The notes under the pieces: generated by a model
Seen by the model: the letters and a program-made list of their open reading frames with translations, nothing else
What the model was told of the DNA's origin: nothing
The model's database searches: none
Position numbers and translations under genes: made by a program
In this document: in pieces, positions 1 through 64,000 of the stretch
Layout: each line of letters starts with the position of its first letter
Numbering within the stretch: position 1 is the stretch's first letter
Origin: Aeropyrum camini SY1 = JCM 12091
GTDB taxonomy: Archaea > Thermoproteota > Thermoprotei_A > Sulfolobales > Acidilobaceae
Assembly: GCF_000591035.1 (NCBI RefSeq)
Contig: NC_022521.1
Coordinates: 124,001-188,000, forward strand
DNA: 64,000 nt
Direction: 5' to 3'

Positions 1-509
1 TTTGACGGGTTGTAGTAGCGGCTCAACTCCTCTTCAAGACCCCTAATGAGGAACATTTTGAATGTTTCAGTAGAGTTTTCATAGACTGCTACCACGCCAG
101 TTCCGTCGCCCCTTATACTTGCTGCTAAGACACGATCATCACTGCAGGAGAGCCCGGAAAATGAGCCCCCTATATACACTGTCTTCACAGTGTCACCGCC
201 AGTATAGACGACTAGGTAAGGCTCGGCCATAATGACTAAAGCAGCCGCGAACCCGTTACCGCTGCAAGCAGCCGCAGCATTATAGCCAGGTATTCTAGCA
301 GCATCCCCGCCAATGCCGACCTGGATGCCCGAGAACAGCTCAACAACGTAAGAACCGTCAGACCCGTAATACAGTATCTGCCTCTCAGCCATGAAACCCT
401 CAACCGTAGGCTCTAGATCGACGAAGCCCGCTGCAACCGAAGTTAGCAGCATCAAAGCTACTATGACATGCCAGGGCCTTAAGAGTCCTGCAGCCCCTAT
501 CTCCGACAA
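1..509 (-). CDS. membrane-anchored or secreted protein of unknown function (C-terminus outside window)
   Basis: The reading frame is open from a TTG at 509 to the window edge, so the 3' end is missing. A GGGGGT sequence about ten bases upstream is a good ribosome-binding site and decides this start. The first ~35 residues hold one hydrophobic segment (around LRPWHVIVALMLLTSVAAGF) that could be a signal anchor or signal peptide. The rest is an extracellular-looking mix rich in Gly, Ser, Val and Tyr with two isolated cysteines, and no catalytic motif is visible. It is the last gene seen in a minus-strand series and starts 26 bases after the stop of the two-helix membrane protein before it. I do not recognise the family. 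Confidence 0.6.
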   Translation of the reverse strand, partial: MSEIGAAGLLRPWHVIVALMLLTSVAAGFVDLEPTVEGFMAERQILYYGSDGSYVVELFSGIQVGIGGDAARIPGYNAAAACSGNGFAAALVIMAEPYLVVYTGGDTVKTVYIGGSFSGLSCSDDRVLAASIRGDGTGVVAVYENSTETFKMFLIRGLEEELSRYYNPS

Positions 510-535
510 GTACGCCTACCCCCTAGCATAGAAGC

Positions 536-1129
536 TTAGACTGAAGCAGCTGAGCTTGATGCCCGCCTGCTATTAGGCCGGAGGTCCTCATCCCCTGGTT
601 CTCCAACATAATCCAGCTCCCCCCTTCCCACAGCTATCTTGCCTTCAGGCGTTAATACAGCTATAACCCCCTTAACCCTGTAGCCGGACCTTCCACCGGA
701 GAACTGGACCTCCTCCACTTCCAGAGGAGTGGCGCAGACAAACCCAGGGCCAGTTATGCCGGGGACCCTGGTCTCGAGGACCTCCCCTAACCTGGCCTTC
801 GCCAGCCTATTATACGGGGGGCTGTAGCAGGCAAAACCGCCTCCTTCCTCCCAGAGGAGAGCCTCCCCGAGCCTGTAGCACGACACTTTCCCCACAGAAT
901 CCTCAACCCGGATAACCGTCCTCGCCATACGTGCAAGGTCCCTATACACCATCCATAGCCCAACCGCAGTCAAGGCGGCTGTCAAGCCGGCTATAAAAAA
1001 TCCGAGGCTGGACCCGAGGATGTAGCCTAACGTCACGAGCAGGATTGTAACAATGACGTCTACCACGGCTAACGCTGCTAGAGCCATCCTATAGAGTATG
1101 CTGCATCTGAGCCTCAACACAGAGTCCAC
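536..1129 (-). CDS. two-helix membrane protein with cytosolic or extracellular tail, unknown
   Basis: This is a protein of up to 197 residues. Residues ~14-60 form two hydrophobic helices separated by a short glycine-containing turn, followed by a soluble ~130-residue domain rich in Val, Gly and Glu. The GGGAGGTG ribosome-binding site overlaps the annotated GTG at 1129, so the GTG three codons later (1120) is a better-spaced start. It lies 4 bases downstream of the MgtE-like transporter stop and 26 bases upstream of the next membrane protein, so the three are probably co-transcribed. No known family is recognised; a link to envelope or transport function is only inferred from the neighbours. 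Confidence 0.6.
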   Translation of the reverse strand: MDSVLRLRCSILYRMALAALAVVDVIVTILLVTLGYILGSSLGFFIAGLTAALTAVGLWMVYRDLARMARTVIRVEDSVGKVSCYRLGEALLWEEGGGFACYSPPYNRLAKARLGEVLETRVPGITGPGFVCATPLEVEEVQFSGGRSGYRVKGVIAVLTPEGKIAVGRGELDYVGEPGDEDLRPNSRRASSSAASV

Positions 1130-1133
1130 CTCC

Positions 1134-2309
1134 CTAGAAAGACAGTATGATCCACGCCGCTGCAGATAGTGAGAGGACGCCCATGAGGTCGATGATGCTG
1201 GTGGCGAGGGGCATCGCTATCGCATCGGGGTCGAGGCCAGCCCTTATAGATGCTGCTACCAGGAGCCACGCCAGGAGGGAGCCTACTAAAGATAAGAGAA
1301 CAGCCACTACCAGAGTTGCGATAACAGTCTGTAGCCCAGCTGCGCTGTCGCCACCTGAGGCAAGTATGTACCCCACTACTCCGATGTATAGGGCCGAGGG
1401 TATAGCCCCTACGGTTGCTCTAAACATAGACGAAATCATGGTCTGTAGGTCCAGATAGTGGCCATAGAGTGATACTGAGGTTGTCGCTGCCGATGCCATG
1501 CTCCCAGCAACAGAGCCTGCAAGCTTGTTTAGCGGGGGGAGTACTGGGAGGAGGCCTGTTGCTGCAAGGAGAGGGGCGGTGATGCTGAGAATAATGCCAG
1601 CCAACATCTCAATCAGCTGAAGAGCGAGATTGCTGATGGAAGTGTCGATCGTCAACCTAACATCATATAGAGCCGCCGTGAAGCCTAGTGCTAATGAGAG
1701 CGTTACTATAGCCACCAGGAGCAGTCCAGACCCAAGGCGTGATATTGTCGAGAACGCAAATATAGCTAGTATAAGGACTACCGTGTCTATTATGCTAGTT
1801 AATATTGCGGGCAGCACGTTATCAGGCGATGCGCCAAGCCTGAGTAGCAGCACTATAAGCCCCCAGGTAAACATGGTCAACAATGATAGAACAGTTAGGA
1901 GCGAGACGAGCGCCGCTGCTACTATAGTCAGGGGTTCAAGGCCTATGGCTACCGCAGTCACCGACGAGAATATGGCAGTTAGCAGTATACCTGCAGCGGC
2001 CGAAACAGCCAGACCTCCCAGGTAAAACTCTGTGCTGGCCGCCCCGAGAGCATGTAGACTCACCGCCCGGCTGGCCTGGGACAGCATAAGGCCGCCAGCA
2101 AGAGCAGAAAGCTGTGGGTAAACCGCTAGCAACCCCCTCTGTCTTACAAGGTAGCCGGAGAATGCGGATATCACTAGCATGTTTATAGTGTCGAAGAGGT
2201 TGCCTGCGAGCAGACCGCCAGCGATCTCGAAGCTATCCCTGAAACCCCTAAGCCTCCGGCGCAGCACAGTTAGCGCCGCCGCAATGCTTGGCAAGCTACC
2301 AACACCCAC
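1134..2309 (-). CDS. MgtE/SLC41-like divalent cation transporter with internally duplicated membrane domain
   Basis: The 391-residue protein is hydrophobic nearly throughout, with about ten membrane segments. Two halves resemble each other. The first has PQLSALAGGLMLSQASRA (~65-82) and later RLGASPDNVLPAILTSIIDT; the second has PPLNKLAGSVAGSMASA and RAGLDPDAIAMPLATSIIDL near the C-terminus. This P-x-L...G...S plus D-P/D-N...P-x-x-T-S-I-I-D layout is typical of the MgtE integral domain, and tandem duplication is the SLC41 architecture. The cytosolic N and CBS regulatory domains of bacterial MgtE are absent. Mg2+ or another divalent ion is the likely substrate, but the sequence alone does not settle this. 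The start is GTG at 2309 with only a weak upstream site. Confidence 0.7.
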   Translation of the reverse strand: MGVGSLPSIAAALTVLRRRLRGFRDSFEIAGGLLAGNLFDTINMLVISAFSGYLVRQRGLLAVYPQLSALAGGLMLSQASRAVSLHALGAASTEFYLGGLAVSAAAGILLTAIFSSVTAVAIGLEPLTIVAAALVSLLTVLSLLTMFTWGLIVLLLRLGASPDNVLPAILTSIIDTVVLILAIFAFSTISRLGSGLLLVAIVTLSLALGFTAALYDVRLTIDTSISNLALQLIEMLAGIILSITAPLLAATGLLPVLPPLNKLAGSVAGSMASAATTSVSLYGHYLDLQTMISSMFRATVGAIPSALYIGVVGYILASGGDSAAGLQTVIATLVVAVLLSLVGSLLAWLLVAASIRAGLDPDAIAMPLATSIIDLMGVLSLSAAAWIILSF

Positions 2310-2370
2310 AAGCCTACTAGCTATTCAGTAGTAGTCGTGGAACCCCGGTCTGCGATAGGGATTATGAATC

Positions 2371-3111
2371 CTACCGCTTGTACAGTTGTAGAACCTCACT
2401 CAATATGGGTATCTCCCTTAGTTTTTCGGGAGTGATCCTATCGGGCAGCAACCCGGCTGGCCTGGGAGGTCTCTCCGCAGCGCGTATTAATCTAGTTGGT
2501 GTAGAAATTATATCCACAGGCACATCGTGATCGTCCTGCGGAAGCCTGTGGGGAAGTACCTGAAGATCGTGGACTGTAGTGGCTATGGGAGCCTCCCTAT
2601 CCAGCAGGGATGTCTCTAAGAGAATCGCGAACTCTAGGTCGCCGTAGCCCTCCCCCTTACCAAGCCTCTCACCCCACCGGTTCACAGCAACGCTCCCCTC
2701 CACCACGAGATCTATCCTCTCTACATGCCGGGTTAAGTCTGAGACGGTTTTGAGCAGTCTACCCGCGCGGAAGGCTCCGCGAATCGTCGACGCCAGCCTG
2801 TATAGACTCCGGGGGATGGCCGAGGGGTCTATGAGGAGGAAGCCTCTCCGCAGCCTCGGCGTGGGCATTAGAAGGAGCTTTCCCTCCTCTAAGGCTCTAA
2901 GCCTGACCCACCTCTGGGGAGAGTCGGGGTTAACCTTGATGAAAGTGGCATTCCGCCACTCGTCGAGGCTAAACAGCCTTAAAGCGGCCTCCCTGGCCCC
3001 CTTAAAGTTCGGAATCCTCCCCCACGCTCCAGGTGGTAGCGCTGCCCCAGTCTCTTCCAGGAGTCTCCATATCCTTTCCCTTATAGCCTGCTTATCGTCC
3101 CCACTCTCCAT
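2371..3111 (-). CDS. 5-formyltetrahydrofolate cyclo-ligase family protein
   Basis: This 246-residue protein belongs to the MTHFS family, which converts 5-formyl-THF to 5,10-methenyl-THF using ATP. Family signs are the basic N-terminal helix region, the stretch VRLRALEEGKLLLMPTPRLR, the glycine-rich nucleotide loop LGKGEGYGDLEFAIL (~150-165) and the late THDLQVLPHRLPQDDHDVPVD segment. The ATG at 3111 lies inside the end of the MetF-like gene (20-bp overlap), so the two are translationally linked and probably act on the same one-carbon carrier. The true substrate in this lineage may be a modified pterin rather than folate. Confidence 0.75.
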   Translation of the reverse strand: MESGDDKQAIRERIWRLLEETGAALPPGAWGRIPNFKGAREAALRLFSLDEWRNATFIKVNPDSPQRWVRLRALEEGKLLLMPTPRLRRGFLLIDPSAIPRSLYRLASTIRGAFRAGRLLKTVSDLTRHVERIDLVVEGSVAVNRWGERLGKGEGYGDLEFAILLETSLLDREAPIATTVHDLQVLPHRLPQDDHDVPVDIISTPTRLIRAAERPPRPAGLLPDRITPEKLREIPILSEVLQLYKR

Positions 3112-3814
3112 ACCTCTTCAGCCTCCTGGCCACTCTCTCCAGCGCCTCGTCGTCCCCTGGAGCAGAAACAAGTATACCATCCACAAGACCCTCAGAAGAT
3201 AGCTTCCCCGCCAGATCTAGGGCCTCGCCCTCAGGATACATAATAGATGTTATTCTCCCCTGCATGTGCTTCACACTCCTCTCTGTTGCTATGACGAGAT
3301 AAGCGACAACCTCCCCTTCGTAGGCTTCTCTAATCCTTTTAAGCTTCCAGAGATAGTGCTTCGAGGTGTTCAGCACGAGTATGAAGTCCGGGTTTAGCTG
3401 AAGTCGGTCAAACATCTCCTGAACACTCTTCCTCAAGCTCACTATGAAGCCTAGTTTAACTCCAAACCTCTCCCTATATCTAGCAGCTATCTCAAAAGCC
3501 TCCTCGGGCTTCAAACCCACCTCCCGGCCTAGAGGATCCCCCCTAAGCAGGACTATGTGCGAGACGCCTAGTGACGACAGCGTTTTTATGGATGCTCTCA
3601 GGCTATGTCCACTATAATCTACCGTCCTTATATGGGCGACTATACGGTCACCGCCCACCCTGCATGATAGATAAGACGCTGCTATTGGAGATGAGAATGC
3701 TACGCCGACGGGCTGATCGGGGATATCAATCTTGTCGGCGAAGCTTAGGTATTTAAGCGCTTTAGCCGCCATCTCCAACCCATATATAGGCTTCAGCTCC
3801 ACCCACACTTCCAC
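3092..3814 (-). CDS. 5,10-methylenetetrahydrofolate reductase-like protein (MetF-like TIM barrel)
   Basis: The 240-residue protein shows the (beta/alpha)8 pattern of MetF. VELKP opens strand 1, SPIAAS and the HIRTVDYS segment follow, and IVLLRGDPLGRE (~105-116) resembles the MetF flavin/substrate signature. At 240 residues it is shorter than the roughly 290 of bacterial MetF. The GTG at 3814 is preceded by a GGTGGGG site seven bases away. It overlaps the cyclo-ligase-like gene by 20 bp. The family role is reduction of methylene-THF to methyl-THF for methionine synthesis, but which carrier and electron donor are used cannot be read from the sequence. Confidence 0.65.
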   Translation of the reverse strand: MEVWVELKPIYGLEMAAKALKYLSFADKIDIPDQPVGVAFSSPIAASYLSCRVGGDRIVAHIRTVDYSGHSLRASIKTLSSLGVSHIVLLRGDPLGREVGLKPEEAFEIAARYRERFGVKLGFIVSLRKSVQEMFDRLQLNPDFILVLNTSKHYLWKLKRIREAYEGEVVAYLVIATERSVKHMQGRITSIMYPEGEALDLAGKLSSEGLVDGILVSAPGDDEALERVARRLKRYGEWGR

Positions 3815-3911
3815 AAAGCCCCACCCCTAGTCCGCGCTTTCCCCCTTATCGCACGCTGGTGTCGACGAGTAGCCTGGCCTGGCACCCATATAGACGTCGA
3901 TATAGACACCT

Positions 3912-4793
3912 TTAAATTCCAAGCGTGCCAAGGGCGAAAGCCACTAAACCCAGGAGCATATAGCCCAGAACCCTGTTCTTGTGAGCCAAGACATTATCTC
4001 TGGATGGATTTCTAACTATTAGTATAACCTCCCGCACCACAAGTATGGTAAGCAAAGCTATGAGCGGAGTATAGAGGAGAGGGTTGACGAGGCCATATAC
4101 TAGGGGTATGTATCCCAGGGCTGATGAGGCGAGGTAGAGGATTGAAGCTATAACAACAGCAGCCCTCTCGCCTAAGGATACAGCCACAGTCTTGACACCA
4201 GCTGCCCTGTCACCTTCAACGTCGGGCACCCCCTTCGCCACCTCCCGTCCAAGCACAGCTAGGAAAACCATAGCAGAGAACACTAGCATCGGCCCTTTGA
4301 CACCGCCAGCCTCAAGGGATGCATAAATGAAGGGTGCTGAGACCAGGGCAGCCACAACGATGTTACCTGGAAGGCCCGTTCTCTTGAGGAACCTATTGTA
4401 CATTAGAGATAATATAAGGCCGGCCAGGTAGAACGCAAGTGTAATGAAATCTACGTATGCTGCCAAGATCAGTCCTGTAGCCGCCAGGAGTACTGACAAC
4501 AGTGCCGCCTCGGACCTGGAAATCCTGCCAGCCGGAAGCGGCCTGTTAGGAGCATTCACCTTATCTATCTCGAGGTCTATTAAATCGTTGGTAATCATGG
4601 CGACTGATGATAGACAATAGCCTGCTACCGACACTGCAACAAGCTCGAGAGGCGTTAAGCCCTCGAAGGACCATCGAGACGCTATACCCAGTGCCAGGAC
4701 TATTGCAAAGCTGACCATCAGGGAGTTTACAGGCCTCGTGATCTCCACTGCAGCCCCCAGTCGACCCAAAACGCCCTCCAACCCTGGCCCCAT
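3912..4793 (-). CDS. digeranylgeranylglyceryl phosphate synthase (UbiA prenyltransferase)
   Basis: A 293-residue UbiA-family integral membrane prenyltransferase that transfers the second geranylgeranyl chain onto geranylgeranylglyceryl phosphate, building the archaeal diether lipid core. The first Asp-rich motif is NDLIDLEIDKVNAPNRPLPA (~68-87) and the second is DVEGDRAAGVKTVAVSLG (~190-207); about eight membrane helices surround them. The ATG at 4793 lies just downstream of the predicted transcription start from the box A at 4827-4836, so the message may be leaderless. A TTG eight codons later, after GGAGG, is an alternative start. It is divergent from the lysyl-tRNA synthetase gene. Confidence 0.85.
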   Translation of the reverse strand: MGPGLEGVLGRLGAAVEITRPVNSLMVSFAIVLALGIASRWSFEGLTPLELVAVSVAGYCLSSVAMITNDLIDLEIDKVNAPNRPLPAGRISRSEAALLSVLLAATGLILAAYVDFITLAFYLAGLILSLMYNRFLKRTGLPGNIVVAALVSAPFIYASLEAGGVKGPMLVFSAMVFLAVLGREVAKGVPDVEGDRAAGVKTVAVSLGERAAVVIASILYLASSALGYIPLVYGLVNPLLYTPLIALLTILVVREVILIVRNPSRDNVLAHKNRVLGYMLLGLVAFALGTLGI

Positions 4794-4826
4794 GAGAGTG
4801 TGGAGCGGATGGCTAGAGGTTTATTT

Positions 4827-4838
4827 ACTGTTTAGACG
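4827..4838. promoter_or_regulatory. shared box A between DGGGP synthase and LysRS genes
   Basis: The AT-rich stretch TTTATTTACTG reads as a TATA-like box A for lysK on the plus strand and as GTAAATAAACC for the prenyltransferase on the minus strand. Each lies about 25 bases from a plausible transcription start. It is the only AT-rich element in the divergent gap. The assignment rests on position and composition only. Confidence 0.5.
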
Positions 4839-4887
4839 CTCTCCTGACTAAAGGAAATGGTAAGATGTGTACGGAGGTTTGGGGCCA

Positions 4888-6525
4888 TTGGCCGTACACT
4901 GGGTAGACAAGCTGGTTGAAGAGCTTGAAGCCAGACTCAAGAGGAGGGCTAAGGAGGAGTATGTATTCAACGGTGGACTCAGCGTCAGCGGCTTGCAGCA
5001 TGTGGGAAGGCTAAGGGGCGAGGTCCTCCTGGGCGAGGCTGTTAGGAGGGAGCTAGAGAGGAGGGGCTTCAAAGTAAAACAGCTACTAACCCTATACACT
5101 GTAGACCCCTGGAAGGGCAAGGATGAGCAGAGGAGTGAATTCCCCGACCCGGAGGCCGCTAGGAAGTATGTAGGCTGGCCCCTCGATAAGGTGCCCGATC
5201 CTAGGGGCTGCCACCCGAGTTGGGTAGAACATTTTTGGAGCGATTTCGGGCCCTACATTAGAGTGTTTACCGATGGCAAGATAGAGGTGGTCACCACTAG
5301 AGAGCTGTATAGGGGGAGGCTCAAAGAGTTCATAACACGCATGGTTTTACCGCGCAGGGAGGAGATAAGGAGGGTTATAAACAGGTACAGAGGCCGTAAG
5401 CCCTACAAGGAGGGCTGGATACCCCTTGAGCCACGCTGCGCACGGTGTGGTAGGATAGATTCTACGGAGGCTCTAGAGCTTCTAGAGGGTAATAGGGTTA
5501 GGTATAGGTGTAGCCACTGCGGGTATGAGGGGGAGGCCAGTATTGAGGATTCAAAGCTGAATTGGAGAATAGAGTGGGCCGGCGTATGGTGGAGTCTCAG
5601 AGTCGATTTCGAGCCCTACGGTAAGGATCACGCAACCCCTGGTGGGAGCCGGGATAGTGCGGCTGAACTAGCCAGGCTCCTAGGCTTCGAGCCTCCAGAA
5701 GGCGTCTGGTATGAGTGGGTGTCCCTCAGGGCTGGCGGTAGAGAAGCCGACATGAGCAGCAGCGGCTTCACAGGCATAACCCCGAGGGAGTGGCTTGAAA
5801 TAGCGCACCCCCAGATCCTCAGGTTCATATACTTCCTCCACCCGCCTACGAGGCGGGTTGTTATAGACCTCTCAGAAATCCCGAGCTACTATAGCCAGTA
5901 CTACAGGGCAGAGAGGATCTACTTTGGCCTGGAAGAGGCGTCTAGCATCGAGGACACCAGGTACCTAGCCAGGACCTACGAGCTAAGCCATCCAACAAGA
6001 CCGCCTAAGAACCCGCCATCCCAGATACCCTACGGCCATGCAGCTATAGTTGCCCAAGTCGTAGGTCCTGAGAGGCTCGGGACAGAGGGTCTGGAGAGGC
6101 TTAGGAGGGCCGGGCTCCTAGATGATGACGAGTATAGCATCGAGTGGGCCCGCGGACTACTGGAGAAGGCCTATAGGTGGGCTAGAAGGTATGCACCCAA
6201 ACACCTTAGGTTCGAGATACCTCCGAAGCCGCCAGAGGATGCTTTGAGGAAGATAGAGCGGCCCGAACTCCTAGAGAAACTCGCTGAGGTCCTGGAGGGT
6301 GTGTATGAGTGGAGTGAGGAGGAGATTAAGCAGGCTCTCATAAAGTTTGGAGAGGGTATGAGCGGGGGGGAGCGCAGGAGGTTCTACAGGGACTTCTACC
6401 TAGCTATAGTGGGCAGGCCCGAGGGCCCCAGGGCCGCGCCCCTCCTAAGCCTTATGGAGCGAAGGTTCGTTGTAGAGAGGCTAAAGACGGCTGCTAGCCT
6501 GTCGAGGGAGCTAAAAGGTAGGTGA
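4888..6525 (+). CDS. lysK: lysyl-tRNA synthetase, class I
   Basis: A Rossmann-fold class I LysRS that charges tRNA-Lys, as in many archaea, instead of the class II enzyme. Visible signatures are the HIGH-type motif in LSVSGLQHVGRLRG near the N-terminus, two CxxC pairs (CARC, ~190, and CSHC, ~215) that should bind zinc, and the KMSKS-type loop as DMSSSGFTG (~290). The C-terminal ~200 residues match the helical anticodon-binding cage. The frame extends to 4867, but GGAGGT lies nine bases before the TTG at 4888, so that start is preferred (545 residues). The 3' end overlaps the convergent PCNA gene by 32 bp. Confidence 0.9.
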   Translation: MAVHWVDKLVEELEARLKRRAKEEYVFNGGLSVSGLQHVGRLRGEVLLGEAVRRELERRGFKVKQLLTLYTVDPWKGKDEQRSEFPDPEAARKYVGWPLDKVPDPRGCHPSWVEHFWSDFGPYIRVFTDGKIEVVTTRELYRGRLKEFITRMVLPRREEIRRVINRYRGRKPYKEGWIPLEPRCARCGRIDSTEALELLEGNRVRYRCSHCGYEGEASIEDSKLNWRIEWAGVWWSLRVDFEPYGKDHATPGGSRDSAAELARLLGFEPPEGVWYEWVSLRAGGREADMSSSGFTGITPREWLEIAHPQILRFIYFLHPPTRRVVIDLSEIPSYYSQYYRAERIYFGLEEASSIEDTRYLARTYELSHPTRPPKNPPSQIPYGHAAIVAQVVGPERLGTEGLERLRRAGLLDDDEYSIEWARGLLEKAYRWARRYAPKHLRFEIPPKPPEDALRKIERPELLEKLAEVLEGVYEWSEEEIKQALIKFGEGMSGGERRRFYRDFYLAIVGRPEGPRAAPLLSLMERRFVVERLKTAASLSRELKGR

Positions 6526-7300
6526 CCCTGCTGCCGTCCGGCGATCTAAACACCATCATCAACGGCCTGTCGGTGGAGAACGACAGCTCTATACTCTCAG
6601 CTATCTTAGCCACGCCCAACATCCTCTTCAGATAGCTAACATCATACCTACTTGTGGCTGGAGCCTTTACATCAAGATCTATCAACGCGGGGCTCTCCCT
6701 CGTAAGCCTGGTCTCGACCCTCCTCCTCTCAGTGCCAATGCTCCTTATCGAAAGATAATCCTCGCCAGCGTCGAACTCGACAATATCGCCTACGAGCTCC
6801 ACATCACGCAGCGTCTTCTTCACGACATCAGCTATGACGGTCGCCGTGGCGTCGAACTCGAGGGAGATTTCTTCGGGAACATCCACTACGACCTCCAGAT
6901 TGGGGAGGAGATACCTCCTAAGAACCACGCTCTCGACTATGAAGAGCACTTTATCCTCACTGACCCTCACCTCAAGCTGATCACCCTTCTTCGCCCTAGC
7001 TACCACCCCCTTAAGTGTCTCCATGTTAACACCAAGCTCCACTCGGTCGACATCTCCTGATATGCTGAAGTCGAAGAACGATGAGGAGGGAATCTCAATG
7101 TCGACAAGCGCAACCCTAGCCGGGTCCATCCCTCTAAGCATTAGGCCTTCCCCGGTTATTATGAACAAACCCTCGTCAAGAATCTTGGACACGCTGTCGA
7201 CAAGCTCCTTGAAAACCTTGGCCTCATACCTGAACATAGCTTTATAATCGGTAAACTCAGCCTCTAGAGTGGACTCTGAGGACACGCTAGCACACCCCAT
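6494..7300 (-). CDS. pcn: DNA polymerase sliding clamp (PCNA)
   Basis: A 268-residue PCNA subunit, the ring-shaped processivity factor for DNA polymerase, ligase and FEN1. The two-fold domain plan is visible. KVFKELVDSVSKILDEG and GLMLRGMDPARVALVDIEIP make the first domain, the linker holds LLPNLEVVVDVPEE, and DVSYLKRMLGVAKIAESIEL plus YLLAP close the second. Crenarchaea usually carry several PCNA paralogues forming heterotrimers; which one this is cannot be told here. The N-terminus is ~20 residues longer than usual, but a box A near 7327-7335 places transcription start a few bases before the ATG at 7300, supporting a leaderless message and this start. Confidence 0.9.
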   Translation of the reverse strand: MGCASVSSESTLEAEFTDYKAMFRYEAKVFKELVDSVSKILDEGLFIITGEGLMLRGMDPARVALVDIEIPSSSFFDFSISGDVDRVELGVNMETLKGVVARAKKGDQLEVRVSEDKVLFIVESVVLRRYLLPNLEVVVDVPEEISLEFDATATVIADVVKKTLRDVELVGDIVEFDAGEDYLSIRSIGTERRRVETRLTRESPALIDLDVKAPATSRYDVSYLKRMLGVAKIAESIELSFSTDRPLMMVFRSPDGSRVTYLLAPSTG

Positions 7301-7326
7301 TATCGTAATGTGGATACCTCTAGGCT

Positions 7327-7335
7327 AAATAAGGG
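7327..7335 (-). promoter_or_regulatory. box A promoter of pcn
   Basis: On the minus strand CTTATTTAG sits about 25-30 bases upstream of the ATG at 7300. This spacing predicts a leaderless or nearly leaderless transcript, typical of first genes in crenarchaeal transcription units. Confidence 0.5.
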
Positions 7336-7409
7336 AGCCTACACAATTAAAAGACTGGATACTCCCTGGGGCCCTATGAAGAGTACGCCATCGCCCGACT
7401 GCATCAAAA

Positions 7410-7510
7410 TCCGTGGGGGAAGCCTGTCCCCCTAGAGGGCCCCAGGGGGCAGAGGCGGCCGCCCTCTCCATATAACCCAGCGATCGAAACCCCCTCCTTT
7501 CGAGGGGTCA
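7410..7510. other. GC-rich multi-hairpin intergenic element (candidate RNA)
   Basis: The 268-base gap between pcn and the aldehyde dehydrogenase-like gene contains three strong stem-loops in a row: GGGGGA/TCCCCC at 7415-7432, AGAGGGC/GCCCTCT at 7434-7467 and CCCCTC/GAGGGG at 7491-7507. A TTAAAAG box about 60 bases to the left could drive it on the plus strand. On the minus strand it would be the 3' tail of the aldehyde dehydrogenase transcript. No match to tRNA, SRP RNA or RNase P RNA core motifs was seen, and it has no reading frame of interest. Confidence 0.35.
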
Positions 7511-7568
7511 TAAGCCCGAGCGTCACGAGGGATAGACAGGGTGGAGGGACTGTGATTTGCGAAGGCTT

Positions 7569-8990
7569 CTACCTATATGTCTCCGCCTTCTCTTTCTTAG
7601 CCAAACTATAATACGGGCTCTCGAGTATGACACCCTCCCCACGCCTCTCGGGTGTTAGACACGCCGACAATATAAAGGAGCCCGGTGTAGGCAGCTCGCC
7701 GCCAGGTGGAATCGGATCCACAAATACCTCCAGGCCCGATAGCCTCTCGCCTAGAGCCCTCAGGCTGGAGGAGCCTAACTGGAATGCTAGGACGTCGCTA
7801 GCCCCGGTCATGGCCGCTATACTAGCGGCTTCCTCCGGACTTGAAACTGTTACTATTGGTAAAACCGGGAACCGAGGATCCCTTGAAAGCACCACAGGAT
7901 CCTTTACAACGCCCTCAACCACAGAGGGCCAAACATAACGGCCCTCCCTCCTGTACCCTGTGGGCACGACGCCACCCATACCCTCAATGTAGTTCACATA
8001 CTTCTCAGACGCCTCCGCAAGACCAGGCTTTATCAAGGGTCCCATAGCGGTAGAGGGGTCTGACGGGTCTCCCACTCGGATAGACTCCGCGGCGTCTATC
8101 AGCGCGTCCACCTCGTTCCTGGATAGCCTGCCCACGGCTATCACCCACCCTATGCTGCCGCAAGCCTGGCCAGCGTGGAGCGCTCTACCATACATTATAA
8201 ACCTGGCTGTAACCTCGTCGAGAGAGCCCGCTGAGACTATGGCCACCGATCGGCCTCGGCTGGCTATGGTGCCCGCTCTCGCGATAGCGGCCTTTGAGGG
8301 GCATGTGAAGATTATAGATTCAGACCTGAAAACCCTCGATAATCCTAGCAGAGACGCGCCAGTAGTGTAGACCATGTTAAGACCATCCTCCATGCCTAGG
8401 CGGGAGGCCGCAGCAGCCACCAGCGTTGGAGCGAGAGGCGCCTTGCGCGGCGGCTTCAGCAGGACACCCATGCCCCTCTCTGCAGCTCGGTAGAGAGAGT
8501 ACACAGTAGTGTAGAGTGGCATAGTGTAGGAGGGGAGCGCTACTAGAACTCCGCGGAACCTGCTTTCCCCCAAACCAGCGGCGGACCTCAGAAGCTTCAG
8601 TGAAGCCTCGACCTCTAGCCTCGCCTCAACTCTAGTCTTACCCGTATCCAGCACTAGAATATCGACAAGAGTCTCGTCAGCGTCAGAAAGCTCAGCCTCT
8701 AGGGCCTCGAGAAAACCCGGCTCAACAGCCTCGCCAGGGGATATCTCCCACAGGCTAGGAGATGAACCGTGCTCGGATATAGGGGTCTTCAGAATAGTTG
8801 CATAAAAAAGCCGGGAGCCGTCTATGGGCGTGTCAATGCTGAACGCTTCCTCGCCCTCGGCAAATCTACCCTTCACAATACTGTGGAGGACAGGCTTCCC
8901 ACCCCTCGCATCAGCGGAGAAGCCGTACGATTCGAGAGCCTTTAGGAATGATTTAACTACCCTAGTCCTCTCCAACACACAGAACCTCAA
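7569..8990 (-). CDS. divergent aldehyde dehydrogenase superfamily protein
   Basis: A 473-residue protein with the ALDH fold. The NAD-domain lysine region appears as VLLKPPRKAPLAP, the strand leading to the nucleotide as SIIFTCPSKAAIARA, the catalytic cysteine loop as LHAGQACGSIGWVIAVG, and the late GDPSDPSTAMGPLI segment is classical. The general-base glutamate normally found in the LELGG motif is not recognisable: the equivalent region reads SVAIVSAGSLDE. Activity may therefore be altered. The TTG start at 8990 has a GGAG too close to be ideal, so the N-terminus is uncertain by a few codons. The 187-base upstream region contains two perfect hairpins. Confidence 0.7.
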   Translation of the reverse strand: MRFCVLERTRVVKSFLKALESYGFSADARGGKPVLHSIVKGRFAEGEEAFSIDTPIDGSRLFYATILKTPISEHGSSPSLWEISPGEAVEPGFLEALEAELSDADETLVDILVLDTGKTRVEARLEVEASLKLLRSAAGLGESRFRGVLVALPSYTMPLYTTVYSLYRAAERGMGVLLKPPRKAPLAPTLVAAAASRLGMEDGLNMVYTTGASLLGLSRVFRSESIIFTCPSKAAIARAGTIASRGRSVAIVSAGSLDEVTARFIMYGRALHAGQACGSIGWVIAVGRLSRNEVDALIDAAESIRVGDPSDPSTAMGPLIKPGLAEASEKYVNYIEGMGGVVPTGYRREGRYVWPSVVEGVVKDPVVLSRDPRFPVLPIVTVSSPEEAASIAAMTGASDVLAFQLGSSSLRALGERLSGLEVFVDPIPPGGELPTPGSFILSACLTPERRGEGVILESPYYSLAKKEKAETYR

Positions 8991-9071
8991 ATCTCCATAT
9001 TACACCCTGAGGGAAATAGGCTTACACACAACCCATTTACTTCCTGTAGAGGGCCGGGCTATATCTCTATC

Positions 9072-9154
9072 GAGACGGGCTAAAGACCTCCACACCACGG
9101 GGCCCGTCTCCAGGAATGCTAGCTGGCCGCACAAGAATAATGCGGGTCTAGCAT
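9072..9154. other. two-hairpin intergenic element upstream of the ALDH-like gene
   Basis: A perfect nine-base stem GAGACGGGC/GCCCGTCTC (9072-9080 with 9102-9110) is followed six bases later by a nested stem ATGCTAG/CTAGCAT (9116-9122 with 9148-9154), which encloses CCGCA/TGCGG (9127-9131 with 9141-9145). Both stems lie in the gap after the cobalamin adenosyltransferase stop and before the ALDH-like start on the minus strand. It could be a leader regulator, a processing site or an independent small RNA. Confidence 0.35.
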
Positions 9155-9177
9155 GTGAGCTAGTGGTGAGGACCTCC

Positions 9178-9720
9178 CTAAACCTCCTCTAAACCGCCTT
9201 CAGCCCTTGCAAGGGCTATCGCCATAGCGAAGAGGGCGTCGCTAGCTCTGTTGATTATCTTCAGAACAAGTGGATCAACCGTGATACCGCTCTTTACGGC
9301 GCTAACAAGCCTTCTCTCCGCCCGCCTGACAGCTGTTCTGGCCGTGTGGAGAGCGGCAACCTTGGGGCTACCAGCAGGGAGGATGAATCTTCGGAGAGGT
9401 TCGCCATAGTAGCTGTCGGCAATTCTCTCTAGCTTCTCGAGATCCTCCTCCGCCACCTTAGGCTCACGCGATGAGAGAGTGAATCCCACGTTAAAAAGAA
9501 GCCTCTGGATCCACTTGAGATCTCCGTTCACCCTTGCATCTAGACCCTTGGATGATAGGAAGCTCCTCGCAAGCCCGATTAGGCTGTTAGCCTCGTCCAG
9601 AGTGCCCAGGAACTCGATAAGCGGATGGTCCTTGGGAACCCTCACAGGCTTCCCTCCCTCACCCAGGGCAAAGCACCATGTCTCCCCCGAGTCTCCAGAT
9701 CTAGTGTATAGATGCACCAA
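9178..9720 (-). CDS. ATP:cob(I)alamin adenosyltransferase, PduO type
   Basis: A ~180-residue helical protein that transfers the adenosyl group of ATP to cob(I)alamin to make adenosylcobalamin. Family motifs are the N-terminal YTRSGDSGET nucleotide loop, FLGTLDEANSLIGLA (~35-50), FILPAGSPKVAALHTARTAV with the conserved R residues (~110-135), and INRASDALFAMA near the end. The frame opens at 9747, but AGGGGGT precedes the TTG at 9720 by nine bases and the conserved region starts right after it, so this start is preferred. A cobalamin-type SUMT gene is found far downstream (57 kb). Confidence 0.85.
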   Translation of the reverse strand: MVHLYTRSGDSGETWCFALGEGGKPVRVPKDHPLIEFLGTLDEANSLIGLARSFLSSKGLDARVNGDLKWIQRLLFNVGFTLSSREPKVAEEDLEKLERIADSYYGEPLRRFILPAGSPKVAALHTARTAVRRAERRLVSAVKSGITVDPLVLKIINRASDALFAMAIALARAEGGLEEV

Positions 9721-9805
9721 GACAGACAACCCCCTGTTCGCATTCACCTACTAAGATTGTGGCTCGGGAACGATTTAGGCTGTTAGTATGGAGGCGTGGG
9801 TGCGG

Positions 9806-9925
9806 TGGAGCCGCCGGCGGGATTCGAACCCGCGACCACCGGCTTTCCCGGAGGCTCCACCAGGTGGAGGCGACCTCGGTGCACACCCGTACGAGGCCGG
9901 CGCTCTACCGCTGAGCTACGGCGGC
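9806..9925 (-). tRNA. tRNA-Thr (CGU anticodon) with a ~45-nt intron, CCA encoded
   Basis: Read on the minus strand, the seven-base acceptor GCCGCCG pairs with CGGCGGC, the D-stem GCTC and the T-arm GCGGG-TTCGAAT-CCCGC are present, and the anticodon stem CCGGC pairs with GCCGG. The loop is C-T-CGT-A with an intron of about 45 nt after position 37, the canonical archaeal site, giving a threonine CGU anticodon. The discriminator is U, as in many archaeal tRNA-Thr, and CCA is encoded in the DNA. A box A (CTTAAA) lies about 28 bases upstream of the 5' end. Confidence 0.9.
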
Positions 9926-9952
9926 CCTGGTTTACACATATGCATCTGGGGG

Positions 9953-9958
9953 TTTAAG
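9953..9958. promoter_or_regulatory. box A shared by tRNA-Thr and the divergent small gene
   Basis: TTTAAG on the plus strand is CTTAAA on the minus strand. It is about 28 bases from the tRNA-Thr 5' end on one side and 25 bases from the TTG at 9980 on the other. One near-symmetric TATA element may therefore serve both directions. Confidence 0.45.
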
Positions 9959-9979
9959 AGTTATCTACGGGTTGCTGGC

Positions 9980-10366
9980 TTGGCTGGTGATGTTTGGAGG
10001 CCGCCATTCTCGACGGGGAAGATTGTGGAGGATTATCGCCTCCTCAAGCTGTACCTTGAGGTTGCTAGGGAGAAGGGGAGGGAGGATCTCGTCGATAAGG
10101 CTTTGATATCGGAGGAGGATGTAAACCTGCTCCGCAGACTCTCCTCTGCCCCCGGCGTGACTGCCGAGGACCTGGTTAACGCTTTGGAGGAGAGGTTCTA
10201 CGAGCGGGTCGATCCGGATATAGCTTCAGAGGCTCTTTCGAGGGCTGGCATAAATTTTGATGGGGATACCGCCAGGAGGATTATAGCGAGGATACTCGCA
10301 GGATGGCTGGTGGAGATGGGGGAGGAGCTGAGGATGTATAGGCTAAGGAGGTCGTGGGAGGCTTAG
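9980..10366 (+). CDS. conserved-looking hypothetical protein, helical
   Basis: A ~128-residue acidic, helical protein with heptad-like stretches (DYRLLKLYLEVAREKGRED, EDLVNALEERFYERV, TARRIIARILAGWLVEMGEE). No catalytic motif is recognised. The open frame runs back to 9788 but there it crosses the tRNA-Thr gene, so that part is not coding. A box A 25 bases upstream supports a leaderless TTG at 9980; GTG at 10025, preceded by GGGG, is the alternative. Its stop overlaps the convergent HTH protein by four bases. Confidence 0.55.
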   Translation: MAGDVWRPPFSTGKIVEDYRLLKLYLEVAREKGREDLVDKALISEEDVNLLRRLSSAPGVTAEDLVNALEERFYERVDPDIASEALSRAGINFDGDTARRIIARILAGWLVEMGEELRMYRLRRSWEA

Positions 10367-10746
10367 GGGCTGGCTAGGCGTGTACTCCTCCTCACGCCAG
10401 CCAGCCTCATCCTCGCAACACTCTCCTCCAAGGCCTCAGCGAGCAGCCTACCCGGGAGCCTCTCCTCGATAATCCAGTCTACGAGGCTCCTGATACTCTC
10501 GGCGAGGTCCTCGGATATCGCTATAGCTATCTCCTCCTTCTCTTCTCTCGACGCGATCTCCAGGGCCTTGGCCACAGTCTTGTCACTGGGGTGAGTGGCC
10601 CCGGATATGTACTTGGCTATAGCTGCTGGAGTCACCCCGAGCTCGCTTGAAAGCTCCCTATAGGACCTTGTGGACAGTAGTATCGCTATTATCTTCCTCC
10701 TCGTCTCCTTGCCTAGCATGTGGACGAACAGCAGACCCTCTTCCAA
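10363..10746 (-). CDS. HTH transcriptional regulator-like protein
   Basis: A 127-residue protein whose first half is a clear helix-turn-helix: LGKETRRKIIAILL, then SYRELSSELGVTPAAIAKY as the recognition unit (~28-46), then SGATHPSDKTVAKALEIA. The C-terminal half is helical and acidic, perhaps a dimerisation segment. The TTG start follows a box A (CTAAAAAC near 10785) by about 25-35 bases. The target genes are unknown. The convergent neighbour overlaps its stop by four bases. Confidence 0.6.
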   Translation of the reverse strand: MEEGLLFVHMLGKETRRKIIAILLSTRSYRELSSELGVTPAAIAKYISGATHPSDKTVAKALEIASREEKEEIAIAISEDLAESIRSLVDWIIEERLPGRLLAEALEESVARMRLAGVRRSTRLASP

Positions 10747-10811
10747 GGGCGTCTCTACACCTATGAGATGGTCGGGTGGTGGGAATGTTTTTAGGGGAAA
10801 AGTACTGTAGA

Positions 10812-12035
10812 TTAGCTTAACACCTCTTTAACCAGTCTCGAGAGTATCGCTATCCCCTCGGGTATCTCCTCCTCTCTGTTGAAGCTATAGCTGAGCCTGG
10901 CAGTATTTCTGCCTGCACCCTGGGTTACGTGGAATGCGTCGCCGGGGACATATGCTACACCACGCTCAACCGCCTTAGGCATTAGAGCCCTCATATCCAC
11001 GCTCCCGTTTATCCTTATGAATATGAAGAACCCCCCAATCGGCCTCGTCCACGTCGCCAGCCCATCCATATTCTCCTCGAGAGCCTGGAGCATCAAATCC
11101 CTCTTCCTACGGTAGATCGATACCGCTCTCGAGATAACCTTGTCGACAATACCCCTTTCTAGCGCCTCCGCAGCTATGTACTGGTCCAGAGTGCTGGTGT
11201 GTAGATCCACAATCTGTTTCAAGAGCTCCATTCTAGAGGCGACTTCGGGGGGAGCAAGTGTGAGGCCTAGCCTCAGGCCTGGGGCCAGTATCTTGCTGAA
11301 GGTTGTCATATACACGACTCTGCCCTCGGTATCAAGTGCCTGAAGGGGTATCTCTTCACCCGTCTTCTCGAAAGCAATATGGCTGTAGGGGTCGTCCTCC
11401 AACAGTAGGATGTTGTAGGTTGAAGCCAGCTGGAGGAGCTCCCTTCTCCTGTTAAGAGGCATTGTGGTGCCGTTGGGGTTGTTGCACGTGGGGTTAGTAT
11501 AAACGAGCTTGGGCTTTACACCCTCGCTGTGTAGCCTCTCCAGGGTTTCGGCTAGCTTACTCGTATTGAGACCCTTATCATCAACGGGAACGGGTACTAT
11601 TCTCGCTCCCAGGGCTTTAAACACGTTTATGGCAGCTAGGTAGCCCGGCTCCTCCATAACAACAGTGTCCCCCGGCGAAACCGTGGCGAGGGCTGCGAGG
11701 AAGAGCGCCTCCTGGCTACCCGTGGTGACTAGAAGCTGTCTATCCCCGGTTTTCAAACCCATCTTCTCTAGGAACGAGAGTGCTCTCTCCCTGAATATGG
11801 AGACGCCCGGCGTAGGACTATATTGTAGAGCCTTGTCACCCAGCTCGGATACTATATTCCTAGCTATCTCCGCTATCTCCTCCCTCGGGAAGACTCTAGG
11901 GTCTGGAAGGCCGCCTGCAAAGCTTATGACCTTTTTGCCCTCAGTGAGTTTAAGCAGCTCCCTCACATCCGACGCTCTAAACCTCCTAGTAATGTCCGAG
12001 AAAAGTCTGTTATAGTCTACCAAGACGCTGCGCAC
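10812..12035 (-). CDS. PLP-dependent aminotransferase, class I fold (2-aminoadipate/aromatic type)
   Basis: A 407-residue fold-type I aminotransferase. SFAGGLPDPRVFP (~38-50) is the N-terminal substrate segment, TTGSQEALFLAALATVSPGD the cofactor phosphate region, YTNPTCNNPNGTTM the conserved N-P motif, LLLEDDPYSHIAF the Asp that binds the pyridine nitrogen, and TTFSKILAPGLRLG holds the Schiff-base lysine. It belongs to the subgroup containing LysN/MocR-like and archaeal aromatic aminotransferases; the exact substrate is not decided by sequence. A TTATAAAT box near 12063-12070 supports a leaderless GTG start at 12035. Confidence 0.85.
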   Translation of the reverse strand: MRSVLVDYNRLFSDITRRFRASDVRELLKLTEGKKVISFAGGLPDPRVFPREEIAEIARNIVSELGDKALQYSPTPGVSIFRERALSFLEKMGLKTGDRQLLVTTGSQEALFLAALATVSPGDTVVMEEPGYLAAINVFKALGARIVPVPVDDKGLNTSKLAETLERLHSEGVKPKLVYTNPTCNNPNGTTMPLNRRRELLQLASTYNILLLEDDPYSHIAFEKTGEEIPLQALDTEGRVVYMTTFSKILAPGLRLGLTLAPPEVASRMELLKQIVDLHTSTLDQYIAAEALERGIVDKVISRAVSIYRRKRDLMLQALEENMDGLATWTRPIGGFFIFIRINGSVDMRALMPKAVERGVAYVPGDAFHVTQGAGRNTARLSYSFNREEEIPEGIAILSRLVKEVLS

Positions 12036-12062
12036 CGTAGTGTAGATTGTAAAGAGGGGAAT

Positions 12063-12070
12063 TTATAACG
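12063..12070 (-). promoter_or_regulatory. box A promoter of the aminotransferase gene
   Basis: TTATAAAT on the minus strand, about 28-35 bases before the GTG start at 12035, is a near-consensus archaeal TATA element. It predicts a leaderless or very short-leader transcript. Confidence 0.5.
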
Positions 12071-12106
12071 GTATCCCCGGCAGAGCCTATACCCCTCGGA
12101 CGAGTT

Positions 12107-13138
12107 TTACCAGAGGGTTTTCCTGAGGCCCAGGCTACCGTCTGTGGCCTTCAATGTCTCCTCGAGTGTTAGGGGTGACGATGTCACAGCCCTTATAGCA
12201 TCTATGTTCTCAGGCACCACTATAGACTCCTGGTGGACAGCCTGGAACAGCATCACTTCATTCCCATCCACCGCCACGCTCTCTTCGAACACAACCAGCT
12301 CCGGTATGTCGTAGCCCATCCTTGATAGCCTAGCGGCATCGACAAGCTGTGATGTCGACTTTATTCCAGTGTCTCCACTGCTCACAAGCATTATGCGGGG
12401 TGCAGAGGCCAGTATCTCAAGGACATCCCTCTTTTCAACAGCCTTGGCGAGCCGCAGGGTAACGTGGTGCATGTGCATGAACGTGGTGGGCACGGCTACA
12501 GCTGCAGTCTTGATATCAAGCCATGGAAGCACTGTTTTCACGTCTACAGCGTGATGGCTAGGCAGGCTAGGGGGGTTTAGCACTATAGAGTCTATCGGCC
12601 CCTTCTTCACCTCTTTAGGGTCGGCGCCCCTTCTCACGAGAACAGCCCTAACGCTCTCAACACCGAACTCCCTGTTTAGGGTGCATATCAGCCTGAGGAG
12701 TCCTGTTGTGTTGCATGAAACGACCCTTAGACTCCCCCTCCCCTTACTCTCCTCATAGTTGCATAGGGTGCTGAAGCTGGCGTCGGCGACGTCAGGCTTT
12801 TCGCCACCCTGGTAGATCTGCCTCACACCAGCCTCCCTGTAGAGGGGCTTATTCTTAGCCCCCTGCCCTTCAGGCGTGGCGTCAACAATAACATCCACCC
12901 TTGAGAGAAGCTCTCTAAGCGTACCTGCAACCTTTATCCCCCTCTTCTCAAACTCCTCGGCCTCCCTGGATGTGGGGGTGTAAAGTGGTATTCCCTTCGA
13001 GGCGGCGTAGAGTGCAGCATAGTCGGGGGTCCTCTTGACGACGCCAACAAGCCTCATGTCCTTCTGCAGCGTTACCGCGAGGGCAACTCTCCTGCCTATA
13101 GTTCCAAAACCGTTCACGCCAACCCTTATAGTAGACAC
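12107..13138 (-). CDS. gap: glyceraldehyde-3-phosphate dehydrogenase, archaeal type
   Basis: A 343-residue archaeal phosphorylating GAPDH. The N-terminal Rossmann motif is VGVNGFGTIGRRVA, the catalytic cysteine lies in VVSCNTTGLLRL (~140), and HAVDVKTVLPW and FMHMHHVTLRL are typical of the archaeal type II family. It interconverts glyceraldehyde 3-phosphate and 1,3-bisphosphoglycerate using NAD(P). It starts 13 bases after the pgk stop on the same strand, so pgk-gap is one unit and the two enzymes catalyse consecutive steps. Confidence 0.92.
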   Translation of the reverse strand: MSTIRVGVNGFGTIGRRVALAVTLQKDMRLVGVVKRTPDYAALYAASKGIPLYTPTSREAEEFEKRGIKVAGTLRELLSRVDVIVDATPEGQGAKNKPLYREAGVRQIYQGGEKPDVADASFSTLCNYEESKGRGSLRVVSCNTTGLLRLICTLNREFGVESVRAVLVRRGADPKEVKKGPIDSIVLNPPSLPSHHAVDVKTVLPWLDIKTAAVAVPTTFMHMHHVTLRLAKAVEKRDVLEILASAPRIMLVSSGDTGIKSTSQLVDAARLSRMGYDIPELVVFEESVAVDGNEVMLFQAVHQESIVVPENIDAIRAVTSSPLTLEETLKATDGSLGLRKTLW

Positions 13139-13151
13139 TCGACAACACCTC

Positions 13152-14399
13152 CTAAACCAGTTTAAATATCTTAGCCGAGTCTACTAAGGCTTTAACCCCG
13201 GGTAGGGGCCTGCCCGATAGATAATATAGTAGGGCGCCGCCTCCCGTGCTCAAGTGGCCCACCCTACTCTTGAGATGGTCGGGGAGCTCTCTAAGTATGG
13301 CTCTGAAATGGCCTCCACCGAAGACTGTGTAAGCGCCCGAGGAGAGCGCGGCTTTCACCAGCTCAACAGTTCCACGCCTGAACCTGGCGTCCTCTATTAC
13401 TCCGGCAGGGCCGCGCATCACTATCACCCTTGCCCCCCTCATCTTCGCACCGAAGTATTCTACCGTTGAGGGGCCTATGTCCTTCGGCACACCCTCGGTT
13501 AGCTCGTCGGCGGGCTTTATGTACGTCTTGTCACCCACCTCAACGACAAAATCCAGCGGGGCTCTAACTCTTCTCCCCTCCTCAACTATCCTTCTAGCCT
13601 TCGTGATAGCCTCCTCGCCCCCCTTCCTCGCCAGGAGGTTGGCCACATCTCTCGTAAGCCTATAGCCACGGGCGTATAGAAAGAGGAGGCCTACGAGACC
13701 TGTTGTCAGCACCTCGTCAGCTACGCCCGAGGATGTTAGATAGTCTACTATCTTAACCGCGTCCTTCAGCTTGGCGCCGCCCAGCACAACGACTTTCGGC
13801 CTCTCACCCGAGGTTACCGCACGGTTCAGCGCCCTGATCTCCCTCTCCAGAATCCTCCCGCCAGCCGAGGGAAGCACGTAGGGGAAGCCAACTATGCTAG
13901 CCTGGCTCCTGTGGGATGCTGAGAAAGCTTCGTTAACGTATATGCTCGCCAGCTTAGAGAGCCTGGAGACCATTATCCCCCTAGCGTGGACCCTGCCTTC
14001 CGCCTCAATATAGTCCTCGCTTACAATCCTCGTGTTGTCAAGCAACACAGCCTCCCCAGGCCTCAGGGAAGCCACCGTCCTAAGGGCCTCAGGTCCAACC
14101 ACGTCCATAACAAAGCCAACATCAACTCCAGAGTGCCTGGCCAGTAGAGAAGCGTGCTTCTCGAGGCTGACAAAATCATCCTCGAGAGGCCTCCCCTGGT
14201 GGCTGAGAGCTACAACCGCTGCCCCTCTGTCGCAAAGCTCCCTCAGCGTCGCTGCAGCCTCTACTATACGGGAGTCATCGAGTATTTCACCATCCTTCCC
14301 GACAGGGCTGTTGAGGTCAAACCTTACTATGACCCTCTTACCCTTCACGTCAACATCATCGAGAGTTGCAAACGCCCCGCCCATATACTCTAGAGGCAC
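13152..14399 (-). CDS. pgk: phosphoglycerate kinase
   Basis: A 415-residue PGK. GKRVIVRFDLNSPVGKDG (~19-36) is the family signature, SHQGRP and SHRSQASIVG carry the basic substrate patch, VVLGGAKLKDAVKI the hinge region, and VFGGGHFRA plus STGGGALLYYLSG form the C-terminal nucleotide site. It makes ATP from 1,3-bisphosphoglycerate. GGGGGTGA eight bases before the GTG at 14399 sets the start. The minus-strand leader upstream holds a seven-base hairpin GGCGCCG/CGGCGCC. Confidence 0.92.
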   Translation of the reverse strand: MPLEYMGGAFATLDDVDVKGKRVIVRFDLNSPVGKDGEILDDSRIVEAAATLRELCDRGAAVVALSHQGRPLEDDFVSLEKHASLLARHSGVDVGFVMDVVGPEALRTVASLRPGEAVLLDNTRIVSEDYIEAEGRVHARGIMVSRLSKLASIYVNEAFSASHRSQASIVGFPYVLPSAGGRILEREIRALNRAVTSGERPKVVVLGGAKLKDAVKIVDYLTSSGVADEVLTTGLVGLLFLYARGYRLTRDVANLLARKGGEEAITKARRIVEEGRRVRAPLDFVVEVGDKTYIKPADELTEGVPKDIGPSTVEYFGAKMRGARVIVMRGPAGVIEDARFRRGTVELVKAALSSGAYTVFGGGHFRAILRELPDHLKSRVGHLSTGGGALLYYLSGRPLPGVKALVDSAKIFKLV

Positions 14400-14710
14400 G
14401 ATTATTCACCCCCTCTCTAGTAGCACTATCATGAGATTTCCATGAAGGGGGCGCCGCAGCACTTGGAGACGGCGCCGTAGGAGGGCCTCTGAAGATGTTA
14501 ACACCCGCGACGCGCCTCCCAGTTTAAGCTTGAGTTGGATCCTGAAGGGTTTTTATCTTACCCGGGCCGTTGTGGGCAAGTGTTAGGAGGCTACATTAAC
14601 ACCTCCAACAGGAAGCTGAATATAACCTGTTTACGCGCTCGATAGACGCCGGACAAGTGTCTGCGGCTAAAAACCCAGCACTGTAAGATTATACTGGAGG
14701 GGAGGACCCC
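14400..14710. other. 311-base divergent intergenic region with leaders and hairpins
   Basis: No gene was found here. On the minus side it holds the pgk leader, with a GCTTAAACT box near 14525 and the GGCGCCG hairpin near 14450-14476. On the plus side is a TTTTTAT box near 14550, then hairpins TGTT(A)GGAGG/CCTCCAACA at 14581-14610 and ACAGG/CCTGT at 14608-14630 (these two overlap by a few bases), then a GCTAAAAACC box near 14670 that serves the hydrolase gene. The segment 14577-14660 may be a small transcript; I could not assign it to a known RNA class. Confidence 0.35.
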
Positions 14711-15370
14711 TTGGCCGTCAGAGTTGAATGGTGTTATCACGCGTATGTGGTGCTGAAGGCGGGGGATGCGGTGCTGGCTATAGACCCTCATGACGGGGGC
14801 AGCCTAGGCCTCCCCACCTGCAGGGTAGAGGCTGACTTTGTACTTGTAACACACGATCACTTCGACCATAACGCTGTAGAGATAGCTAGGGGGCCTAGGA
14901 CTAGGGAGGTTCTCAAGCAGTTCTACGGCTCAAAAAGCCTCGGACCGTTCACCGTGACAGGGGTGAAAGTCTACCACGACAAAGCCGAAGGGAAACTGCG
15001 GGGGGAGGTGGCGGCTTACAAGGTCGAGGTTGAAGGGTTAACCTTCGTACACCTGGGAGACATAGGCCACATTATAACGTCGAGCAGCCACCCGGAGCTG
15101 TCGAAGCCGGACGTTCTCTTCATTCCCGTAGGAGGTACATTCACAGTTAATGCTGCTGAAGCTTGGAAAATCGTTGAGAACTTAAAACCCAGGATAGCCG
15201 TGCCCATCCACTACTGGATGCCAGGGAGTCATCTACCGTTAGACCCCTTAGACAGGTTCCTGCAGGTAGCTAGGGCTGGTAGGCAGCCAGTTGAGAGTAA
15301 CGTCCTCGAGCTGTCTCCCGATAGCCTTCCCGAGAAGACGACGATCTATTATTTCAAAGTCCAGCCTTAG
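14711..15370 (+). CDS. metal-dependent hydrolase, metallo-beta-lactamase fold (UPF0173-like)
   Basis: A 219-residue single-domain MBL-fold protein. VTHDHFDHNAV (~54-64) is the HxHxDH metal motif, VHLGDIGH (~115) supplies the second histidine and aspartate, and PIHYW near residue 176 the last histidine. It resembles the YtkL/UlaG-like UPF0173 group, for which physiological substrates are mostly unknown. The TTG at 14711 follows GGAGGGGAGG, an excellent ribosome-binding site. The stop overlaps the convergent moeA by four bases. Confidence 0.75.
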   Translation: MAVRVEWCYHAYVVLKAGDAVLAIDPHDGGSLGLPTCRVEADFVLVTHDHFDHNAVEIARGPRTREVLKQFYGSKSLGPFTVTGVKVYHDKAEGKLRGEVAAYKVEVEGLTFVHLGDIGHIITSSSHPELSKPDVLFIPVGGTFTVNAAEAWKIVENLKPRIAVPIHYWMPGSHLPLDPLDRFLQVARAGRQPVESNVLELSPDSLPEKTTIYYFKVQP

Positions 15371-16551
15371 GCGGGCTTCTTTAGCATAATAGCGTTGACC
15401 AGGGACCCCTTGCCGTAGACCCCAGGTTGAAGTATGGCGTAGGCGTCTGCTTTCGCCAGCTCCCTGCAGAGCGCTACACCCCACTCTAGGGGCTCCACAC
15501 CGCCATCCACCATTCTAAATAGTACTGCCGAGGGCATCCTCCTCTCAAGCCTCAAGTCTTCCGCTAAAGGTATTGTCAGGCTTCTCAGGAGAGGTTTTCC
15601 GGTAACCGCCTTGAGAGCCCTAAATAGAGTCTCATGCAGTGATACAGCCGCGCTCACACAGCCGCCGGGCAGCATGGCAACTAGCTTTTCTCTAACTACA
15701 GCCAGCCCCCCGCGCTTAACAACGCTAGCCCCAAAGCCTGGAACCACTAGCCTGCCAATCCCTGCGATAACAGCCTTCAGAGAATCCCTCCTCCCAACGC
15801 TGCTCCCCCCCACTGTAACTAGTATATCGGCCATGTCGAGAGCCCGATTAACAGCCTCCTCCAGCTCCTCTCGAGAGTCTGAAACAGGGGGCAATAGCCT
15901 CGCCTCGGACCACCCTCTAAGCAGTCCCTCCACCATGGGGCCTATGTAGTCTATTCTTCCACCGTTTACAAGAGACTCCGGGTGGGCCAGCTCTGATCCT
16001 ACCGGCATTACAACGCTTTTTATTCTATAAACACTGACCCTCCTTATACCCGCCTGGAGCATAAGGGCAGCCGTATAGGGTGTTATCACATCGCCACGTG
16101 ATCCCAGCCTATAGCCTTTGGCAACGAACTCGCCGGGCAGGAAAACGTTCTCCCACTTTGACACGGGTGCTGAGACATATGTGAAACCATCCTCAGCACG
16201 GGCCGCTTCACGCCTGACTACAGCATCGGCGCCGGGTGGAAGAGGGTCTCCAGTGTCAACAGGTACAGCATCCCCCGGGTGTAGGGGTCCCCGCGTCTTG
16301 AGGCGCAGCTTCGCGCCAGCCCTAGTGTCGGAGGAACGCACCGCGTAACCGTCCATAGCAGCAAGGGGCTCTTTAGGAGTATCAGCGGGGCTCTCGACGT
16401 CCTCGGCTAAAATCCTACCTACAGCAAGGCTGGTAAATATGGTCTCCGTGTCCAGGGGCAGGTTTATCCTGAGAGAGTCTATCCTCCTCCGCGCTTCATC
16501 TACATTAAGCAGTGCGTAGGGATTCACAGCCTCCTCCCCCCTGCTAGACAC
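15367..16551 (-). CDS. moeA: molybdopterin molybdenumtransferase MoeA
   Basis: A 394-residue MoeA, which inserts molybdate or tungstate into adenylated molybdopterin. Visible parts are RILAEDVESPADTPKEPLAA followed by MDGYAVRSSD (domain 3 signature), GDAVPVDTGDPLPPGADAVV, LVTVGGSSVGRRDSLKAVI (the MogA-like domain), and PGGCVSAAVSLHETL. It is the last gene of a mobA-mobB-moeA unit and its start overlaps mobB by 28 bp. Crenarchaeal aldehyde or formate oxidoreductases using Mo or W would be the consumers. Confidence 0.88.
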   Translation of the reverse strand: MSSRGEEAVNPYALLNVDEARRRIDSLRINLPLDTETIFTSLAVGRILAEDVESPADTPKEPLAAMDGYAVRSSDTRAGAKLRLKTRGPLHPGDAVPVDTGDPLPPGADAVVRREAARAEDGFTYVSAPVSKWENVFLPGEFVAKGYRLGSRGDVITPYTAALMLQAGIRRVSVYRIKSVVMPVGSELAHPESLVNGGRIDYIGPMVEGLLRGWSEARLLPPVSDSREELEEAVNRALDMADILVTVGGSSVGRRDSLKAVIAGIGRLVVPGFGASVVKRGGLAVVREKLVAMLPGGCVSAAVSLHETLFRALKAVTGKPLLRSLTIPLAEDLRLERRMPSAVLFRMVDGGVEPLEWGVALCRELAKADAYAILQPGVYGKGSLVNAIMLKKPA

Positions 16552-16946
16552 TTTTCAACAAACTCGATAATAGATGCCTCAGCATCTGATAGTCCAGTTG
16601 TCGACAAGTCGACTCTAAGGCCTCCAAGGGATAGGTGCTTGAAACCCTCAACAACAATGACATCCACTCTTGGAGAGAGCTCTCCCAGAACATCACTAAA
16701 AGTTAACCCCCCGGTGAACACTGCAACCTTCTCCCCATCCCCCTTAACCACCACCGAATATCTTGCCCCCGCCTCCTCAAGAAACTTCCAGGAATCTTTA
16801 TTCGGCGTGTCTATATCGTGGTGGGTATGCTTAACAACGCCAACCCTAACACCAGTATCACTCAGCCTCCTCACAACCCTCACTATAAGAGTAGTCTTCC
16901 CCGAGCTGGTAGGCCCCACAACCTGTACTATACAAGGCACCCCCAC
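16524..16946 (-). CDS. mobB: molybdopterin-guanine dinucleotide biosynthesis adaptor MobB
   Basis: A 140-residue P-loop GTPase-like protein. The Walker A motif is VVGPTSSGKTTLI (~10-22) and KHTHHDIDTPNKDSWKFLEAG-type residues follow at ~40-60, with the conserved D, S and W of MobB. VIVVEGFKH (~97-105) is the third conserved block. MobB assists MobA in making the guanine dinucleotide form of molybdenum cofactor. It lies 17 bases after mobA and overlaps moeA, consistent with one operon. Confidence 0.88.
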   Translation of the reverse strand: MGVPCIVQVVGPTSSGKTTLIVRVVRRLSDTGVRVGVVKHTHHDIDTPNKDSWKFLEEAGARYSVVVKGDGEKVAVFTGGLTFSDVLGELSPRVDVIVVEGFKHLSLGGLRVDLSTTGLSDAEASIIEFVEKCLAGGRRL

Positions 16947-16963
16947 GTATCGCCAACCCCCGC

Positions 16964-17812
16964 CTAACAGCCGGAGCAGCCTAGTGTTGATACTGATTGG
17001 AGAAGGCTAGTCATTAATCCCAGTCTAGAGGCATCTTTCAGCGCGTGGCTAGCTAGCCTCTGGAGTCCAAGGTTTCGGTATAGCTTATACTCTGCCTCGA
17101 TAGCCAGAGCAGTGTAATAGTCCCCAGTCGAGGCGGATATACTGAACAGTGTGGAGTGGCCCTCGAGGATAATGTAGCCTTCGGCCGGCACGGGCACTCT
17201 CGAGGGTCTTAACAGGTCTTGGGGTGTGTTTACAGTTGCAAGCGCTAGTGGGTTCCGCGTTTTTGATGAGCCTAGAAGAACGACGGGGTCCAGGGTTCTC
17301 AGAATGGCTGTGGCCCGCTTCTCTCCCCTCCAATGGCAGGCGGTGTAGGCGGCGTGGAGCAGCTTATTCCTTGGTGCAACAAGGAAGAGGGGATGCACAA
17401 CACCGTCTCCCGAGAAGTATGAGGCGCCGGAGTCCACGGCTTTAGAAGCATTGTAGAGCGGCTCCAGATCTTTCCACGAGGCCCACGGAGCATCTACAGG
17501 CATAAAAACTAGAGTGCTATAGTGGTTTAAAACTGCGGCTGATGTGAGAAATGCTCTAAGAGGTCCTCCACAGGGGGCCTGCTCTACAAGATCAACTATA
17601 ACCCTACTGGGCCCCACAAGCCTGGAAACCGGCCGCTCGAGCCGAGGAGATACAGAGACATACACGTCCGCAGGCCCGCTGGAAAGGGCTTCGACAGCCC
17701 TTTCAACAAGGCTCACACCGTCAAGCATAGCGAGGGCTTTCGGCCTTCCGAATCTCCTGCCCACGCCGCCGGCTAAGACCACGGCGGCAACATCGCCGGG
17801 GATAATGTTCAC
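16964..17812 (-). CDS. mobA: molybdenum cofactor guanylyltransferase MobA with C-terminal extension
   Basis: The first ~190 residues are a MobA-type nucleotidyltransferase: VVLAGGVGRRFGRPKALAM is the GTP-binding signature, and FMPVDAPWAS holds the conserved Asp that coordinates Mg. It joins GMP to molybdopterin. The protein continues for ~85 residues beyond the usual MobA length, with a soluble alpha/beta-looking tail ending in TLGCSGC. GGAGG seven bases before the GTG at 17812 favours this start over the upstream TTG at 17818. The tail is not recognised; it could be a small effector or metal-binding module. Confidence 0.8.
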   Translation of the reverse strand: MNIIPGDVAAVVLAGGVGRRFGRPKALAMLDGVSLVERAVEALSSGPADVYVSVSPRLERPVSRLVGPSRVIVDLVEQAPCGGPLRAFLTSAAVLNHYSTLVFMPVDAPWASWKDLEPLYNASKAVDSGASYFSGDGVVHPLFLVAPRNKLLHAAYTACHWRGEKRATAILRTLDPVVLLGSSKTRNPLALATVNTPQDLLRPSRVPVPAEGYIILEGHSTLFSISASTGDYYTALAIEAEYKLYRNLGLQRLASHALKDASRLGLMTSLLQSVSTLGCSGC

Positions 17813-17901
17813 CCCCAAGCCTCCGGAGTTCCCTACGGGTAATATCGGGTTTAAGCTATATAGGCTTCACGAGGCCCAGCTAACCCGGGGGGTGTTTGGA
17901 A

Positions 17902-18105
17902 GTGCCCGTGGAGTTGAAGAGCATCGACGAGTTCATGAAAGTCGTGGAGAGAGCTGTTGAGTGTCGTGTGAAGAAGGGGAAGGATGCGGTGAAGTTTAAA
18001 GCAAGGACTAAGAGATACCTGTACACCCTGAAAGTTTCTCCGGAGAAGGAGAGCGAGGTTCTGGAACAGGTTAAGGCTAAATGCAGGAACCTCGTAGAAC
18101 TCTAA
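17902..18105 (+). CDS. rpl38e: ribosomal protein L38e (eL38)
   Basis: A 67-residue basic protein matching eL38: an N-terminal PVELKSIDEFMKVVERAVEC helix, then the basic KARTKRYLYTLKVS strand pair. GGGTG seven bases before the GTG at 17902 gives the family-like N-terminus MPVELKS; the frame itself opens six bases earlier. eL38 is found in eukaryotes and some crenarchaea but not in most euryarchaea, which supports the crenarchaeal assignment. It stands alone between mobA (divergent) and the beta-CASP nuclease (convergent). Confidence 0.85.
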   Translation: MPVELKSIDEFMKVVERAVECRVKKGKDAVKFKARTKRYLYTLKVSPEKESEVLEQVKAKCRNLVEL

Positions 18106-18123
18106 GCCCCCCGAAGCCGTGTC

Positions 18124-19386
18124 CTAAACTTCTATCACATCCAGGTTGCCCGGGGTCTCAACCTCGCTAATACCCAGCTCCCCCTGGATCCTAGCCTTCA
18201 ACGCCTCCTGAGCCTGGGGGTCTCCGTGGACCAGCACCACCTTCTCCACCCCCCTTATACCCTTTAGCAGCTGTATAATGCCGCTCTGGTCTATGTGGCT
18301 CGAGAAGTCGAACCACTCGACCCTAGCCAGCACGGGTATCCTCTCCTCCCCGAAAACGCCCTCCTCGAGTATCATCCTTCCCGGGGTGCCGGGCGCCTGG
18401 TAGCTCACCATAAATATTCCGTTTTTCCTGTTGGCAGCCATCTTCCTTGCATAGTACAAGCTTGGACCTCCTTTGAGCATTCCAGCACTAGCTATTATGA
18501 CGCCGGGCTTCTTGAAAGCACGCCTCCTATCCTGCCATCCAGACACTATTCGAAACTCACTCATAACCTTCATTAGAAGCCCCGGGTTTAGTATGAACCT
18601 CGGGTTTGCAGCGTAGATCTCAGCCACCTGCCGTATCATGCCGTCCAGCCAGACTGGATATTCGAAATCCCTCTCAGCAAGAATCATAGCAATCTCCTGG
18701 CCCCTGGAGACGCTGAAAGCAGGTACTAGTACAGTGCCGCCCTGGGAGACAACCTCCAGAACAGCATTGTAGAACCTCTCCTCGGAGAGCTTCCTAGGCG
18801 GGTGATCACTGTCGCCATATGTCGACTCTACTATAACGACGTCGGCCTTCACCCCGTCGAGCCTAGCTGGCCCCACGAGCTTTGTCTCAACGACGTTGAC
18901 GTCGCTTGTGTACAGTATCCTCCTGCCGTCAACCTCCACAACGACAGCAGCACTCCCCGGTATGTGGCCCGAGTAGAACGCCTTGAATGCGAACTGCCCA
19001 GCCTCGTACTCACCATCGTATTCGATGTATTCTGCAGTTCCCAGCATGTCCTCAACGCTCCTCTCATCGTAAGGAAGGTACGCCCCGTTGAGCTTTATCA
19101 TATCATAAAGTAGAAGACGGGATACGTGGAGTGTCACCCTTGTACCGTAAACCCTGGGTCCCTGCGACACGTAGAGGTAGGGAGCCGCGCCTATATGGTC
19201 AAGATGGCTATGTGTCAACACGAGGCCATCCAGGTCCCTCGGCCTCACATCACCCGGGAACACCGGCCTGTCATTCTCGTCAAAGTTCACACCATAGTCG
19301 AGGAGAAGGCCTCTACCGCCGCTTTCAATCAGTATAGCCGCCCTGCCAACCTCCCTACCGCTACCTAAAACCCTGATCCTAACCAT
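18124..19386 (-). CDS. beta-CASP metallo-beta-lactamase ribonuclease (aCPSF2-like)
   Basis: A ~420-residue MBL/beta-CASP nuclease. The catalytic motif THSHLDHIGA (motif 2), AFYSGHIPGSAAV (motif 3 His), LYTSDVN (motif 4 Asp), STYGDSDHP and the beta-CASP motifs PAFSVSRGQE, IASAGML and VLVHGD are all present. There is no N-terminal KH domain, which fits aCPSF2 rather than aCPSF1. Such enzymes act as endo- and 5'-3' exoribonucleases in archaeal RNA processing. GGTGGAG eight bases before the ATG at 19386 makes this the preferred start; the frame opens at 19464. Confidence 0.85.
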   Translation of the reverse strand: MVRIRVLGSGREVGRAAILIESGGRGLLLDYGVNFDENDRPVFPGDVRPRDLDGLVLTHSHLDHIGAAPYLYVSQGPRVYGTRVTLHVSRLLLYDMIKLNGAYLPYDERSVEDMLGTAEYIEYDGEYEAGQFAFKAFYSGHIPGSAAVVVEVDGRRILYTSDVNVVETKLVGPARLDGVKADVVIVESTYGDSDHPPRKLSEERFYNAVLEVVSQGGTVLVPAFSVSRGQEIAMILAERDFEYPVWLDGMIRQVAEIYAANPRFILNPGLLMKVMSEFRIVSGWQDRRRAFKKPGVIIASAGMLKGGPSLYYARKMAANRKNGIFMVSYQAPGTPGRMILEEGVFGEERIPVLARVEWFDFSSHIDQSGIIQLLKGIRGVEKVVLVHGDPQAQEALKARIQGELGISEVETPGNLDVIEV

Positions 19387-19570
19387 CTCGACATCTCCAC
19401 CATCAACACATCGTCGACTCCACACTCCTCGGCACAGCACCGTGCCAGGCTGCATTCTAAACATTTTGTCTCGTAACGCTTAAATAGCGATTCCCCGCTG
19501 TTAGTGTGGTTTTTAAGGCCCTATTGATATAGGCTTGGATGCCGTATTAAAGGTTGTGTGGTGCCTTGGA

Positions 19571-19897
19571 ATGCCTATTGACTTGGAAAAGCTTAGGGAT
19601 GCTGTTGAAGTTGTAGGCGACAAGGTCAGGATCAAGGTCTACGTTAAACCGGAGAGTAGGGATAGAAAGCTGCGTCTAGAGGAGGGGGAGCTTGTGTTCT
19701 ACACCGACGAGCCTCCTCTGGAAGGCAGGGCCAACGCAAGCCTGGTAAACTTCCTCGCCAGGGGTCTTAAAGTGAGTGTTAAGAACGTCGAGATAGTACA
19801 CGGAACAAGGAGTAGGAGCAAGGTTGTTGAGATAAGAGATGTTGCAGACGCGGACTCGATCCTAGAGAGGCTCGCTGCAATAGTTGAGGAGGGCTAG
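19571..19897 (+). CDS. YggU/DUF167 family protein
   Basis: A ~108-residue protein with the DUF167 pattern: IKVYVKPESRDRKLRL, then VFYTDEPPLEGRANASLVNF with the conserved PP-EG-AN motif (~55-70), then VEIVHGTRSRSKVVEI. The family is widespread in bacteria, archaea and eukaryotes but has no settled function. GGTG seven bases before the ATG at 19571 supports this start; the frame opens at 19535 near a TTTTTAAG box. Confidence 0.75.
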   Translation: MPIDLEKLRDAVEVVGDKVRIKVYVKPESRDRKLRLEEGELVFYTDEPPLEGRANASLVNFLARGLKVSVKNVEIVHGTRSRSKVVEIRDVADADSILERLAAIVEEG

Positions 19898-19937
19898 ATT
19901 AGCGGGTCCTGGACTTTAGTGGGGTGAAGCTAGTCCT

Positions 19938-20747
19938 TTGGCGCCCGCCGCTATAGACTTTTCCCTCGCCGAGCTTGCCACAGGCGTTTTAATGGGTGCA
20001 GCGGCCGCCGCCCTAGCCTCTTTGAGCGGTGTGGGCGGTGGAGTGTTCTTCGTCCCCATATTCCTATTTATCGTTGGCCTCCCCCCGAACGTGGCTGTGG
20101 GGAGTAGCAAGCTAGTAGTTGCCATAGTCTCTATTGTCAGCGGGCTGACATACCTCAAGCAGAGAACAACAAGGTTGTCGAGGGCTGCCCCGCTGATGCT
20201 GTCTATGATACCCGGAGCTGCTCTGGGTGCTTACCTCGTAGCATACATCAACCCTAGACTACTAGAAGTCGTGCTGGGTCTTTTCATAACGTACTATAGT
20301 CTAAGGCTTCTTGCGGCGACCGCCAGGAAGGCGTTGGCCAGGGGCGAACAGGATACTACGGGTGGGAGTGATGATGGTATGGAGGGTGCTAGGCCGGGTA
20401 GCAGGTATCTAATGCTGGCTACTGGCGTGGTAGCAGGGCTCTTCGCCGGCCTCACGGGAACGGGGGGCGGCGCAATCCTAGTTCCCATGCTAACCCTCCT
20501 AAGAATAGCCAGGCTTAAGGAGGCAGTAGCTATAAGCATGCTCAGCATAAGTCTAGGGGCCGTTGTCTCCGCAGCTATACACGTGTGGACCGGGGTTGTT
20601 GACTTCGGTGCAGCAGCACCATTCGCACTGGGAGCCCTAATCGGGAGTGTCTTAGGACCCATGATAGCCGGTAAGCTTAGCACAGACGCGCTGCGCCCTA
20701 TTGTGGCACTCGTGCTTCTTCTAGTAGCTCTCCGGCTACTTTTCTAG
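19938..20747 (+). CDS. TauE/SafE family membrane permease
   Basis: A 269-residue protein with about eight membrane helices arranged as two similar halves. The first carries LSGVGGGVFFVPIFLF with PPNVAVGSSKL, the second GLTGTGGGAILVPMLTLL, the paired glycine motifs of the TauE/SafE (DUF81) family. Members export or import sulfur-containing anions such as sulfite or sulfoacetate; the substrate here is unknown. The TTG start follows GGGGTGA by ten bases. Its last 50 bp overlap the convergent MFS transporter gene. Confidence 0.8.
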   Translation: MAPAAIDFSLAELATGVLMGAAAAALASLSGVGGGVFFVPIFLFIVGLPPNVAVGSSKLVVAIVSIVSGLTYLKQRTTRLSRAAPLMLSMIPGAALGAYLVAYINPRLLEVVLGLFITYYSLRLLAATARKALARGEQDTTGGSDDGMEGARPGSRYLMLATGVVAGLFAGLTGTGGGAILVPMLTLLRIARLKEAVAISMLSISLGAVVSAAIHVWTGVVDFGAAAPFALGALIGSVLGPMIAGKLSTDALRPIVALVLLLVALRLLF

Positions 20748-21951
20748 CACCCCACATCCTCCCACCCTCAAGGAACCGCCTCCTCATGTAGAGTTGTGCG
20801 AGGGCTAGCGTATAGATGATGGCGGTGAGCCTCAGGGGGAGCTCCAGGTTCACGTCTAGAAGGGCGCCTCCTAACGCCCTACCCGCCGTCGCTGGAAGCG
20901 TGAAGCTCAGGCTGAGGATCGAGCTCGCCGAGCCCCTCCTCTCCCGCGGCACAACTCTCATAGTAAGCGCCTCTAGCAGCGGGTTGGCCGCATTCATAAG
21001 CACGGTCCTTACAATATACAATGCCGCCGCGACGGCGTAGCTGTCCACAAACGTCATAGACACGAGCAGCGGGACGCTGAGGCTCGTGAGGCCTATGTAG
21101 ACTTTAAGCGTGCTCCCCAGCCTCTCAGCAAGCCTAGAAGCCCACACCGCCACGACAGCCATAGAAACCTGCTCGAGGGCGTTGACAATGCCTATCTCGG
21201 CGCTTGTAACGCCGTACTTTGCAGCGAAGTAGTAGGAGATGTTGTGTATAGACATGGATGCACCGAGCCCTATTATCATGTTGAAGATTATCAGAAGCCT
21301 GAACCTCCCATCAGAGAGGGCATCCTTGAACCCCTTCATGAGATCCCCGACGCCTACGCCAGCCCGGCCCCTGGACAAAGCCTCCCTAACTGCAAGCGCT
21401 ATACCCGCCTGGAGCAGGCTCAGGGGTGCTACCAAGAGGATAGTGGCCCTGTACGCCTGGAGCAGTGTTAAGCCCGTGTTCGAGGCGAGGATGGGCGGGA
21501 GGACGCCCATCAGACTCCCTAGCGCTCCGCCCACCATGTTGCTCGCCATGAAGAATGTGAAGCTCCTATGGAGTAGCTCGTCCCTGCCCGAGCGTGCTAC
21601 TAGGGCTGTGCTAGCGCTCCAGGATATTCCCATGGAAACCCCGCTGAGGGTGAAGCCCGCCGCCATAACCATCGTGTCGGGCACTGCTAGGAGCGTGAAT
21701 GACGCTGCCTTAACCACGTATCCTGCTGCAACCACACGCCTAGCCCCCAGGAAATCGCTCAAAGGGCCGGATAGGAGTGTGAATACTATGCTCGTTATAG
21801 TGGCCAGGGAAGTTAGCAGCCCCCACTCGGTGCCGGAGAAGCCGGCGGAGTACATGTAGGGGGCTAGGACTGTGACTATGACCCCGAATGAGAGTCCGTT
21901 GAGCGCTGCTAGCAGTAGCAGAGGCGTCTGCACTCCCCCTATGCTCCTCAA
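20698..21951 (-). CDS. major facilitator superfamily transporter
   Basis: A 417-residue protein with twelve predicted membrane helices. The MFS signature between helices 2 and 3 is LSGPLSDFLGARRVV (~60-74), and the matching position in the second half is VWASRLAERLGSTLKV. Acidic and polar residues within helices are few, and no substrate can be assigned. The C-terminus overlaps the convergent TauE-like gene by 50 bp. Confidence 0.8.
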   Translation of the reverse strand: MRSIGGVQTPLLLLAALNGLSFGVIVTVLAPYMYSAGFSGTEWGLLTSLATITSIVFTLLSGPLSDFLGARRVVAAGYVVKAASFTLLAVPDTMVMAAGFTLSGVSMGISWSASTALVARSGRDELLHRSFTFFMASNMVGGALGSLMGVLPPILASNTGLTLLQAYRATILLVAPLSLLQAGIALAVREALSRGRAGVGVGDLMKGFKDALSDGRFRLLIIFNMIIGLGASMSIHNISYYFAAKYGVTSAEIGIVNALEQVSMAVVAVWASRLAERLGSTLKVYIGLTSLSVPLLVSMTFVDSYAVAAALYIVRTVLMNAANPLLEALTMRVVPRERRGSASSILSLSFTLPATAGRALGGALLDVNLELPLRLTAIIYTLALAQLYMRRRFLEGGRMWGARKVAGELLEEARVPQ

Positions 21952-22068
21952 CCCCCCTAGCCACCTCTAGGGCTGCAATTCTTTGTTATTCTACACCAGA
22001 GGTATATATCGATATGCTATATAAGCGGGTTTATGGTGGGAGAAAGGGTTTAACTCTCGGTGCTATAG

Positions 22069-22121
22069 AGTGGTAGAGCGGGGATACCACTTTATCAGGT
22101 ATAACCCTAATAGGGTGGTAT
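22069..22121. promoter_or_regulatory. triple GTGGTA/TACCAC motif at the gins23-mcm-hel308 promoter
   Basis: AGTGGTA (22069-22075) and TACCACT (22085-22091) form one inverted repeat. ATACCAC (22084-22090) and GTGGTAT (22115-22121) form a second. Between them lies GGTATAAC, a TATA-like box, immediately followed by the small palindrome ACCCTAATAGGGT (22104-22116). The arrangement around the core promoter, 20-70 bases before the gins23 start, looks like a binding site for a dimeric regulator. Confidence 0.5.
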
Positions 22122-22138
22122 ATGGGGATTAGTGGGTT

Positions 22139-22705
22139 ATGGCAAGGTATCTAGACCTCTCGCTCGACATTGTGAAAGACTATTACGAGGCCGCGCCTGT
22201 GAAAGTGGTCTTCATAAAAGACCACCCACGCCTCCCAACGCCGGGCGGTATTATAAACGCCAGGCGGGGAGACGAGGTTGAGCTGCCCCGGTGGCAGGCT
22301 AGGATGCTCAGGGAGAAGGGGTATGTCGAGTACAAGGAGAAGCTGGTGGATATAGACTATGTTAACCTGGTCCACTACCACGAGGTAAAGAAGAGCGCGG
22401 CCAACAGTCTCATGGGCGTCCCCAGCGACTTCTACTTTAGGGTGAAAGAGCTGGTCGAGGACCTAGACAGGAGGATAAGGGAGAACCCGGGCTACATGCT
22501 CTTCCAGGACAGGGAGAACGTGGAGAGGGCCGTCATGCAGATATCGGAGAGGAGGCTAGTGAAGATGATGAGGCTGGTCCTAAGCGGCGGCGGTGAGGAG
22601 GTCAGGGACAGGCTGACTATAGAGGAGAACCTCGTCTACAGCATGGCGGAGGAGGTTGTTGAGGGATGGAAGGAGTATGTTAAAAGCCTCGTAGGCAGGA
22701 GGTGA
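22139..22705 (+). CDS. gins23: GINS complex subunit Gins23
   Basis: A 188-residue archaeal GINS subunit. The small beta-rich B domain comes first (VKVVFIKDHPRLPTPGG...RRGDEVELPRWQARMLREKG, ~20-62) and the helical A domain follows, the BA order that defines Gins23 rather than Gins51. GINS links the MCM helicase and GAN/Cdc45 in the replicative CMG complex. The gene directly precedes mcm with a seven-base gap, an arrangement known from Sulfolobus. The ATG at 22139 has no clear ribosome-binding site, and a TATA box ~35 bases upstream suggests a near-leaderless transcript. Confidence 0.8.
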   Translation: MARYLDLSLDIVKDYYEAAPVKVVFIKDHPRLPTPGGIINARRGDEVELPRWQARMLREKGYVEYKEKLVDIDYVNLVHYHEVKKSAANSLMGVPSDFYFRVKELVEDLDRRIRENPGYMLFQDRENVERAVMQISERRLVKMMRLVLSGGGEEVRDRLTIEENLVYSMAEEVVEGWKEYVKSLVGRR

Positions 22706-22712
22706 GGGTTGA

Positions 22713-24806
22713 GTGGCTGAGGAAATGTTAAGGGGGGAAGAGACGCTAGCCGTAGGGGAGAGATTCAAGACGTTCATTGAAAACTTTAGGACGGAGGAGG
22801 GTAAGCTCAAGTATGTGGAAGCCGTCAGGAGGATGATAAATTATGAGGAGACAAGCCTAGAGATAGAGTTCAAGGATCTCTACCGCTACGACCCCCTGCT
22901 CAGCGAAATCCTCCTAGAGAAGCCCAGCGAGTTCCTCAAGGAGGCGTCGGAGGCGCTTAAGGAGATTGTGGCGCAGGAGAGTCCCGAGTATGCACAGGGG
23001 AGGGTGTTCACCCCCCGGTTTACGGGGCTCTTCGACACGGTAAGGATTAGGGATGTGGGCAGTGATCACGTTGGCAAGCTCGTTCAGATCAACGGGATAG
23101 TGACCAGGATGCACCCCCGAGCCACCAGGATGATTAGAGCTAGATTCAGGCACGATAGATGTGGAGCCGAGTTCTGGTGGCCGCCTACGGAGGATGAGGT
23201 CCTGGGGGAGAGGGTTGAAAGGCCAAGCATATGCCCCGTCTGCGGTGAGGGCGGGGGTAAGTTCATCCTGGTTAGGGACAAGAGCCTATATATAGACTGG
23301 CAGAAGATCGTGGTTCAAGAGAGGCCGGAGGACGTGCCGGGCGGCCAGATTCCGAGGAGCCTGGAGGTCCATCTGAGCAGGGATCTGGTTGAGAGGGTTA
23401 GGCCGGGGGACAGGGTTAAGATAGTGGGTGTTGTGGGTCTCCAGTCGTTCTCGGCTTCAAGCACGCTCTACAGTCTCTACATGGAGGCGAACAGCATACT
23501 CCTCGAGGAGAAGATACTGGAGGAGGTGAGTATAACCCGTGAGGATGAGGAGAAGATACTGCAGCTAGCCCGAGACCCATGGATTAAGGAGAAGATAATA
23601 GCTAGCATAGCACCAACGATTTACGGCCACTGGGACCTGAAAGAGGCTATAGCACTACTCCTTTTCGGCGGTGTCCCCAAGCAGAGGCCCGACGGCACCA
23701 GGACGAGGGGCGACATACACGTGCTATTCGTGGGAGACCCTGGCGTGGCTAAGAGCCAGCTCCTGCAGAGCACGGCTCAGGTGGCGCCCCGCGTAGTCTA
23801 TACGACAGGGAAGGGTAGCACGGCCGCCGGCCTGACCGCAGCAGTTCTCAGGGACCCCCGTACGGGCGAGTACTTCCTCGAGGCGGGCGCGCTGGTCCTG
23901 GCCGACGGGGGTATAGCTGTTATTGACGAGTTCGACAAGATGTCCAAGGAGGATAGGGGCGTCATACACGAGGCTATGGAGCAGCAGACGGTTAGCATAG
24001 CCAAGGCGGGGATTAAAGCGACGCTCAGCGCCAGGGCAAGCATACTTGCCGCTGGCAACCCGAAGTTCGGCTACTACGACCCGGCCCGAAGCTTCGTGGA
24101 CAACGTGGACCTCCCAGCGCCGATAATCTCCAGGTTTGACCTGATATTCGTGGTTAGGGATGTGATAGAGAAGAGTAGGGACGAGATGCTGGCTAGCTAT
24201 GTCCTGGAAACCCACACTAACGTTGAGCTTTTCAAGCCCGAGATCGACCCTGAGCTGCTTAGGAAATACATTGCCTACGCTCGGAAACACGTTAAACCCA
24301 GGCTAACGCCCCAGGCTAAGAAGCTGTTGAAAGACTTCTACGTTGAGATGAGGAGCAGCGCCCTCCACCACTCGAGCCAAGAGGGGGCAAAGCCCGTGCC
24401 GATAACCACAAGGCAGCTTGAGGCCCTGATAAGGCTCACTGAAGCCCACGCCAGAATGTCGCTCAAGCAGGAGGCCACAGAGGAGGATGCCATAGCAGCC
24501 ATAAGGATAATGACCAGCGTCCTCCAGAGCATAGGCCTAGACCTTGAGACAGGGGAGATAGACATCGGTATAATAATGACGGGGGCTAGCTTCAGGTCGA
24601 GGAAGATTATGTCCGAGGTCCTCGACCTGATAAAGAGTGTAGTTGAGGAGGAGAAGGGAGGTCAGGGCTGTGTCAGGGCGTCGGAGATTGTGAAGAGGCT
24701 GGGGGAGAAGAATATCCCTGAGGAGAAGGTGAGAGACGCGATTGACAAGCTCTACAGGCAAGGCCTCATAATAGAGATTAGGACCGAGTGCTACAAGGCC
24801 GTCTAG
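22713..24806 (+). CDS. mcm: minichromosome maintenance helicase MCM
   Basis: A 697-residue MCM, the hexameric 3'-5' replicative helicase. The N-terminal region holds VQINGIVTRMHPR and a zinc site made of RHDRC...CPVC with few cysteines. The AAA+ core has Walker A GDPGVAKSQLL, Walker B AVIDEFDKM, sensor 1 AAGNPKFGYY and the arginine finger LISRF-type segment ISRFDLIFVV. The C-terminal ~80 residues look like the usual winged helix. GTG at 22713 follows GGTGAGGG and lies just after gins23. Co-expression with gins23 and hel308 fits roles at the replication fork. Confidence 0.95.
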   Translation: MAEEMLRGEETLAVGERFKTFIENFRTEEGKLKYVEAVRRMINYEETSLEIEFKDLYRYDPLLSEILLEKPSEFLKEASEALKEIVAQESPEYAQGRVFTPRFTGLFDTVRIRDVGSDHVGKLVQINGIVTRMHPRATRMIRARFRHDRCGAEFWWPPTEDEVLGERVERPSICPVCGEGGGKFILVRDKSLYIDWQKIVVQERPEDVPGGQIPRSLEVHLSRDLVERVRPGDRVKIVGVVGLQSFSASSTLYSLYMEANSILLEEKILEEVSITREDEEKILQLARDPWIKEKIIASIAPTIYGHWDLKEAIALLLFGGVPKQRPDGTRTRGDIHVLFVGDPGVAKSQLLQSTAQVAPRVVYTTGKGSTAAGLTAAVLRDPRTGEYFLEAGALVLADGGIAVIDEFDKMSKEDRGVIHEAMEQQTVSIAKAGIKATLSARASILAAGNPKFGYYDPARSFVDNVDLPAPIISRFDLIFVVRDVIEKSRDEMLASYVLETHTNVELFKPEIDPELLRKYIAYARKHVKPRLTPQAKKLLKDFYVEMRSSALHHSSQEGAKPVPITTRQLEALIRLTEAHARMSLKQEATEEDAIAAIRIMTSVLQSIGLDLETGEIDIGIIMTGASFRSRKIMSEVLDLIKSVVEEEKGGQGCVRASEIVKRLGEKNIPEEKVRDAIDKLYRQGLIIEIRTECYKAV

Positions 24807-24849
24807 AGGGCTCCAATAGGGATTTACAATTCCACGTGGGGTTGAGGCT

Positions 24850-27057
24850 TTGCCCACAGGCCTCTACGACATACCATCCTGGGCCACCAACGAGACCCGG
24901 AGCCTCGCAAAGCTCTCCGGAGTTGAGAAGCTCTTCGAGCCACAGTACATGGCCCTGGAGACTGGGGTTGAGAGGGGTGAGAACCTAGTAGTAGCTGCCC
25001 CGACAGGCTCGGGAAAGACGTTTATAGCGCTGGTAGCCATAGTAAATGGTCTAGCCCGCAGGGGGGGAAGGGCTTTCTACCTGGTGCCGCTGAAGAGCGT
25101 CGCGTACGAGAAGTACAGCTCCTTCTCCATCCTTGCCCGTATGGGCTTTAGGGTTAAGATCAGTGTAGGTGACTTCAGGGAGGGACCCCCAGAGGCCCCT
25201 GTTACCATAGCTACCTACGAAAAGTTCGACAGCCTCCTCAGAGTCTCCCCCAGTCTTGCTCGCGATGCCTCGGTTGTCGTCGTTGACGAGATCCACAACG
25301 TCTCGGACCCGAAGAGGGGGCCGATACTGGAGAGCATCGTATCCAGGATTCTCGCCAACACTGGGGAGACGCAGATCCTGGGTCTAAGCGCTACGGTGCC
25401 TAACGCGGGGGAGATCGCCGAGTGGATCGGGGGGAGGAGCGTCGAGTCGAGCTGGAGGCCCGTCCCCCTGAGGGAATACGTGTTCAAAGAATACAGACTA
25501 TATTCCCCTGGGGGCAGCTGGAGGGAGGTGCCCAGAGTCTACGGCCTCTACGACCTGGATCTTGCGGTCGAGACTGTGGAGGAGGGTGGGCAGGCCCTGG
25601 TTTTCACCTATTCCAGGCGAAGGGCAGTCACGCTGGCCAAGAGGGCCGCTAGGAAGCTCGGGAGGAGGCTGTCCAGCAGGGAGGCCAGGGAGTATGGTGC
25701 TGAGGCTTCTAGAGCCGAGGGTGCGCCCCGCTCGGTAGCCGATGAGCTTGCGTCCCTGATAGCTGCGGGCGTAGCCTACCACCACGCTGGCCTACCTCCG
25801 AGTCTCAGGAGGGCTGTGGAGGATGCCTTTAGAGCTGGGGCTGTGAGGGTGGTGTATAGCACGCCAACCCTTGCTGCCGGGGTTAACATGCCCGCGAGGC
25901 GCGTGATAATCGACAGCTACTACAGGTATGAGGCCGGGTTTAGAGAGCCCATTAGGGTGGCCGAGTATAAGCAGATGGCCGGGAGGGCCGGGAGGCCGGG
26001 TCTCGACGATTATGGTGAGGCCGTTATAGTTGCGGAGAGGATGGACAGGCCCGAGGACCTCATCGCTGGCTATATACAAGCTCCCCCAGAGAGGGTGGAG
26101 AGCAGGCTGGCGGGGCTGAGGGGTCTCAGACACTTCATACTCGGCATTATCGCCCCCGAGGGAGAGGTGGGGATCGAGAGTATAGAGAGAGTGGCGGGCC
26201 TGACCCTCTACAGCCGCCAGAGGGGGCTCCCCAGAGAGATTATAGCGAGGGCTATAGAGGATCTCTCCATCTGGGGTCTCGCTGAGGTGGAGGGGGACAG
26301 GGTTGCCGCTACTGGCCTTGGAAGGGAGGTGGCCGCAGTCTACCTCGACCCCGAGAGCGTTCCCATCTTCAAGCATGAGGCCAGGTACTTGAGCTTCGAC
26401 AACGAGTTCGATATACTCTACCTCATATCAACCATGCCGGACATGGTTAAGCTGGCCGCTACGAGGAGAGAGGAGGAAAAGCTTCTGGAGGCCATACTCG
26501 ACGCATCGCCCAGAATGCTCTCATCCGTGGACTGGCTGGGGCCCGAGGAGATGGCCGCCGTGAAGACGGCCGTCGTTCTCAAGCTCTGGATAGAGGAGGC
26601 TTCAGAGGATAGGATATACAGCGAGTGGGGGGTGCACACGGGAGACCTCCTAAACGTGGTGAGCACGGCTGAGTGGATAGCGGCGGGCCTCTCCAGAATA
26701 GCGCCCTATCTAGGCTTCAGCACCGAGGTTTCGCAAAACCTCTCAATAACCTCCCGGAGGATTAAGCACGGGGTGAAGCCGGAGCTACTCCCCCTAGTAA
26801 GCATCCCGGGCGTGGGTAGGGTTAGGGCTAGGATACTATTCAACGCAGGATACAAGAGCATACACGACCTGGCCACGGCTAGGGCCGAGGACCTCATGCG
26901 CCTACCACTGATAGGCCCCTCCACGGCTAGGCAGATACTAGAGTTCCTCGGCAGGGTTGATGAGGCCAGGTTGGCGGAGGCCCGGGAGACGCTGGCGAGG
27001 AAAGGGCTCCTAACCTACCTCGAGGGAGATGCCGTGGCTGGGGAGGAGGGAGAGTAG
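24850..27057 (+). CDS. hel308: Hel308/Hjm-type DNA helicase
   Basis: A 735-residue superfamily 2 Ski2-like helicase. Motif I is APTGSGKTFIAL, motif II VDEIHNVSD, motif III GLSATVPN, motif IV-VI include TPTLAAGVNMPARRVII and QMAGRAGRPG, and the C-terminal helix-hairpin-helix is SIPGVGRVRARILFNAGYKS (~650-670) with LIGPSTARQILEFLG. Hel308 unwinds lagging strands at blocked forks. TTG at 24850 is preceded by GGGGTTGAGG. It follows mcm by 43 bases, and its 3' end overlaps the convergent dehydrogenase-like gene by 48 bp. Confidence 0.9.
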   Translation: MPTGLYDIPSWATNETRSLAKLSGVEKLFEPQYMALETGVERGENLVVAAPTGSGKTFIALVAIVNGLARRGGRAFYLVPLKSVAYEKYSSFSILARMGFRVKISVGDFREGPPEAPVTIATYEKFDSLLRVSPSLARDASVVVVDEIHNVSDPKRGPILESIVSRILANTGETQILGLSATVPNAGEIAEWIGGRSVESSWRPVPLREYVFKEYRLYSPGGSWREVPRVYGLYDLDLAVETVEEGGQALVFTYSRRRAVTLAKRAARKLGRRLSSREAREYGAEASRAEGAPRSVADELASLIAAGVAYHHAGLPPSLRRAVEDAFRAGAVRVVYSTPTLAAGVNMPARRVIIDSYYRYEAGFREPIRVAEYKQMAGRAGRPGLDDYGEAVIVAERMDRPEDLIAGYIQAPPERVESRLAGLRGLRHFILGIIAPEGEVGIESIERVAGLTLYSRQRGLPREIIARAIEDLSIWGLAEVEGDRVAATGLGREVAAVYLDPESVPIFKHEARYLSFDNEFDILYLISTMPDMVKLAATRREEEKLLEAILDASPRMLSSVDWLGPEEMAAVKTAVVLKLWIEEASEDRIYSEWGVHTGDLLNVVSTAEWIAAGLSRIAPYLGFSTEVSQNLSITSRRIKHGVKPELLPLVSIPGVGRVRARILFNAGYKSIHDLATARAEDLMRLPLIGPSTARQILEFLGRVDEARLAEARETLARKGLLTYLEGDAVAGEEGE

Positions 27058-28125
27058 CCTATCCACTAGGCCTAGCTCGTACAGGTCCTCTGGGTATATA
27101 ATCCCCGGCTCTTCCTCCCATAGTCCCTCCGCCGCGAAAACCTCGGTAAACGCTGAGGCCGCCCCGCCCACCATCTTGGAGGACGCGCTCCAGCCTCCCC
27201 CATGCGTAAGTGAAGCCCTCGCCAGGGTTCTCCACACCCCACCCCTCAAAGCCTCCACAGTGAAGACCGCCGTGTCACCAGCATCGGGAGGATACCTCAG
27301 CTCCACCAGTTTTACCGCCATGTCGAAAGGCCTCACTATACAGCCCGAGACTTTTAGGGGCGTGCTATCAAGCAGCCCTAAACCCCTCATGGTCAGCACG
27401 ACCCTCAGGTGCCCCCTCCTCCTCAGGCTGCACTCCATAAGATCCCTGAAGAGGCTTCCCCTCCTCTGGATGAAGCCAGCCAGGCCCTGGCTAGGGAAAC
27501 ATTCGAGCGGGCCGTGCTCCGGATCGCGGTACTCCATCCAGTAGCTGGGGTCGAGCGGGTCGGCCTCCTTCTCCAGCCCATCCTGTATTAGCTTTGCTGG
27601 CGTCACATACTGCTCCAGCATCTCCTCAACCCTCCAGGTCGATGCATGGCTGAGGAGCTCGTCCTCCCTAGCGCCAAAACTGCCCACGTAGACCCGAGCA
27701 TAAGCCCCCCCTCCAGACCCAGCAGCCTCGCGGTAGAGGATCACGTTGGAGAGGCCAGGCGAGACTCCGACCTCGGTGAGCACGGGCGCCCTCACAAGCC
27801 CAGTCTCAAGGGAAAGGGGCTTTATAGAGGCGGCCACCACAGGTATGCCAGCTGATGACAGATGGGCCACGGTTCTCGAGGCTACCGAGTATGGTAGTGT
27901 TACAAGGGCCGCAACAACACGCTCACCACGCAGGTATTCACCAGCCTTCCTGCCCTCAACGTCGTAGAGCCGGGCATCTAGACCTAGGGACCTTGCCTTG
28001 GAAACCGCGTCGTTGCTAGCGTCGAGACCGAGTACATCGAAACCCCGGGACGCCAGGTTATAGGCAGCCCGTAAACCAACTCTACCCAAGCCTAGAACAG
28101 CTATCCTAACCAACTCCTGGAGCAA
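27010..28125 (-). CDS. saccharopine dehydrogenase-like NAD(P)-binding protein
   Basis: A 371-residue protein with an N-terminal Rossmann fold (IAVLGLGRVGLRAAYNLASRG, ASNDAVSKARSLGL) and a C-terminal domain that fits the saccharopine dehydrogenase family (VLTEVGVSPGLSNVIL is the usual GxxPGLsN block). The family includes reductases of amino acid metabolism and proteins of unknown role. TTG at 28125 is followed by a TTG at 28113 that sits next to CAGGAG; either could be the start. No neighbour points to a particular pathway. Confidence 0.65.
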   Translation of the reverse strand: MLQELVRIAVLGLGRVGLRAAYNLASRGFDVLGLDASNDAVSKARSLGLDARLYDVEGRKAGEYLRGERVVAALVTLPYSVASRTVAHLSSAGIPVVAASIKPLSLETGLVRAPVLTEVGVSPGLSNVILYREAAGSGGGAYARVYVGSFGAREDELLSHASTWRVEEMLEQYVTPAKLIQDGLEKEADPLDPSYWMEYRDPEHGPLECFPSQGLAGFIQRRGSLFRDLMECSLRRRGHLRVVLTMRGLGLLDSTPLKVSGCIVRPFDMAVKLVELRYPPDAGDTAVFTVEALRGGVWRTLARASLTHGGGWSASSKMVGGAASAFTEVFAAEGLWEEEPGIIYPEDLYELGLVDRLLSLLPSHGISLEVG

Positions 28126-28290
28126 CCCCCGGTGCAGCGGGGGGTGGAGGAGGGATATAGTGTTCCGGCTCTCCCCATCTTACAGTGTCGGGAGACTCTC
28201 TTCCTCTACACACCCCTCCTCCAAGCCCCATAGAACATACTAATATGCTAAGCAAGAGCCTTAAACAACAGCTAGGGGAAGAGGAGGTCC

Positions 28291-28339
28291 TCAGGCCTGG
28301 CCACTGTCTTCACAGATCTGCAAGGCTAGAACTCATCAT
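28291..28339 (-). ncRNA. candidate box C/D guide RNA
   Basis: On the minus strand the segment begins with ATGATGA (perfect C box), has CAGA and TGAAGA in the middle as possible D' and C' boxes, and ends with CTGA (D box), 49 nt in all. The two spacers that would act as guides are 12 nt each, in the usual range for archaeal methylation guides. It lies ~30 bases downstream of the stop of the small gene at 28371. The internal boxes are degenerate and part of the middle can fold as CTGT-GAAG-ACAG, so it is only a candidate. Confidence 0.4.
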
Positions 28340-28370
28340 CGGGCGCGTTGAGCCCCCTGAGGGCGGCAGG

Positions 28371-28634
28371 CTACTTCTCCACGGCCATCTCCTCTCTAAC
28401 ACCCTTCATCCTCGACATTGTCTTCCACTGGCTTGGCTCTATGCTGAGTATCCACGCCGGGATATTCTTGACGAACTCGTAAGCCTCCTCCCACGACTCA
28501 AGGCTCAGAGCGGCGGCCAGCTGGTCTAGCGACATCTCCGTAGTCCTGTACCTCCTCAGGATCTCCAGTATCTTCTCGTCAATAACTATCTCCTTATCCC
28601 CGACGCTAACCTTGAAAACCCCTTCCTCAGACAC
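28371..28634 (-). CDS. small helical protein, unknown
   Basis: An ~87-residue protein starting at GTG 28634 after GGTG (seven-base spacing), although the frame opens at 28700. Residues 10-60 (VGDKEIVIDEKILEILRRY and MSLDQLAAALSLESWEEAYEF) look like a small winged or helix-turn-helix domain preceded by a beta strand. A TTTAAT box near 28678 fits this start. The family is not recognised; a DNA- or RNA-binding role is only a guess from the fold pattern. Confidence 0.5.
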   Translation of the reverse strand: MSEEGVFKVSVGDKEIVIDEKILEILRRYRTTEMSLDQLAAALSLESWEEAYEFVKNIPAWILSIEPSQWKTMSRMKGVREEMAVEK

Positions 28635-28976
28635 TTTACACCTACACCCATGGAAACCAGAGGAGACGGTAGAGGCTATTAAACGTCTAGCACCCTGCAA
28701 GGCTCGGTTTAAACACGGCCGGCCATGAGGCTTCCCCTAAGCCCCTCACGGCCGTCTCCTCACGGCCAAGCCGCAGGGGGCTCGCACCCGCTGAAAGCTC
28801 CTCACCCCGGGGGAGTCTGACGCCCCCGGTTGGGCCACTGGCGGTTCGTTCATCTGCCCCCAACCAGTATGAAGTATTACCTATCCAGTTCTCTTCAGCC
28901 TTACCCGGTGTATGCTGCACTAGTCTCACAGGTTATATCCTCTGGCTTAGACGATTGTATGAAGGGGGTTATACTA
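28635..28976. other. 342-base GC-rich intergenic region with hairpins
   Basis: If the regulator starts at 28977, this gap holds no gene. It contains the box A pair TTTAAT (minus) and GGTTTAAACAC (near 28708, symmetric), then the hairpins GGCCGT/ACGGCC at 28750-28767 and CCGGGGG/CCCCCGG at 28807-28829. A TTATATCC box at 28933-28940 precedes the regulator. The folded 28730-28850 part could be a small RNA, but I could not match it to a known class. Confidence 0.35.
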
Positions 28977-29744
28977 TTGTCATATGGGCGTGGAAATTTG
29001 AAGGATAGCCCTGTCGACAGCGATTATGCATCGCGGCTTGTCGCCATAAGGATTGCCGGTGATATCATTTATAGTAGGGATTTCGGCGATGCCTTAAGGA
29101 AGTGGAGGGAGTATTTTGAGGTCAGCCAGAGCGAGATAGCGAGGGAGATGGGGGTCACGGCTAGCGTCATAAGCGATTATGAGAAGAGCCGGAGAACGCC
29201 TGGGGCGGCCTTCATTAAGAGGTTCGTGGACGCCTTGATATCGATCGATGCGAGGAGGGGATGGAAGAAGACTAAGGACCTGGCTATGCTTGCGGGCACC
29301 GTGCCAGGCGCCATAATTGACATGAGAGAGTTCGAGAAGCCCCTCACAGTCGGGCAGCTCAGCAGCGTCGTCGAGGGTGTTATACTCGGTTTTAAGGATA
29401 CCTCGAGAAACGTCTACGGCTACACACTGGTAGACAGTGTGAAGGCTATACTGAGCCTCTCCGGCCTCCAGTTCACCGTTCTATTCGGTCTGAACCCACA
29501 GAGGGCTATAGTATTCACTAAGTCGACAACAGGTAGAAGCCCGATGGTGGCTGTTAGAACCAGCCCCCTCAAGCCCGCCGTGGTCATAGTACACGGGCCG
29601 GGGCGGAACGTTGACCGGCTCGCTGTCGAGATTGCGAAGGCGGATAGGGTACCACTAGTTGTATCCCAGCTCGAGAGTGAGGAGGAGCTAGCCTCCAGGC
29701 TTAGAAGCCTAACGCTCCACGGTATGTTCACTCCTCACCCTTAA
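28977..29744 (+). CDS. XRE-type HTH regulator with C-terminal domain
   Basis: A ~255-residue archaeal regulator. The Cro/cI-type HTH is at ~40-95: ALRKWREYFEVSQSEIAREM followed by GVTASVISDYEKSRRTPGAA. The remaining ~150 residues form an alpha/beta domain (VVSQLESEEELASRLRSLTL near the end) shared by a group of archaeal regulators of unknown ligand. The frame opens at 28830, but TTG at 28977 has GGGGGT seven bases upstream and a TATA box 35-40 bases upstream. A second leaderless option is TTG at 28998 behind TTATACT. The stop overlaps the NAC gene by 17 bp. Confidence 0.7.
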   Translation: MSYGRGNLKDSPVDSDYASRLVAIRIAGDIIYSRDFGDALRKWREYFEVSQSEIAREMGVTASVISDYEKSRRTPGAAFIKRFVDALISIDARRGWKKTKDLAMLAGTVPGAIIDMREFEKPLTVGQLSSVVEGVILGFKDTSRNVYGYTLVDSVKAILSLSGLQFTVLFGLNPQRAIVFTKSTTGRSPMVAVRTSPLKPAVVIVHGPGRNVDRLAVEIAKADRVPLVVSQLESEEELASRLRSLTLHGMFTPHP

Positions 29745-30072
29745 GCCTCAGTATAGCCTCGGCTATGTCGCCGCCAGCCTCCTCTAACGCCTTCCTAGCC
29801 TCCTCCATGCTGACGCCAGCCTGCTCCGCTACGAGGGCCACATCCTCCTCCGTAATCTCCGGACCAGCCTCCTGGGTAGGCTTCTCGACAGCGTATTCGC
29901 CCACCAGGTAGACCATCGGGGGCTGGCCCTTAGCCCTCATAACTATGACTGTCGGAGAATGAAACACCATAACCTCGCCGCTCCCCAAGACTATTCTAGC
30001 CTCCTCTGCCGCCAGCTGCTCAACCTTTATCCCAAGCCTCCGCATCATCTTCTCCAGATCCCGAGGGTTCAC
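29728..30072 (-). CDS. nac: nascent polypeptide-associated complex protein (archaeal NAC)
   Basis: A ~114-residue NAC homologue that binds ribosomes and emerging chains as a homodimer. The NAC domain reads NPRDLEKMMRRLGIKVEQL, ARIVLGSGEVMVFHSPTVIV, and the C-terminal UBA domain is ITEEDVALVAEQAGVSMEEA followed by LEEAGGDIAEAILRL. GGTG six bases before the GTG at 30072 is the preferred start over the GTG at 30093. It converges on and slightly overlaps the upstream regulator. Confidence 0.9.
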   Translation of the reverse strand: MNPRDLEKMMRRLGIKVEQLAAEEARIVLGSGEVMVFHSPTVIVMRAKGQPPMVYLVGEYAVEKPTQEAGPEITEEDVALVAEQAGVSMEEARKALEEAGGDIAEAILRLKGEE

Positions 30073-30177
30073 CGGCAGCACCGGACTCCACACCAGCCTA
30101 TAGCCTTGGGGACAGGAGGGTTTAAACGCCGCCTCTGGCCGCGAAGCTTCTTAAGCTGTAGGTATTAGGATTGTGGG

Positions 30178-31428
30178 TTGGGGATGAAGAGTTCTTTGAC
30201 CGACGCTGGTGGAATGGGGAGGCTGAGCTACGCTGACCCCCGCCTTGCCGTATGGCTAGCCACGCTTCTAGTCGCCATGGCAGCCGGCCTACACGTGGCC
30301 CTCTCAGCCTATGACACCGCTAGCTTCTTCGACAGCGTGGAGCCTAGGTATGTGAGCGACGAGATCTACTACGTAGACACCGCCCGGAGGCTTCTGCAGA
30401 ACGTATTCCACGCCAACATTGATTACTACAGCTACAGCGGGAAAACCAGCGACAACTACTACAACGCCGAACACCCGCCCCTTGGCAAGTACATAATAGC
30501 CTTGTCCATGCTGCTATGCGGCGACCGCCCCCTATGCTGGAGGCTTCCCTCCGTGGTGGAGGCGGGGCTAATACCCGTCATACTCTGGGCTGGCCTCGCA
30601 CTAGCCTACAGAGGCCTGCTAGGCCCGATCGCGGGGGCGGCCGCCGCCCTCGCTGCGGCCTCAGACCCCGTGCTCAGGGTTATGGGGTCGGTGGCTATGC
30701 TCGACATACACCAAGCCTTCTTCACAGCCCTGGCGATAGCCCTGGTGGCGAATAGGAGGCTTATCCCTGCATTCACAGCCTCCGGACTAGCAGCCTCGGT
30801 TAAGATGAGTGGCGGCGCAGTGGTTATTGCAACAGCAACCATCGCAGCCTCCCAAACAGGGGGTGGCGTGGGGCGCAGGCTGGCCGTCTTCGCCGCTGGC
30901 CTTCTAATCGGGGCCTCCGTCTACCTCGCCCTATATGCGCCTCTAGTGCTCTACTTCGGCCCCCTCTGGGTTGTCGAGGAGACTATAAACGCGTTGAAGT
31001 GGCACACCACAAGCCGCCCGCCAGGACCTCCCGCTAGCACGGTGATAGGGTGGATAGTCAACAGCAACCCATTCTACCTCAGCCTGGAGGGCAGGATAAT
31101 GGCCGCCACTACGAACACCATAGTACACGCCACAGCACTGGGGTTCGCCGCCATAGCCATACTTGTTGAGTTGCTGGAGAAGGGGGGAAGGCCTAGATGG
31201 CCGGGCGTCGCCCACGTCTATATGTTCTTCATACTCCTCCTATACACTGGAGTATACCTCGCGGGTAACAGGACGCTCTACAGCTTCTACAGTGTCCAGC
31301 TGACTCCAATAGCAGCGGCCGTCATAGGAGAAGCTACCGCTGCTATGGCAGCTTGGAGATGCGGATGGTCTGGGTCGCGGACGGAAGGCTCCAAGCCTCA
31401 AGCCGATATACCCGAGGCTACTGCTTGA
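30178..31428 (+). CDS. dolichyl-phosphate-mannose-type glycosyltransferase (PMT/GT39-like)
   Basis: A 416-residue polytopic membrane protein. The first external loop carries the acidic SDEIYYVDTARRLL segment and NAEHPPLGKYIIAL (~98-111), the DE and EHPPLGK hallmarks of PMT-type transferases, followed by about nine more helices. Such enzymes move a sugar from a polyprenyl phosphate to proteins or glycans on the outer face. It is shorter than eukaryotic PMTs and lacks a MIR domain. TTG 30178 and ATG 30184 are both possible starts ~30 bases after a CTTAAG box. Confidence 0.7.
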   Translation: MGMKSSLTDAGGMGRLSYADPRLAVWLATLLVAMAAGLHVALSAYDTASFFDSVEPRYVSDEIYYVDTARRLLQNVFHANIDYYSYSGKTSDNYYNAEHPPLGKYIIALSMLLCGDRPLCWRLPSVVEAGLIPVILWAGLALAYRGLLGPIAGAAAALAAASDPVLRVMGSVAMLDIHQAFFTALAIALVANRRLIPAFTASGLAASVKMSGGAVVIATATIAASQTGGGVGRRLAVFAAGLLIGASVYLALYAPLVLYFGPLWVVEETINALKWHTTSRPPGPPASTVIGWIVNSNPFYLSLEGRIMAATTNTIVHATALGFAAIAILVELLEKGGRPRWPGVAHVYMFFILLLYTGVYLAGNRTLYSFYSVQLTPIAAAVIGEATAAMAAWRCGWSGSRTEGSKPQADIPEATA

Positions 31429-31517
31429 ACGGGGTTAGTCGCAGGGGCCTCCGTCCGGCGGGCTCGGCCCCTGTTTAAGTGGGTTGGGCGTTCCTGACTA
31501 GTTTCTGGTGGGTTTGT

Positions 31518-32108
31518 ATGAGTGGTGAGAACGGGAAGGGCTGCAGGCCTTCGCGGGACTTCCTTAGGTATATAGCGAACAGGGTTATAGCCCGTTACGC
31601 TGCGAAGCTGCCGTCGGGAGTTATAGAGGATATTAGGGATATGCTCGGCAGGGGCGAGGACAAGTACAGGTTCTCAATCTACGGTGGAGACCCGAGGAAC
31701 CTTGTCAAGTATTTCGAGAGCGAGGAGTGGCGTGACCTGGTTGAGTACGCCGTTAACACGGGGGCTTTGGGAATGCTGGTTGACATTCTCTCAGCCCTGT
31801 CAAGGGAGTATAGGAGTGAATGCACCGAGGTGGCAGAGGCTGCGGAAAGGGAGATGGAGAGGCTTAAGGCGGGGGAGGAGAAGCTTGGTAGGAGGGAGGA
31901 GCTGAGCTTGGAGAAGATCTACCGTATGCTCAGCCTTGCCGGCTATAGGGTTGAGGCTAAGGACGGCTCGCTTGAGGTTGATGAGGGGCTTATCAAGCTC
32001 GTTATAAGGATTGAAGGGCAGACTCTGGAGTACACTGTATGCAAGAGCGGCAGGTCTAAAACCCTCGAGGGGGTGCTCTCGAAGCTGAGTAAGATAAGAG
32101 AGCTCTAA
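31518..32108 (+). CDS. hypothetical protein, mostly helical
   Basis: A ~196-residue protein starting at ATG 31518 after GGTGGG; the frame opens at 31479. An N-terminal helical part (FLRYIANRVIARYAAKLPSG) is followed by a charged region and a C-terminal ~65-residue alpha/beta domain (LSLEKIYRMLSLAGYRVEAK, LVIRIEGQTLEYTVCKSG). No known family is recognised. The 3' end overlaps the convergent reductase gene by 53 bp, the longest such overlap in the window. Confidence 0.6.
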   Translation: MSGENGKGCRPSRDFLRYIANRVIARYAAKLPSGVIEDIRDMLGRGEDKYRFSIYGGDPRNLVKYFESEEWRDLVEYAVNTGALGMLVDILSALSREYRSECTEVAEAAEREMERLKAGEEKLGRREELSLEKIYRMLSLAGYRVEAKDGSLEVDEGLIKLVIRIEGQTLEYTVCKSGRSKTLEGVLSKLSKIREL

Positions 32109-33147
32109 CTAGCCCTACCGCCACCGCAGGCATAGGGATTAGCCTAGCCAGGTAGGGGGATGTCACCTGGGCCCTCACAAACCTCTCCCAGAAGGTCCGT
32201 GGAAGGCTTCTGAGCAGGCGTGAAGCAGCGTCTACACTACTCCCCCTCACTATCGATAGTAGAACCCTGGACACCCTCACCTCATCCGCTAAACCAGCGC
32301 TGTATAGTCTATAGTAGGCAAGAATCCTAGATTCATCGTCGAGGCCTGCCGATAGTATGGCCCGGGCTAGGTGGAAGGCCGATAACATGCCCGGCCTGTT
32401 CCCCTCGCCCCCCGTCCTCAGGAGGAAGCCAGCGGCCTCGCCAACCTTGAACGACCCCTCACTGTAGAGTCTGAGGGGGGTGAACAGCTGCATAGGCGCC
32501 CCCCTCCGGTCAACAGGGCTGAGGCCAGAGCCTAGGAGCCTCTTGTGGAGAGCGGCCAGCCTTCTCTCAACCTCGGCGCCACTCCATAAGCCCTCGAAGC
32601 CGGCTCCTATGTTAACCAGCCTTCCGTCACCGTCAGCCGGGAACACCCAGTACACTCCCCTCTCCCTGACGTTGAAGTCGAGATACACAGTCTCGGGATC
32701 CCATCTAGCCCTCGAATATACCCTGTAGAGGAAGACGGCGTTGCCAACGCTGGCCGCCAGAGGCCCCCTAGCGTCTATAGCCAGGAGACCGCGGGAGGGG
32801 CCAGGCCAGGGGGCGAGCTTGAGCACCGCACCCTCCGCCTCGGCCATCTCCCTCAGCCTAGAGACTAGGAGGGCCTTGTCAACTATCGCCCAGGGGGGAG
32901 GCTTGAGAGTTAGATCATGGACAACTTCCCCGTCGACGGCTATCATGTAGCGTTTTACAAGAGTCTCCACAGAGCCCGTGGCACGGGCTATCTCCTCCGT
33001 AAAAGGCCTCAGCGTTAGAGCGTCGCCGCAGGCTTTCCTATATCCTCTGGCGACATCGAAAGCCTCAACCCTAAACCCTTCCCTGGCGAGTAGGTAGGCT
33101 AGGGTGGCCCCAGACACCCCCAGGCCGCCTATAGAGATCTCGGCCAA
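32056..33147 (-). CDS. geranylgeranyl reductase family FAD-dependent oxidoreductase
   Basis: A 363-residue flavoprotein with the N-terminal dinucleotide-binding motif ISIGGLGVSGATLAYLLA, a GDALTLRP segment, and VYWVFPADGDGRLVNIGAG (~160-178), the block used by geranylgeranyl reductases that saturate archaeal lipid chains. VGEAAGFLL is a weaker form of the usual GDAA motif (Asp replaced by Glu). The exact substrate, lipid or quinone side chain, is open. The gene converges on a hypothetical gene, overlapping by 53 bp. Confidence 0.7.
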   Translation of the reverse strand: MAEISIGGLGVSGATLAYLLAREGFRVEAFDVARGYRKACGDALTLRPFTEEIARATGSVETLVKRYMIAVDGEVVHDLTLKPPPWAIVDKALLVSRLREMAEAEGAVLKLAPWPGPSRGLLAIDARGPLAASVGNAVFLYRVYSRARWDPETVYLDFNVRERGVYWVFPADGDGRLVNIGAGFEGLWSGAEVERRLAALHKRLLGSGLSPVDRRGAPMQLFTPLRLYSEGSFKVGEAAGFLLRTGGEGNRPGMLSAFHLARAILSAGLDDESRILAYYRLYSAGLADEVRVSRVLLSIVRGSSVDAASRLLRSLPRTFWERFVRAQVTSPYLARLIPMPAVAVGLVRALLSYSASRAPPRGF

Positions 33148-33265
33148 TACCAGTGTACCCAGGAGGGTTAAAGAGGCCTAGCCGGGGGATATATCCAGTG
33201 TATGCCGAGTCTAAGGCGGACACCCATGCGTCCGCCCCCAAACCGGTTTAAATGGTGACGCCGCC

Positions 33266-33673
33266 GTGGTCAGGGTTACCTTAGAGAGGTCTGTGAGCAG
33301 GAGTGGAGGCCATCAGGAACTCAAGATAGCCTATATTGTATCGCCCTCTGGGGTGAGGCCCCTCAAGATCGGGCCAGGAGCCAAGCCCGCAGCTAAGACC
33401 TACGCCAGGGGGGCGGCATATGACGTTGACGCGAGTCTCTCGCAGGGCGAGTACCTTGTTCACATAAGGATAAACAGGAACCACATGGGGAGGATCCGGG
33501 GGGAGATAAGAGTTCTCGACCACCTGGGCCGCGAGGTCCTAAGGCTGGTGCTAAGAAGGAGGAAGCTAAGGCTGTCCGGCGGCGACCCTTCTCTCGCATG
33601 GATAGCCTGGGCTGCCTTAAAGGAAGCGGGTCTCGAGAAGATTGTCAGGAGGTCACAGGTCAGTGTCGAGTAG
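33266..33673 (+). CDS. hypothetical protein linked to the MrfA-like helicase
   Basis: A basic 135-residue protein with several beta strands (LKIAYIVSPSGVRPLKIGPG, GEYLVHIRINRNHMGRIRGE) and a helical end (LAWIAWAALKEAGLEKIVRR). No family is recognised. It overlaps the helicase gene start by about 11 bp, so the pair is probably translated together, which suggests a helper role in DNA repair. The start at GTG 33266 is poorly defined because no strong ribosome-binding site precedes it. Confidence 0.5.
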   Translation: MVRVTLERSVSRSGGHQELKIAYIVSPSGVRPLKIGPGAKPAAKTYARGAAYDVDASLSQGEYLVHIRINRNHMGRIRGEIRVLDHLGREVLRLVLRRRKLRLSGGDPSLAWIAWAALKEAGLEKIVRRSQVSVE

Positions 33674-35921
33674 AGGCTGGGAGGACCTCAAGAAGGAGCT
33701 GGAGACTGCCGCCAACCGCCTTCTGGACGGTAGCATCATCTATACACATCTGGAGGTCTCGAAGGATCCCGAGCCGGGGCCCCCACCTGAGGACTCAGGC
33801 CTCCCCAGACCCCTCGTTGAGGCGCTTAGAGCTGAGGGTATAGAAAGGCTCTACAGGTTCCAGTGGGAGGCTATTAAGAAGTGGAGGTCGGGTTATAACC
33901 TGGTTATAGCCTCTGGCACAGGCACTGGTAAGACTGAGGCCTTCCTCCTACCCCTGCTAGAGGAGGTTTATAAAACGGGTTCTAGGGCCCTGCTGTTCTA
34001 CCCGACCAAAAGCCTGGCGAGAGACCAGCTACCACGGATAACCAGGTACGCCTCGAGCCTCGGCCTTAGAGCCGAGGTTTTAGACGGTGATACAAGCTCT
34101 AGTCAAAGGGGGGCTATTTACAGCGAGCCGCCTGACATAACCATAACCAACCCGGACTTTGTGCACTATGCCCTCGCCTTCTCCGGGAGGGCTAGGAGAC
34201 TTCTAGCCACAACATCCGCCGTGGTTTTGGACGAAGCCCACGTCTACTCGGGCGTGTTCGGCAGCCACATGAGGTGGATCATATACAGGCTAGAGAGGAT
34301 AGCGGGGAGGAGGATTAAAACCGCACTAGCCGGGGCGACTGTGGGAGACCCCTTGAGGCTAGCCAGAAGCCTAACCAGCAGAGAAGCAGCCCTCATAAGC
34401 GGGCCAGCCAGAAGGAGGGGGTGGGCCCTCCACGCATTCCTATCCACAGGCAGAATGAGCAGGTGGAGGGCTGCTGCAGCCCTACTGAGCTGGCTGGCTG
34501 GAAGAGGCTTCAAGGTATTGGGGTTCGCTGAGAGCCATCAAATGGTGGAGCTCATCGCAAGGATTGCTAGGAGGAGCTTCGGCCGCGAGATCCTAGTACA
34601 CAGAGCAGGCCTCCGGGCCGAGGAGAGGAGGAGGGTTGAGGATGCTCTTAAGAGCGGCGAGGCACCAGTGGTCGCCACGCCCACTCTGGAGCTAGGGGTA
34701 GACATAGGATTTCTCGACGCTATAGTTATGGCACATATTCCGAGAAGCTACACGAGCTATATCCAGAGGGCCGGCAGGGTGGGGAGGAGAGGATCGGGAG
34801 GCCTGGTTGCAACATTATTGGGGGACGACGCAATCGAGGCATACTACTGTAGAAGGCCTTCCGAGTATTTCAGCCAGCAGCCCCCGCCCAGCTATGTGGA
34901 GCCTGGCAATAGGGAGGTAGCCCGGGTTCATGCTGCTGCAATAGCCCTAACCGAGGGCTTAGTTGAAGTCACCGGTCTTGAAGAGCCTCTAAGGAGGGCG
35001 GTCGAGGACCTCGCGAGCGAGGGTAAGCTTATCTCAGCTGGCACCGGGGTTTACAAGCCTCTCAGGAGCAGGCTCGCCAGGATCCTGGAGGCTTCCAGCC
35101 TCAGGGGCACCGGCCCCCGTGTTAGGATTGTGGATGAGCATGGCAGGGTCTTGGGGTATAGGGAGCTCCCTCAAGCCCTGTACGATCTACACCCGGGGGC
35201 TGTATACTACCATGGCGGGAGAACGCTCCTGTCCCTCGCGCTAAACCTGGACTCGATGGTTGCGCTAGCTAGGGGGGTATCCGGGGTCTCGTACTATACA
35301 AAGCCCCTCTACACAGTGGATCTCAGGGACGTTGTTCCGCTCGACGAGAGGACCTCGGAAGCCAGCGGGGTTAAACTACTCTACGCAGACCTAAGACTCT
35401 CGATAGGTGTTACAGGGTATGTAGCCAGGGACGAGTACACCGGTAGAAGGCTCTCCGAGTACTACTTTAAGTCTCCTCTAACCTGGAGCTTCTGGACTAA
35501 GGGAGTATTGACGAGATACCCAAACCCCGGTTTAGGCGAGGGTGAAGAGAGTCTAAGCGCCTTCCATGCTCTAGAGCACGCGCTGATACACGCCTCCAGG
35601 CCTGTGGCTGGGGCGTCAGACGCTGACTTGGGAGGAATAAGCTACCCCTCCGGCCATATCGTGGTCTACGATTCAACCCCCAGCGGCCATGGCGCCTCTC
35701 GGCTAGTTTTCGAGAGGTTCGAGAGGGTTGAAGATATTGCTGAGAACACCCTAGTCTCCTGCTCCTGTAGAGACGGCTGCCCCCGATGCATATACTCGCC
35801 CTACTGCGGAGTAAACAACAGATTCCTCTCCAGAAGGAGAGCGGCAGCCGTACTCCACCACGCATTCAGGGTTGGAAAGGGAGTGAAGCTGGGGAAGCCC
35901 CTGGGCAGCCCCCTCGCGTAG
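33663..35921 (+). CDS. MrfA/Hrq1-like DEAH helicase with DUF1998 zinc domain
   Basis: A ~752-residue superfamily 2 helicase. Motif I is ASGTGTGKTEAFLLPLL, Ia YPTKSLARDQLPR, motif II VVLDEAHVYSG, motif III AGATVGDP, and TPTLELGVDIGFLD with QRAGRVGRRGSGG make motifs V-VI. The C-terminal MZB region has HALEHALIHASRP and the four-cysteine cluster CSCRDGCPRCIYSPYCG (~710-726), which defines the MrfA/Hrq1 group of repair helicases. GGAGG nine bases before GTG 33663 sets the start. It is followed by the tRNA-Pro gene on the opposite strand. Confidence 0.85.
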   Translation: MSSRGWEDLKKELETAANRLLDGSIIYTHLEVSKDPEPGPPPEDSGLPRPLVEALRAEGIERLYRFQWEAIKKWRSGYNLVIASGTGTGKTEAFLLPLLEEVYKTGSRALLFYPTKSLARDQLPRITRYASSLGLRAEVLDGDTSSSQRGAIYSEPPDITITNPDFVHYALAFSGRARRLLATTSAVVLDEAHVYSGVFGSHMRWIIYRLERIAGRRIKTALAGATVGDPLRLARSLTSREAALISGPARRRGWALHAFLSTGRMSRWRAAAALLSWLAGRGFKVLGFAESHQMVELIARIARRSFGREILVHRAGLRAEERRRVEDALKSGEAPVVATPTLELGVDIGFLDAIVMAHIPRSYTSYIQRAGRVGRRGSGGLVATLLGDDAIEAYYCRRPSEYFSQQPPPSYVEPGNREVARVHAAAIALTEGLVEVTGLEEPLRRAVEDLASEGKLISAGTGVYKPLRSRLARILEASSLRGTGPRVRIVDEHGRVLGYRELPQALYDLHPGAVYYHGGRTLLSLALNLDSMVALARGVSGVSYYTKPLYTVDLRDVVPLDERTSEASGVKLLYADLRLSIGVTGYVARDEYTGRRLSEYYFKSPLTWSFWTKGVLTRYPNPGLGEGEESLSAFHALEHALIHASRPVAGASDADLGGISYPSGHIVVYDSTPSGHGASRLVFERFERVEDIAENTLVSCSCRDGCPRCIYSPYCGVNNRFLSRRRAAAVLHHAFRVGKGVKLGKPLGSPLA

Positions 35922-35958
35922 GACACTCACCAAGCGTAGTTAGCCGTCTCTGATCTAA

Positions 35959-36080
35959 TGGTGGGCCCGCGGGGATTTGAACCCCGGACCACGGGGTCCC
36001 GAGTCGGGCGGAGCCTCCCGCCCCCCAGCGGGACCTTCTGCTCCGTACCCCGCATCCTAGCCAGGCTAGACGACGGGCCC
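35959..36080 (-). tRNA. tRNA-Pro (CGG anticodon) with a ~44-nt intron before the anticodon loop, CCA encoded
   Basis: On the minus strand the acceptor GGGCCCG pairs with CGGGCCC, the T-arm is CGGGG-TTCAAAT-CCCCG, and the anticodon stem CGGGG pairs with CCCCG. The only loop with T33 and G37 is C-T-CGG-G-A, which gives a proline CGG anticodon with A73 and an encoded CCA. About 44 nt sit between stem position 31 and the loop, a non-canonical intron place; they fold as CGGAGC/GCTCCG with an inner TCCCGC/GCGGGA. The exact splice point (30/31, 31/32 or 32/33) is not settled. A CTTAAT-type box A lies ~27 bases upstream. Confidence 0.85.
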
Positions 36081-36131
36081 CCTACATGCCGTGGCCCTGC
36101 AGTCCATTAAGATGGTAGAGCGGTTGAGGGC

Positions 36132-36824
36132 TTAAAGGCTTCTCCCCCGCCCCGGCCTGCGGACCTCTACTATACACTCTGGAGGAACCCAGTCTACAGT
36201 ATACACCGTCCTAGACATCTTCTCGACTCGGAGCCCCCTCTTCTTTAGGCACTCGACGTCCACCACGAGAACAGCCACGGATGAGCCGTGCCTTAGACCG
36301 GTGTCGATCGCATCCTCCAGCGAGCTTGTCAGGTGGACTTTAAGCCTCCTGCCCCTCACTATACCCTTCTCCATTATCAACTCCACTCTCTCCTCTGTAG
36401 TGCCGTGGTAGAGTGTGGGTGGCGGCTCGCCCGGTAGAGGCTCCACCTTCACCGGGATGGAGTGCCCGTAGCGCGCCCTTATCAAGCCCTCCTTCAGCTC
36501 ATACCTCCCCTTTGGATCGTGTAGGGCCACACCCACCACGTGCCACTCCTCAACCCAACCCCACCCAGCCCTCCTCAAGCCCTCGACAACATCCCTAACC
36601 CTGGCCCAACCATCCCGGGACAGCCTCACACCGTATCTCCCGGGGTGATGGCGCAGTATACCTGCTAGAGTCTTACTCAGCCTAACCCGCATCCCTCCCG
36701 GCAGCACGGCTTTAGCCCTGCAGGCACAGCCGCTTCTACCCTCAACTATGCTATCGTCACAGCACAGGGCAAGCTCCGGCAGCTCCTCTACAGACACACC
36801 CACCCCCAGTATTTCTAGGCTCAA
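36132..36824 (-). CDS. kptA: RNA 2'-phosphotransferase KptA/Tpt1
   Basis: A 230-residue Tpt1 homologue, which removes 2'-phosphates from RNA using NAD+. The core shows VRLSKTLAGILRHHPGRYGV with the catalytic R and HH, RARYGHSIPV (RxxxGHS), LYHGTTEERVELIMEKGI and HLTSSLEDAIDTGLRHG. Before the core there are ~45 extra residues with four cysteines (CCDDSIVEGRSGCAC), a possible metal site. It lies 51 bases downstream of tRNA-Pro and is divergent from a small zinc protein with a 29-base gap. Its archaeal role is unclear because RtcB-type splicing leaves no 2'-phosphate. Confidence 0.88.
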   Translation of the reverse strand: MSLEILGVGVSVEELPELALCCDDSIVEGRSGCACRAKAVLPGGMRVRLSKTLAGILRHHPGRYGVRLSRDGWARVRDVVEGLRRAGWGWVEEWHVVGVALHDPKGRYELKEGLIRARYGHSIPVKVEPLPGEPPPTLYHGTTEERVELIMEKGIVRGRRLKVHLTSSLEDAIDTGLRHGSSVAVLVVDVECLKKRGLRVEKMSRTVYTVDWVPPECIVEVRRPGRGRSL

Positions 36825-36853
36825 CCGGGAGAATAGGGTTGTGGGGGTTGGAT

Positions 36854-37243
36854 GTGGGGGAGAAGAGGCCTAGTAGCGACGATGTAGTGAGGAGGATGGC
36901 CCAGCTGATGATGCAGGGTGCTGTTATGCTCGACAAGTCTTGTCCAGCCGATGGGCTTCCACTATTCAAGCTCAAGACGGGAGATGTAGTCTGCCCTGTC
37001 CATGGGAAGGTAGTGATTGTTGCCAGCGACGCCGAGGCCAGGGATGTTGAGGTTGAGGAGATAATTAGGGAGGTTAGGTACAGGGCAGCTAAGAACGTGA
37101 TGAAGGGTCTGGAGGAGGATAACGTGGACACGGTGTCTAAGTGGCTCGGCGTGTTGGAGATGGCTGAGAGAATCCTAGCCATTAGAAGGGGCGGCCTGCA
37201 GGGTGAGAGGGAGGAGCGGGGTGAGGCTGGGGGGCAGAGGTAG
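36854..37243 (+). CDS. UPF0148 / Sjogren autoantigen-type zinc protein
   Basis: A ~129-residue protein with the family block CPADGLPLFKLKTGDVVCPV followed by HGK (~30-52). Ligands for zinc would be C, D, C and H, the crenarchaeal form of the CPxCGxPLF...CPxHG ribbon. The rest is helical (EVEEIIREVRYRAAKNVMKG). Function is unknown. GTG 36854 with GGGGGT five to six bases before is the likely start; the frame opens at 36839. Confidence 0.7.
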   Translation: MGEKRPSSDDVVRRMAQLMMQGAVMLDKSCPADGLPLFKLKTGDVVCPVHGKVVIVASDAEARDVEVEEIIREVRYRAAKNVMKGLEEDNVDTVSKWLGVLEMAERILAIRRGGLQGEREERGEAGGQR

Positions 37244-37327
37244 GGTGGCCTCGGTTTTAACCCCGAGGCAATAGAGTATAATCTCTGGGCGCCGCGGAGA
37301 AACGCAGCATCTGGTGTGGGTGTTTAT

Positions 37328-38218
37328 ATGCATGGGTTAACAGGCTGTATTGACGCCCGGAGAGTCGCCAGGTCGATAGGGATAGAGGGTGTCTACGCTG
37401 GTTTGGCGAGCGACGTGACCACAGGGGTAGCAGGCGGGGGGGAGAGCCCGAGGATCGAGGTCCTCGTGAAAGATCCCTCCTCGCCGAGTATCGACGAGAT
37501 GCCTCTTCTCTCGGCTCTGAGAGTTGCTTTCGCTAAGTCAGGGCGGCTTCTTGTTCTTAGGCCGTATGAGGCTGAGGCCGCTTCAAGGGAGGATGTTCTG
37601 GCAGCTATGTTGAAGAGCCTTGTAGAGGAGGGCAGGCCCTTCGTTGCCATGGTACCTAGCCTTCTAGCCGTGGGCCTAGCCTCCAGGCTTCCACCGAGGA
37701 TCATAGACTCTCTAGAGAGTCGTAGTGTTGTCGTGGAAGCTAAGGTCACCGTGAAAAACCTCCTGTACCTCCCCGTACCAGAGGTCAACGACGTGATAGA
37801 GATAGTGGGGAAGAAGAACAGTGCTGCAAGCTATGAGAGGATCAGGAGGCTGGAGGAGGCTGCTGGGAAGCAAGGTATAAAGGTCAGGGGTCACGTTCTC
37901 CTCGGCAGCAACGTGGAGATACTGGAGTACCTTGTCAGCGGGGGGGTCGAGAGCCTCTACACGAGAATACCCGTCACTAAACTCGCATTATACATCCTCG
38001 CCGTGTCACAATGCCTTGATATCCCCATAACGCCTGTTGAACTTGAGGAGACCTCGCTGCACACCATCTACTTCTACGGTCTCGAAATCTTCGATGCCAA
38101 GTCTTTCATAGAAGCTTTGAGAAGCCCCCTCACTAGGCCCAGCGAGGAGGAGGTTGCAAGACTTATAGAGGGGGGCGCGAGGAGGATAGTCGACCTGCTA
38201 GCCAGGCCTAGGGCGTGA
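37328..38218 (+). CDS. hypothetical protein, alpha/beta
   Basis: A ~296-residue soluble protein of unknown family. Short beta-strands and helices alternate (GRLLVLRPYEAEAASREDVL, RPFVAMVPSLLAVGLASRL, KNLLYLPVPEVNDVIEIV), and the C-terminal ~80 residues are helical. No active-site motif was found. ATG 37328 follows GGTGTGGGTG, and a GTATAATC box near 37275 gives a short leader. The end overlaps the convergent site-2 protease gene by 11 bp. Confidence 0.6.
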   Translation: MHGLTGCIDARRVARSIGIEGVYAGLASDVTTGVAGGGESPRIEVLVKDPSSPSIDEMPLLSALRVAFAKSGRLLVLRPYEAEAASREDVLAAMLKSLVEEGRPFVAMVPSLLAVGLASRLPPRIIDSLESRSVVVEAKVTVKNLLYLPVPEVNDVIEIVGKKNSAASYERIRRLEEAAGKQGIKVRGHVLLGSNVEILEYLVSGGVESLYTRIPVTKLALYILAVSQCLDIPITPVELEETSLHTIYFYGLEIFDAKSFIEALRSPLTRPSEEEVARLIEGGARRIVDLLARPRA

Positions 38219-39350
38219 GGTCTATAGGCTCGATGGTTATCAGCCCCAGCACCATTATTAGTGTTGCAACCCCTAGCCCGGCTCCCAGGAGCCTACCAAC
38301 TGGGCCGAAAAGCCTCTCGCCAACATGGAGTGCTACATGACCCCCATCACTCATTATAGCCGCGCCGGGTAGGGGTAGGAGGAGTGGAGCAGCGTTCACT
38401 AGGGCCACTCCAAGGTTTAGCAGGAAGAGGGCGTTCATGAGTGTCGCCAGCGGCGAGTCGTAAAACTCAGCAACCCTGACGCCTATAGTACTCCTGCCAG
38501 CCTCCTTCACAACCTCTACCTCAGCTATCTCACCCTTCTCGCTCTTAACCTTCACAGTAAAATGCACACTCTTCGACTCGTCTGTGACCCCTAGGACATC
38601 TAGAGCCCTTCTAAGATCGTCAAGGCTTTTGACGGGTATGCCTCCAACCTCGACTATAACCATGCCGGGCTCCAGGCCGGCGAGGTCGGCCGGGCTCCCT
38701 TCCTCAACCCCCAGGATCTTAACGCCCGAGGGCTCCGCGACTGGTATGGTTGCCGCGATTAGCATGGTTAAGAGTGCTATAATCACGTTGGCGGCGACGC
38801 CGGCTGAGAACACTTTAAGCCTCGACAACAGCCTGGATTTCGCAAGCTGCTCCTCGTCGAGCTCAACAAAAGCTGCTGGAATGAAGAGGAGCACTGCAAG
38901 CCCCGCGTTCTTAACCCTTATGCCCTCCGCCACAGCCACAACAGCATGACCCAGCTCGTGTGCCACAACACCTATACCCAGGGCTACCGCAACATAGACC
39001 AGGTCCTCCCAGGGTATAGTGACACCCGGTATGAGAGGGATGAACCCCCCCGCAGCCTCTCCACCTCTCCCCGGGGGTGAGAAGAACTTGGCCTTGGCGG
39101 CCTGAAACGCCAGATAGTAGAAGAGGAGTAGGGACACTGCCATCACGGCGATGGCGAGATGGCCATAGACCCCAAGTACCCTCCTCAGCTTACCCCCCTT
39201 CAGAGGCTCTTTAGCAACCCCCATCCTTACTATTACGCCAAAGGGGAGTATGGAGACCCTCCCCCCCTCCCTGCCTCTACCATAGACTAGGTATAAGACT
39301 GCCCACGCTATTGCTAGGGCCACGGCAACAGCTAATTCAACGCCCGCCAA
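38208..39350 (-). CDS. site-2 protease, M50 family with PDZ domain
   Basis: A 380-residue intramembrane metalloprotease. The zinc motif HELGHA (~128-133) lies in a membrane helix, and the third ligand region is NAAPLLLPLPGAAIMSDGGH with the conserved Asp near residue 335. Between them is a PDZ domain (GSPADLAGLEPGMVIVEVGG, ~216-235). Hydrophobic helices at the N-terminus, before and after HELGH and at the C-terminus fit the S2P/RseP layout. Substrates are unknown; in this family they are usually membrane-bound regulators. Confidence 0.85.
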   Translation of the reverse strand: MAGVELAVAVALAIAWAVLYLVYGRGREGGRVSILPFGVIVRMGVAKEPLKGGKLRRVLGVYGHLAIAVMAVSLLLFYYLAFQAAKAKFFSPPGRGGEAAGGFIPLIPGVTIPWEDLVYVAVALGIGVVAHELGHAVVAVAEGIRVKNAGLAVLLFIPAAFVELDEEQLAKSRLLSRLKVFSAGVAANVIIALLTMLIAATIPVAEPSGVKILGVEEGSPADLAGLEPGMVIVEVGGIPVKSLDDLRRALDVLGVTDESKSVHFTVKVKSEKGEIAEVEVVKEAGRSTIGVRVAEFYDSPLATLMNALFLLNLGVALVNAAPLLLPLPGAAIMSDGGHVALHVGERLFGPVGRLLGAGLGVATLIMVLGLITIEPIDLTP

Positions 39351-39418
39351 GACCTACACTCCTATAATCCTGAAACAGGGTAGACTCCGTGGCTATATCC
39401 AAAGCGCCCTCAGGGCTG

Positions 39419-40213
39419 TTAGAACAGGGCTGGCAGCCCCGCTATCTCCTGCATTATCGACTCCAGTATCTCGGGTGTCGTGTTCGCAGCTTGCTCGGCT
39501 GCAGAGCTCGGTGTTTCTCCCCTGGCAATCATGATCGAGTAGACCATGGTAAAGACGTCTCCAGCCCCGGTAGGATCTTCGACGAGCCTTGGGGGAGGAG
39601 GTATAGGAGACACTCCCTGTGGCCCGAGGACCTCGCCCCCCTTGTCGCCCCTAGTATAGATTATAAGCCCCGCCAAGGGCTTGTAGGGAGGCTGGCTGGC
39701 ATCGTCGCTGGAGAGGTGGGCCAGAGAAGCTATCCTAGCAGTAGGGGGAGACCAGGATTGCGCATACGCCCTGTAGTAGCCCTGGAGGTCAACAGCTGTT
39801 ATGGAGCCGGTGTTGCTGTAGATATAGGATGCGAGGCATCCTGAATCCTCGCCGTGGAGTGGTGACAGAAGCACTACAGTATAGACCCCCCTCCCTAGGG
39901 CTTCCAGAACCCTGACAGGGTCAAGGGGCTCCGGCCTGCCCAGGATCCGCGATACCCTTTTACCCCTCACCCCGTACTTGTGGTGGTATACGTAGCCCTG
40001 GCTGGCGGTAAGGTATCCTAGACGCGTGACGCCGAGGCGGCTCTCTACAGCCGCTGTCCAGAGCGTGTCGTAGCCCACAGGGCCTATGGCGTACACCCGG
40101 CAGCCTAGAGTTCTAGCGGCGTACCCGGCGTACAGTGCAGGGCCTCCAGGCTTTTTCACGGCGCCACCCCTCACCTCAACTATATCCACCGTTGGAGGCG
40201 ACACTATGAGCAC
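39419..40213 (-). CDS. PfkB family carbohydrate kinase
   Basis: A ~264-residue sugar or nucleoside kinase-like protein. VKKPGGPALYAGYAARTLGC is the N-terminal G-G motif, and EDPTGAGDVFTMVYSI (~215-230) is the second PfkB signature with catalytic Asp. The phosphate acceptor is not decided by sequence. The frame opens at 40336, but GGAG six bases before the GTG at 40213 and a box A near 40245 favour the shorter form. It is divergent from the M16 peptidase gene. Confidence 0.75.
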   Translation of the reverse strand: MLIVSPPTVDIVEVRGGAVKKPGGPALYAGYAARTLGCRVYAIGPVGYDTLWTAAVESRLGVTRLGYLTASQGYVYHHKYGVRGKRVSRILGRPEPLDPVRVLEALGRGVYTVVLLSPLHGEDSGCLASYIYSNTGSITAVDLQGYYRAYAQSWSPPTARIASLAHLSSDDASQPPYKPLAGLIIYTRGDKGGEVLGPQGVSPIPPPPRLVEDPTGAGDVFTMVYSIMIARGETPSSAAEQAANTTPEILESIMQEIAGLPALF

Positions 40214-40236
40214 TCTACACTCCGTCAAACCCAACC

Positions 40237-40252
40237 GCCAAAATAAATGTTT
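40237..40252. promoter_or_regulatory. AT-rich core promoter between the PfkB and M16 genes
   Basis: The stretch CAAAATAAATGTTTTA is the AT-rich centre of the divergent gap. On the minus strand CATTTATTTTGG sits ~30 bases from the PfkB start. On the plus strand AAATAAAT/GTTTTAG lies 50-60 bases before the M16 ATG. One element may serve both. Confidence 0.4.
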
Positions 40253-40304
40253 TAGCCGGGGAGCCTTCAATACTGGCTTCCCGCCTCCCGGGGTGTGGCA
40301 GGTT

Positions 40305-41513
40305 ATGGCTAGTCTGGAGCGGGGCGTCGCTTCCAACGGGCTACGCTACGGCTTCTACAGGGTCGATAGCGAGAGCGCCTCCATCTGCATAGCAACTAGG
40401 GGTGGCAGCAGTTTCGAGCCTCGTGGAAAATATGGCATAGCCCATCTTACCGAGCACATGATATTCAGGGGGAACGAGTACCTGGCTGATGGCGAGCTCG
40501 ACAGGGCAGTGGAGCTGTCGGGCGGGGAGGCGAACGCCTACACAACGAGAGAGCTGATACTGGTCTGCGCCGAGTTCGTCCCTGACAGTCTGGCCAGGGT
40601 TGGTGAAAAGCTGTTCATGGCGGTATCGGCCAAGAAAGTTCTCGAGGAGGAGTTTGAGAGGGAGCGTTCTGTTGTGGAGGCTGAGGTGAGGGGTTTAATA
40701 AGCAACCCCGAGAACCGAATCTACAGGATTGCGCACGCGAGCGTCTGGGGCGAGAGCCACCTGGGTAGGCCTATAGAAGGCTACCCGGATACTGTGGCCA
40801 GCATTAGCAGGGCGGATGTGGAGGACTATAAGGCGAGTGTCTTTAGCCCTGAGAGAATGTCCCTCGCAATTGTAGGCAGCTTCTCCCGGTATGACGCTCA
40901 CCGTGTCGTGAAGCTCTTCAGCCGGCTGGAGCCGGGGGGAGGCGTTGGAGAGCCAGAGACTCCGGAGCCCAGGCCCGCCTTCCTGAAGGAGGATAAGGGT
41001 GTTGAGTCGGCCTATGCAGCCCTAACACTAGCCCTTCCCCCCCGGAGGGGGCTTGAAGGGCTGATGCCCAGGCTTAGAGGTGTTGTCTTCAATCTTGAGG
41101 CTGGAGCTACTAGTGTGCTCTTTAAGGAGATTCGGGAGGAGAGGGGGCTGGCCTATGGCTTCAACGTGGACGTCCACATAACCAGCTGGGGATCAACGAT
41201 GTCTCTCGTCGTGCACGAGGGTAACAAGGAAAGGGCGGGTGAGATTCTGGAAGCATTGGCGTACGCCCTTGAAAAAGGGCTGCGCGGCGGGTACGGTGAT
41301 AGAGAATGGCTTGAAGGTCGAAGAAGGCTCTACAGGTTTTACACGAGGAGGGAGGCTATCTCGAACATGGATCGGGCCGACGCCCTATCAGCGGTCATGC
41401 TGTTCCACGAAGAGCCCTTCACCATCGAGGACCTCATTAGCCTGACCCTCAAGAGCAGGTGGAGCCTAGAGGAGTTCCTCCGGCTGCCGCGCGGCTCAGC
41501 CCTAATAATCTAG
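40305..41513 (+). CDS. M16 family metallopeptidase (pitrilysin-like)
   Basis: A ~402-residue single M16 unit. The inverted zinc motif HLTEH (~45) is followed by the distal glutamate in ERSVVEAEVRG (~123), the HxxEH-x70-80-E pattern of active M16 peptidases. The C-terminal half has the R/Y pair ERGLAYGFNVDVH typical of the partner domain. ATG 40305 has GGTG nine bases before; the frame opens at 40086 but the upstream part lies over the PfkB gene. The stop overlaps the nucleotidyltransferase gene by four bases. Confidence 0.8.
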   Translation: MASLERGVASNGLRYGFYRVDSESASICIATRGGSSFEPRGKYGIAHLTEHMIFRGNEYLADGELDRAVELSGGEANAYTTRELILVCAEFVPDSLARVGEKLFMAVSAKKVLEEEFERERSVVEAEVRGLISNPENRIYRIAHASVWGESHLGRPIEGYPDTVASISRADVEDYKASVFSPERMSLAIVGSFSRYDAHRVVKLFSRLEPGGGVGEPETPEPRPAFLKEDKGVESAYAALTLALPPRRGLEGLMPRLRGVVFNLEAGATSVLFKEIREERGLAYGFNVDVHITSWGSTMSLVVHEGNKERAGEILEALAYALEKGLRGGYGDREWLEGRRRLYRFYTRREAISNMDRADALSAVMLFHEEPFTIEDLISLTLKSRWSLEEFLRLPRGSALII

Positions 41514-42214
41514 CCGCGCCTACCAGAGATCATCCGCCTGAAGAAGGGGTTTGACGCTGAGAGCCTTCTAACGGTCTCCTCCAAGGGTTCGCCGGGACGG
41601 GGCTCCACCTTGAGATAGACCCCGGTCCTACCTAGCTCGCGCCTCCTAGTTAACACCCTAACCCTCTCCCTAACGGTCTCCAGGCTTATCCCGAGGACCT
41701 CAGCCACTCTACCCTCGTTGCCCACCACCGGCTCCTCGATATGACCCCTGGGCGTGGGGAGTATGAGGACTAGCCGTTTAGTGACGCCCGGCACTCTCAC
41801 ATCCCTCTCCAGCCCGGCCGGGTCGACCTCGCCGCCCCACGCGTAGAACTCCCTCTCCCTAGGCTGGAGCCTGGCTAGGGGGAGGCTGACAACCCTCTCT
41901 TCGGAAGGGTCTAGGACTAGATACGCCTTAGGAGTGCTCCGCGGGGTGGCCATGACTATAACCCTCTTGTATATTATGAGGCCTGAGGCCGCCAGGGCTT
42001 CCTCCACAAGCCCGGGTGGTACAGGCTCAACGATGGCTACGTCTACATCGCTGCCAGGGTTTACATCACCCCTGGCAACACTGCCATGTATAACGATGAG
42101 GCTGGGGTGTACAGTCCGGGAAAGAGCCCTCACGATCTCCAGCGCCTTCTCCCTCTTCTCCTTCAGGAGCCGCCAGTGATCCTCCGAGTACTCGACTTCC
42201 ACCTGGGGGAACAC
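41510..42214 (-). CDS. nucleotidyltransferase domain with C-terminal HTH-like region
   Basis: A 234-residue protein. IVIHGSVARGDVNPGSDVDV (~39-58) is the GS...DxD nucleotidyltransferase motif of the Pol-beta superfamily. The ~60 residues near the end (EGRVAEVLGISLETVRERVR) look like a winged helix. Proteins of this plan in archaea are of unknown role; some related ones act in toxin-antitoxin pairs, but no antitoxin partner is evident here. Eighteen bases separate it from the upstream gene. Confidence 0.65.
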   Translation of the reverse strand: MFPQVEVEYSEDHWRLLKEKREKALEIVRALSRTVHPSLIVIHGSVARGDVNPGSDVDVAIVEPVPPGLVEEALAASGLIIYKRVIVMATPRSTPKAYLVLDPSEERVVSLPLARLQPREREFYAWGGEVDPAGLERDVRVPGVTKRLVLILPTPRGHIEEPVVGNEGRVAEVLGISLETVRERVRVLTRRRELGRTGVYLKVEPRPGEPLEETVRRLSASNPFFRRMISGRRG

Positions 42215-42232
42215 CCTCCGGTTTTTAAGGGT

Positions 42233-42823
42233 TTAGAGGCTCCTGAGGAGCTCGGCCTCCCTATCAACCCTAAACACCGGGGGTAGCCCGCTTAGTGTTT
42301 CAGCCGAGTGGCTTATAACTATTGCATGCTCGTCGGGCAGGTAGCTCCATTCAAAGTCCAACTGTCTCGAGGGCCTTGGCGGCTCCTCCTCCTCGTCAAG
42401 GTAGTAGTAGGCCTCCATGTAGACACCCTTAGGGCTCCATATGACCACAAGCCTGTCGGCCTTGAGATCGCTTCCCTCAAGCGCTACCATCTCGACCTCA
42501 AGCTGCCCCTCCTCCGGGTCAAAGTCTATTCCCTCAAGCTCGAACCTCCCCTTGGCGTTGAGCCTCTCCAGAACGGGGCTCACGAGATCCCTCCACAGGG
42601 AGATTCCATAGTAGTACAGCTCCTCGAACACAGAAACATGCTTGTTCCGCCGCCTAACCCGCAGTACACCGGACCACTCGGCTATGTCGCTCCAATAGCT
42701 AGAGGTCACGTCCGCCACAGTACTGAGGAGTTCATCAATCTCAACACCCAGCTTCTCGGCTAGCCTCCCAAGGCGCTCCGCAGCATCTTCATCGAGATCA
42801 ATCTTGAACACCCGCTTCTTCAA
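42233..42823 (-). CDS. hypothetical protein
   Basis: A ~196-residue acidic protein. The N-terminal part (FKIDLDEDAAERLGRLAEKL) resembles a small ribbon-helix-helix or coiled segment, and the C-terminal half is beta-rich with many Glu and Tyr (KGVYMEAYYYLDEEEEPPRP). No family is recognised. TTG 42823 has GAGGTG nine bases before, inside the methyltransferase end; the alternative is GTG 42835, which would overlap that gene by eight bases. Confidence 0.55.
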   Translation of the reverse strand: MKKRVFKIDLDEDAAERLGRLAEKLGVEIDELLSTVADVTSSYWSDIAEWSGVLRVRRRNKHVSVFEELYYYGISLWRDLVSPVLERLNAKGRFELEGIDFDPEEGQLEVEMVALEGSDLKADRLVVIWSPKGVYMEAYYYLDEEEEPPRPSRQLDFEWSYLPDEHAIVISHSAETLSGLPPVFRVDREAELLRSL

Positions 42824-42827
42824 CCCT

Positions 42828-43373
42828 CTATACACCTCTTAACATGTCTACCCTCATGATAACATCCTTTCCCGTAACACCTAAAATCTGGGCCCCGGCC
42901 TCGAGGAGCTCCTCCTTGTATGGAAGCTTCTTTAGCATGCTAACAACAACGGGCCCACGCGAGACTCTGATAAGCTCGTTCACAGCACTCCAAAGATCGT
43001 CAACCAGGTCGAGGACGGTGAAGCTGTAGACAGCGTCGAACACCCGGTCCGCGAACGGTAGCCTCTCAACATTCCCCTCAAGGGCCGTGCAGCGGTCCTG
43101 GCCACAGAGAACCCCAATCCTGTATCTCGCTATACCCAGCATACACTGGCTATAGTCTAGGCATGTGTAAGAGTCTACCGCCTCCAATGCGCCCTGGGAG
43201 GCGATATACTCGAGGAGGAGGCCTGTCCCGCAGCCCGCATCAAGCACCTTACCCCGGGGCCTGACCCTCTTCAGGGCGACAAAATACTTCTCATACTGCT
43301 CAGCCCTATAGAGCTCGTCGTAGCCGCTGCAGGTGGATTCGTACTTCTCCCTGATAACAGCGCCCCTGCCCAC
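42828..43373 (-). CDS. class I SAM-dependent methyltransferase
   Basis: A 181-residue methyltransferase. Motif I is KVLDAGCGTGLLLEYIA (~42-58), motif II TCLDYSQCMLGIA, motif III ERLPFADRVFDAVYS and then VLDLVDDLWSAVNELIRVSR, the UbiE/methyltransf_11 pattern. The substrate is unknown. It stands upstream of a hypothetical protein with which it is co-transcribed, and downstream of the rpl2 unit after a 114-base gap. Confidence 0.75.
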   Translation of the reverse strand: MGRGAVIREKYESTCSGYDELYRAEQYEKYFVALKRVRPRGKVLDAGCGTGLLLEYIASQGALEAVDSYTCLDYSQCMLGIARYRIGVLCGQDRCTALEGNVERLPFADRVFDAVYSFTVLDLVDDLWSAVNELIRVSRGPVVVSMLKKLPYKEELLEAGAQILGVTGKDVIMRVDMLRGV

Positions 43374-43452
43374 CGCTCCTCTCCCTTACAAATTCTGGTA
43401 ACCCGTAGGGGCTGCGGAGGAGGGGTGTATGGCTTAGGGATGTATGTTGAGA

Positions 43453-43488
43453 GGGGCTACGGTGGCGTGGCCAAAGGCCTGTAGCCCC
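43453..43488 (-). terminator. strong hairpin at the rpl2 3' end
   Basis: An eight-base stem GGGGCTAC/GTAGCCCC (43453-43460 with 43481-43488) starts within the rpl2 stop codon and contains an inner GGCC-TTT-GGCC hairpin. It closes the cedA1-cedA-cedB-rpl2 unit. A T-rich tail, the usual archaeal terminator, is weak here, so it may be a 3'-end stabiliser rather than a terminator. Confidence 0.4.
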
Positions 43489-44204
43489 TACCTCTTTCTC
43501 CTTCCAGTCCTCCTTGCTGCTATGTGGCCAACCTTCCTGCCGGGCGGGGCAGTCCTGGCGACTGTAGACGGCCTCCCCTTGTGCTGGTGTCTGCCGCCTC
43601 CGAAGGGGTGGTCCACAGCGTTCATAGCCACACCCCTAACCCTGGGCCACTTCCTCGCTTTTACCTTCCACTTATGGTATGCAAACCCCGCTTTCATTAT
43701 AGGCTTCTCGATCCTTCCAGCACCTGCTGGTATTCCTATCGTCGCTCTGGAGTCGTTAGGCACTTCCTTGTCCTTACCGCTGGGCAGCCTTAGAATGGTC
43801 TTGGAGCCCGCTCTGCCGACGACGAGGGCATAGCTGCCCGCCTGCCTCGCAAGCTTGCCCCCATCCCCTGGTCTAAGCTCAACATTGAACACCTCCGTAC
43901 CCTCGGGTATCTTGCCTAGGGGGAGTACGTTCCCCGCCTCAGGCTTCGCGGCCGGCCCTATTTCTATTATCTGGCCTACGTACATCCCCTCGGCGGCGGG
44001 CATGAAGAATTCGACGCCGTCCTCCCTCACAACCCTGGCCAGAGGCACGTAGCGGCCGGGGTCGTGTATAAGCTCTACAACCTTACCCTTGAACGTCTCC
44101 CCTGATAGCGGAGGATACTTCGCCGGGCCCGGGTGTATGTGACCCCTGCTCCTGTATGTCGGCGTCCCGCGGCCAGCCCTCTGCTGCCTCAGCCTCTTAC
44201 CCAT
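43488..44204 (-). CDS. rpl2: ribosomal protein L2 (uL2)
   Basis: A 238-residue uL2 of the large subunit, near the peptidyl transferase centre. RGHIHPGPAKYPPLSG, GTEVFNVELRPGDGGKLAR, GRIEKPIMKAG and the C-terminal GVAMNAVDHPFGGGRHQHKG with GRKVGHIAARRTGRRKR are all diagnostic. It begins 12 bases after the cedB stop with its own GGTG site. It is separated from the L3-L4-L23 genes, which lie ~5.5 kb away on the other strand, although L2 normally follows L23. Confidence 0.96.
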   Translation of the reverse strand: MGKRLRQQRAGRGTPTYRSRGHIHPGPAKYPPLSGETFKGKVVELIHDPGRYVPLARVVREDGVEFFMPAAEGMYVGQIIEIGPAAKPEAGNVLPLGKIPEGTEVFNVELRPGDGGKLARQAGSYALVVGRAGSKTILRLPSGKDKEVPNDSRATIGIPAGAGRIEKPIMKAGFAYHKWKVKARKWPRVRGVAMNAVDHPFGGGRHQHKGRPSTVARTAPPGRKVGHIAARRTGRRKR

Positions 44205-44216
44205 ACCTCTAACACC

Positions 44217-45608
44217 CTACCCTTGAACCCCATTGGTGCTCCGGGCCTTTTTAAGGTATTCATTGAAAGGGGGTATCCTGACAGTGTACAGCCTGCCGCC
44301 GGGCATCCTCACCATAGCCTCGCCGACGCCCAGGACCCCCAGCTTCCCCCACCCCTCTAGGCCGAGCTTCCCGGCTGATTCGAGATAACCCTGAGCCTTT
44401 CCGCCGAAGGCTGCTACAACCCCCGCGTTATGTTCGATAGCCTCAGGCAGGTCGCCAGGAGACTGGGTTGCAAACACGCCGTAGAGACCCCTGCTCCTCC
44501 CCTCCCGGGCTATTCCCTCAAAAACTCCTTTGGATGGGGAGAGGCGCCAGGCCTCATCTACTACAAGGACTATTCTACCCCTACCCCCCGTGGAGAGGGA
44601 GTACTCGACGAGGGAGGAGGCTACAGCCTGGGCAGCCCGGCTCCTCTCACTTGTCTCCAAAAGCCCGAGGTTGTAGATTGTTAGGGGGGAGAGCGGAGGT
44701 ATGGTAGCCCCGGGCACGGGGAGCTGTTGGGCGTCCCTGGGCTCCAGATAGACAGCTGCAAGAGGCTCGAGTAGGGAAGCGAGGTCTCCCTTAGGGTCCA
44801 CCACAACCACACCCACAGGATCGCCCCTAGCCTCGGAGAGGAGGGCCAACTGGGCGGCAAGCCCGGCCAGGAGAACGGTCTTCCCCCTACCTGTAGGCCC
44901 CACCACCAGCATGTGCGACTCTATATCCCTAGGCCATCGCAGAGATACTGCTCCTCCATTCTCCACAGAGATACCCAGAAGAATCTCGCCTCCGAGAGGC
45001 AGCCTGCCTTCGGGCTTGAACCGAGGGTTTAGATGCCGTGGTTCAGCCTCCAGCAGTGACGCCGGGGTCCAGGCCCCGTTAACAACGTCGAATTTAACCC
45101 CGACCTCAGCCTCGATCATAGACTTAAACAGCCTAACCTTGTCTTCGCCCGCGCCCTCCTCAAGCCAGACTATCGCTCCAAGCCTGCCCAGCCTCGGTGT
45201 TCCTGCGGAGACAGCCTCCCTATAGAGCGACTCCAGTAGTGCCAGAGAGGCCTTGTATCTGCCTAAACGGGTTGTTGAGTATTTGAACTCAACCTTCTTA
45301 ATCTCGTCTTCGATAGCCTCCACAACCCTGGACTTCTCCACCGGTATGTAGCTGTAGAATATCGAGATGGGGACGGGTGTGCGCATGGCCAGTGAGAAGA
45401 GCCTATCCCCCAAGCCTTCAACGCTCCCAGGGTTATCCCTTGCCACAAGCACTACAGGTTTTCTAGGGGCCTCCTCCCCCTCGACCTTGAGAAGCACGCC
45501 AGCCCTTCTTGAGAGGAGAGCCGCCTTGCTGGAGAGGGTTTTCCTATATAGTATGCCCGCCGCCGCCACCATGAGAATAATCGTGAGTAGATCAAGGACG
45601 CCTGGCAT
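44217..45608 (-). CDS. cedB: Ced DNA import ATPase CedB (HerA/VirB4-like)
   Basis: A 463-residue ATPase. A membrane segment lies at residues ~5-22, then comes an accessory domain, then the core with Walker A VVGPTGRGKTVLLAGL (~233), VGVVVVDPKGDLASLLEP, and Walker B IVLVVDEAWRLSPSKGVF (~355), and a GVFATQSPGDLPEAI sensor region. This is the layout of CedB, the motor that powers inward DNA transfer in the crenarchaeal exchange system. It follows cedA with a 23-base gap and GGAGG ten bases before the ATG. HerA-like repair motors are the alternative, but the neighbours favour Ced. Confidence 0.8.
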   Translation of the reverse strand: MPGVLDLLTIILMVAAAGILYRKTLSSKAALLSRRAGVLLKVEGEEAPRKPVVLVARDNPGSVEGLGDRLFSLAMRTPVPISIFYSYIPVEKSRVVEAIEDEIKKVEFKYSTTRLGRYKASLALLESLYREAVSAGTPRLGRLGAIVWLEEGAGEDKVRLFKSMIEAEVGVKFDVVNGAWTPASLLEAEPRHLNPRFKPEGRLPLGGEILLGISVENGGAVSLRWPRDIESHMLVVGPTGRGKTVLLAGLAAQLALLSEARGDPVGVVVVDPKGDLASLLEPLAAVYLEPRDAQQLPVPGATIPPLSPLTIYNLGLLETSERSRAAQAVASSLVEYSLSTGGRGRIVLVVDEAWRLSPSKGVFEGIAREGRSRGLYGVFATQSPGDLPEAIEHNAGVVAAFGGKAQGYLESAGKLGLEGWGKLGVLGVGEAMVRMPGGRLYTVRIPPFNEYLKKARSTNGVQG

Positions 45609-45631
45609 TGGGCCTCAGCCTCCAACAACGC

Positions 45632-46987
45632 CTACAATATCTTCAGCCTAAGCCTAGCACCTCCTCCCAGCAGCCTAGCCACGCCTGCTGTGGCTACTAG
45701 TAGTATCGAGAGGTACATACCAGGGAGTGTTATATAGTAGACTATGATCATCTTCAAAACATCCATAGTAATATAGTCTAGCAGGCTGACCAGGGTCTCG
45801 GAATAGTCCCTAGCCGCCTTGTCCAGGCTAACACTCACGTTGCAACCGCTCCCCTCTACCTCGACTACTATGCTACCATTTCTACCCGGCTCTACATCCA
45901 CGTACCCGCCCGTCAACCCCTCCCACCTCCAAACACCCTTGCCCCCAGCCTTCCCCTCACCAACTCTATACTCCGGCTCACAGCCCTCCAGCCAGGCTAT
46001 CTCCACGTAGTCACTTGGCCCGAGGCCTTCCCAGCGGGCCTCAAAGCCGCTCTCCCCCCTGCTCACCCCCGCCGGGGGTTCGCTGCCGTAGACCATGACA
46101 CCATCCCCTATCATAAACGCTATGTGCGGCACTCTCAGCTCCAGGCTGCCCTCGACTCTTGACATATCCACCAGAGGCGGGTCAGGCCTAAAGGAAACTC
46201 CCATGTATTCAAAAGTGAAGGAGACCTCGCTCAAGGGGGTCTGGATCCTAGGGATTTTTACAAGGGAGCTGTAGGCCACTCCGCCCTCGATTATGTAGCT
46301 AGCCACCTCCTCTCCTCCACTGTAAACCCTAAGCAGGCCAGCCTCCACAACCCCGCTGCTACTTGTTAGGGTCGCCTTGCCTGTCCACACGCCCTCAACA
46401 TCCCCGGATGTAGGGGCGTCGCCGAGGGTTTCTACGAAGAGCGGGAGGGCGGGTAGCGCAGCGTTAAACACTATAACAAAGGCTATTAGCCATGCCCCGG
46501 CTGGCTTAGCCAGCCTGAAGGGTATAGCGTAGAGGAGGACGCCAACGCCTAGGAGGATCTCGCTGTATCCAAGCAGGTACTTGACCCCAAGCACCGTGGC
46601 GACGAGAAGTGTTATACCCCACGAAAGCTCGTCCATAACCGACGCTGCAGCCGAGGCTACGGGTTTTAGAGCCTCCAGAGGGTCCGGGAGGCTCGTCACT
46701 ATGCTGGAGAGGGCTTTTAGGAAGGCGGCGAAGACAGCGGCGTCGAGGAGCCAGGCGTCGAGCTGCGGCCAAGAGCCCCCTATTAGTAGTTGAATGTAGC
46801 TGGAGACGGCTAAGAGAGCCGCAGCAGTGAGGGCTAAGAGAGCCGCCGTGAGGGAGTCTTCAATCAGAACCGACGCCCACCTCTTGATAGAGGCGACTGG
46901 TAATGGTGCGGCGTAAAGTAGGGTTCCCAGGTAGAATCCCAGCATGGCTAGCTTGAACGCGAGGAGCTGGAACTCCCCGGCCTCCAC
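45632..46987 (-). CDS. cedA: Ced DNA import membrane channel CedA
   Basis: A ~451-residue membrane protein. About six helices occupy the first ~220 residues, then a ~190-residue extracellular-looking domain (starts VEGVWTGKATLTSSSGVVEA) and a last helix near 415-440. This fits CedA, the polytopic channel of the crenarchaeal DNA importer. The start is GTG 46987, five bases after the CedA1 stop and eight bases after GGGGGT; the frame itself opens at 47197. Residues 35-45 (KRWASVLIEDS) and the following AAL match CedA1, see findings. Confidence 0.78.
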   Translation of the reverse strand: MEAGEFQLLAFKLAMLGFYLGTLLYAAPLPVASIKRWASVLIEDSLTAALLALTAAALLAVSSYIQLLIGGSWPQLDAWLLDAAVFAAFLKALSSIVTSLPDPLEALKPVASAAASVMDELSWGITLLVATVLGVKYLLGYSEILLGVGVLLYAIPFRLAKPAGAWLIAFVIVFNAALPALPLFVETLGDAPTSGDVEGVWTGKATLTSSSGVVEAGLLRVYSGGEEVASYIIEGGVAYSSLVKIPRIQTPLSEVSFTFEYMGVSFRPDPPLVDMSRVEGSLELRVPHIAFMIGDGVMVYGSEPPAGVSRGESGFEARWEGLGPSDYVEIAWLEGCEPEYRVGEGKAGGKGVWRWEGLTGGYVDVEPGRNGSIVVEVEGSGCNVSVSLDKAARDYSETLVSLLDYITMDVLKMIIVYYITLPGMYLSILLVATAGVARLLGGGARLRLKIL

Positions 46988-46992
46988 AACTA

Positions 46993-47256
46993 CTAACCCC
47001 CGCCTATGAGGACCTCGCTTACTATCCCCGCGAGCTTTACTATGACGGCGAACACTGTAGTCCCAAGGGCCAGCCAGAGGGCAGCCCACATGGAGTCCTC
47101 GATAAGACTGTTCCCCACCCTCTTCACCTTCGAGGAGGGTATAGGGCTGCCTCTCAGTGTCCAGCCTATACTCCAGGATAGGAGGAAGAGGGCCCATGCC
47201 AAGGCTGTAAGCTTGCCCGTTAGATCCTCAACCATCTCCACTATGTCGGCCGCCAA
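46993..47256 (-). CDS. cedA1: Ced pilin-like membrane protein CedA1
   Basis: An ~87-residue protein with two hydrophobic helices (~18-34 and ~57-75) joined by a short basic loop RGSPIPSSKVKR, the hairpin layout of VirB2/CedA1 conjugative-type pilins. GGGG about six bases before TTG 47256 gives this start. The frame opens at 47421 with a proline-rich N-terminus that overlaps prpB, and it cannot be excluded that part of this is a cleaved leader. It is followed five bases later by cedA. The identification rests on layout and neighbours plus recall of the Aeropyrum Ced pilus. Confidence 0.75.
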   Translation of the reverse strand: MAADIVEMVEDLTGKLTALAWALFLLSWSIGWTLRGSPIPSSKVKRVGNSLIEDSMWAALWLALGTTVFAVIVKLAGIVSEVLIGGG

Positions 47257-47392
47257 TGGATCCCCTATAGGGCTGAGGTCCTCGGCGGCCGCGGGTGGGG
47301 GTCGTGGAAAGTGTGGGTGTATTGGGGTGAAAGTCGGGGGGTTTCTGCATTGGCGTCTGGAGCTTGTGGTTGGTGTGGGTTTGAAGGCGTCT

Positions 47393-48319
47393 CTAGCCTT
47401 TCGCGTGGCTCTGTCTCCCACGAATCACCTCCTCAGCCTTCCTGCTTATCTCAGCGTCTCTGGCCTCGTACTCGTGGTAGCCGATTAGGTCGTAGAACTC
47501 GGCTCTGGTGTATAGCTGGTCCAGTATGTTCCTCTGTGTGCCACTTTCAATTATCTCCCTGAGAACTTTCTCGGACGCTTTCAGCGAAGCCCTGAATGTG
47601 GTTACTGGGAATATTACAATTTTGTATCCAGCCTCCCTGAACTGGTCTACGGTTATATAGGGTGTCTTGCCATACTCGGTCATGTTAGCCAGTAGGGGGG
47701 CTTTAACCCTTCTAGCGAACTCCCTGAACTCCTCCAGGCTTGTTAAAGCCTCGGGAAATATTATGTCAGCCCCCGCCTCAATGTACAGCTGAGCCCTCTC
47801 GACAGCGCTCTCAAAACCCTCAACACCCCTGGCGTCCGTTCTAGCAATTATCAGAGCATCCCTCTTGGCTCCGACTGCAGCAATTATCTTCTTCACCATA
47901 TCCTCCGGGCTCACCAGAGCCTTCCCATGGAGGTGGCCGCACTTCTTAGGCATAACCTGGTCCTCTATCTGTATGGCCGCTGCGCCAGCTCTCTCCAGCT
48001 CCCTAACAGTCCTCTCAACGTTAATAGCCTCCCCGAAGCCCGTGTCAGCGTCTACTATCACTGGCACCCTCACAACCCGGGTTATATACTGTGTGAACTT
48101 GGCTAGCTCGCTCAGGGTTATAAGGCCGAGGTCGGGCATGGCCAGGCTCCCTGTGATAGCTGCCCCCGAGAGGTATAGAGCCTCGAAACCCATCCTCTCG
48201 GCCAGGAGAGCGACGGCAGGATTGTAGACGCCTGGCGCAACTATAATATCCCGCTTCTCTATCAGCTCTCTCAGCCTGGAGCCCGGCCTCTCCAGAGGCT
48301 CCCTATATAGGAACGCCAT
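47393..48319 (-). CDS. prpB: methylisocitrate lyase / PEP mutase family protein
   Basis: A 308-residue TIM-barrel lyase. VPVIVDADTGFGEAINVERT (~85-104) holds the Mg-binding Asp, QIEDQVMPKKCGHLHGK (~120-136) is the KKCGH active-site loop of methylisocitrate lyase, and IARTDARGVEGFESAVERA follows. It splits 2-methylisocitrate into pyruvate and succinate, or acts on a related C-C bond. It stands alone; no 2-methylcitrate synthase or dehydratase is in the window. The ATG at 48319 starts the frame. Confidence 0.85.
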   Translation of the reverse strand: MAFLYREPLERPGSRLRELIEKRDIIVAPGVYNPAVALLAERMGFEALYLSGAAITGSLAMPDLGLITLSELAKFTQYITRVVRVPVIVDADTGFGEAINVERTVRELERAGAAAIQIEDQVMPKKCGHLHGKALVSPEDMVKKIIAAVGAKRDALIIARTDARGVEGFESAVERAQLYIEAGADIIFPEALTSLEEFREFARRVKAPLLANMTEYGKTPYITVDQFREAGYKIVIFPVTTFRASLKASEKVLREIIESGTQRNILDQLYTRAEFYDLIGYHEYEARDAEISRKAEEVIRGRQSHAKG

Positions 48320-48429
48320 CCCCCAGCACCAAGGACTATGCTTTAGCCTCTGCGGGGTTTAAACCGGGCCGGAGCTCCAGCTGTTATATAGGGTTTGAGA
48401 CTCAGTTGAGAGAATGTTGGTGGAGAGGT

Positions 48430-48531
48430 ATGGGTGGTAGGCAGAGGACTACACTATTCATAGATACATCCAAACGTGGGGAGGAGCAGAGGGAGCAGCA
48501 GGAGAGGAAGGGTAAAAAGGGCAAGAGGTAG
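48430..48531 (+). CDS. 33-residue basic protein, unknown
   Basis: A tiny gene with ATG 48430 placed after GGTGGAGAGGT and a TTATATAG box ~40 bases further upstream. The product MGGRQRTTLFIDTSKR... is 33 residues, with 13 Lys/Arg and an acidic-basic C-terminal half (GEEQREQQERKGKKGKR). It resembles small ribosome-associated or nucleic-acid-binding peptides, but I cannot name the family. A seven-base hairpin CCCGGGT/ACCCGGG follows ten bases after the stop. Confidence 0.55.
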   Translation: MGGRQRTTLFIDTSKRGEEQREQQERKGKKGKR

Positions 48532-48693
48532 GAAAGCCCGGGTAGAAGCTTTTTAGACCCGGGAGATAGTTTTAAACGCCCAGTCACGGGCTGATAATTC
48601 TTGTAATCCCTAGGAAAAATAATGCTCCAAAGTCTATTCTACGCTACTATAGTGCTCAGGGGTTGAGGGACCGTTTGGACCTGGTGCTAGGAG

Positions 48694-49545
48694 ATGGGAG
48701 GCCTCGGCGAATGTTTCCAGTGGCCGCCAAAGAGGAGGCCAAGTCCGCTGGCCGTAGCTATCCCTTCAAGCATATTGAGGGTTGAGCCGACGCTTCTCTT
48801 GAAGACCCTGAAGGCGGGTTATGTAGGTAGAGTAGCCGCGGTATATCGTGTGGATGAGATAGTTGTGTACGAGGATCCAGACTCTTCTCCGAGGCTATCA
48901 AGACTCCTCAAATTCCTCCTCTCCTACCAGGCTACACCTCCGCACCTCAAGAAGAGGGTAGTCCCTCTGAAAAGGGAGCTCAAGTACGCATCTCTAATGC
49001 CTCCCCTCAAAATACCAAGTCACACTGTACCTGCAGAGCCCGTGGAGGGCTCTATAATTGATGGATACGTAGAGTCGTGCAGCGGAGACACGTGTAGAGT
49101 GTTTCTAGGCAGCATAGGCTACGGCGTTCTCAGAGGAAGAGCGAGGCCTGGAAATATAGTGACGGTCAGGATCGCCGGTGTAAAAAGAGGGGAAGCGGTG
49201 CTGGAGAGAGCCTCTTGGGGGGAGATATACTCGGGGTTCTCCGTAACTCGGTTCAAGAGGCTTGATGAGGTGGTAACCAGCTTCAGGATGCGGGGTTACA
49301 GAGTTATAGCCACCGATAAGAACGGTGTGTGCCCGCCCATGTCTTGGAAGGTGCTGGGAAAAGCTGTCTCCTCGAAAGCCCTGATAGTTTTTGGAGGCCC
49401 ATACAGGGGGGTCCTCGAGTATACGAGCCCCAGCCTGTACGACGGCGTTGTCAACGTCATACCCCACCAAGGCACAGAAACCGTTAGGACCGAGGAAGCT
49501 CTCCACGCCACGCTGGAAGCTGTAAACGTCCTTGAATCCATGTGA
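48694..49545 (+). CDS. SPOUT RNA methyltransferase (DUF171 / C9orf114 family)
   Basis: A 283-residue protein of the putative RNA methyltransferase family PF02598. The N-terminal part is VAIPSSILRVEPTLLLKTLK, then an OB-fold-like insertion (GSIIDGYVESCSGDTCRVFL), and the knotted C-terminal half carries LIVFGGPYRGVLEY and VNVIPHQGTETVRTEEAL, the SPOUT SAM loop. The family is found next to the L3-L4-L23 genes in many archaea and probably modifies rRNA. ATG 48694 follows GGTGCTAGGAG. A CCCGGGT hairpin and a TTTTAAA box lie upstream. Confidence 0.8.
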   Translation: MGGLGECFQWPPKRRPSPLAVAIPSSILRVEPTLLLKTLKAGYVGRVAAVYRVDEIVVYEDPDSSPRLSRLLKFLLSYQATPPHLKKRVVPLKRELKYASLMPPLKIPSHTVPAEPVEGSIIDGYVESCSGDTCRVFLGSIGYGVLRGRARPGNIVTVRIAGVKRGEAVLERASWGEIYSGFSVTRFKRLDEVVTSFRMRGYRVIATDKNGVCPPMSWKVLGKAVSSKALIVFGGPYRGVLEYTSPSLYDGVVNVIPHQGTETVRTEEALHATLEAVNVLESM

Positions 49546-49689
49546 AAGCACTCCGACTCTCCACTGAAGCCACACTCTCCCCCGCTTGGGCTACAAAAAT
49601 GTGGACGTGACTGGCGAGTGGACCAGGTTTTCTCGCGTCACTACCTCCTGTGATAATATGCCCCGGAGGTCTGGTTTGGGGATGCGATA

Positions 49690-49702
49690 TTTACTATAAT
49701 AG
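49690..49702 (+). promoter_or_regulatory. box A candidate for the rpl3-rpl4-rpl23 unit
   Basis: GATATTTACTATAATAGG includes two overlapping TATA-like stretches ~60 bases before the rpl3 GTG. A start of transcription ~25 bases downstream would give a ~30-base leader. The remaining 200-base gap holds no gene. Confidence 0.4.
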
Positions 49703-49754
49703 GCTTGGACGTGAGACTCCCTTTCTAGCGGGAGGCTAGCCAGGGTGCTCTAAA

Positions 49755-50789
49755 GTGGGAGCTAGGAAGAAGAGGGCGCCAAGAAGAGGTAGCCTGGGCT
49801 TCTCGCCCAGAAAGAGGGCGTCAAGGCTAGTACCCAGGGTTAGGAGCTGGCCTGATGTTGACATAGGGAAGCCTGTGCCTCTCGCATTCCTTGGGTACAG
49901 GGCTGGCATGACCCATGTGTTTATGGTGGATGACAGGCCGGGGAGGCCGACCAGCGGAAAAGAGATATTCGTCCCAGTGACTATCGTGGAGACTCCTCCC
50001 ATGTATGTTGTCGCGGTGAGGCTCTACGGGTACGATCCTAACAGGGGCCGCTACAGCCTGGGGGAGGCGTGGGCTCAGCCTCCGCCCGAGCTAGAGCTCC
50101 ACAGGAGGATCTCAACCCTGGGCTCCTTCGACACTGATAAGATGCTGAAGAGCCTGGAGGAGAAGCTGGAAAAGGCCGTGGACGTTAGAATAATAGCGGC
50201 CAGCCAGCCGAAGCTTGCTGGAGGGTTGAGCAAGAAGAAGCCGGATCTGTTGGAAGTGAAGCTCGGCGGGGTGAGGGACGTTAACCAGCTGTTTGATTAT
50301 GCCAGAGACATCCTCGGCAACCTAGTAAAACTGCGGGACGTCTTCCAAGAGGGACAGCTTGTTGACGTTATAGCCGTTACCAAAGGCAAAGGGTTCCAAG
50401 GGGTTATCAAGAGGTGGGGTGTGAAAGAGCTTCCGAGGTGGCACAAGCACAGGAAAGGTAGCAGGAGAATAGGGGCTAGGAGCCACGGCAGGAGCACGTT
50501 CTGGGAGACACCCCAGGCGGGGCAAACAGGCTTCCACAGGAGAACGGAGTATAACAAGCGTATACTTATGATTGACGATGATGGTTACAAGGTAACTCCG
50601 GCCGGAGGGTTCCTCAGGTATGGGGTCGTTAGAAGCACTTTTGCAATGCTCGCTGGAAGCATACCCGGTACGCCCAAGAGGCCTATCGTGATGAGATGGC
50701 CTATAAGGCCTCCAGAGTGGTACCTGAAGCTTGGCGTGAGGAAGCCGGAGATAACCTACATAAGCCTGCTTAGCAAGCAAGGCGTCTAG
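49755..50789 (+). CDS. rpl3: ribosomal protein L3 (uL3)
   Basis: A 344-residue uL3. The N-terminal basic segment (ARKKRAPRRGSLGFSPRKRA), FLGYRAGMTHVF and the central loop FQGVIKRWGVKELPRWHKHRKG followed by SRRIGARSHGRST are diagnostic, as is GQTGFHRRTEYNKRIL. It begins the rpl3-rpl4-rpl23 unit with GTG 49755 after GGTG. The upstream SPOUT methyltransferase gene is a usual neighbour. Confidence 0.95.
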   Translation: MGARKKRAPRRGSLGFSPRKRASRLVPRVRSWPDVDIGKPVPLAFLGYRAGMTHVFMVDDRPGRPTSGKEIFVPVTIVETPPMYVVAVRLYGYDPNRGRYSLGEAWAQPPPELELHRRISTLGSFDTDKMLKSLEEKLEKAVDVRIIAASQPKLAGGLSKKKPDLLEVKLGGVRDVNQLFDYARDILGNLVKLRDVFQEGQLVDVIAVTKGKGFQGVIKRWGVKELPRWHKHRKGSRRIGARSHGRSTFWETPQAGQTGFHRRTEYNKRILMIDDDGYKVTPAGGFLRYGVVRSTFAMLAGSIPGTPKRPIVMRWPIRPPEWYLKLGVRKPEITYISLLSKQGV

Positions 50790-50820
50790 GCCTAGGGCTA
50801 GACCGTGGGGGTGAAGGGTT

Positions 50821-51636
50821 ATGTACACCTATATGGCGCTCTACACGGGGCAGGAGAAGATAGTTCCTGTCTACGACGAGAGGGGAGGTGAGAAGGACTC
50901 CGTAGTCCTACCCAAGATATTCTACTTCCCCGTCCGCAAGGACCTCATACGCAGGGCCTTCCTAAGCGAGTTCACAGCGAGGCTCCAGCCTAAGGGCAGG
51001 GATCCTATGGCTGGTAAGAGGACCAGCGCTGTGAGCCTGGGAGTAGGCAGAGGCGTTGCCCGTGTACCCAGAATAAAGGGTAGTCTAAGAGCCGCTCTAG
51101 TAAATATGGCCAGAGGCGGCAGAGCGGCTCACCCGCCCCGGGTGGAGAAAGTTCTCAAGGAGGAAATAAACAGGAAGGAGAAGAGGCTCGCTACTATAAG
51201 CGCTATATCGGCAACATCCAAGGAGGACCTAGTTAGGGATCGCGGCCACAGGTTCAGCGCCGAAACACTGCCTATAGTGCTGGACTCGAGCGTTCTCTCC
51301 TCAGTATCAACAGCCCGAGAGGCGAGAGCCCTGCTAGAGTCCGTCGGCGTCTATGAGGACATAATCCGCGCCAAGGAGGGGAGAAGATACAATGCTGGGA
51401 AGGGTAAGATGAGGGGGAGAAGGTATAAGGTCCCGAAGAGCATTCTATTCGTAGTAGAGGATTCTAGAGCACCCCTAGCTCTCGCCGTAAAAGGGCTTCC
51501 AGGCGTGGATGTAACGACACCCTCACTACTGAGCGTACTCCAGCTAGCCCCTGGAGGCCACCCTGGGAGGCTCACTGTATACACGACGGGGGCGCTTAAG
51601 CTCTTGTCGGAGAGGTTCGAGGTGACTATGCCGTGA
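50821..51636 (+). CDS. rpl4: ribosomal protein L4 (uL4)
   Basis: A 271-residue uL4 with the archaeal N-terminal part, [20 protein letters not shown] and the conserved loop [15 protein letters not shown], and later [24 protein letters not shown] lies nine bases before the ATG at 50821. The end overlaps rpl23 by four bases (ATGCCGTGA), so translation is coupled. Confidence 0.95.
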
Positions 51637-51893
51637 AGCCCGAGGAGGTTATAGTGAGAGTATATGTGACGGAGAAGACTACGAGGATGCTCGAGGAGGA
51701 GAATACGTTGACATTTATAGTGAGGAGAGAAGCGACGAAAAGCGATATAAAAAGGGCCGTGGAGCAGCTCTTCGGGGTGAAAGTTGTGAAAGTCAGAACT
51801 CTCATAACACCGCGTGGGGAGAAGAAGGCGTATGTCAAGCTGGCGCCTGAGTATAAGGCCTTGGACGTCGCAACGAAGCTTGGAGCAGTCTAA
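51633..51893 (+). CDS. rpl23: ribosomal protein L23 (uL23)
   Basis: An 86-residue uL23: [20 protein letters not shown], then [20 protein letters not shown] and [20 protein letters not shown]. It starts on a GTG within the rpl4 stop. In most archaea rpl2 comes next; here the following gene is the convergent mrp and L2 is elsewhere. Confidence 0.95.
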
Positions 51894-52036
51894 GCTATGA
51901 AGCATCCACTAGTCGCATAACACCTTATACACACTTTCAGCAGTCTCAGAGGTTTCTCAGTGCTGGTTCTTTCCTTCAGCATATCGCTTTTAAACAATGC
52001 TGTTTAGGAGGATTGTAGGAGCACTCTACCTCTACA

Positions 52037-52064
52037 TTATCATTAATTATTTATCATTAATTAT
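52037..52064. repeat. 14-bp AT-rich tandem repeat
   Basis: TTATCATTAATTAT occurs twice without interruption at 52037-52050 and 52051-52064, in the gap between the convergent rpl23 and mrp. The stretch has only one C per repeat and no G, which stands out in this GC-rich sequence. It may be a random slippage product or part of a 3'-end/terminator region. Confidence 0.8.
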
Positions 52065-52106
52065 TCATGCTTTGGCATCGTACCCCGCGTGTGGATGCAC
52101 CACCTT

Positions 52107-53036
52107 CTATTCCATCTGCGGGCCCCACGCAGGCGGCTTGGGACCTAGTTTTTCAACGATCTCTATTATCCTCCGTGCGATCTTGAGGAACTCCTTTGAC
52201 GCCTCGCTCTTCGGGTTCTCTAGGAAGAAGATCTTGCCCCTGTCGTTGGCCTCTCTTATTGCTGGATCAATTGGTATTTTTCCGAGCAACTCTATGCCGT
52301 ACTGTGATGCTATCTCCTCGGCCGCCCCGCGGCCGAAGATGTAGTGTATAGAGCCGTCGCTGCATCTAAAGTAGCTCATGTTCTCCACTATCCCTATGAC
52401 CGGGGCCTCTATTCTCTTGGCGAAGCTAACAGCCTTCTTGACGACTGATTTCGCTATCTCACTAGGTATCGTCACTACCAGGAAGCCAGTTATGTTTGGT
52501 ATTATCTGGGTTATAGTGAGGACCTCATCGCCCGTCCCCGGAGGAAGGTCTATGAGTAGATAGTCGAGCTCGCCCCAATCGACGTATGCGAGAAGCTCTC
52601 TGATGGCGCTAGTCTTTATTGCTCCCCTCCATATTAGAGGCACCTCGTCCATAGGCAGGAGTAGCCCTATGCTCGCTACCTTTATACCCGGGGGGACCTC
52701 TACAGGCTTGACAGTACCGTCAAGCTGAGAGGGCATGCCCATACCAGTATTTAGACCGAGCATCTTGTGGACGCTAGGGCCGCTGATATCAGCGTCGAAA
52801 ACCCCAACCCTGCGGCCCTCGGCGGCCAGGGCCGCGGCTAGGCTTGCTGTTACGAAGCTCTTCCCGACTCCGCCCTTAGTGCTTATAACAGCTATTTTGT
52901 ACCTGATCCTACGCATATTTCTAACGATCTTCATCTGCTGCTCCTGTATGGTCTTCATCCTCTCAGCGATAGCCTTGTACTCGCTCCGGCTAACACGGAA
53001 TCCCTTAGAAGGTTTGCCGCCCCCTTGAGTAGACAA
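52107..53036 (-). CDS. mrp: Mrp/NBP35 family ATP-binding iron-sulfur carrier
   Basis: A ~309-residue P-loop protein of the Mrp/ApbC group. Deviant Walker A AVISTKGGVGKSFVTASLAA (~44-63) and VGVFDADISGPSVHKMLGL are diagnostic, and LLIDLPPGTGDEVLT follows. NMSYFRCSDGSIHYIFG retains only one of the usual two cysteines of the C-x-x-C, so cluster binding could differ. These proteins deliver Fe-S clusters to targets. GGGGAGGGGT six bases before TTG 53036 is the likely start. Confidence 0.82.
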   Translation of the reverse strand: MSTQGGGKPSKGFRVSRSEYKAIAERMKTIQEQQMKIVRNMRRIRYKIAVISTKGGVGKSFVTASLAAALAAEGRRVGVFDADISGPSVHKMLGLNTGMGMPSQLDGTVKPVEVPPGIKVASIGLLLPMDEVPLIWRGAIKTSAIRELLAYVDWGELDYLLIDLPPGTGDEVLTITQIIPNITGFLVVTIPSEIAKSVVKKAVSFAKRIEAPVIGIVENMSYFRCSDGSIHYIFGRGAAEEIASQYGIELLGKIPIDPAIREANDRGKIFFLENPKSEASKEFLKIARRIIEIVEKLGPKPPAWGPQME

Positions 53037-53158
53037 TAGCTTACCCCTCCCCACTATGAGAATGGCTTTCTAGGGCTATTTAGCTAGGGATATAACATAG
53101 AGTAGAACTCGGGAAGCCGGGTTACAAGATGGAGTTGCGGCCCTTACGGAGAAGGCTT

Positions 53159-54022
53159 TTATAGCCTCCTCCTCACCCGCCGTGAGGAAACTATAGCCTG
53201 GAGGACCTCGATCTTCGTCACCACGCCTAGAACCTTCTCGCCGTTCACCACTGGGAGAACACCTATCCCCTCCCTAACCATCACCTCTGCAGCCCTAGCC
53301 AGGTCCTCCTCGGGCTCCACTGTTATCGGATTTGGAGTCATAACATCCTTCGCTAGGGGGACTAGATAGATTCTTGTAGAGCCTATCCTGTCCTTGTAGA
53401 CTAGGGGCTTCTTTATCTTAACATATTTCGGCGTCCCATGCATTGATATCGGCGTTGCTAGGAATGCTATATCCCTCTTAGTTATAACTCCCACAAGCCT
53501 GTCACCGTCTAGTATTAGAACCTTTCCAGTTGCGTCTATCTCCATAAGCCTTAAAACGTAGAAGATACTGTGCTCCTTCCGGGCCTTTGCGTAGACCTCA
53601 CGCATATACTCTTTAACCAGGCTTACACCCTTCATCTTCTCTGAAAAGTATCTCGTCAGGTCAGTCCTGGTTATAATACCTTCCAACGTTCCATCAGGCG
53701 CCACAACGGGAAGACCGCCTATATTGTGCTTCAGCATGAGGGAAGCGGCTGTCTTAACACTCTTAGTACCCTCTATAGTCACCACATCCCTAGTCATAAT
53801 CTCGCTCACTAGGATAGAGTTGGCAGGCCTGTTTGGATACTTCCTGACGAGAGCGTCTGCTATGTCAGTTATAGTTATAATACCCTTGAGCATAGTGCCC
53901 TCGACAACAGGGAGCCTGCTAATATCGTGTGTGAGCATGAGCTTTCTAGCGTGGGCGACTGTGTTATCTGGCGTTACAGTGTACACCTCCCTGGTCATAT
54001 AGGAGACGACCCTCGAGGCCAC
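53159..54022 (-). CDS. four-CBS-domain protein (third of three)
   Basis: A 287-residue protein made only of CBS domains, about four in all. MTREVYTVTPDNTVAHARKL, MTRDVVTIEGTKSVKTAASL and MTPNPITVEPEEDLARAAEV are the domain openings, each with the LPVV...G(I/V)IT ending. CBS pairs (Bateman modules) usually sense adenine nucleotides or SAM. Its GTG start shares a base with the stop of the upstream CBS gene (TAGTG), so translation is coupled. Confidence 0.85.
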   Translation of the reverse strand: MASRVVSYMTREVYTVTPDNTVAHARKLMLTHDISRLPVVEGTMLKGIITITDIADALVRKYPNRPANSILVSEIMTRDVVTIEGTKSVKTAASLMLKHNIGGLPVVAPDGTLEGIITRTDLTRYFSEKMKGVSLVKEYMREVYAKARKEHSIFYVLRLMEIDATGKVLILDGDRLVGVITKRDIAFLATPISMHGTPKYVKIKKPLVYKDRIGSTRIYLVPLAKDVMTPNPITVEPEEDLARAAEVMVREGIGVLPVVNGEKVLGVVTKIEVLQAIVSSRRVRRRL

Positions 54023-55047
54023 TAGCCCTCACCCTCAACGATAGATGCTACAAGAACGTCCCGCTCCGTTATTATCCCCCTAGCCTCCCCGCCATCAACA
54101 ACTATGAGGCTGTCAACACCCAGCTCTAGCATTCTCCTGGCCGCGTCAGCCACGCTGGCCTTCTCATCTATAGTGTAAACCTCCGGCGACATTACCATGT
54201 ATACCGGGATCGATATGGCTTCGCTCAGCCTTCCGCTCTGAGCGTTTTTAAACGCCTCGTGACGGCCGAAATAGGCAACAATGTCTTTCGCTGTAATGAC
54301 CCCCTTAATCTCTCCCGTGGAGGACGAGATGACAGGGAGCCTCCTGAAGCCGTGTGCCACCATAGACTTCATCGCCTCCTTTAGAGGCGCCTCGGGATCT
54401 ACACCTACTATAGTGGAGGTCATGTAGTCTCCAACCTTCTTGTCGTAGGGCATGTCGGCTATCCTCCCCAAAATGTTTCTCTCCGTTATGACGCCGTGGA
54501 GAGTACCATCATCGTATAGAACAGGGAGAAAGCCCACTCCCTCCCCAACCATTATCCTAAGTATAGTGTCAAGATCGTCAGTAACATAAACCGTTATAGG
54601 GTGTCTGTTCATAATAGTTGCTACAACCTCCTTCCTAAGGGCGCTGTAGATACTGTCCCTATGCCTGTTTTCAACAATCTGATAGTAGTCGCCGCCCCCA
54701 AGATAGTTTACAAGGTCTGTGGCAAGCAATATGCCCTCTAGAACACCATCCTCACCCCCTTTAATCACCACGAGACCCCTAACCCTGTGGGAGGCTATCT
54801 TCTCAGCCGCCGAAAGTATGGGAGCGGACTTGTGTATACCCACCGCGGGCCTGGAGGCAAGCTCCTTAGCGTCGCCTGGCAGCCGCCTAACCCGCTGGCT
54901 CCAGTTTGGAGTACCGTCTGCCCTCAGCCATCTAACCCCCTCTGGCCGGGACCTGGTGACAATGCGGGTCTGCTTGGGCGTCGAGGCGATATACTTTATT
55001 GGGGGCCTCGCGGGCCTCCTGGGACCTCCACCTCCCCTCTTACTCAT
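54022..55047 (-). CDS. four-CBS-domain protein with basic N-terminal tail (second of three)
   Basis: A 341-residue protein. The first ~60 residues are rich in Arg, Lys, Gly and Pro and unlike its neighbours, a possible nucleic-acid or ribosome-binding tail. Four CBS domains follow, with openings such as MNRHPITVYVTDDLDTILRI and MTSTIVGVDPEAPLKEAMKS. It starts 42 bases after the first CBS gene stop and overlaps the third by one base. Ligand and partner are unknown. Confidence 0.82.
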   Translation of the reverse strand: MSKRGGGGPRRPARPPIKYIASTPKQTRIVTRSRPEGVRWLRADGTPNWSQRVRRLPGDAKELASRPAVGIHKSAPILSAAEKIASHRVRGLVVIKGGEDGVLEGILLATDLVNYLGGGDYYQIVENRHRDSIYSALRKEVVATIMNRHPITVYVTDDLDTILRIMVGEGVGFLPVLYDDGTLHGVITERNILGRIADMPYDKKVGDYMTSTIVGVDPEAPLKEAMKSMVAHGFRRLPVISSSTGEIKGVITAKDIVAYFGRHEAFKNAQSGRLSEAISIPVYMVMSPEVYTIDEKASVADAARRMLELGVDSLIVVDGGEARGIITERDVLVASIVEGEG

Positions 55048-55089
55048 TCGTCTGCCACCTCCAAAGAGGAAACGTGCATCCCATTATTA

Positions 55090-55920
55090 TCACGCTCTTC
55101 CCCGGCTCTTAAAGTAAAGCCTCACTAAATCCTCCCTATCTACAATCCCCGTAAGAATCCTGGAGTCCCGGGACTTGACGACGGGAACCCTTCCAATCCC
55201 CTGTTCCAGCATTATCCTGGCCACATCCTCCAAGGGATCAGTCTCGGCAGCGTAAATGACGGAGCGTGTCATAACACTCTCCACCCTCACCCTATGAGGC
55301 GGCGTCTCGCTTTCAAGCCCCAGCCTTGTGTAACCCTTCTTAATCAAGTCGTACTGCGTCACTATACCCTTGAGGACCATCTGCTTATCTACCACTGGGA
55401 CACCAGCATATCTCTTCTCCACCATTATCTCCCAAACGCGCGTCAGGCTGTCTCCATCAAGCACATAATCCACGTCCCTGGTCATAACGTCTCTCACAGT
55501 ATAGCCTTGGTAAAAGCCGGCATCCAGTAAGAGCCTAATGGGGATTTCAAGACCCAAGAGGCCAAGAATCCTGTAGGCATCGTTGACTACCGGAGAATAC
55601 CACTCATCATACTTTAACATAGAGAATACCGCCTCCTCCAGGAGATCGTGGGGTTTTAGGACAACCGGAGGCTCATCCATAATATCCTGAGCCTTCGCCT
55701 CGCTCTTCCTGCTGGTCACGAGGATGACCGAGGACCTATAGATCACGCCCTCTAGCCTTCCCTCATCATTCGCCACCACAAGTATCCTCGACCCAGTCTC
55801 CCGTAATACCCTCCTTAACTCCCCTATAGAGGCGCTCTTTTCCACCGACACAGGTTTAAGGAGGTCAATCTCGAGCAGCCTTCTCCGTAAAAACTTGGAA
55901 TGCTGTGCCAGCCCCTCCAC
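55090..55920 (-). CDS. four-CBS-domain protein (first of three)
   Basis: A 276-residue protein with about four CBS units, including MTRDVDYVLDGDSLTRVWEI and MTRSVIYAAETDPLEDVARI. It is the first of three similar genes in one orientation. The N-terminal CBS (LLKPVSVEKSASIGELRRVL) is the most divergent. The three proteins may form one multi-Bateman complex. Confidence 0.82.
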   Translation of the reverse strand: MEGLAQHSKFLRRRLLEIDLLKPVSVEKSASIGELRRVLRETGSRILVVANDEGRLEGVIYRSSVILVTSRKSEAKAQDIMDEPPVVLKPHDLLEEAVFSMLKYDEWYSPVVNDAYRILGLLGLEIPIRLLLDAGFYQGYTVRDVMTRDVDYVLDGDSLTRVWEIMVEKRYAGVPVVDKQMVLKGIVTQYDLIKKGYTRLGLESETPPHRVRVESVMTRSVIYAAETDPLEDVARIMLEQGIGRVPVVKSRDSRILTGIVDREDLVRLYFKSRGRA

Positions 55921-55983
55921 CCTATTCTAATATTTAGAATATTGTCTCGATTATTAGCTTGACTCATCAATGGTGTATTAATG

Positions 55984-56913
55984 TTAGAGCCATGTCCAGC
56001 CTGAAACCCTGAACTCTCTCCTACCACCATCTATCAAAACCCTGCCAGCCCTACCCCGTGATGTGCGGCCAACCCTTGCGCATGGGATGCCGAGGATCCT
56101 ACACCAACGAAGCACACATTCCGCGGCCTCCTCACCCCCGACAGCCACTATATTATAGTCTTCCCAGCTCTCCAGAACAGCCCATTTATCCAGGCCCAAC
56201 TCACCCAACATCTCCATGACGCGCCTGTCGACAAGGACATCATCTAAAATAATCGACACGCCACTCTCAACACCTAGAATATGGAGGGAAGCACCCAGCC
56301 CGTCACTATTGTCCACGGCCGCTTCGACACCGCAAGAAGACAGCTTGGCACCCATGGCTATGGGGGGCTTCGGCCTCCTGGTATATTCTCCTACAGGCTC
56401 CGGAAGATCCCCAGGCTGTAGGCGGCCGTTTAGAACAGCGTCGGAGAGCAGGCCGTAGCCAGACGCCCCAACCTGCACTACAGCCATGCCAGGCCCAGCC
56501 CCGAACCTACCCAATGGTCTGTTAGACCGTCCCAGCACAGCAACGTCTATCCAGGCGTAACTCGAGGTGTTGAAGTCTGACTTCCCGACACCGGCTCCAA
56601 TCCATTCAGCAGCCTCCCTGACACCCCGAGCAATCTCCAGGGCTTTATCGACACTATCAATACCAATACTATACATTACGTGAAAGGTCGTGCCTCCAGA
56701 GGCTGCTATGTCTGAAGCGGCGGCCACCACTGACTTCCAGCCCCAGTCGCTAAGACTCATCCAGGGAAGCCTGCTGGAATCCATAGAGTACCCGTCTATA
56801 GAGGCGATAATCCCCTCACCCGCGGGGCAAGCGTCGTAGCCCCAACATGCCTCCGAGCCCGACTCGCGGGACAGCTTTCTAAGCTTTCTAATCCACTCGG
56901 CAAAGCCTTCCAT
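55984..56913 (-). CDS. thiamine-monophosphate kinase-like protein (ThiL/AIR synthase family)
   Basis: A ~309-residue PurM-like protein. IIASIDGYSMDSSRLPWMS, SDWGWKSVVAAASDIAASGG (the ThiL SDIAAMG-type block) and VDNSDGLGASLHILGVESGV are family features. ThiL phosphorylates thiamine monophosphate; the absence of other thiamine genes nearby leaves the function open. GGTG seven bases before the ATG at 56913 sets the start. Confidence 0.65.
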   Translation of the reverse strand: MEGFAEWIRKLRKLSRESGSEACWGYDACPAGEGIIASIDGYSMDSSRLPWMSLSDWGWKSVVAAASDIAASGGTTFHVMYSIGIDSVDKALEIARGVREAAEWIGAGVGKSDFNTSSYAWIDVAVLGRSNRPLGRFGAGPGMAVVQVGASGYGLLSDAVLNGRLQPGDLPEPVGEYTRRPKPPIAMGAKLSSCGVEAAVDNSDGLGASLHILGVESGVSIILDDVLVDRRVMEMLGELGLDKWAVLESWEDYNIVAVGGEEAAECVLRWCRILGIPCARVGRTSRGRAGRVLIDGGRREFRVSGWTWL

Positions 56914-57054
56914 CAATAGACACCCCAGTCAATGGTGTGGATATAGTGAGTTTAGCTTGACAGTGTTATGTGGGGGTCAGAAGTTTATGCTATCTTCATA
57001 GCGTCTGGCTCCGCGCTCGCACCCCTCTCCATCCCCGCCCCGTCATAGAGTGTT

Positions 57055-57804
57055 CTACGCCTCCCGGTAAAGCTTGTCCCTCAGTCTAACCACCTCTCCA
57101 ACTATTATAACCGCAGGGCTCTTCACCATACCATTTATACCGAGTTCTCTCAGGCCTTCCAGGCTCGTTACCACTGTCTCGGCCTCAGGCGTTGATACAT
57201 TTGATGCTATAGCCACTGGCGTCTCTGGCGGAAGAACCTTTAGTAACCGTTCCGCTATTTCGGCCGACGCCGACGCCCCCATAAGGATAACCAAAGTATC
57301 CACAGACTTCGCTATCTCCTCTAGCTTAACCCTCCTGCCGTCAGGCTTTCCTGGGGCCTCCTTGCCCGGCACTACGGCGAAGGAGGAGGAGACGCCCCTG
57401 CTGGTTAGAGGTACTCCGTGGAGAGCGGAAGCCGCTACATAGCTCGGCACGCCGGGTATAACTATGCACTCCACACCCCTCTCGATAAGGTACATACACT
57501 CCTCCTCGCCCCTCCCATAGGTGTAAGGGTCTCCTCCCTTCAGCCTAGCAACAGTCATGCCCCTGCATGCGAGGTTCTCCATAATCCTGTTTATCTCCTC
57601 CTGAGGCAGCCCCTCGCCAGGCCTTTTGCCCACATAGATCTTGAGCGCTCGGGTCTCCAAGTTTTCCAGGAGGCCTTTGGGAGCAAGCCTATCGTAGAGT
57701 ATAGCGTCTGCTGTTTCGAGAGCCCTCAGACCCTTCACGGTGATTAGCTCTGGGTCCCCAGGACCTCCTCCAATGATAACAACCCTACCCTGGCACCTAG
57801 CCAA
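57055..57804 (-). CDS. cobA: uroporphyrinogen-III C-methyltransferase (SUMT)
   Basis: A ~249-residue SUMT. VVIIGGGPGDPELITVKGLR is the N-terminal signature, then LYDRLAPKGLLEN, ARLKGGDPYTYGRGEEECMY (the second motif) and IPGVPSYVAASALHGVPLT. It methylates uroporphyrinogen III twice to precorrin-2, the branch point to siroheme, the archaeal heme route and cobalamin. TTG 57804 follows GGGGTGAGG. The HemQ gene is 47 bases upstream on the same strand, so they probably form one unit. Confidence 0.9.
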   Translation of the reverse strand: MARCQGRVVIIGGGPGDPELITVKGLRALETADAILYDRLAPKGLLENLETRALKIYVGKRPGEGLPQEEINRIMENLACRGMTVARLKGGDPYTYGRGEEECMYLIERGVECIVIPGVPSYVAASALHGVPLTSRGVSSSFAVVPGKEAPGKPDGRRVKLEEIAKSVDTLVILMGASASAEIAERLLKVLPPETPVAIASNVSTPEAETVVTSLEGLRELGINGMVKSPAVIIVGEVVRLRDKLYREA

Positions 57805-57851
57805 GGTCCTCACCCCAAGCGTCCCAACCCTAGGTCCTCGGCACTACACGC

Positions 57852-58487
57852 TTACAGCCTGCGCCCGAGTATCACTGGCTCCTCCCTAACAACCCACCTC
57901 CTAGCCTCTGCTCCCCTCAGGGCTTCGACGGTCTCTATCCACGCAGGTATACTGTCAACCTCGTAGATGACCAGGAACTCGTAGTCTGCAATACCGAAGG
58001 CATAAGTGGTGACCGAGAGAACAGGGTTCTCACGCGTCTTCTCAAGAGCTATTCTAATGTGTTCCCCCATAGCCCTACGCCTCACCTGCTCGGGCTCCAA
58101 GTACCATGAAGGGTTCTTCTTCATCGGGTAGGCTACCAGAAAACGGAAGGAACTATCCCTAAGGGCCTGAACAACCTCCTCGGTAGTCTTACTCTTAGCA
58201 TAAGGCGACTCCTTATAGTATGCCGGCCACCAGACAGCCTCTCTCACACACCTCCACCTAGCCAGCTCAAGCCTAAAACGGCCTATACCCTCAGCCTCAG
58301 CAAAGGCGGCCAATAGTGAGAGATGCCCTGGGCCGCAAACGTTGAGATAGGCCTTGGAGAGCTCTGCACCAACACTCTCAGCAGCGCCCGAGACAACACT
58401 TCTCCAGGCCTCAGCAGCTCTCGCACCCTGTGGGCAAGAGCCTCCCCCCTCCATACTGTAGCTCGCTACCACAATGTAGAGATCCAA
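57852..58487 (-). CDS. HemQ / chlorite dismutase-family heme synthase-like protein
   Basis: A ~211-residue ferredoxin-like duplicated-barrel protein. LVAYPMKKNPSWYLEPEQVR (the YPM-K...WY block with the key tyrosine, ~120-140), RRAMGEHIRIALEKTRENPV with the heme-ligand histidine, SVTTYAFGIADYEFLVIYE and EARRWVVREEPVILGRRL are HemQ signatures. HemQ decarboxylates coproheme to heme. TTG 58487 with GGTGG upstream is the likely start; the frame opens at 58502. Confidence 0.75.
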   Translation of the reverse strand: MDLYIVVASYSMEGGGSCPQGARAAEAWRSVVSGAAESVGAELSKAYLNVCGPGHLSLLAAFAEAEGIGRFRLELARWRCVREAVWWPAYYKESPYAKSKTTEEVVQALRDSSFRFLVAYPMKKNPSWYLEPEQVRRRAMGEHIRIALEKTRENPVLSVTTYAFGIADYEFLVIYEVDSIPAWIETVEALRGAEARRWVVREEPVILGRRL

Positions 58488-58574
58488 CCGGCCGCCACCC
58501 AAGCCTGGGAATATGGAGCTAGAGAGCTTAACTTAGACTACAAACCGGTATACCCCAGTATTTACCTCCACAGG

Positions 58575-58658
58575 GGCGGCGGCTCAGTTGGTCCGTGAAA
58601 AAGTCACAGCCCCCTCGTTGCGGGAGGCTCTGTCTACCCAGCGGATCTCATCGCCGCC
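58575..58658. other. folded element upstream of hemQ closed by a 7-bp stem
   Basis: GGCGGCG (58575-58581) pairs exactly with CGCCGCC (58652-58658), closing an 84-base segment. Inside, on the minus strand, are AGCCTCC/GGGGGCT and GTGA-CTTTT-TCAC hairpins. The minus-strand ends read GCGATGA and CTGA, which resemble box C and box D beside the terminal stem. A TTTTATAAT box lies just beyond on the minus side, so transcription would start inside the element and lead to hemQ. It may be a leader, a box C/D-like RNA or both. Confidence 0.4.
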
Positions 58659-58715
58659 ATTATAAAAGGTTAGAATAGGTGTCGGAGGGAAAAGAGGGTT
58701 TGGTCAGTTAGGATG

Positions 58716-59141
58716 TTACTGTATCTCCTCGTAGCTCTCAAGCCTCTTGCCGTGTATTCTCTCGATAACCGGTATGATCCCCGGGTTCTTGATCTTGGGT
58801 ATCTCCTCTACAGGAACATACTGGGGGAGAGAATATCTCGTATGCGTCAGCTCTGCAATAATATTTTTCGCCTTGAGGCTGCTAAGTATCTTCCTAAGCC
58901 TGTCCTCCCCGACTATGCCGGAGAATATCTTCTTCAGGTCACGCCAGGAGAGTGGCTGCTTAGCCTCGTCGAGAGCTATGAGAACAAGCCTGACTACATC
59001 GTCATCAACAAGAGCGGTATAGACGCTGATCTCCGCATCCTCAATAACCACTTTCATTTTCTCGAACTCCTCTAAAATTTTCCTTCTAACCCTCTGAATT
59101 ACCTCCTCCTCCGCCTCATACTTCTTTACCAGCTGGCTCAT
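58716..59141 (-). CDS. winged-helix-type protein, unknown
   Basis: A 141-residue protein. Residues ~3-50 form a charged coiled helix (VKKYEAEEEVIQRVRRKILE), and ~70-115 a winged helix-like domain (QPLSWRDLKKIFSGIVGEDR, LKAKNIIAELTHTRYSLPQY). It is probably a DNA-binding regulator or structural protein, but I do not recognise the family. It precedes the hemQ-cobA unit with a 213-base gap. Confidence 0.55.
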   Translation of the reverse strand: MSQLVKKYEAEEEVIQRVRRKILEEFEKMKVVIEDAEISVYTALVDDDVVRLVLIALDEAKQPLSWRDLKKIFSGIVGEDRLRKILSSLKAKNIIAELTHTRYSLPQYVPVEEIPKIKNPGIIPVIERIHGKRLESYEEIQ

Positions 59142-59255
59142 GCCAGGCCACCGAATAATATATAGGGTGCAACCTCTATATTAATTTAAAGTTAATAAGC
59201 CTTGTGGGACAACGGTGTATCAAGCGTTACATGATAAAGCTTATAAAAGGGCGTT

Positions 59256-59525
59256 TTAGGCGACGCTGGCGGGCTCGCTGGCAGCTGCAGCTTCAGCCCT
59301 AAGCTCCTCGACCTCTTCAACACTAGACAAGTATTCCAACACCTCCGCAATATCACTAGCAATTATCCTCCTCGCCGCGCTGAGCACAATATAGTCTATC
59401 ACATCCTCCTCGCCATCGCCCAGCCGTGCTATCTCACCGTCGATCTCCAGCGCCCTCCTCGACAATACTACCAGCTCCCTATAGAGGATCGGGCTGGCCA
59501 TCCTCCAAGGAACGCTCTTCCCCAC
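59256..59525 (-). CDS. small acidic helical protein, unknown
   Basis: An 89-residue protein with a helical pattern (YRELVVLSRRALEIDGEIAR, YIVLSAARRIIASDIAEVLE) and an alanine/glutamate-rich tail. GGTGGAG five to six bases before GTG 59525 supports the start. No family is recognised. It stands in a small block of unknown minus-strand genes. Confidence 0.5.
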   Translation of the reverse strand: MGKSVPWRMASPILYRELVVLSRRALEIDGEIARLGDGEEDVIDYIVLSAARRIIASDIAEVLEYLSSVEEVEELRAEAAAASEPASVA

Positions 59526-59720
59526 AGAGACTCCACCATCGATTATATTCGGCCTAGAAGACTCCTAGGGAAGACAGCCACGTATTTACCCTGTATTCCG
59601 ACACGAGGTCGAGATAGAAGTTACCGCGTCTGGTGCATAACAGCCTCTAGGGGGGATCCTGGGATATAAGCCTACGGCATAGTAGGAGGAGAATAGGCCT
59701 GGGGGTAGGCGCCGCAGGGG

Positions 59721-60260
59721 TTACTTGGGCTGCTTTTGCTCCAGGGGCTCTACAACGAGCTCTATCACATCTCCCTTCACGGCTATTGTCGCCTTACTCT
59801 TCTTCGCTGTCAGTATTCCCATGGTAAACGGGAATGTTATGACATTGAGGCTTACATCCCCTTCTGCCCGTATCCTTAGCTTAGCCGACTTTAGCCTACC
59901 ACCCTTCGGCAGCTTCAAAGTCACTATCTCCGAGTCTACCTCGAACTTTATCGATATTAGATCTCCCTGCAGCTCTACCCTGTTGCTGCTGCTCTCCAAT
60001 CTAGCAACCTTCTCCCCCAGTGTGTCAACCTCATACCGTGATCCAGCGCTGTACACTTTCACCAGGTCCTCGTTTACATACTCTACCTCGGGGTGTTGAG
60101 AGAAGTAGGCACTGACCCTCACGCTGCCGGGCTCGATCTCAGCGCTGAGCCCGCTGGTACCCACCAGTAGGGTGTGGCTGGCCTCGTACCTCCTACCAGA
60201 CACTAGAACCTTCGAGTTATCCACATCCACCTTAACCCTCTGCTCGTTCTTCAGCAGCAT
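59721..60260 (-). CDS. hypothetical protein, beta-rich
   Basis: A 179-residue beta-rich protein (VDNSKVLVSGRRYEASHTLL, VRVSAYFSQHPEVEYVNEDL, AKLRIRAEGDVSLNVITFPF) with no hydrophobic signal or catalytic motif. The ATG at 60260 opens the frame. It is divergent from a small plus-strand gene; two palindromes lie in the gap between them. Confidence 0.5.
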   Translation of the reverse strand: MLLKNEQRVKVDVDNSKVLVSGRRYEASHTLLVGTSGLSAEIEPGSVRVSAYFSQHPEVEYVNEDLVKVYSAGSRYEVDTLGEKVARLESSSNRVELQGDLISIKFEVDSEIVTLKLPKGGRLKSAKLRIRAEGDVSLNVITFPFTMGILTAKKSKATIAVKGDVIELVVEPLEQKQPK

Positions 60261-60320
60261 ACCGCTATCGCCTCTCCATCCCCATTATTCCCTTAATCCT
60301 AGCGGATTGATAACTATTTC

Positions 60321-60398
60321 TACGGTACAACCGTATCTCGACGGGCTTTAGAGATCCAGAGGTATCACAGTGTGTTACCAAGCCGTGGCTAGCCACGG
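60321..60398. promoter_or_regulatory. two palindromes in a divergent gap
   Basis: TACGGTACAACCGTA (60321-60335) is an inverted repeat with a three-base spacer, and CCGTGGCTAGCCACGG (60383-60398) is a perfect 16-bp palindrome. Both lie between divergent small genes, where a regulator could act on either side. Confidence 0.4.
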
Positions 60399-60477
60399 TG
60401 GGAAGTTTCATAGTTAATACCACGTCTAATTATGACTTTAGAGAGTGGGAGACCGGCTTCACGGGGTTGACGGTTCA

Positions 60478-60771
60478 TTGGCGGAGGATGAGGTACCGGA
60501 GGATGTCTTAGAAGATCTGGAGCTCGCTAAGAGCGAGGTCGAGAGAGAATTAGAGAAAGTTAGGGGGGGTAGGAGGAAGAGGAGGTATCCCAGCAACAGC
60601 GACATAGCGGAGGCTATAAAGGAGTTAGCTAGCTTTGCAAAACTAGACCCCGAAAGCTTCCCCGAGAAGGTTAGAGAGAAGCTTGAAGAGGAGGGCTTCT
60701 ACACAGGCTTGGTGACTGATGAAAGGATATGGAGGATCTACGAGACGCTACTTCGCAGAGGAGAGATATGA
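60478..60771 (+). CDS. hypothetical protein, helical and charged
   Basis: A ~97-residue protein with a Lys/Arg/Glu-rich N-terminal helix (DVLEDLELAKSEVERELEKV, then RGGRRKRRYPSN) and a compact C-terminal helical part (FAKLDPESFPEKVREKLEEE). GGGGTTGA precedes TTG 60478; the frame opens at 60445. It precedes a zinc-finger protein on the same strand. Unknown family. Confidence 0.5.
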   Translation: MAEDEVPEDVLEDLELAKSEVERELEKVRGGRRKRRYPSNSDIAEAIKELASFAKLDPESFPEKVREKLEEEGFYTGLVTDERIWRIYETLLRRGEI

Positions 60772-60836
60772 TGAAAGGTCCCGAGCCTTCGAGTCTCGAT
60801 CGGTGGAAAACTGTAAGCGGCTGAGGTGAGGCTTTT

Positions 60837-61157
60837 ATGGGTTTTGTAACATGTTATTTTTGCCAGTCTAGATCGGCCTCCTTCTGTCGTCTATGCGGGA
60901 GGCCAGCCTGTGAAAATCATTTAGGCGAGGATGGGTTATGCGTTGCGTGCCGAAGGTCAATCTGCGCTATATGCGGAAGAGGGTTGGCCGTGTCCTACTG
61001 CTCTGGCTGCGGAAGGCTTGGCTGTGTTGACTGTCTAGTGCAGTATGATCCGGTGAGGCGTTTCTGCAGAGACTGTCTGGCCCGTGGGGTTTCAGAAAAC
61101 AGGCCTGAGGCTTTAGAGCCTCTTAAGAGGCTTGTGAAGAGGGTGTTTGCAGCGTGA
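60837..61157 (+). CDS. small multi-zinc-finger protein
   Basis: A 106-residue protein with many CxxC pairs: CYFC, CRLCGRPACENH, CVACRRSICAICGRG, CSGCGRLGCVDC and CRDC. The Cys and His count would fill three or four zinc sites, in a B-box or RING-like cross-brace order. Its partner is unknown. GGTGAGG with eight-base spacing precedes the ATG at 60837. Confidence 0.65.
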   Translation: MGFVTCYFCQSRSASFCRLCGRPACENHLGEDGLCVACRRSICAICGRGLAVSYCSGCGRLGCVDCLVQYDPVRRFCRDCLARGVSENRPEALEPLKRLVKRVFAA

Positions 61158-61178
61158 TACAGCGCGCCCCAGCTCCCC

Positions 61179-61625
61179 CTAGCCTGTATAGGCTTTGAGG
61201 GCCCTGTCTATATAGAGGGCTATAATGTTCGCCGGCCTAACACCCTCAAGATACTCCTTGTACACGACTTCCCCGTTTTTGACAGCGAACACGGCTATAG
61301 TGGGGCTAGCACCTATCCTATGATGGTTGAAGCTCTCAGCAGCCGCCTTCGAGCTACAGTTCTGAGAGAACCAGTCGCAGAGGACGACAACGAATCTGAC
61401 CCTACCGTCGCCTGAATACTTGTTCACCACCTCAAGCCAGTAGCGGTCCTGCAGCCTACAGGCGGGGCAGAGGGCGTTGTCGAAGTAAACCACAACAACG
61501 CCGTCGCCTAGCTCCTTAGGATCTAAAGCACCTCCGTCGACCCTATGAATCTTCCACCCTCCTTCCCCGGGACTGTAGATATAAATGCCGTGCTGGGAAC
61601 CGGGGCCAGGCACCTTAGCCTCCAT
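61179..61625 (-). CDS. thioredoxin-fold protein with CPAC motif
   Basis: A ~148-residue thioredoxin-like protein. VVVYFDNALCPACRLQDRYW (~44-63) places CPAC after a central strand, and ASPTIAVFAVKNGEVVYKEY has the cis-proline (SPT) typical of the fold. It should act as a disulfide reductant or chaperone. GGTGG precedes ATG 61625; a TATATC box near 61675 matches. No hydrophobic signal is seen, so it is probably cytosolic. Confidence 0.75.
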   Translation of the reverse strand: MEAKVPGPGSQHGIYIYSPGEGGWKIHRVDGGALDPKELGDGVVVVYFDNALCPACRLQDRYWLEVVNKYSGDGRVRFVVVLCDWFSQNCSSKAAAESFNHHRIGASPTIAVFAVKNGEVVYKEYLEGVRPANIIALYIDRALKAYTG

Positions 61626-61779
61626 AGAACCACCCACACCACACTAAGCCCTCTTCAAGCCTTATAGGAGATATATTCGCTAGGCAGTGGAAAATCCCAT
61701 TCGGACACCCCCTAACGCAGCTGACTTTCACTCAAAAAGAGCCCTTGAATAAGAGCACAAGCCTCTACCTATTGAAAAT

Positions 61780-61869
61780 GGGCCCCCGGGTGAGGCTGTT
61801 CGGCGCTGCCGAGCCCGCCCACAGTGAGTGCTGGCTGTGATGAACACCGGGTTAGAGAGACGGGGGCCC
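61780..61869 (-). ncRNA. candidate 90-nt three-way-junction RNA
   Basis: In the 422-base gap between the thioredoxin-like gene and pdxT, a perfect nine-base stem GGGCCCCCG/CGGGGGCCC closes 90 bases. Inside, on the minus strand, one arm is CCCG...CACAG-CCAGCACTCA-CTGTG...CGGG and the other GGC-TCGGC-AGC-GCCGA-ACA-GCC. A CATAAATC box is centred ~22 bases before the minus-strand 5' end at 61869, the spacing used by tRNA and other RNA genes. No T-loop, C/D or ACA signature was found on this strand. The remainder of the gap shows nothing else. Confidence 0.5.
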
Positions 61870-61885
61870 TAAAGTTCGAATCACT

Positions 61886-61895
61886 GGATTTATGG
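61886..61895 (-). promoter_or_regulatory. box A for the 90-nt RNA candidate
   Basis: CCATAAATCC on the minus strand is centred ~22 bases before the predicted 5' end at 61869. No protein start lies behind it, which argues that it drives a non-coding RNA. Confidence 0.45.
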
Positions 61896-62047
61896 ATTGG
61901 CGCTAAGAGTTTATGCTACCGCAAGCCATGGTGTTGTAGGGAGGAATAGGCGGCTATTCTAGCTGACTCAACAATTGTTCTAGAAGGTGCGTGCGGTGCC
62001 TTATCTAGGGATTGAGAGGGGTTGTAGCGGCTTAGCTTAGAGGGTCT

Positions 62048-62659
62048 TTACCTCTTTATGAGTCTTAGCCATAATTCGTGTAGCCTCGTATCTCCAGTAA
62101 GCTCTGGGTGGAAGCTTGTTGCGAGCAGGGGGCCCTGGACAGCGGCAACCCCTACATTTTGGCCGTTGTAGGTTAGCCAGCTTATTATCCTGGCTGGGCT
62201 CTCCGCCCCCATTATGGCGGGGCTCCTTATGAAAACCCCGCGGAAGCGGCCTTGTAAGCCGTCTATCTCTAAGTCTGCTTCGAAACTCTCCCGCTGCCTT
62301 CCGAAGAAGTTTCTGACAACCTCTATCCTCATGACGCCGAGTAGAGGCTGGCTCTTCTCTCCGACAACCCTGTCCCTAACCTTCCCCGCTAGTATTATGG
62401 CGCCAGCGCAGGTGCCCATTGCGGGGAGGCCGTTTAGGATGAGCTCCCTGAGAGGCTCTAGGACTCCTAGCCTCTTCGCCAATATACCTATGGTTGTGCT
62501 TTCTCCACCCGGTATGATTATGCCGTCCAGCCCTTTGAGGTCCTCCGGCTTCTTGACCACCACGGCCTCGCCGTGGACGCCTAGACGGTCGAAGGACCTC
62601 CGGAGCATGTAGACGTGCTCGTAAACACCGCCCTGGTAGCCTAGCACCCCTACCTTCAA
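62048..62659 (-). CDS. pdxT: pyridoxal 5'-phosphate synthase glutaminase subunit PdxT
   Basis: A 203-residue class I glutaminase. [32 protein letters not shown] with the nucleophile Cys (~80) and [15 protein letters not shown] with the His-Glu pair (~180) are diagnostic. It supplies ammonia to PdxS for vitamin B6 synthesis. It overlaps the pdxS end by four bases, so translation is coupled. Confidence 0.95.
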
Positions 62660-63717
62660 GCCTCAGCACCCCTGACCTGGAGGAGCTCTTCCGGGCTTAG
62701 CTTGCGTATGTCAATGCCCATCATGCTCTTAGCCTCGCTAACCATCCTCTGAGCCTCGGCGACGGCCTCTGGATCGTCCCACATGCTGGTGGCTAGCACT
62801 ATAGCAGCGGCCCTCTCACTAGGGTCTGAGCTCTTGAATATGCCGCTCCCCACGAATACCCCGTCTGCGCCGAGCCACATCATGAGGGCGGCGTCAGCGG
62901 GCGTGGCTATGCCTCCGGCCGCGAAGTTTACTACAGGCAGTCTGCCCAGCCTTGCAGTCAGGTCAACGAGCTGGTGCGGTACACCGTACTCCCTCGCCAC
63001 CCTCAGCCTCTCTTCAGCCGGCAACCCCCGGAGCCTCCATATCTCGCCCATTATAAGTTTCATGTGCCTCACGGCCTCTGCTACGTTGCCGGTGCCAGCC
63101 TCGCCCTTAGTTCTTATCATGGAAGCGCCCTCGGCTATCCTCCTCAGAGCCTCTGCAAGGCTTCTAGCTCCATTGACGAATGGGACTTTGAAGAGCCACT
63201 TGTTTATATGGTGCTTCTCATCCACAGGCGTGAGGACCTCGCTCTCGTCTATCATGTCAACCCCTATAGACTCGAGTATCATGGCCTCATAGTAATGGCC
63301 TATCCTGACCTTCGCCATGACCGGGATTGTTATGCTCGCCATCACCTGCTCTATAACCTTAACATCAGCCATTCTAGCGACGCCGCCAGCCTTCCTGACG
63401 TCGTAGGGTAGCTTGTCAAGAACCATAACAGCCACCGCGCCAGCATCCTCAGCTATACCTGCCTGCTCAACGTTCGTCACATCCATCACAACACCGCCCT
63501 TCTGGTAGACGGGGAAGCCTAGTTTCACCGCTAGAGTACCGTTGACAGGCCTCTCTAGGACCTCGGGAAGCCTCTCCGGCCCGTACGCAAGCCACACACC
63601 CTCCTCTCTAAGCCTGTCTCCAGCCTCTGCGAGCCTGTAGAAGAAGTCGACAATCTCGTTGAACCCGACCTCGTAAAGCCTGACTGATTCGCTTAAGGGA
63701 CCGTACTTCGGGATCAA
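62656..63717 (-). CDS. pdxS: pyridoxal 5'-phosphate synthase subunit PdxS
   Basis: A ~353-residue TIM barrel that makes PLP from ribose 5-phosphate, glyceraldehyde 3-phosphate and ammonia. [40 protein letters not shown]-type residues, [20 protein letters not shown] followed by [18 protein letters not shown], and [20 protein letters not shown] are family blocks. The N-terminus is ~35 residues longer than usual, with [13 protein letters not shown] preceded by extra sequence. GGTG seven bases before TTG 63717 sets the start; the frame opens at 63807. Confidence 0.92.
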
Positions 63718-63813
63718 GCCTCTACACCGCCCCCTCAAGTCTCCAACTATATTATTAGGGTGCGTGGTGGGTTTATAGCTGAGGCCTTGAGGGAGCTGGC
63801 GTCTCAAGAGGCC

Positions 63814-64000
63814 TCATACTATGTCCTCGTCCCCCAACTGGACAGACACCTTTAGAACCCCCGCCTCCCTGGCTAGTTTGTACAGTGTCCGGTGGGCTTC
63901 AACACCATCCTCCCCCATATCCAGGGTTCTCTCGTTAACGTACATCCTGATGAACCGGGCTACCAGCTCCCGATCTTTGACCCTGCTATAGCGCATCGAG
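63814..64000 (-). CDS. C-terminal part of an MqnA/MqnD-like protein (5' end outside window)
   Basis: The frame is open to the window edge; only the last ~62 residues are visible. RFIRMYVNERTLDMGEDGVE followed by AHRTLYKLAREAGVL resembles the C-terminus of the menaquinone-futalosine enzymes MqnA and MqnD (YVN-T-D-G-EG pattern), solute-binding-like folds. The gene lies 96 bases upstream of pdxS in the same direction. With so little sequence the family call is tentative. Confidence 0.5.
   Translation of the reverse strand, partial: SMRYSRVKDRELVARFIRMYVNERTLDMGEDGVEAHRTLYKLAREAGVLKVSVQLGDEDIV

Follow-up and report, generated by a model that had tools for sequence, protein, structure and literature searches.

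A two-helix hairpin common to the CedA1 pilin and the N terminus of the CedA channel of Aeropyrum camini, with a putative role in seating the pilus

Ced, Ted, and bacterial type IV secretion

The closest described system is Ced of Aeropyrum pernix and Sulfolobus (CedA, CedA1, CedB), which has the same genes as the locus studied here and whose pilus has been solved by cryo-EM (PDB 8dfu) (PMC9905601). Pilus assembly with lipid has been shown for the A. pernix CedA1, and in the same work (Discussion and Supplementary Fig. 2c) Beltran et al. 2023 described the N terminus of CedA as homologous to nearly the whole CedA1 pilin, with VirB2 and VirB6 of A. tumefaciens showing the same relation at lower significance (PMC9905601). 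The published link to VirB6 comes from HHpred searches starting from TedA and CedA. Bacterial type IV secretion systems (R388, A. tumefaciens) also combine a VirB2 pilin hairpin with VirB6, an inner-membrane protein; Ced, however, imports DNA, lacks an outer-membrane complex, and leaves CedA1 uncleaved. The Ted system of Thermoproteales (TedA, TedB, TedC) has the same three components as Ced, but TedC carries a cleaved signal peptide (PMC9905601). Searches of ~400 genomes of the phylum with the CedA profiles recovered neither TedA nor TedC. A CedA paralog restricted to one genus, CedE, is known from Saccharolobus (PMC11868833), and the second CedA copy that we found in a Sulfolobaceae genome (L187), which carries the hairpin (E 2e-22), is probably CedE.

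The initial annotation of the locus had interpreted a likeness between CedA1 and the start of CedA as the sign of a homologous hairpin. The homology holds, but it is not new: it is a rediscovery of the relation published in 2023 (PMC9905601). What we add is a large-scale test on 78 pairs with negative controls, a map of the fixed residues, a test of gene conversion, and the recovery of the relation outside the Sulfolobales.

The ced locus of Aeropyrum camini

In the window (the whole 64,000-nucleotide stretch of DNA that was analyzed, positions 124001-188000 of a single contig), cedA1, cedA, and a cedB-like ATPase gene lie in tandem on the minus strand, almost without gaps (Table 1). CedA1 is 93% identical to A. 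pernix L138 and orthologous to the subunit of the solved A. pernix conjugation pilus 8dfu (phmmer E 4e-47; Foldseek E 2.4e-9 for the CedA1 model). Since the 8dfu chain opens with AADIV, which corresponds to residue 2 of our CedA1 reading, the TTG start of the gene is supported. CedA is orthologous to CedA of A. pernix and the Sulfolobales, also with cedA1 alongside. Orthologs of cedA are present in 178 of the 229 genomes of the class, and cedA1 adjoins cedA in nearly all genomes. In one genus (g39; L078, L079, L185:2873-4435, L186:3686-5224), cedA1 is located far from cedA in the genome and the hairpin is found in both proteins. Pfam offered no usable family for CedA1 or CedA.

Table 1. Features of the ced locus, with positions in the window
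Feature	Positions	Strand	Description or basis
cedA1	46993..47256	-	87 aa, TTG start, VirB2-type conjugative pilin
CedA1 residues 15-82, hairpin common to CedA	47011..47214	-	hhalign, 68 ungapped columns; predicted helices
cedA	45632..46987	-	VirB6-like membrane channel protein, 451 aa from GTG start
CedA residues 6-73 (P0002 numbering), N-terminal pilin-like hairpin	46772..46975	-	CedA 1-72 HMM; predicted helices
CedA residues 148-174, second helix-P-loop-helix hairpin, possible internal repeat (weak)	46469..46549	-	G-x6-P spacing
CedA residues 201-379, beta-rich domain, predicted extracellular	45854..46390	-	AlphaFold2 strands 200-378
cedB-like ATPase gene (HerA/VirB4 type)	44217..45608	-	Pfam DUF87 E 1.2e-6, HerA_C E 6.8e-6

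Directly downstream of cedA, well outside the Sulfolobaceae, about 20 loci code for CedA2-like two-helix proteins of ~50 aa (for example L070:1025-1201, L066:5539-5730, L074:5525-5800, L093:5551-5715, L087:5552-5779, and L100:2959-3138), in contrast to the description of CedA2 as not conserved between species. In the window, cedA and the ATPase gene are only 23 bases apart, too small a gap for such an ORF. CedA2 was ruled out as a further copy of the hairpin (hhalign probability 0.1-0.5).

Predicted architecture of CedA1 and CedA

The AlphaFold2 model of CedA (mean pLDDT 92.6; numbering equal to P0002 minus one) opens with two helices (3-26 and 32-69) joined by a loop at 27-31, followed by two more helices, a hairpin (142-154/161-188), a beta domain (200-378), and a last helix (408-441). 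CedA1 is predicted to be a two-helix hairpin with a short loop (helices 2-36 and 42-84, loop 37-41). Under the offset of the alignment described below, the predicted CedA loop occupies the same five positions as the CedA1 loop, and the topology of the helices agrees between the two predicted models. The order of helix, proline-containing loop, KR pair, and second helix that the initial annotation had read in both proteins is indeed present in CedA1 and in the CedA N terminus. By the positive-inside rule, the basic loops of CedA1 and CedA would be cytoplasmic and the beta domain would lie outside.

A fold search with the full CedA model recovered neither VirB6 nor the pilin, because the beta domain dominates the result, and no VirB6 match to CedA was obtained in PDB sequence searches either. 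This beta-rich domain, of ~180 residues, is located between the sixth and the last helix of CedA outside the Sulfolobaceae, where it could have a putative contact or adhesin role. The Sulfolobaceae CedA (~260 aa) is without it and shows a gap in the alignment.

One hairpin in the pilin and in the channel

The cedA1-cedA pairs of 78 genomes (77 relatives and the window) were compared as profiles. CedA1 15-82 aligned with CedA 6-73 over 68 gap-free columns, with an hhalign probability of 97.3 (E 1.7e-11) against the whole CedA profile and 98.1 (E 1.2e-13) against its N-terminal segment alone, and nothing in the rest of CedA matched CedA1; the significant match between the two families is confined to the N-terminal segment where the likeness had been noticed. 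Individual sequences gave the same picture: pairwise BLASTP of CedA1 against CedA reached E 5e-7, CedA was the sole other match to CedA1 genome-wide (E 3.3e-6), and the only significant match of CedA in the PDB was the A. pernix CedA1 pilus 8dfu (E 3e-4 with the single sequence, 8e-11 with the profile). An HMM of CedA 1-72 recovered all 81 CedA1 ORFs (median E 3.9e-14) and an HMM of CedA1 recovered 73 of the 79 CedA ORFs at E<1e-3, with no other ORF reaching E 1e-3 among 5,515 (some loci being represented more than once) taken from the window and ~80 fetched loci. With a membrane-composition background, the profile score was 42.6, versus 7.6 +/- 1.2 for shuffled columns and 9.2 for reversed ones. 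The likeness is far beyond chance, and these profile comparisons indicate that CedA1 and helices 1 and 2 of CedA go back to a single ancestral membrane hairpin of two helices.

Five positions are fixed in both families (CedA1/CedA, P0002 numbering): G31/G22, P38/P29, P40/P31, K or R45/K36, and D54/D45. Another nine (W21, F24, W28, W32, G36, G48, E53, G65, and F69) are fixed in CedA1 but not in CedA. The 16-residue stretches in which the similarity had originally been seen, KRVGNSLIEDSMWAAL (CedA1 45-60) and KRWASVLIEDSLTAAL (CedA 35-50; 36-51 in P0002), are identical in register at 10 of 16 positions (K, R, L, I, E, D, S, A, A, and L), but the separate S before LIEDS, also listed as a match, is out of register. 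The E of LIEDS is present in 78/78 CedA1 and in only 5/78 CedA; since it is fixed in the former and rare in the latter, the LIEDS run overstates, at the level of the genus, a similarity that is real and extends further. The proposal that LIGG marks a common end of the segment failed, as CedA1 83-86 and CedA 69-72 do not align (register +9) and the LIGG motifs are unconserved, with GG at the CedA1 LIGG position in only 4 of the 78 CedA1.

Recurrence outside the Sulfolobales

Searches with the channel profile led to three further genomes of the phylum (Candidatus Caldarchaeum, Candidatus Terraquivivens, and a third MAG) in which the gene for a CedA-like protein has a pilin-like gene as its adjacent upstream neighbor. 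Both products have the hairpin. Their channels matched CedA with an hhalign probability of 98.3 over 179 columns and their pilins matched CedA1 with 92.8; the value for pilin against its own channel N terminus was 64.5, from only three sequences each. In the PDB, the single match of the Caldarchaeum-type channel profile was again the CedA1 pilus 8dfu (E 5e-4). Judging from these matches, the relation between the pilin and the channel hairpin holds outside the Sulfolobales. A literature search found no publication covering both Caldarchaeum and CedA.

The genes are part of type IV secretion-like loci (L176:2083-10637, L177:780-11284, L175:8584-11049) that code for a pilin with a likely signal peptide, a CedA-like channel of 280-296 aa, and another CedA-like protein, which is large (in two of the loci, 1,187-1,372 aa) and begins with the hairpin as well. 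A VirB4/HerA-type ATPase is found in L176 and L177, and L177 additionally has a TrwB-like ATPase. Elsewhere, a lone 86-aa ORF (L188:6793-7050) resembles the beginning of the channel hairpin (E 8e-6), and no further Ced-like gene was recognized in its vicinity.

Docking or mere inheritance

We favor, with a probability of about 0.6, a hairpin of common ancestry through whose CedA copy CedA1 subunits are docked or recruited at the pilus base, docking being one of two options that the initial annotation had raised. The CedA hairpin would remain membrane-embedded and form the first pair of helices of a VirB6-like channel, and CedA1, which is the hairpin alone, would be extracted from the membrane with lipid and polymerize into the pilus. 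A CedA ring would thus offer pilin-like surfaces through which incoming CedA1 could be recruited and the pilus base seated by like-to-like hairpin packing, the lumens of channel and pilus being continuous for incoming DNA. Recruitment of CedA1 by the CedA ring seems likely because both hairpins share fold, loop, and orientation.

A docking or templating role is also the most likely one by analogy with bacterial VirB6. In R388, VirB6 is a pentamer modeled as the base of the pilus, the top 50 VirB6 positions co-evolving with VirB2 are all in helix alpha1, VirB2 recruitment has been mapped to this helix, and alpha1 mutants reduce conjugation (PMC9259494). The counterpart of VirB6 alpha1 in the CedA hairpin would be its first helix. 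We found no structure of a Ced channel together with its pilus.

It is also conceivable, although we consider it less likely, that the hairpin was merely inherited and that in CedA it serves the channel fold (and perhaps a shared membrane-insertion route) without touching CedA1 in a pilin-like way. The fixed G, P, P, K/R, and D would then be required for a tight hairpin whose basic loop is cytoplasmic, and it fits this explanation that the five common fixed residues are of the turn-forming or basic-loop kind, that the residues fixed only in the pilin are not fixed in CedA, and that Beltran et al. suggested a common export pathway (PMC9905601). Co-variation between CedA1 and CedA, which had low power (~68 effective sequences), points in the same direction, as the CedA hairpin makes up 36% of the columns but only 30% of the top 50 pairs and is not enriched, and it was dropped as support for docking. 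Against inheritance alone stands the equivalent helix of the R388 VirB6, which is the mapped site of VirB2 recruitment and in which mutants lose conjugation (PMC9259494).

A more elaborate version of docking starts from CedA 148-174, which several searches matched in one and the same register to the first CedA hairpin, with G-x6-P, a basic residue, G, and LI in common. The shuffle p value of ~0.007-0.02 against that hairpin (0.12-0.19 with the pilin alone) refers to a segment picked by eye, and we do not claim an internal repeat within CedA from this weak lead. If it were one, the channel might be made of pilin-hairpin copies (CedA 6-73 and ~148-174), with the pilin as the third and only free one, and the hairpins at the N termini of a ring of CedA subunits might nucleate the CedA1 pilus as its initial pilin layer, a scenario that we find quite doubtful.

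Descent of the hairpin

A recent duplication or gene conversion between neighbors could keep the two hairpins alike in each genome, and the adjacency of cedA1 and cedA would favor it. The hairpins of a genome's own pair are, however, 26.6% identical versus 25.8% for cross-species pairs (p 0.046, much of it relatedness). Because own pairs hardly exceed cross pairs, the likeness is old and not upheld by conversion, which is unsupported as its source within the Sulfolobales; nor is there a visible sign that the two hairpins are tightly co-adapted. The hairpin is also kept where the genes are unlinked (L185, L186). In a mostly poorly resolved tree of 50 hairpins (71 columns), the pilins fall into two groups, those of the Sulfolobales being placed with the channels of that order and those of the Caldarchaeales type with one of the channels of their own lineage, as conversion would predict; yet the AU test does not reject one clade of all pilins (p-AU 0.19), and the pilin-pilin profile match across the two lineages (E 4e-7) is stronger than the pilin-channel match within the Caldarchaeales (E 6e-5). 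Altogether, gene conversion appears very improbable. As for the direction of descent, Beltran et al. lean toward a pilin younger than the channel (PMC9905601), the opposite of the fusion of a pilin hairpin to a channel that the initial annotation had proposed; with so few columns, the tree and its AU test favor neither fusion nor the release of a pilin from a channel.

Convergence of unrelated membrane hairpins through a helix-PxP-KR-helix composition has a negligible probability, for although short hydrophobic segments with a high content of L, A, I, and G, such as these, can have inflated scores, the two align over 68 columns without a gap, the shuffled-column and reversed controls reach 7-16 at most against 42.6, and ~5,300 other ORFs and the other CedA helices all stay below that score.

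Implications for Ced and related systems

Since the relation recurs in Caldarchaeum-type archaea, it would either predate the Ced system of the Sulfolobales or have arisen more than once. For the bacterial systems, if VirB2 and VirB6 alpha1 are homologous, their co-evolution signals may partly mirror contacts inside the shared fold rather than contact between the two proteins. If the pilus subunit and the first hairpin of the channel are one module, pilus assembly could be viewed as an extension of the channel by free copies of one of its parts, which would explain both the fit between channel and pilus and the lipid kept by the pilin.
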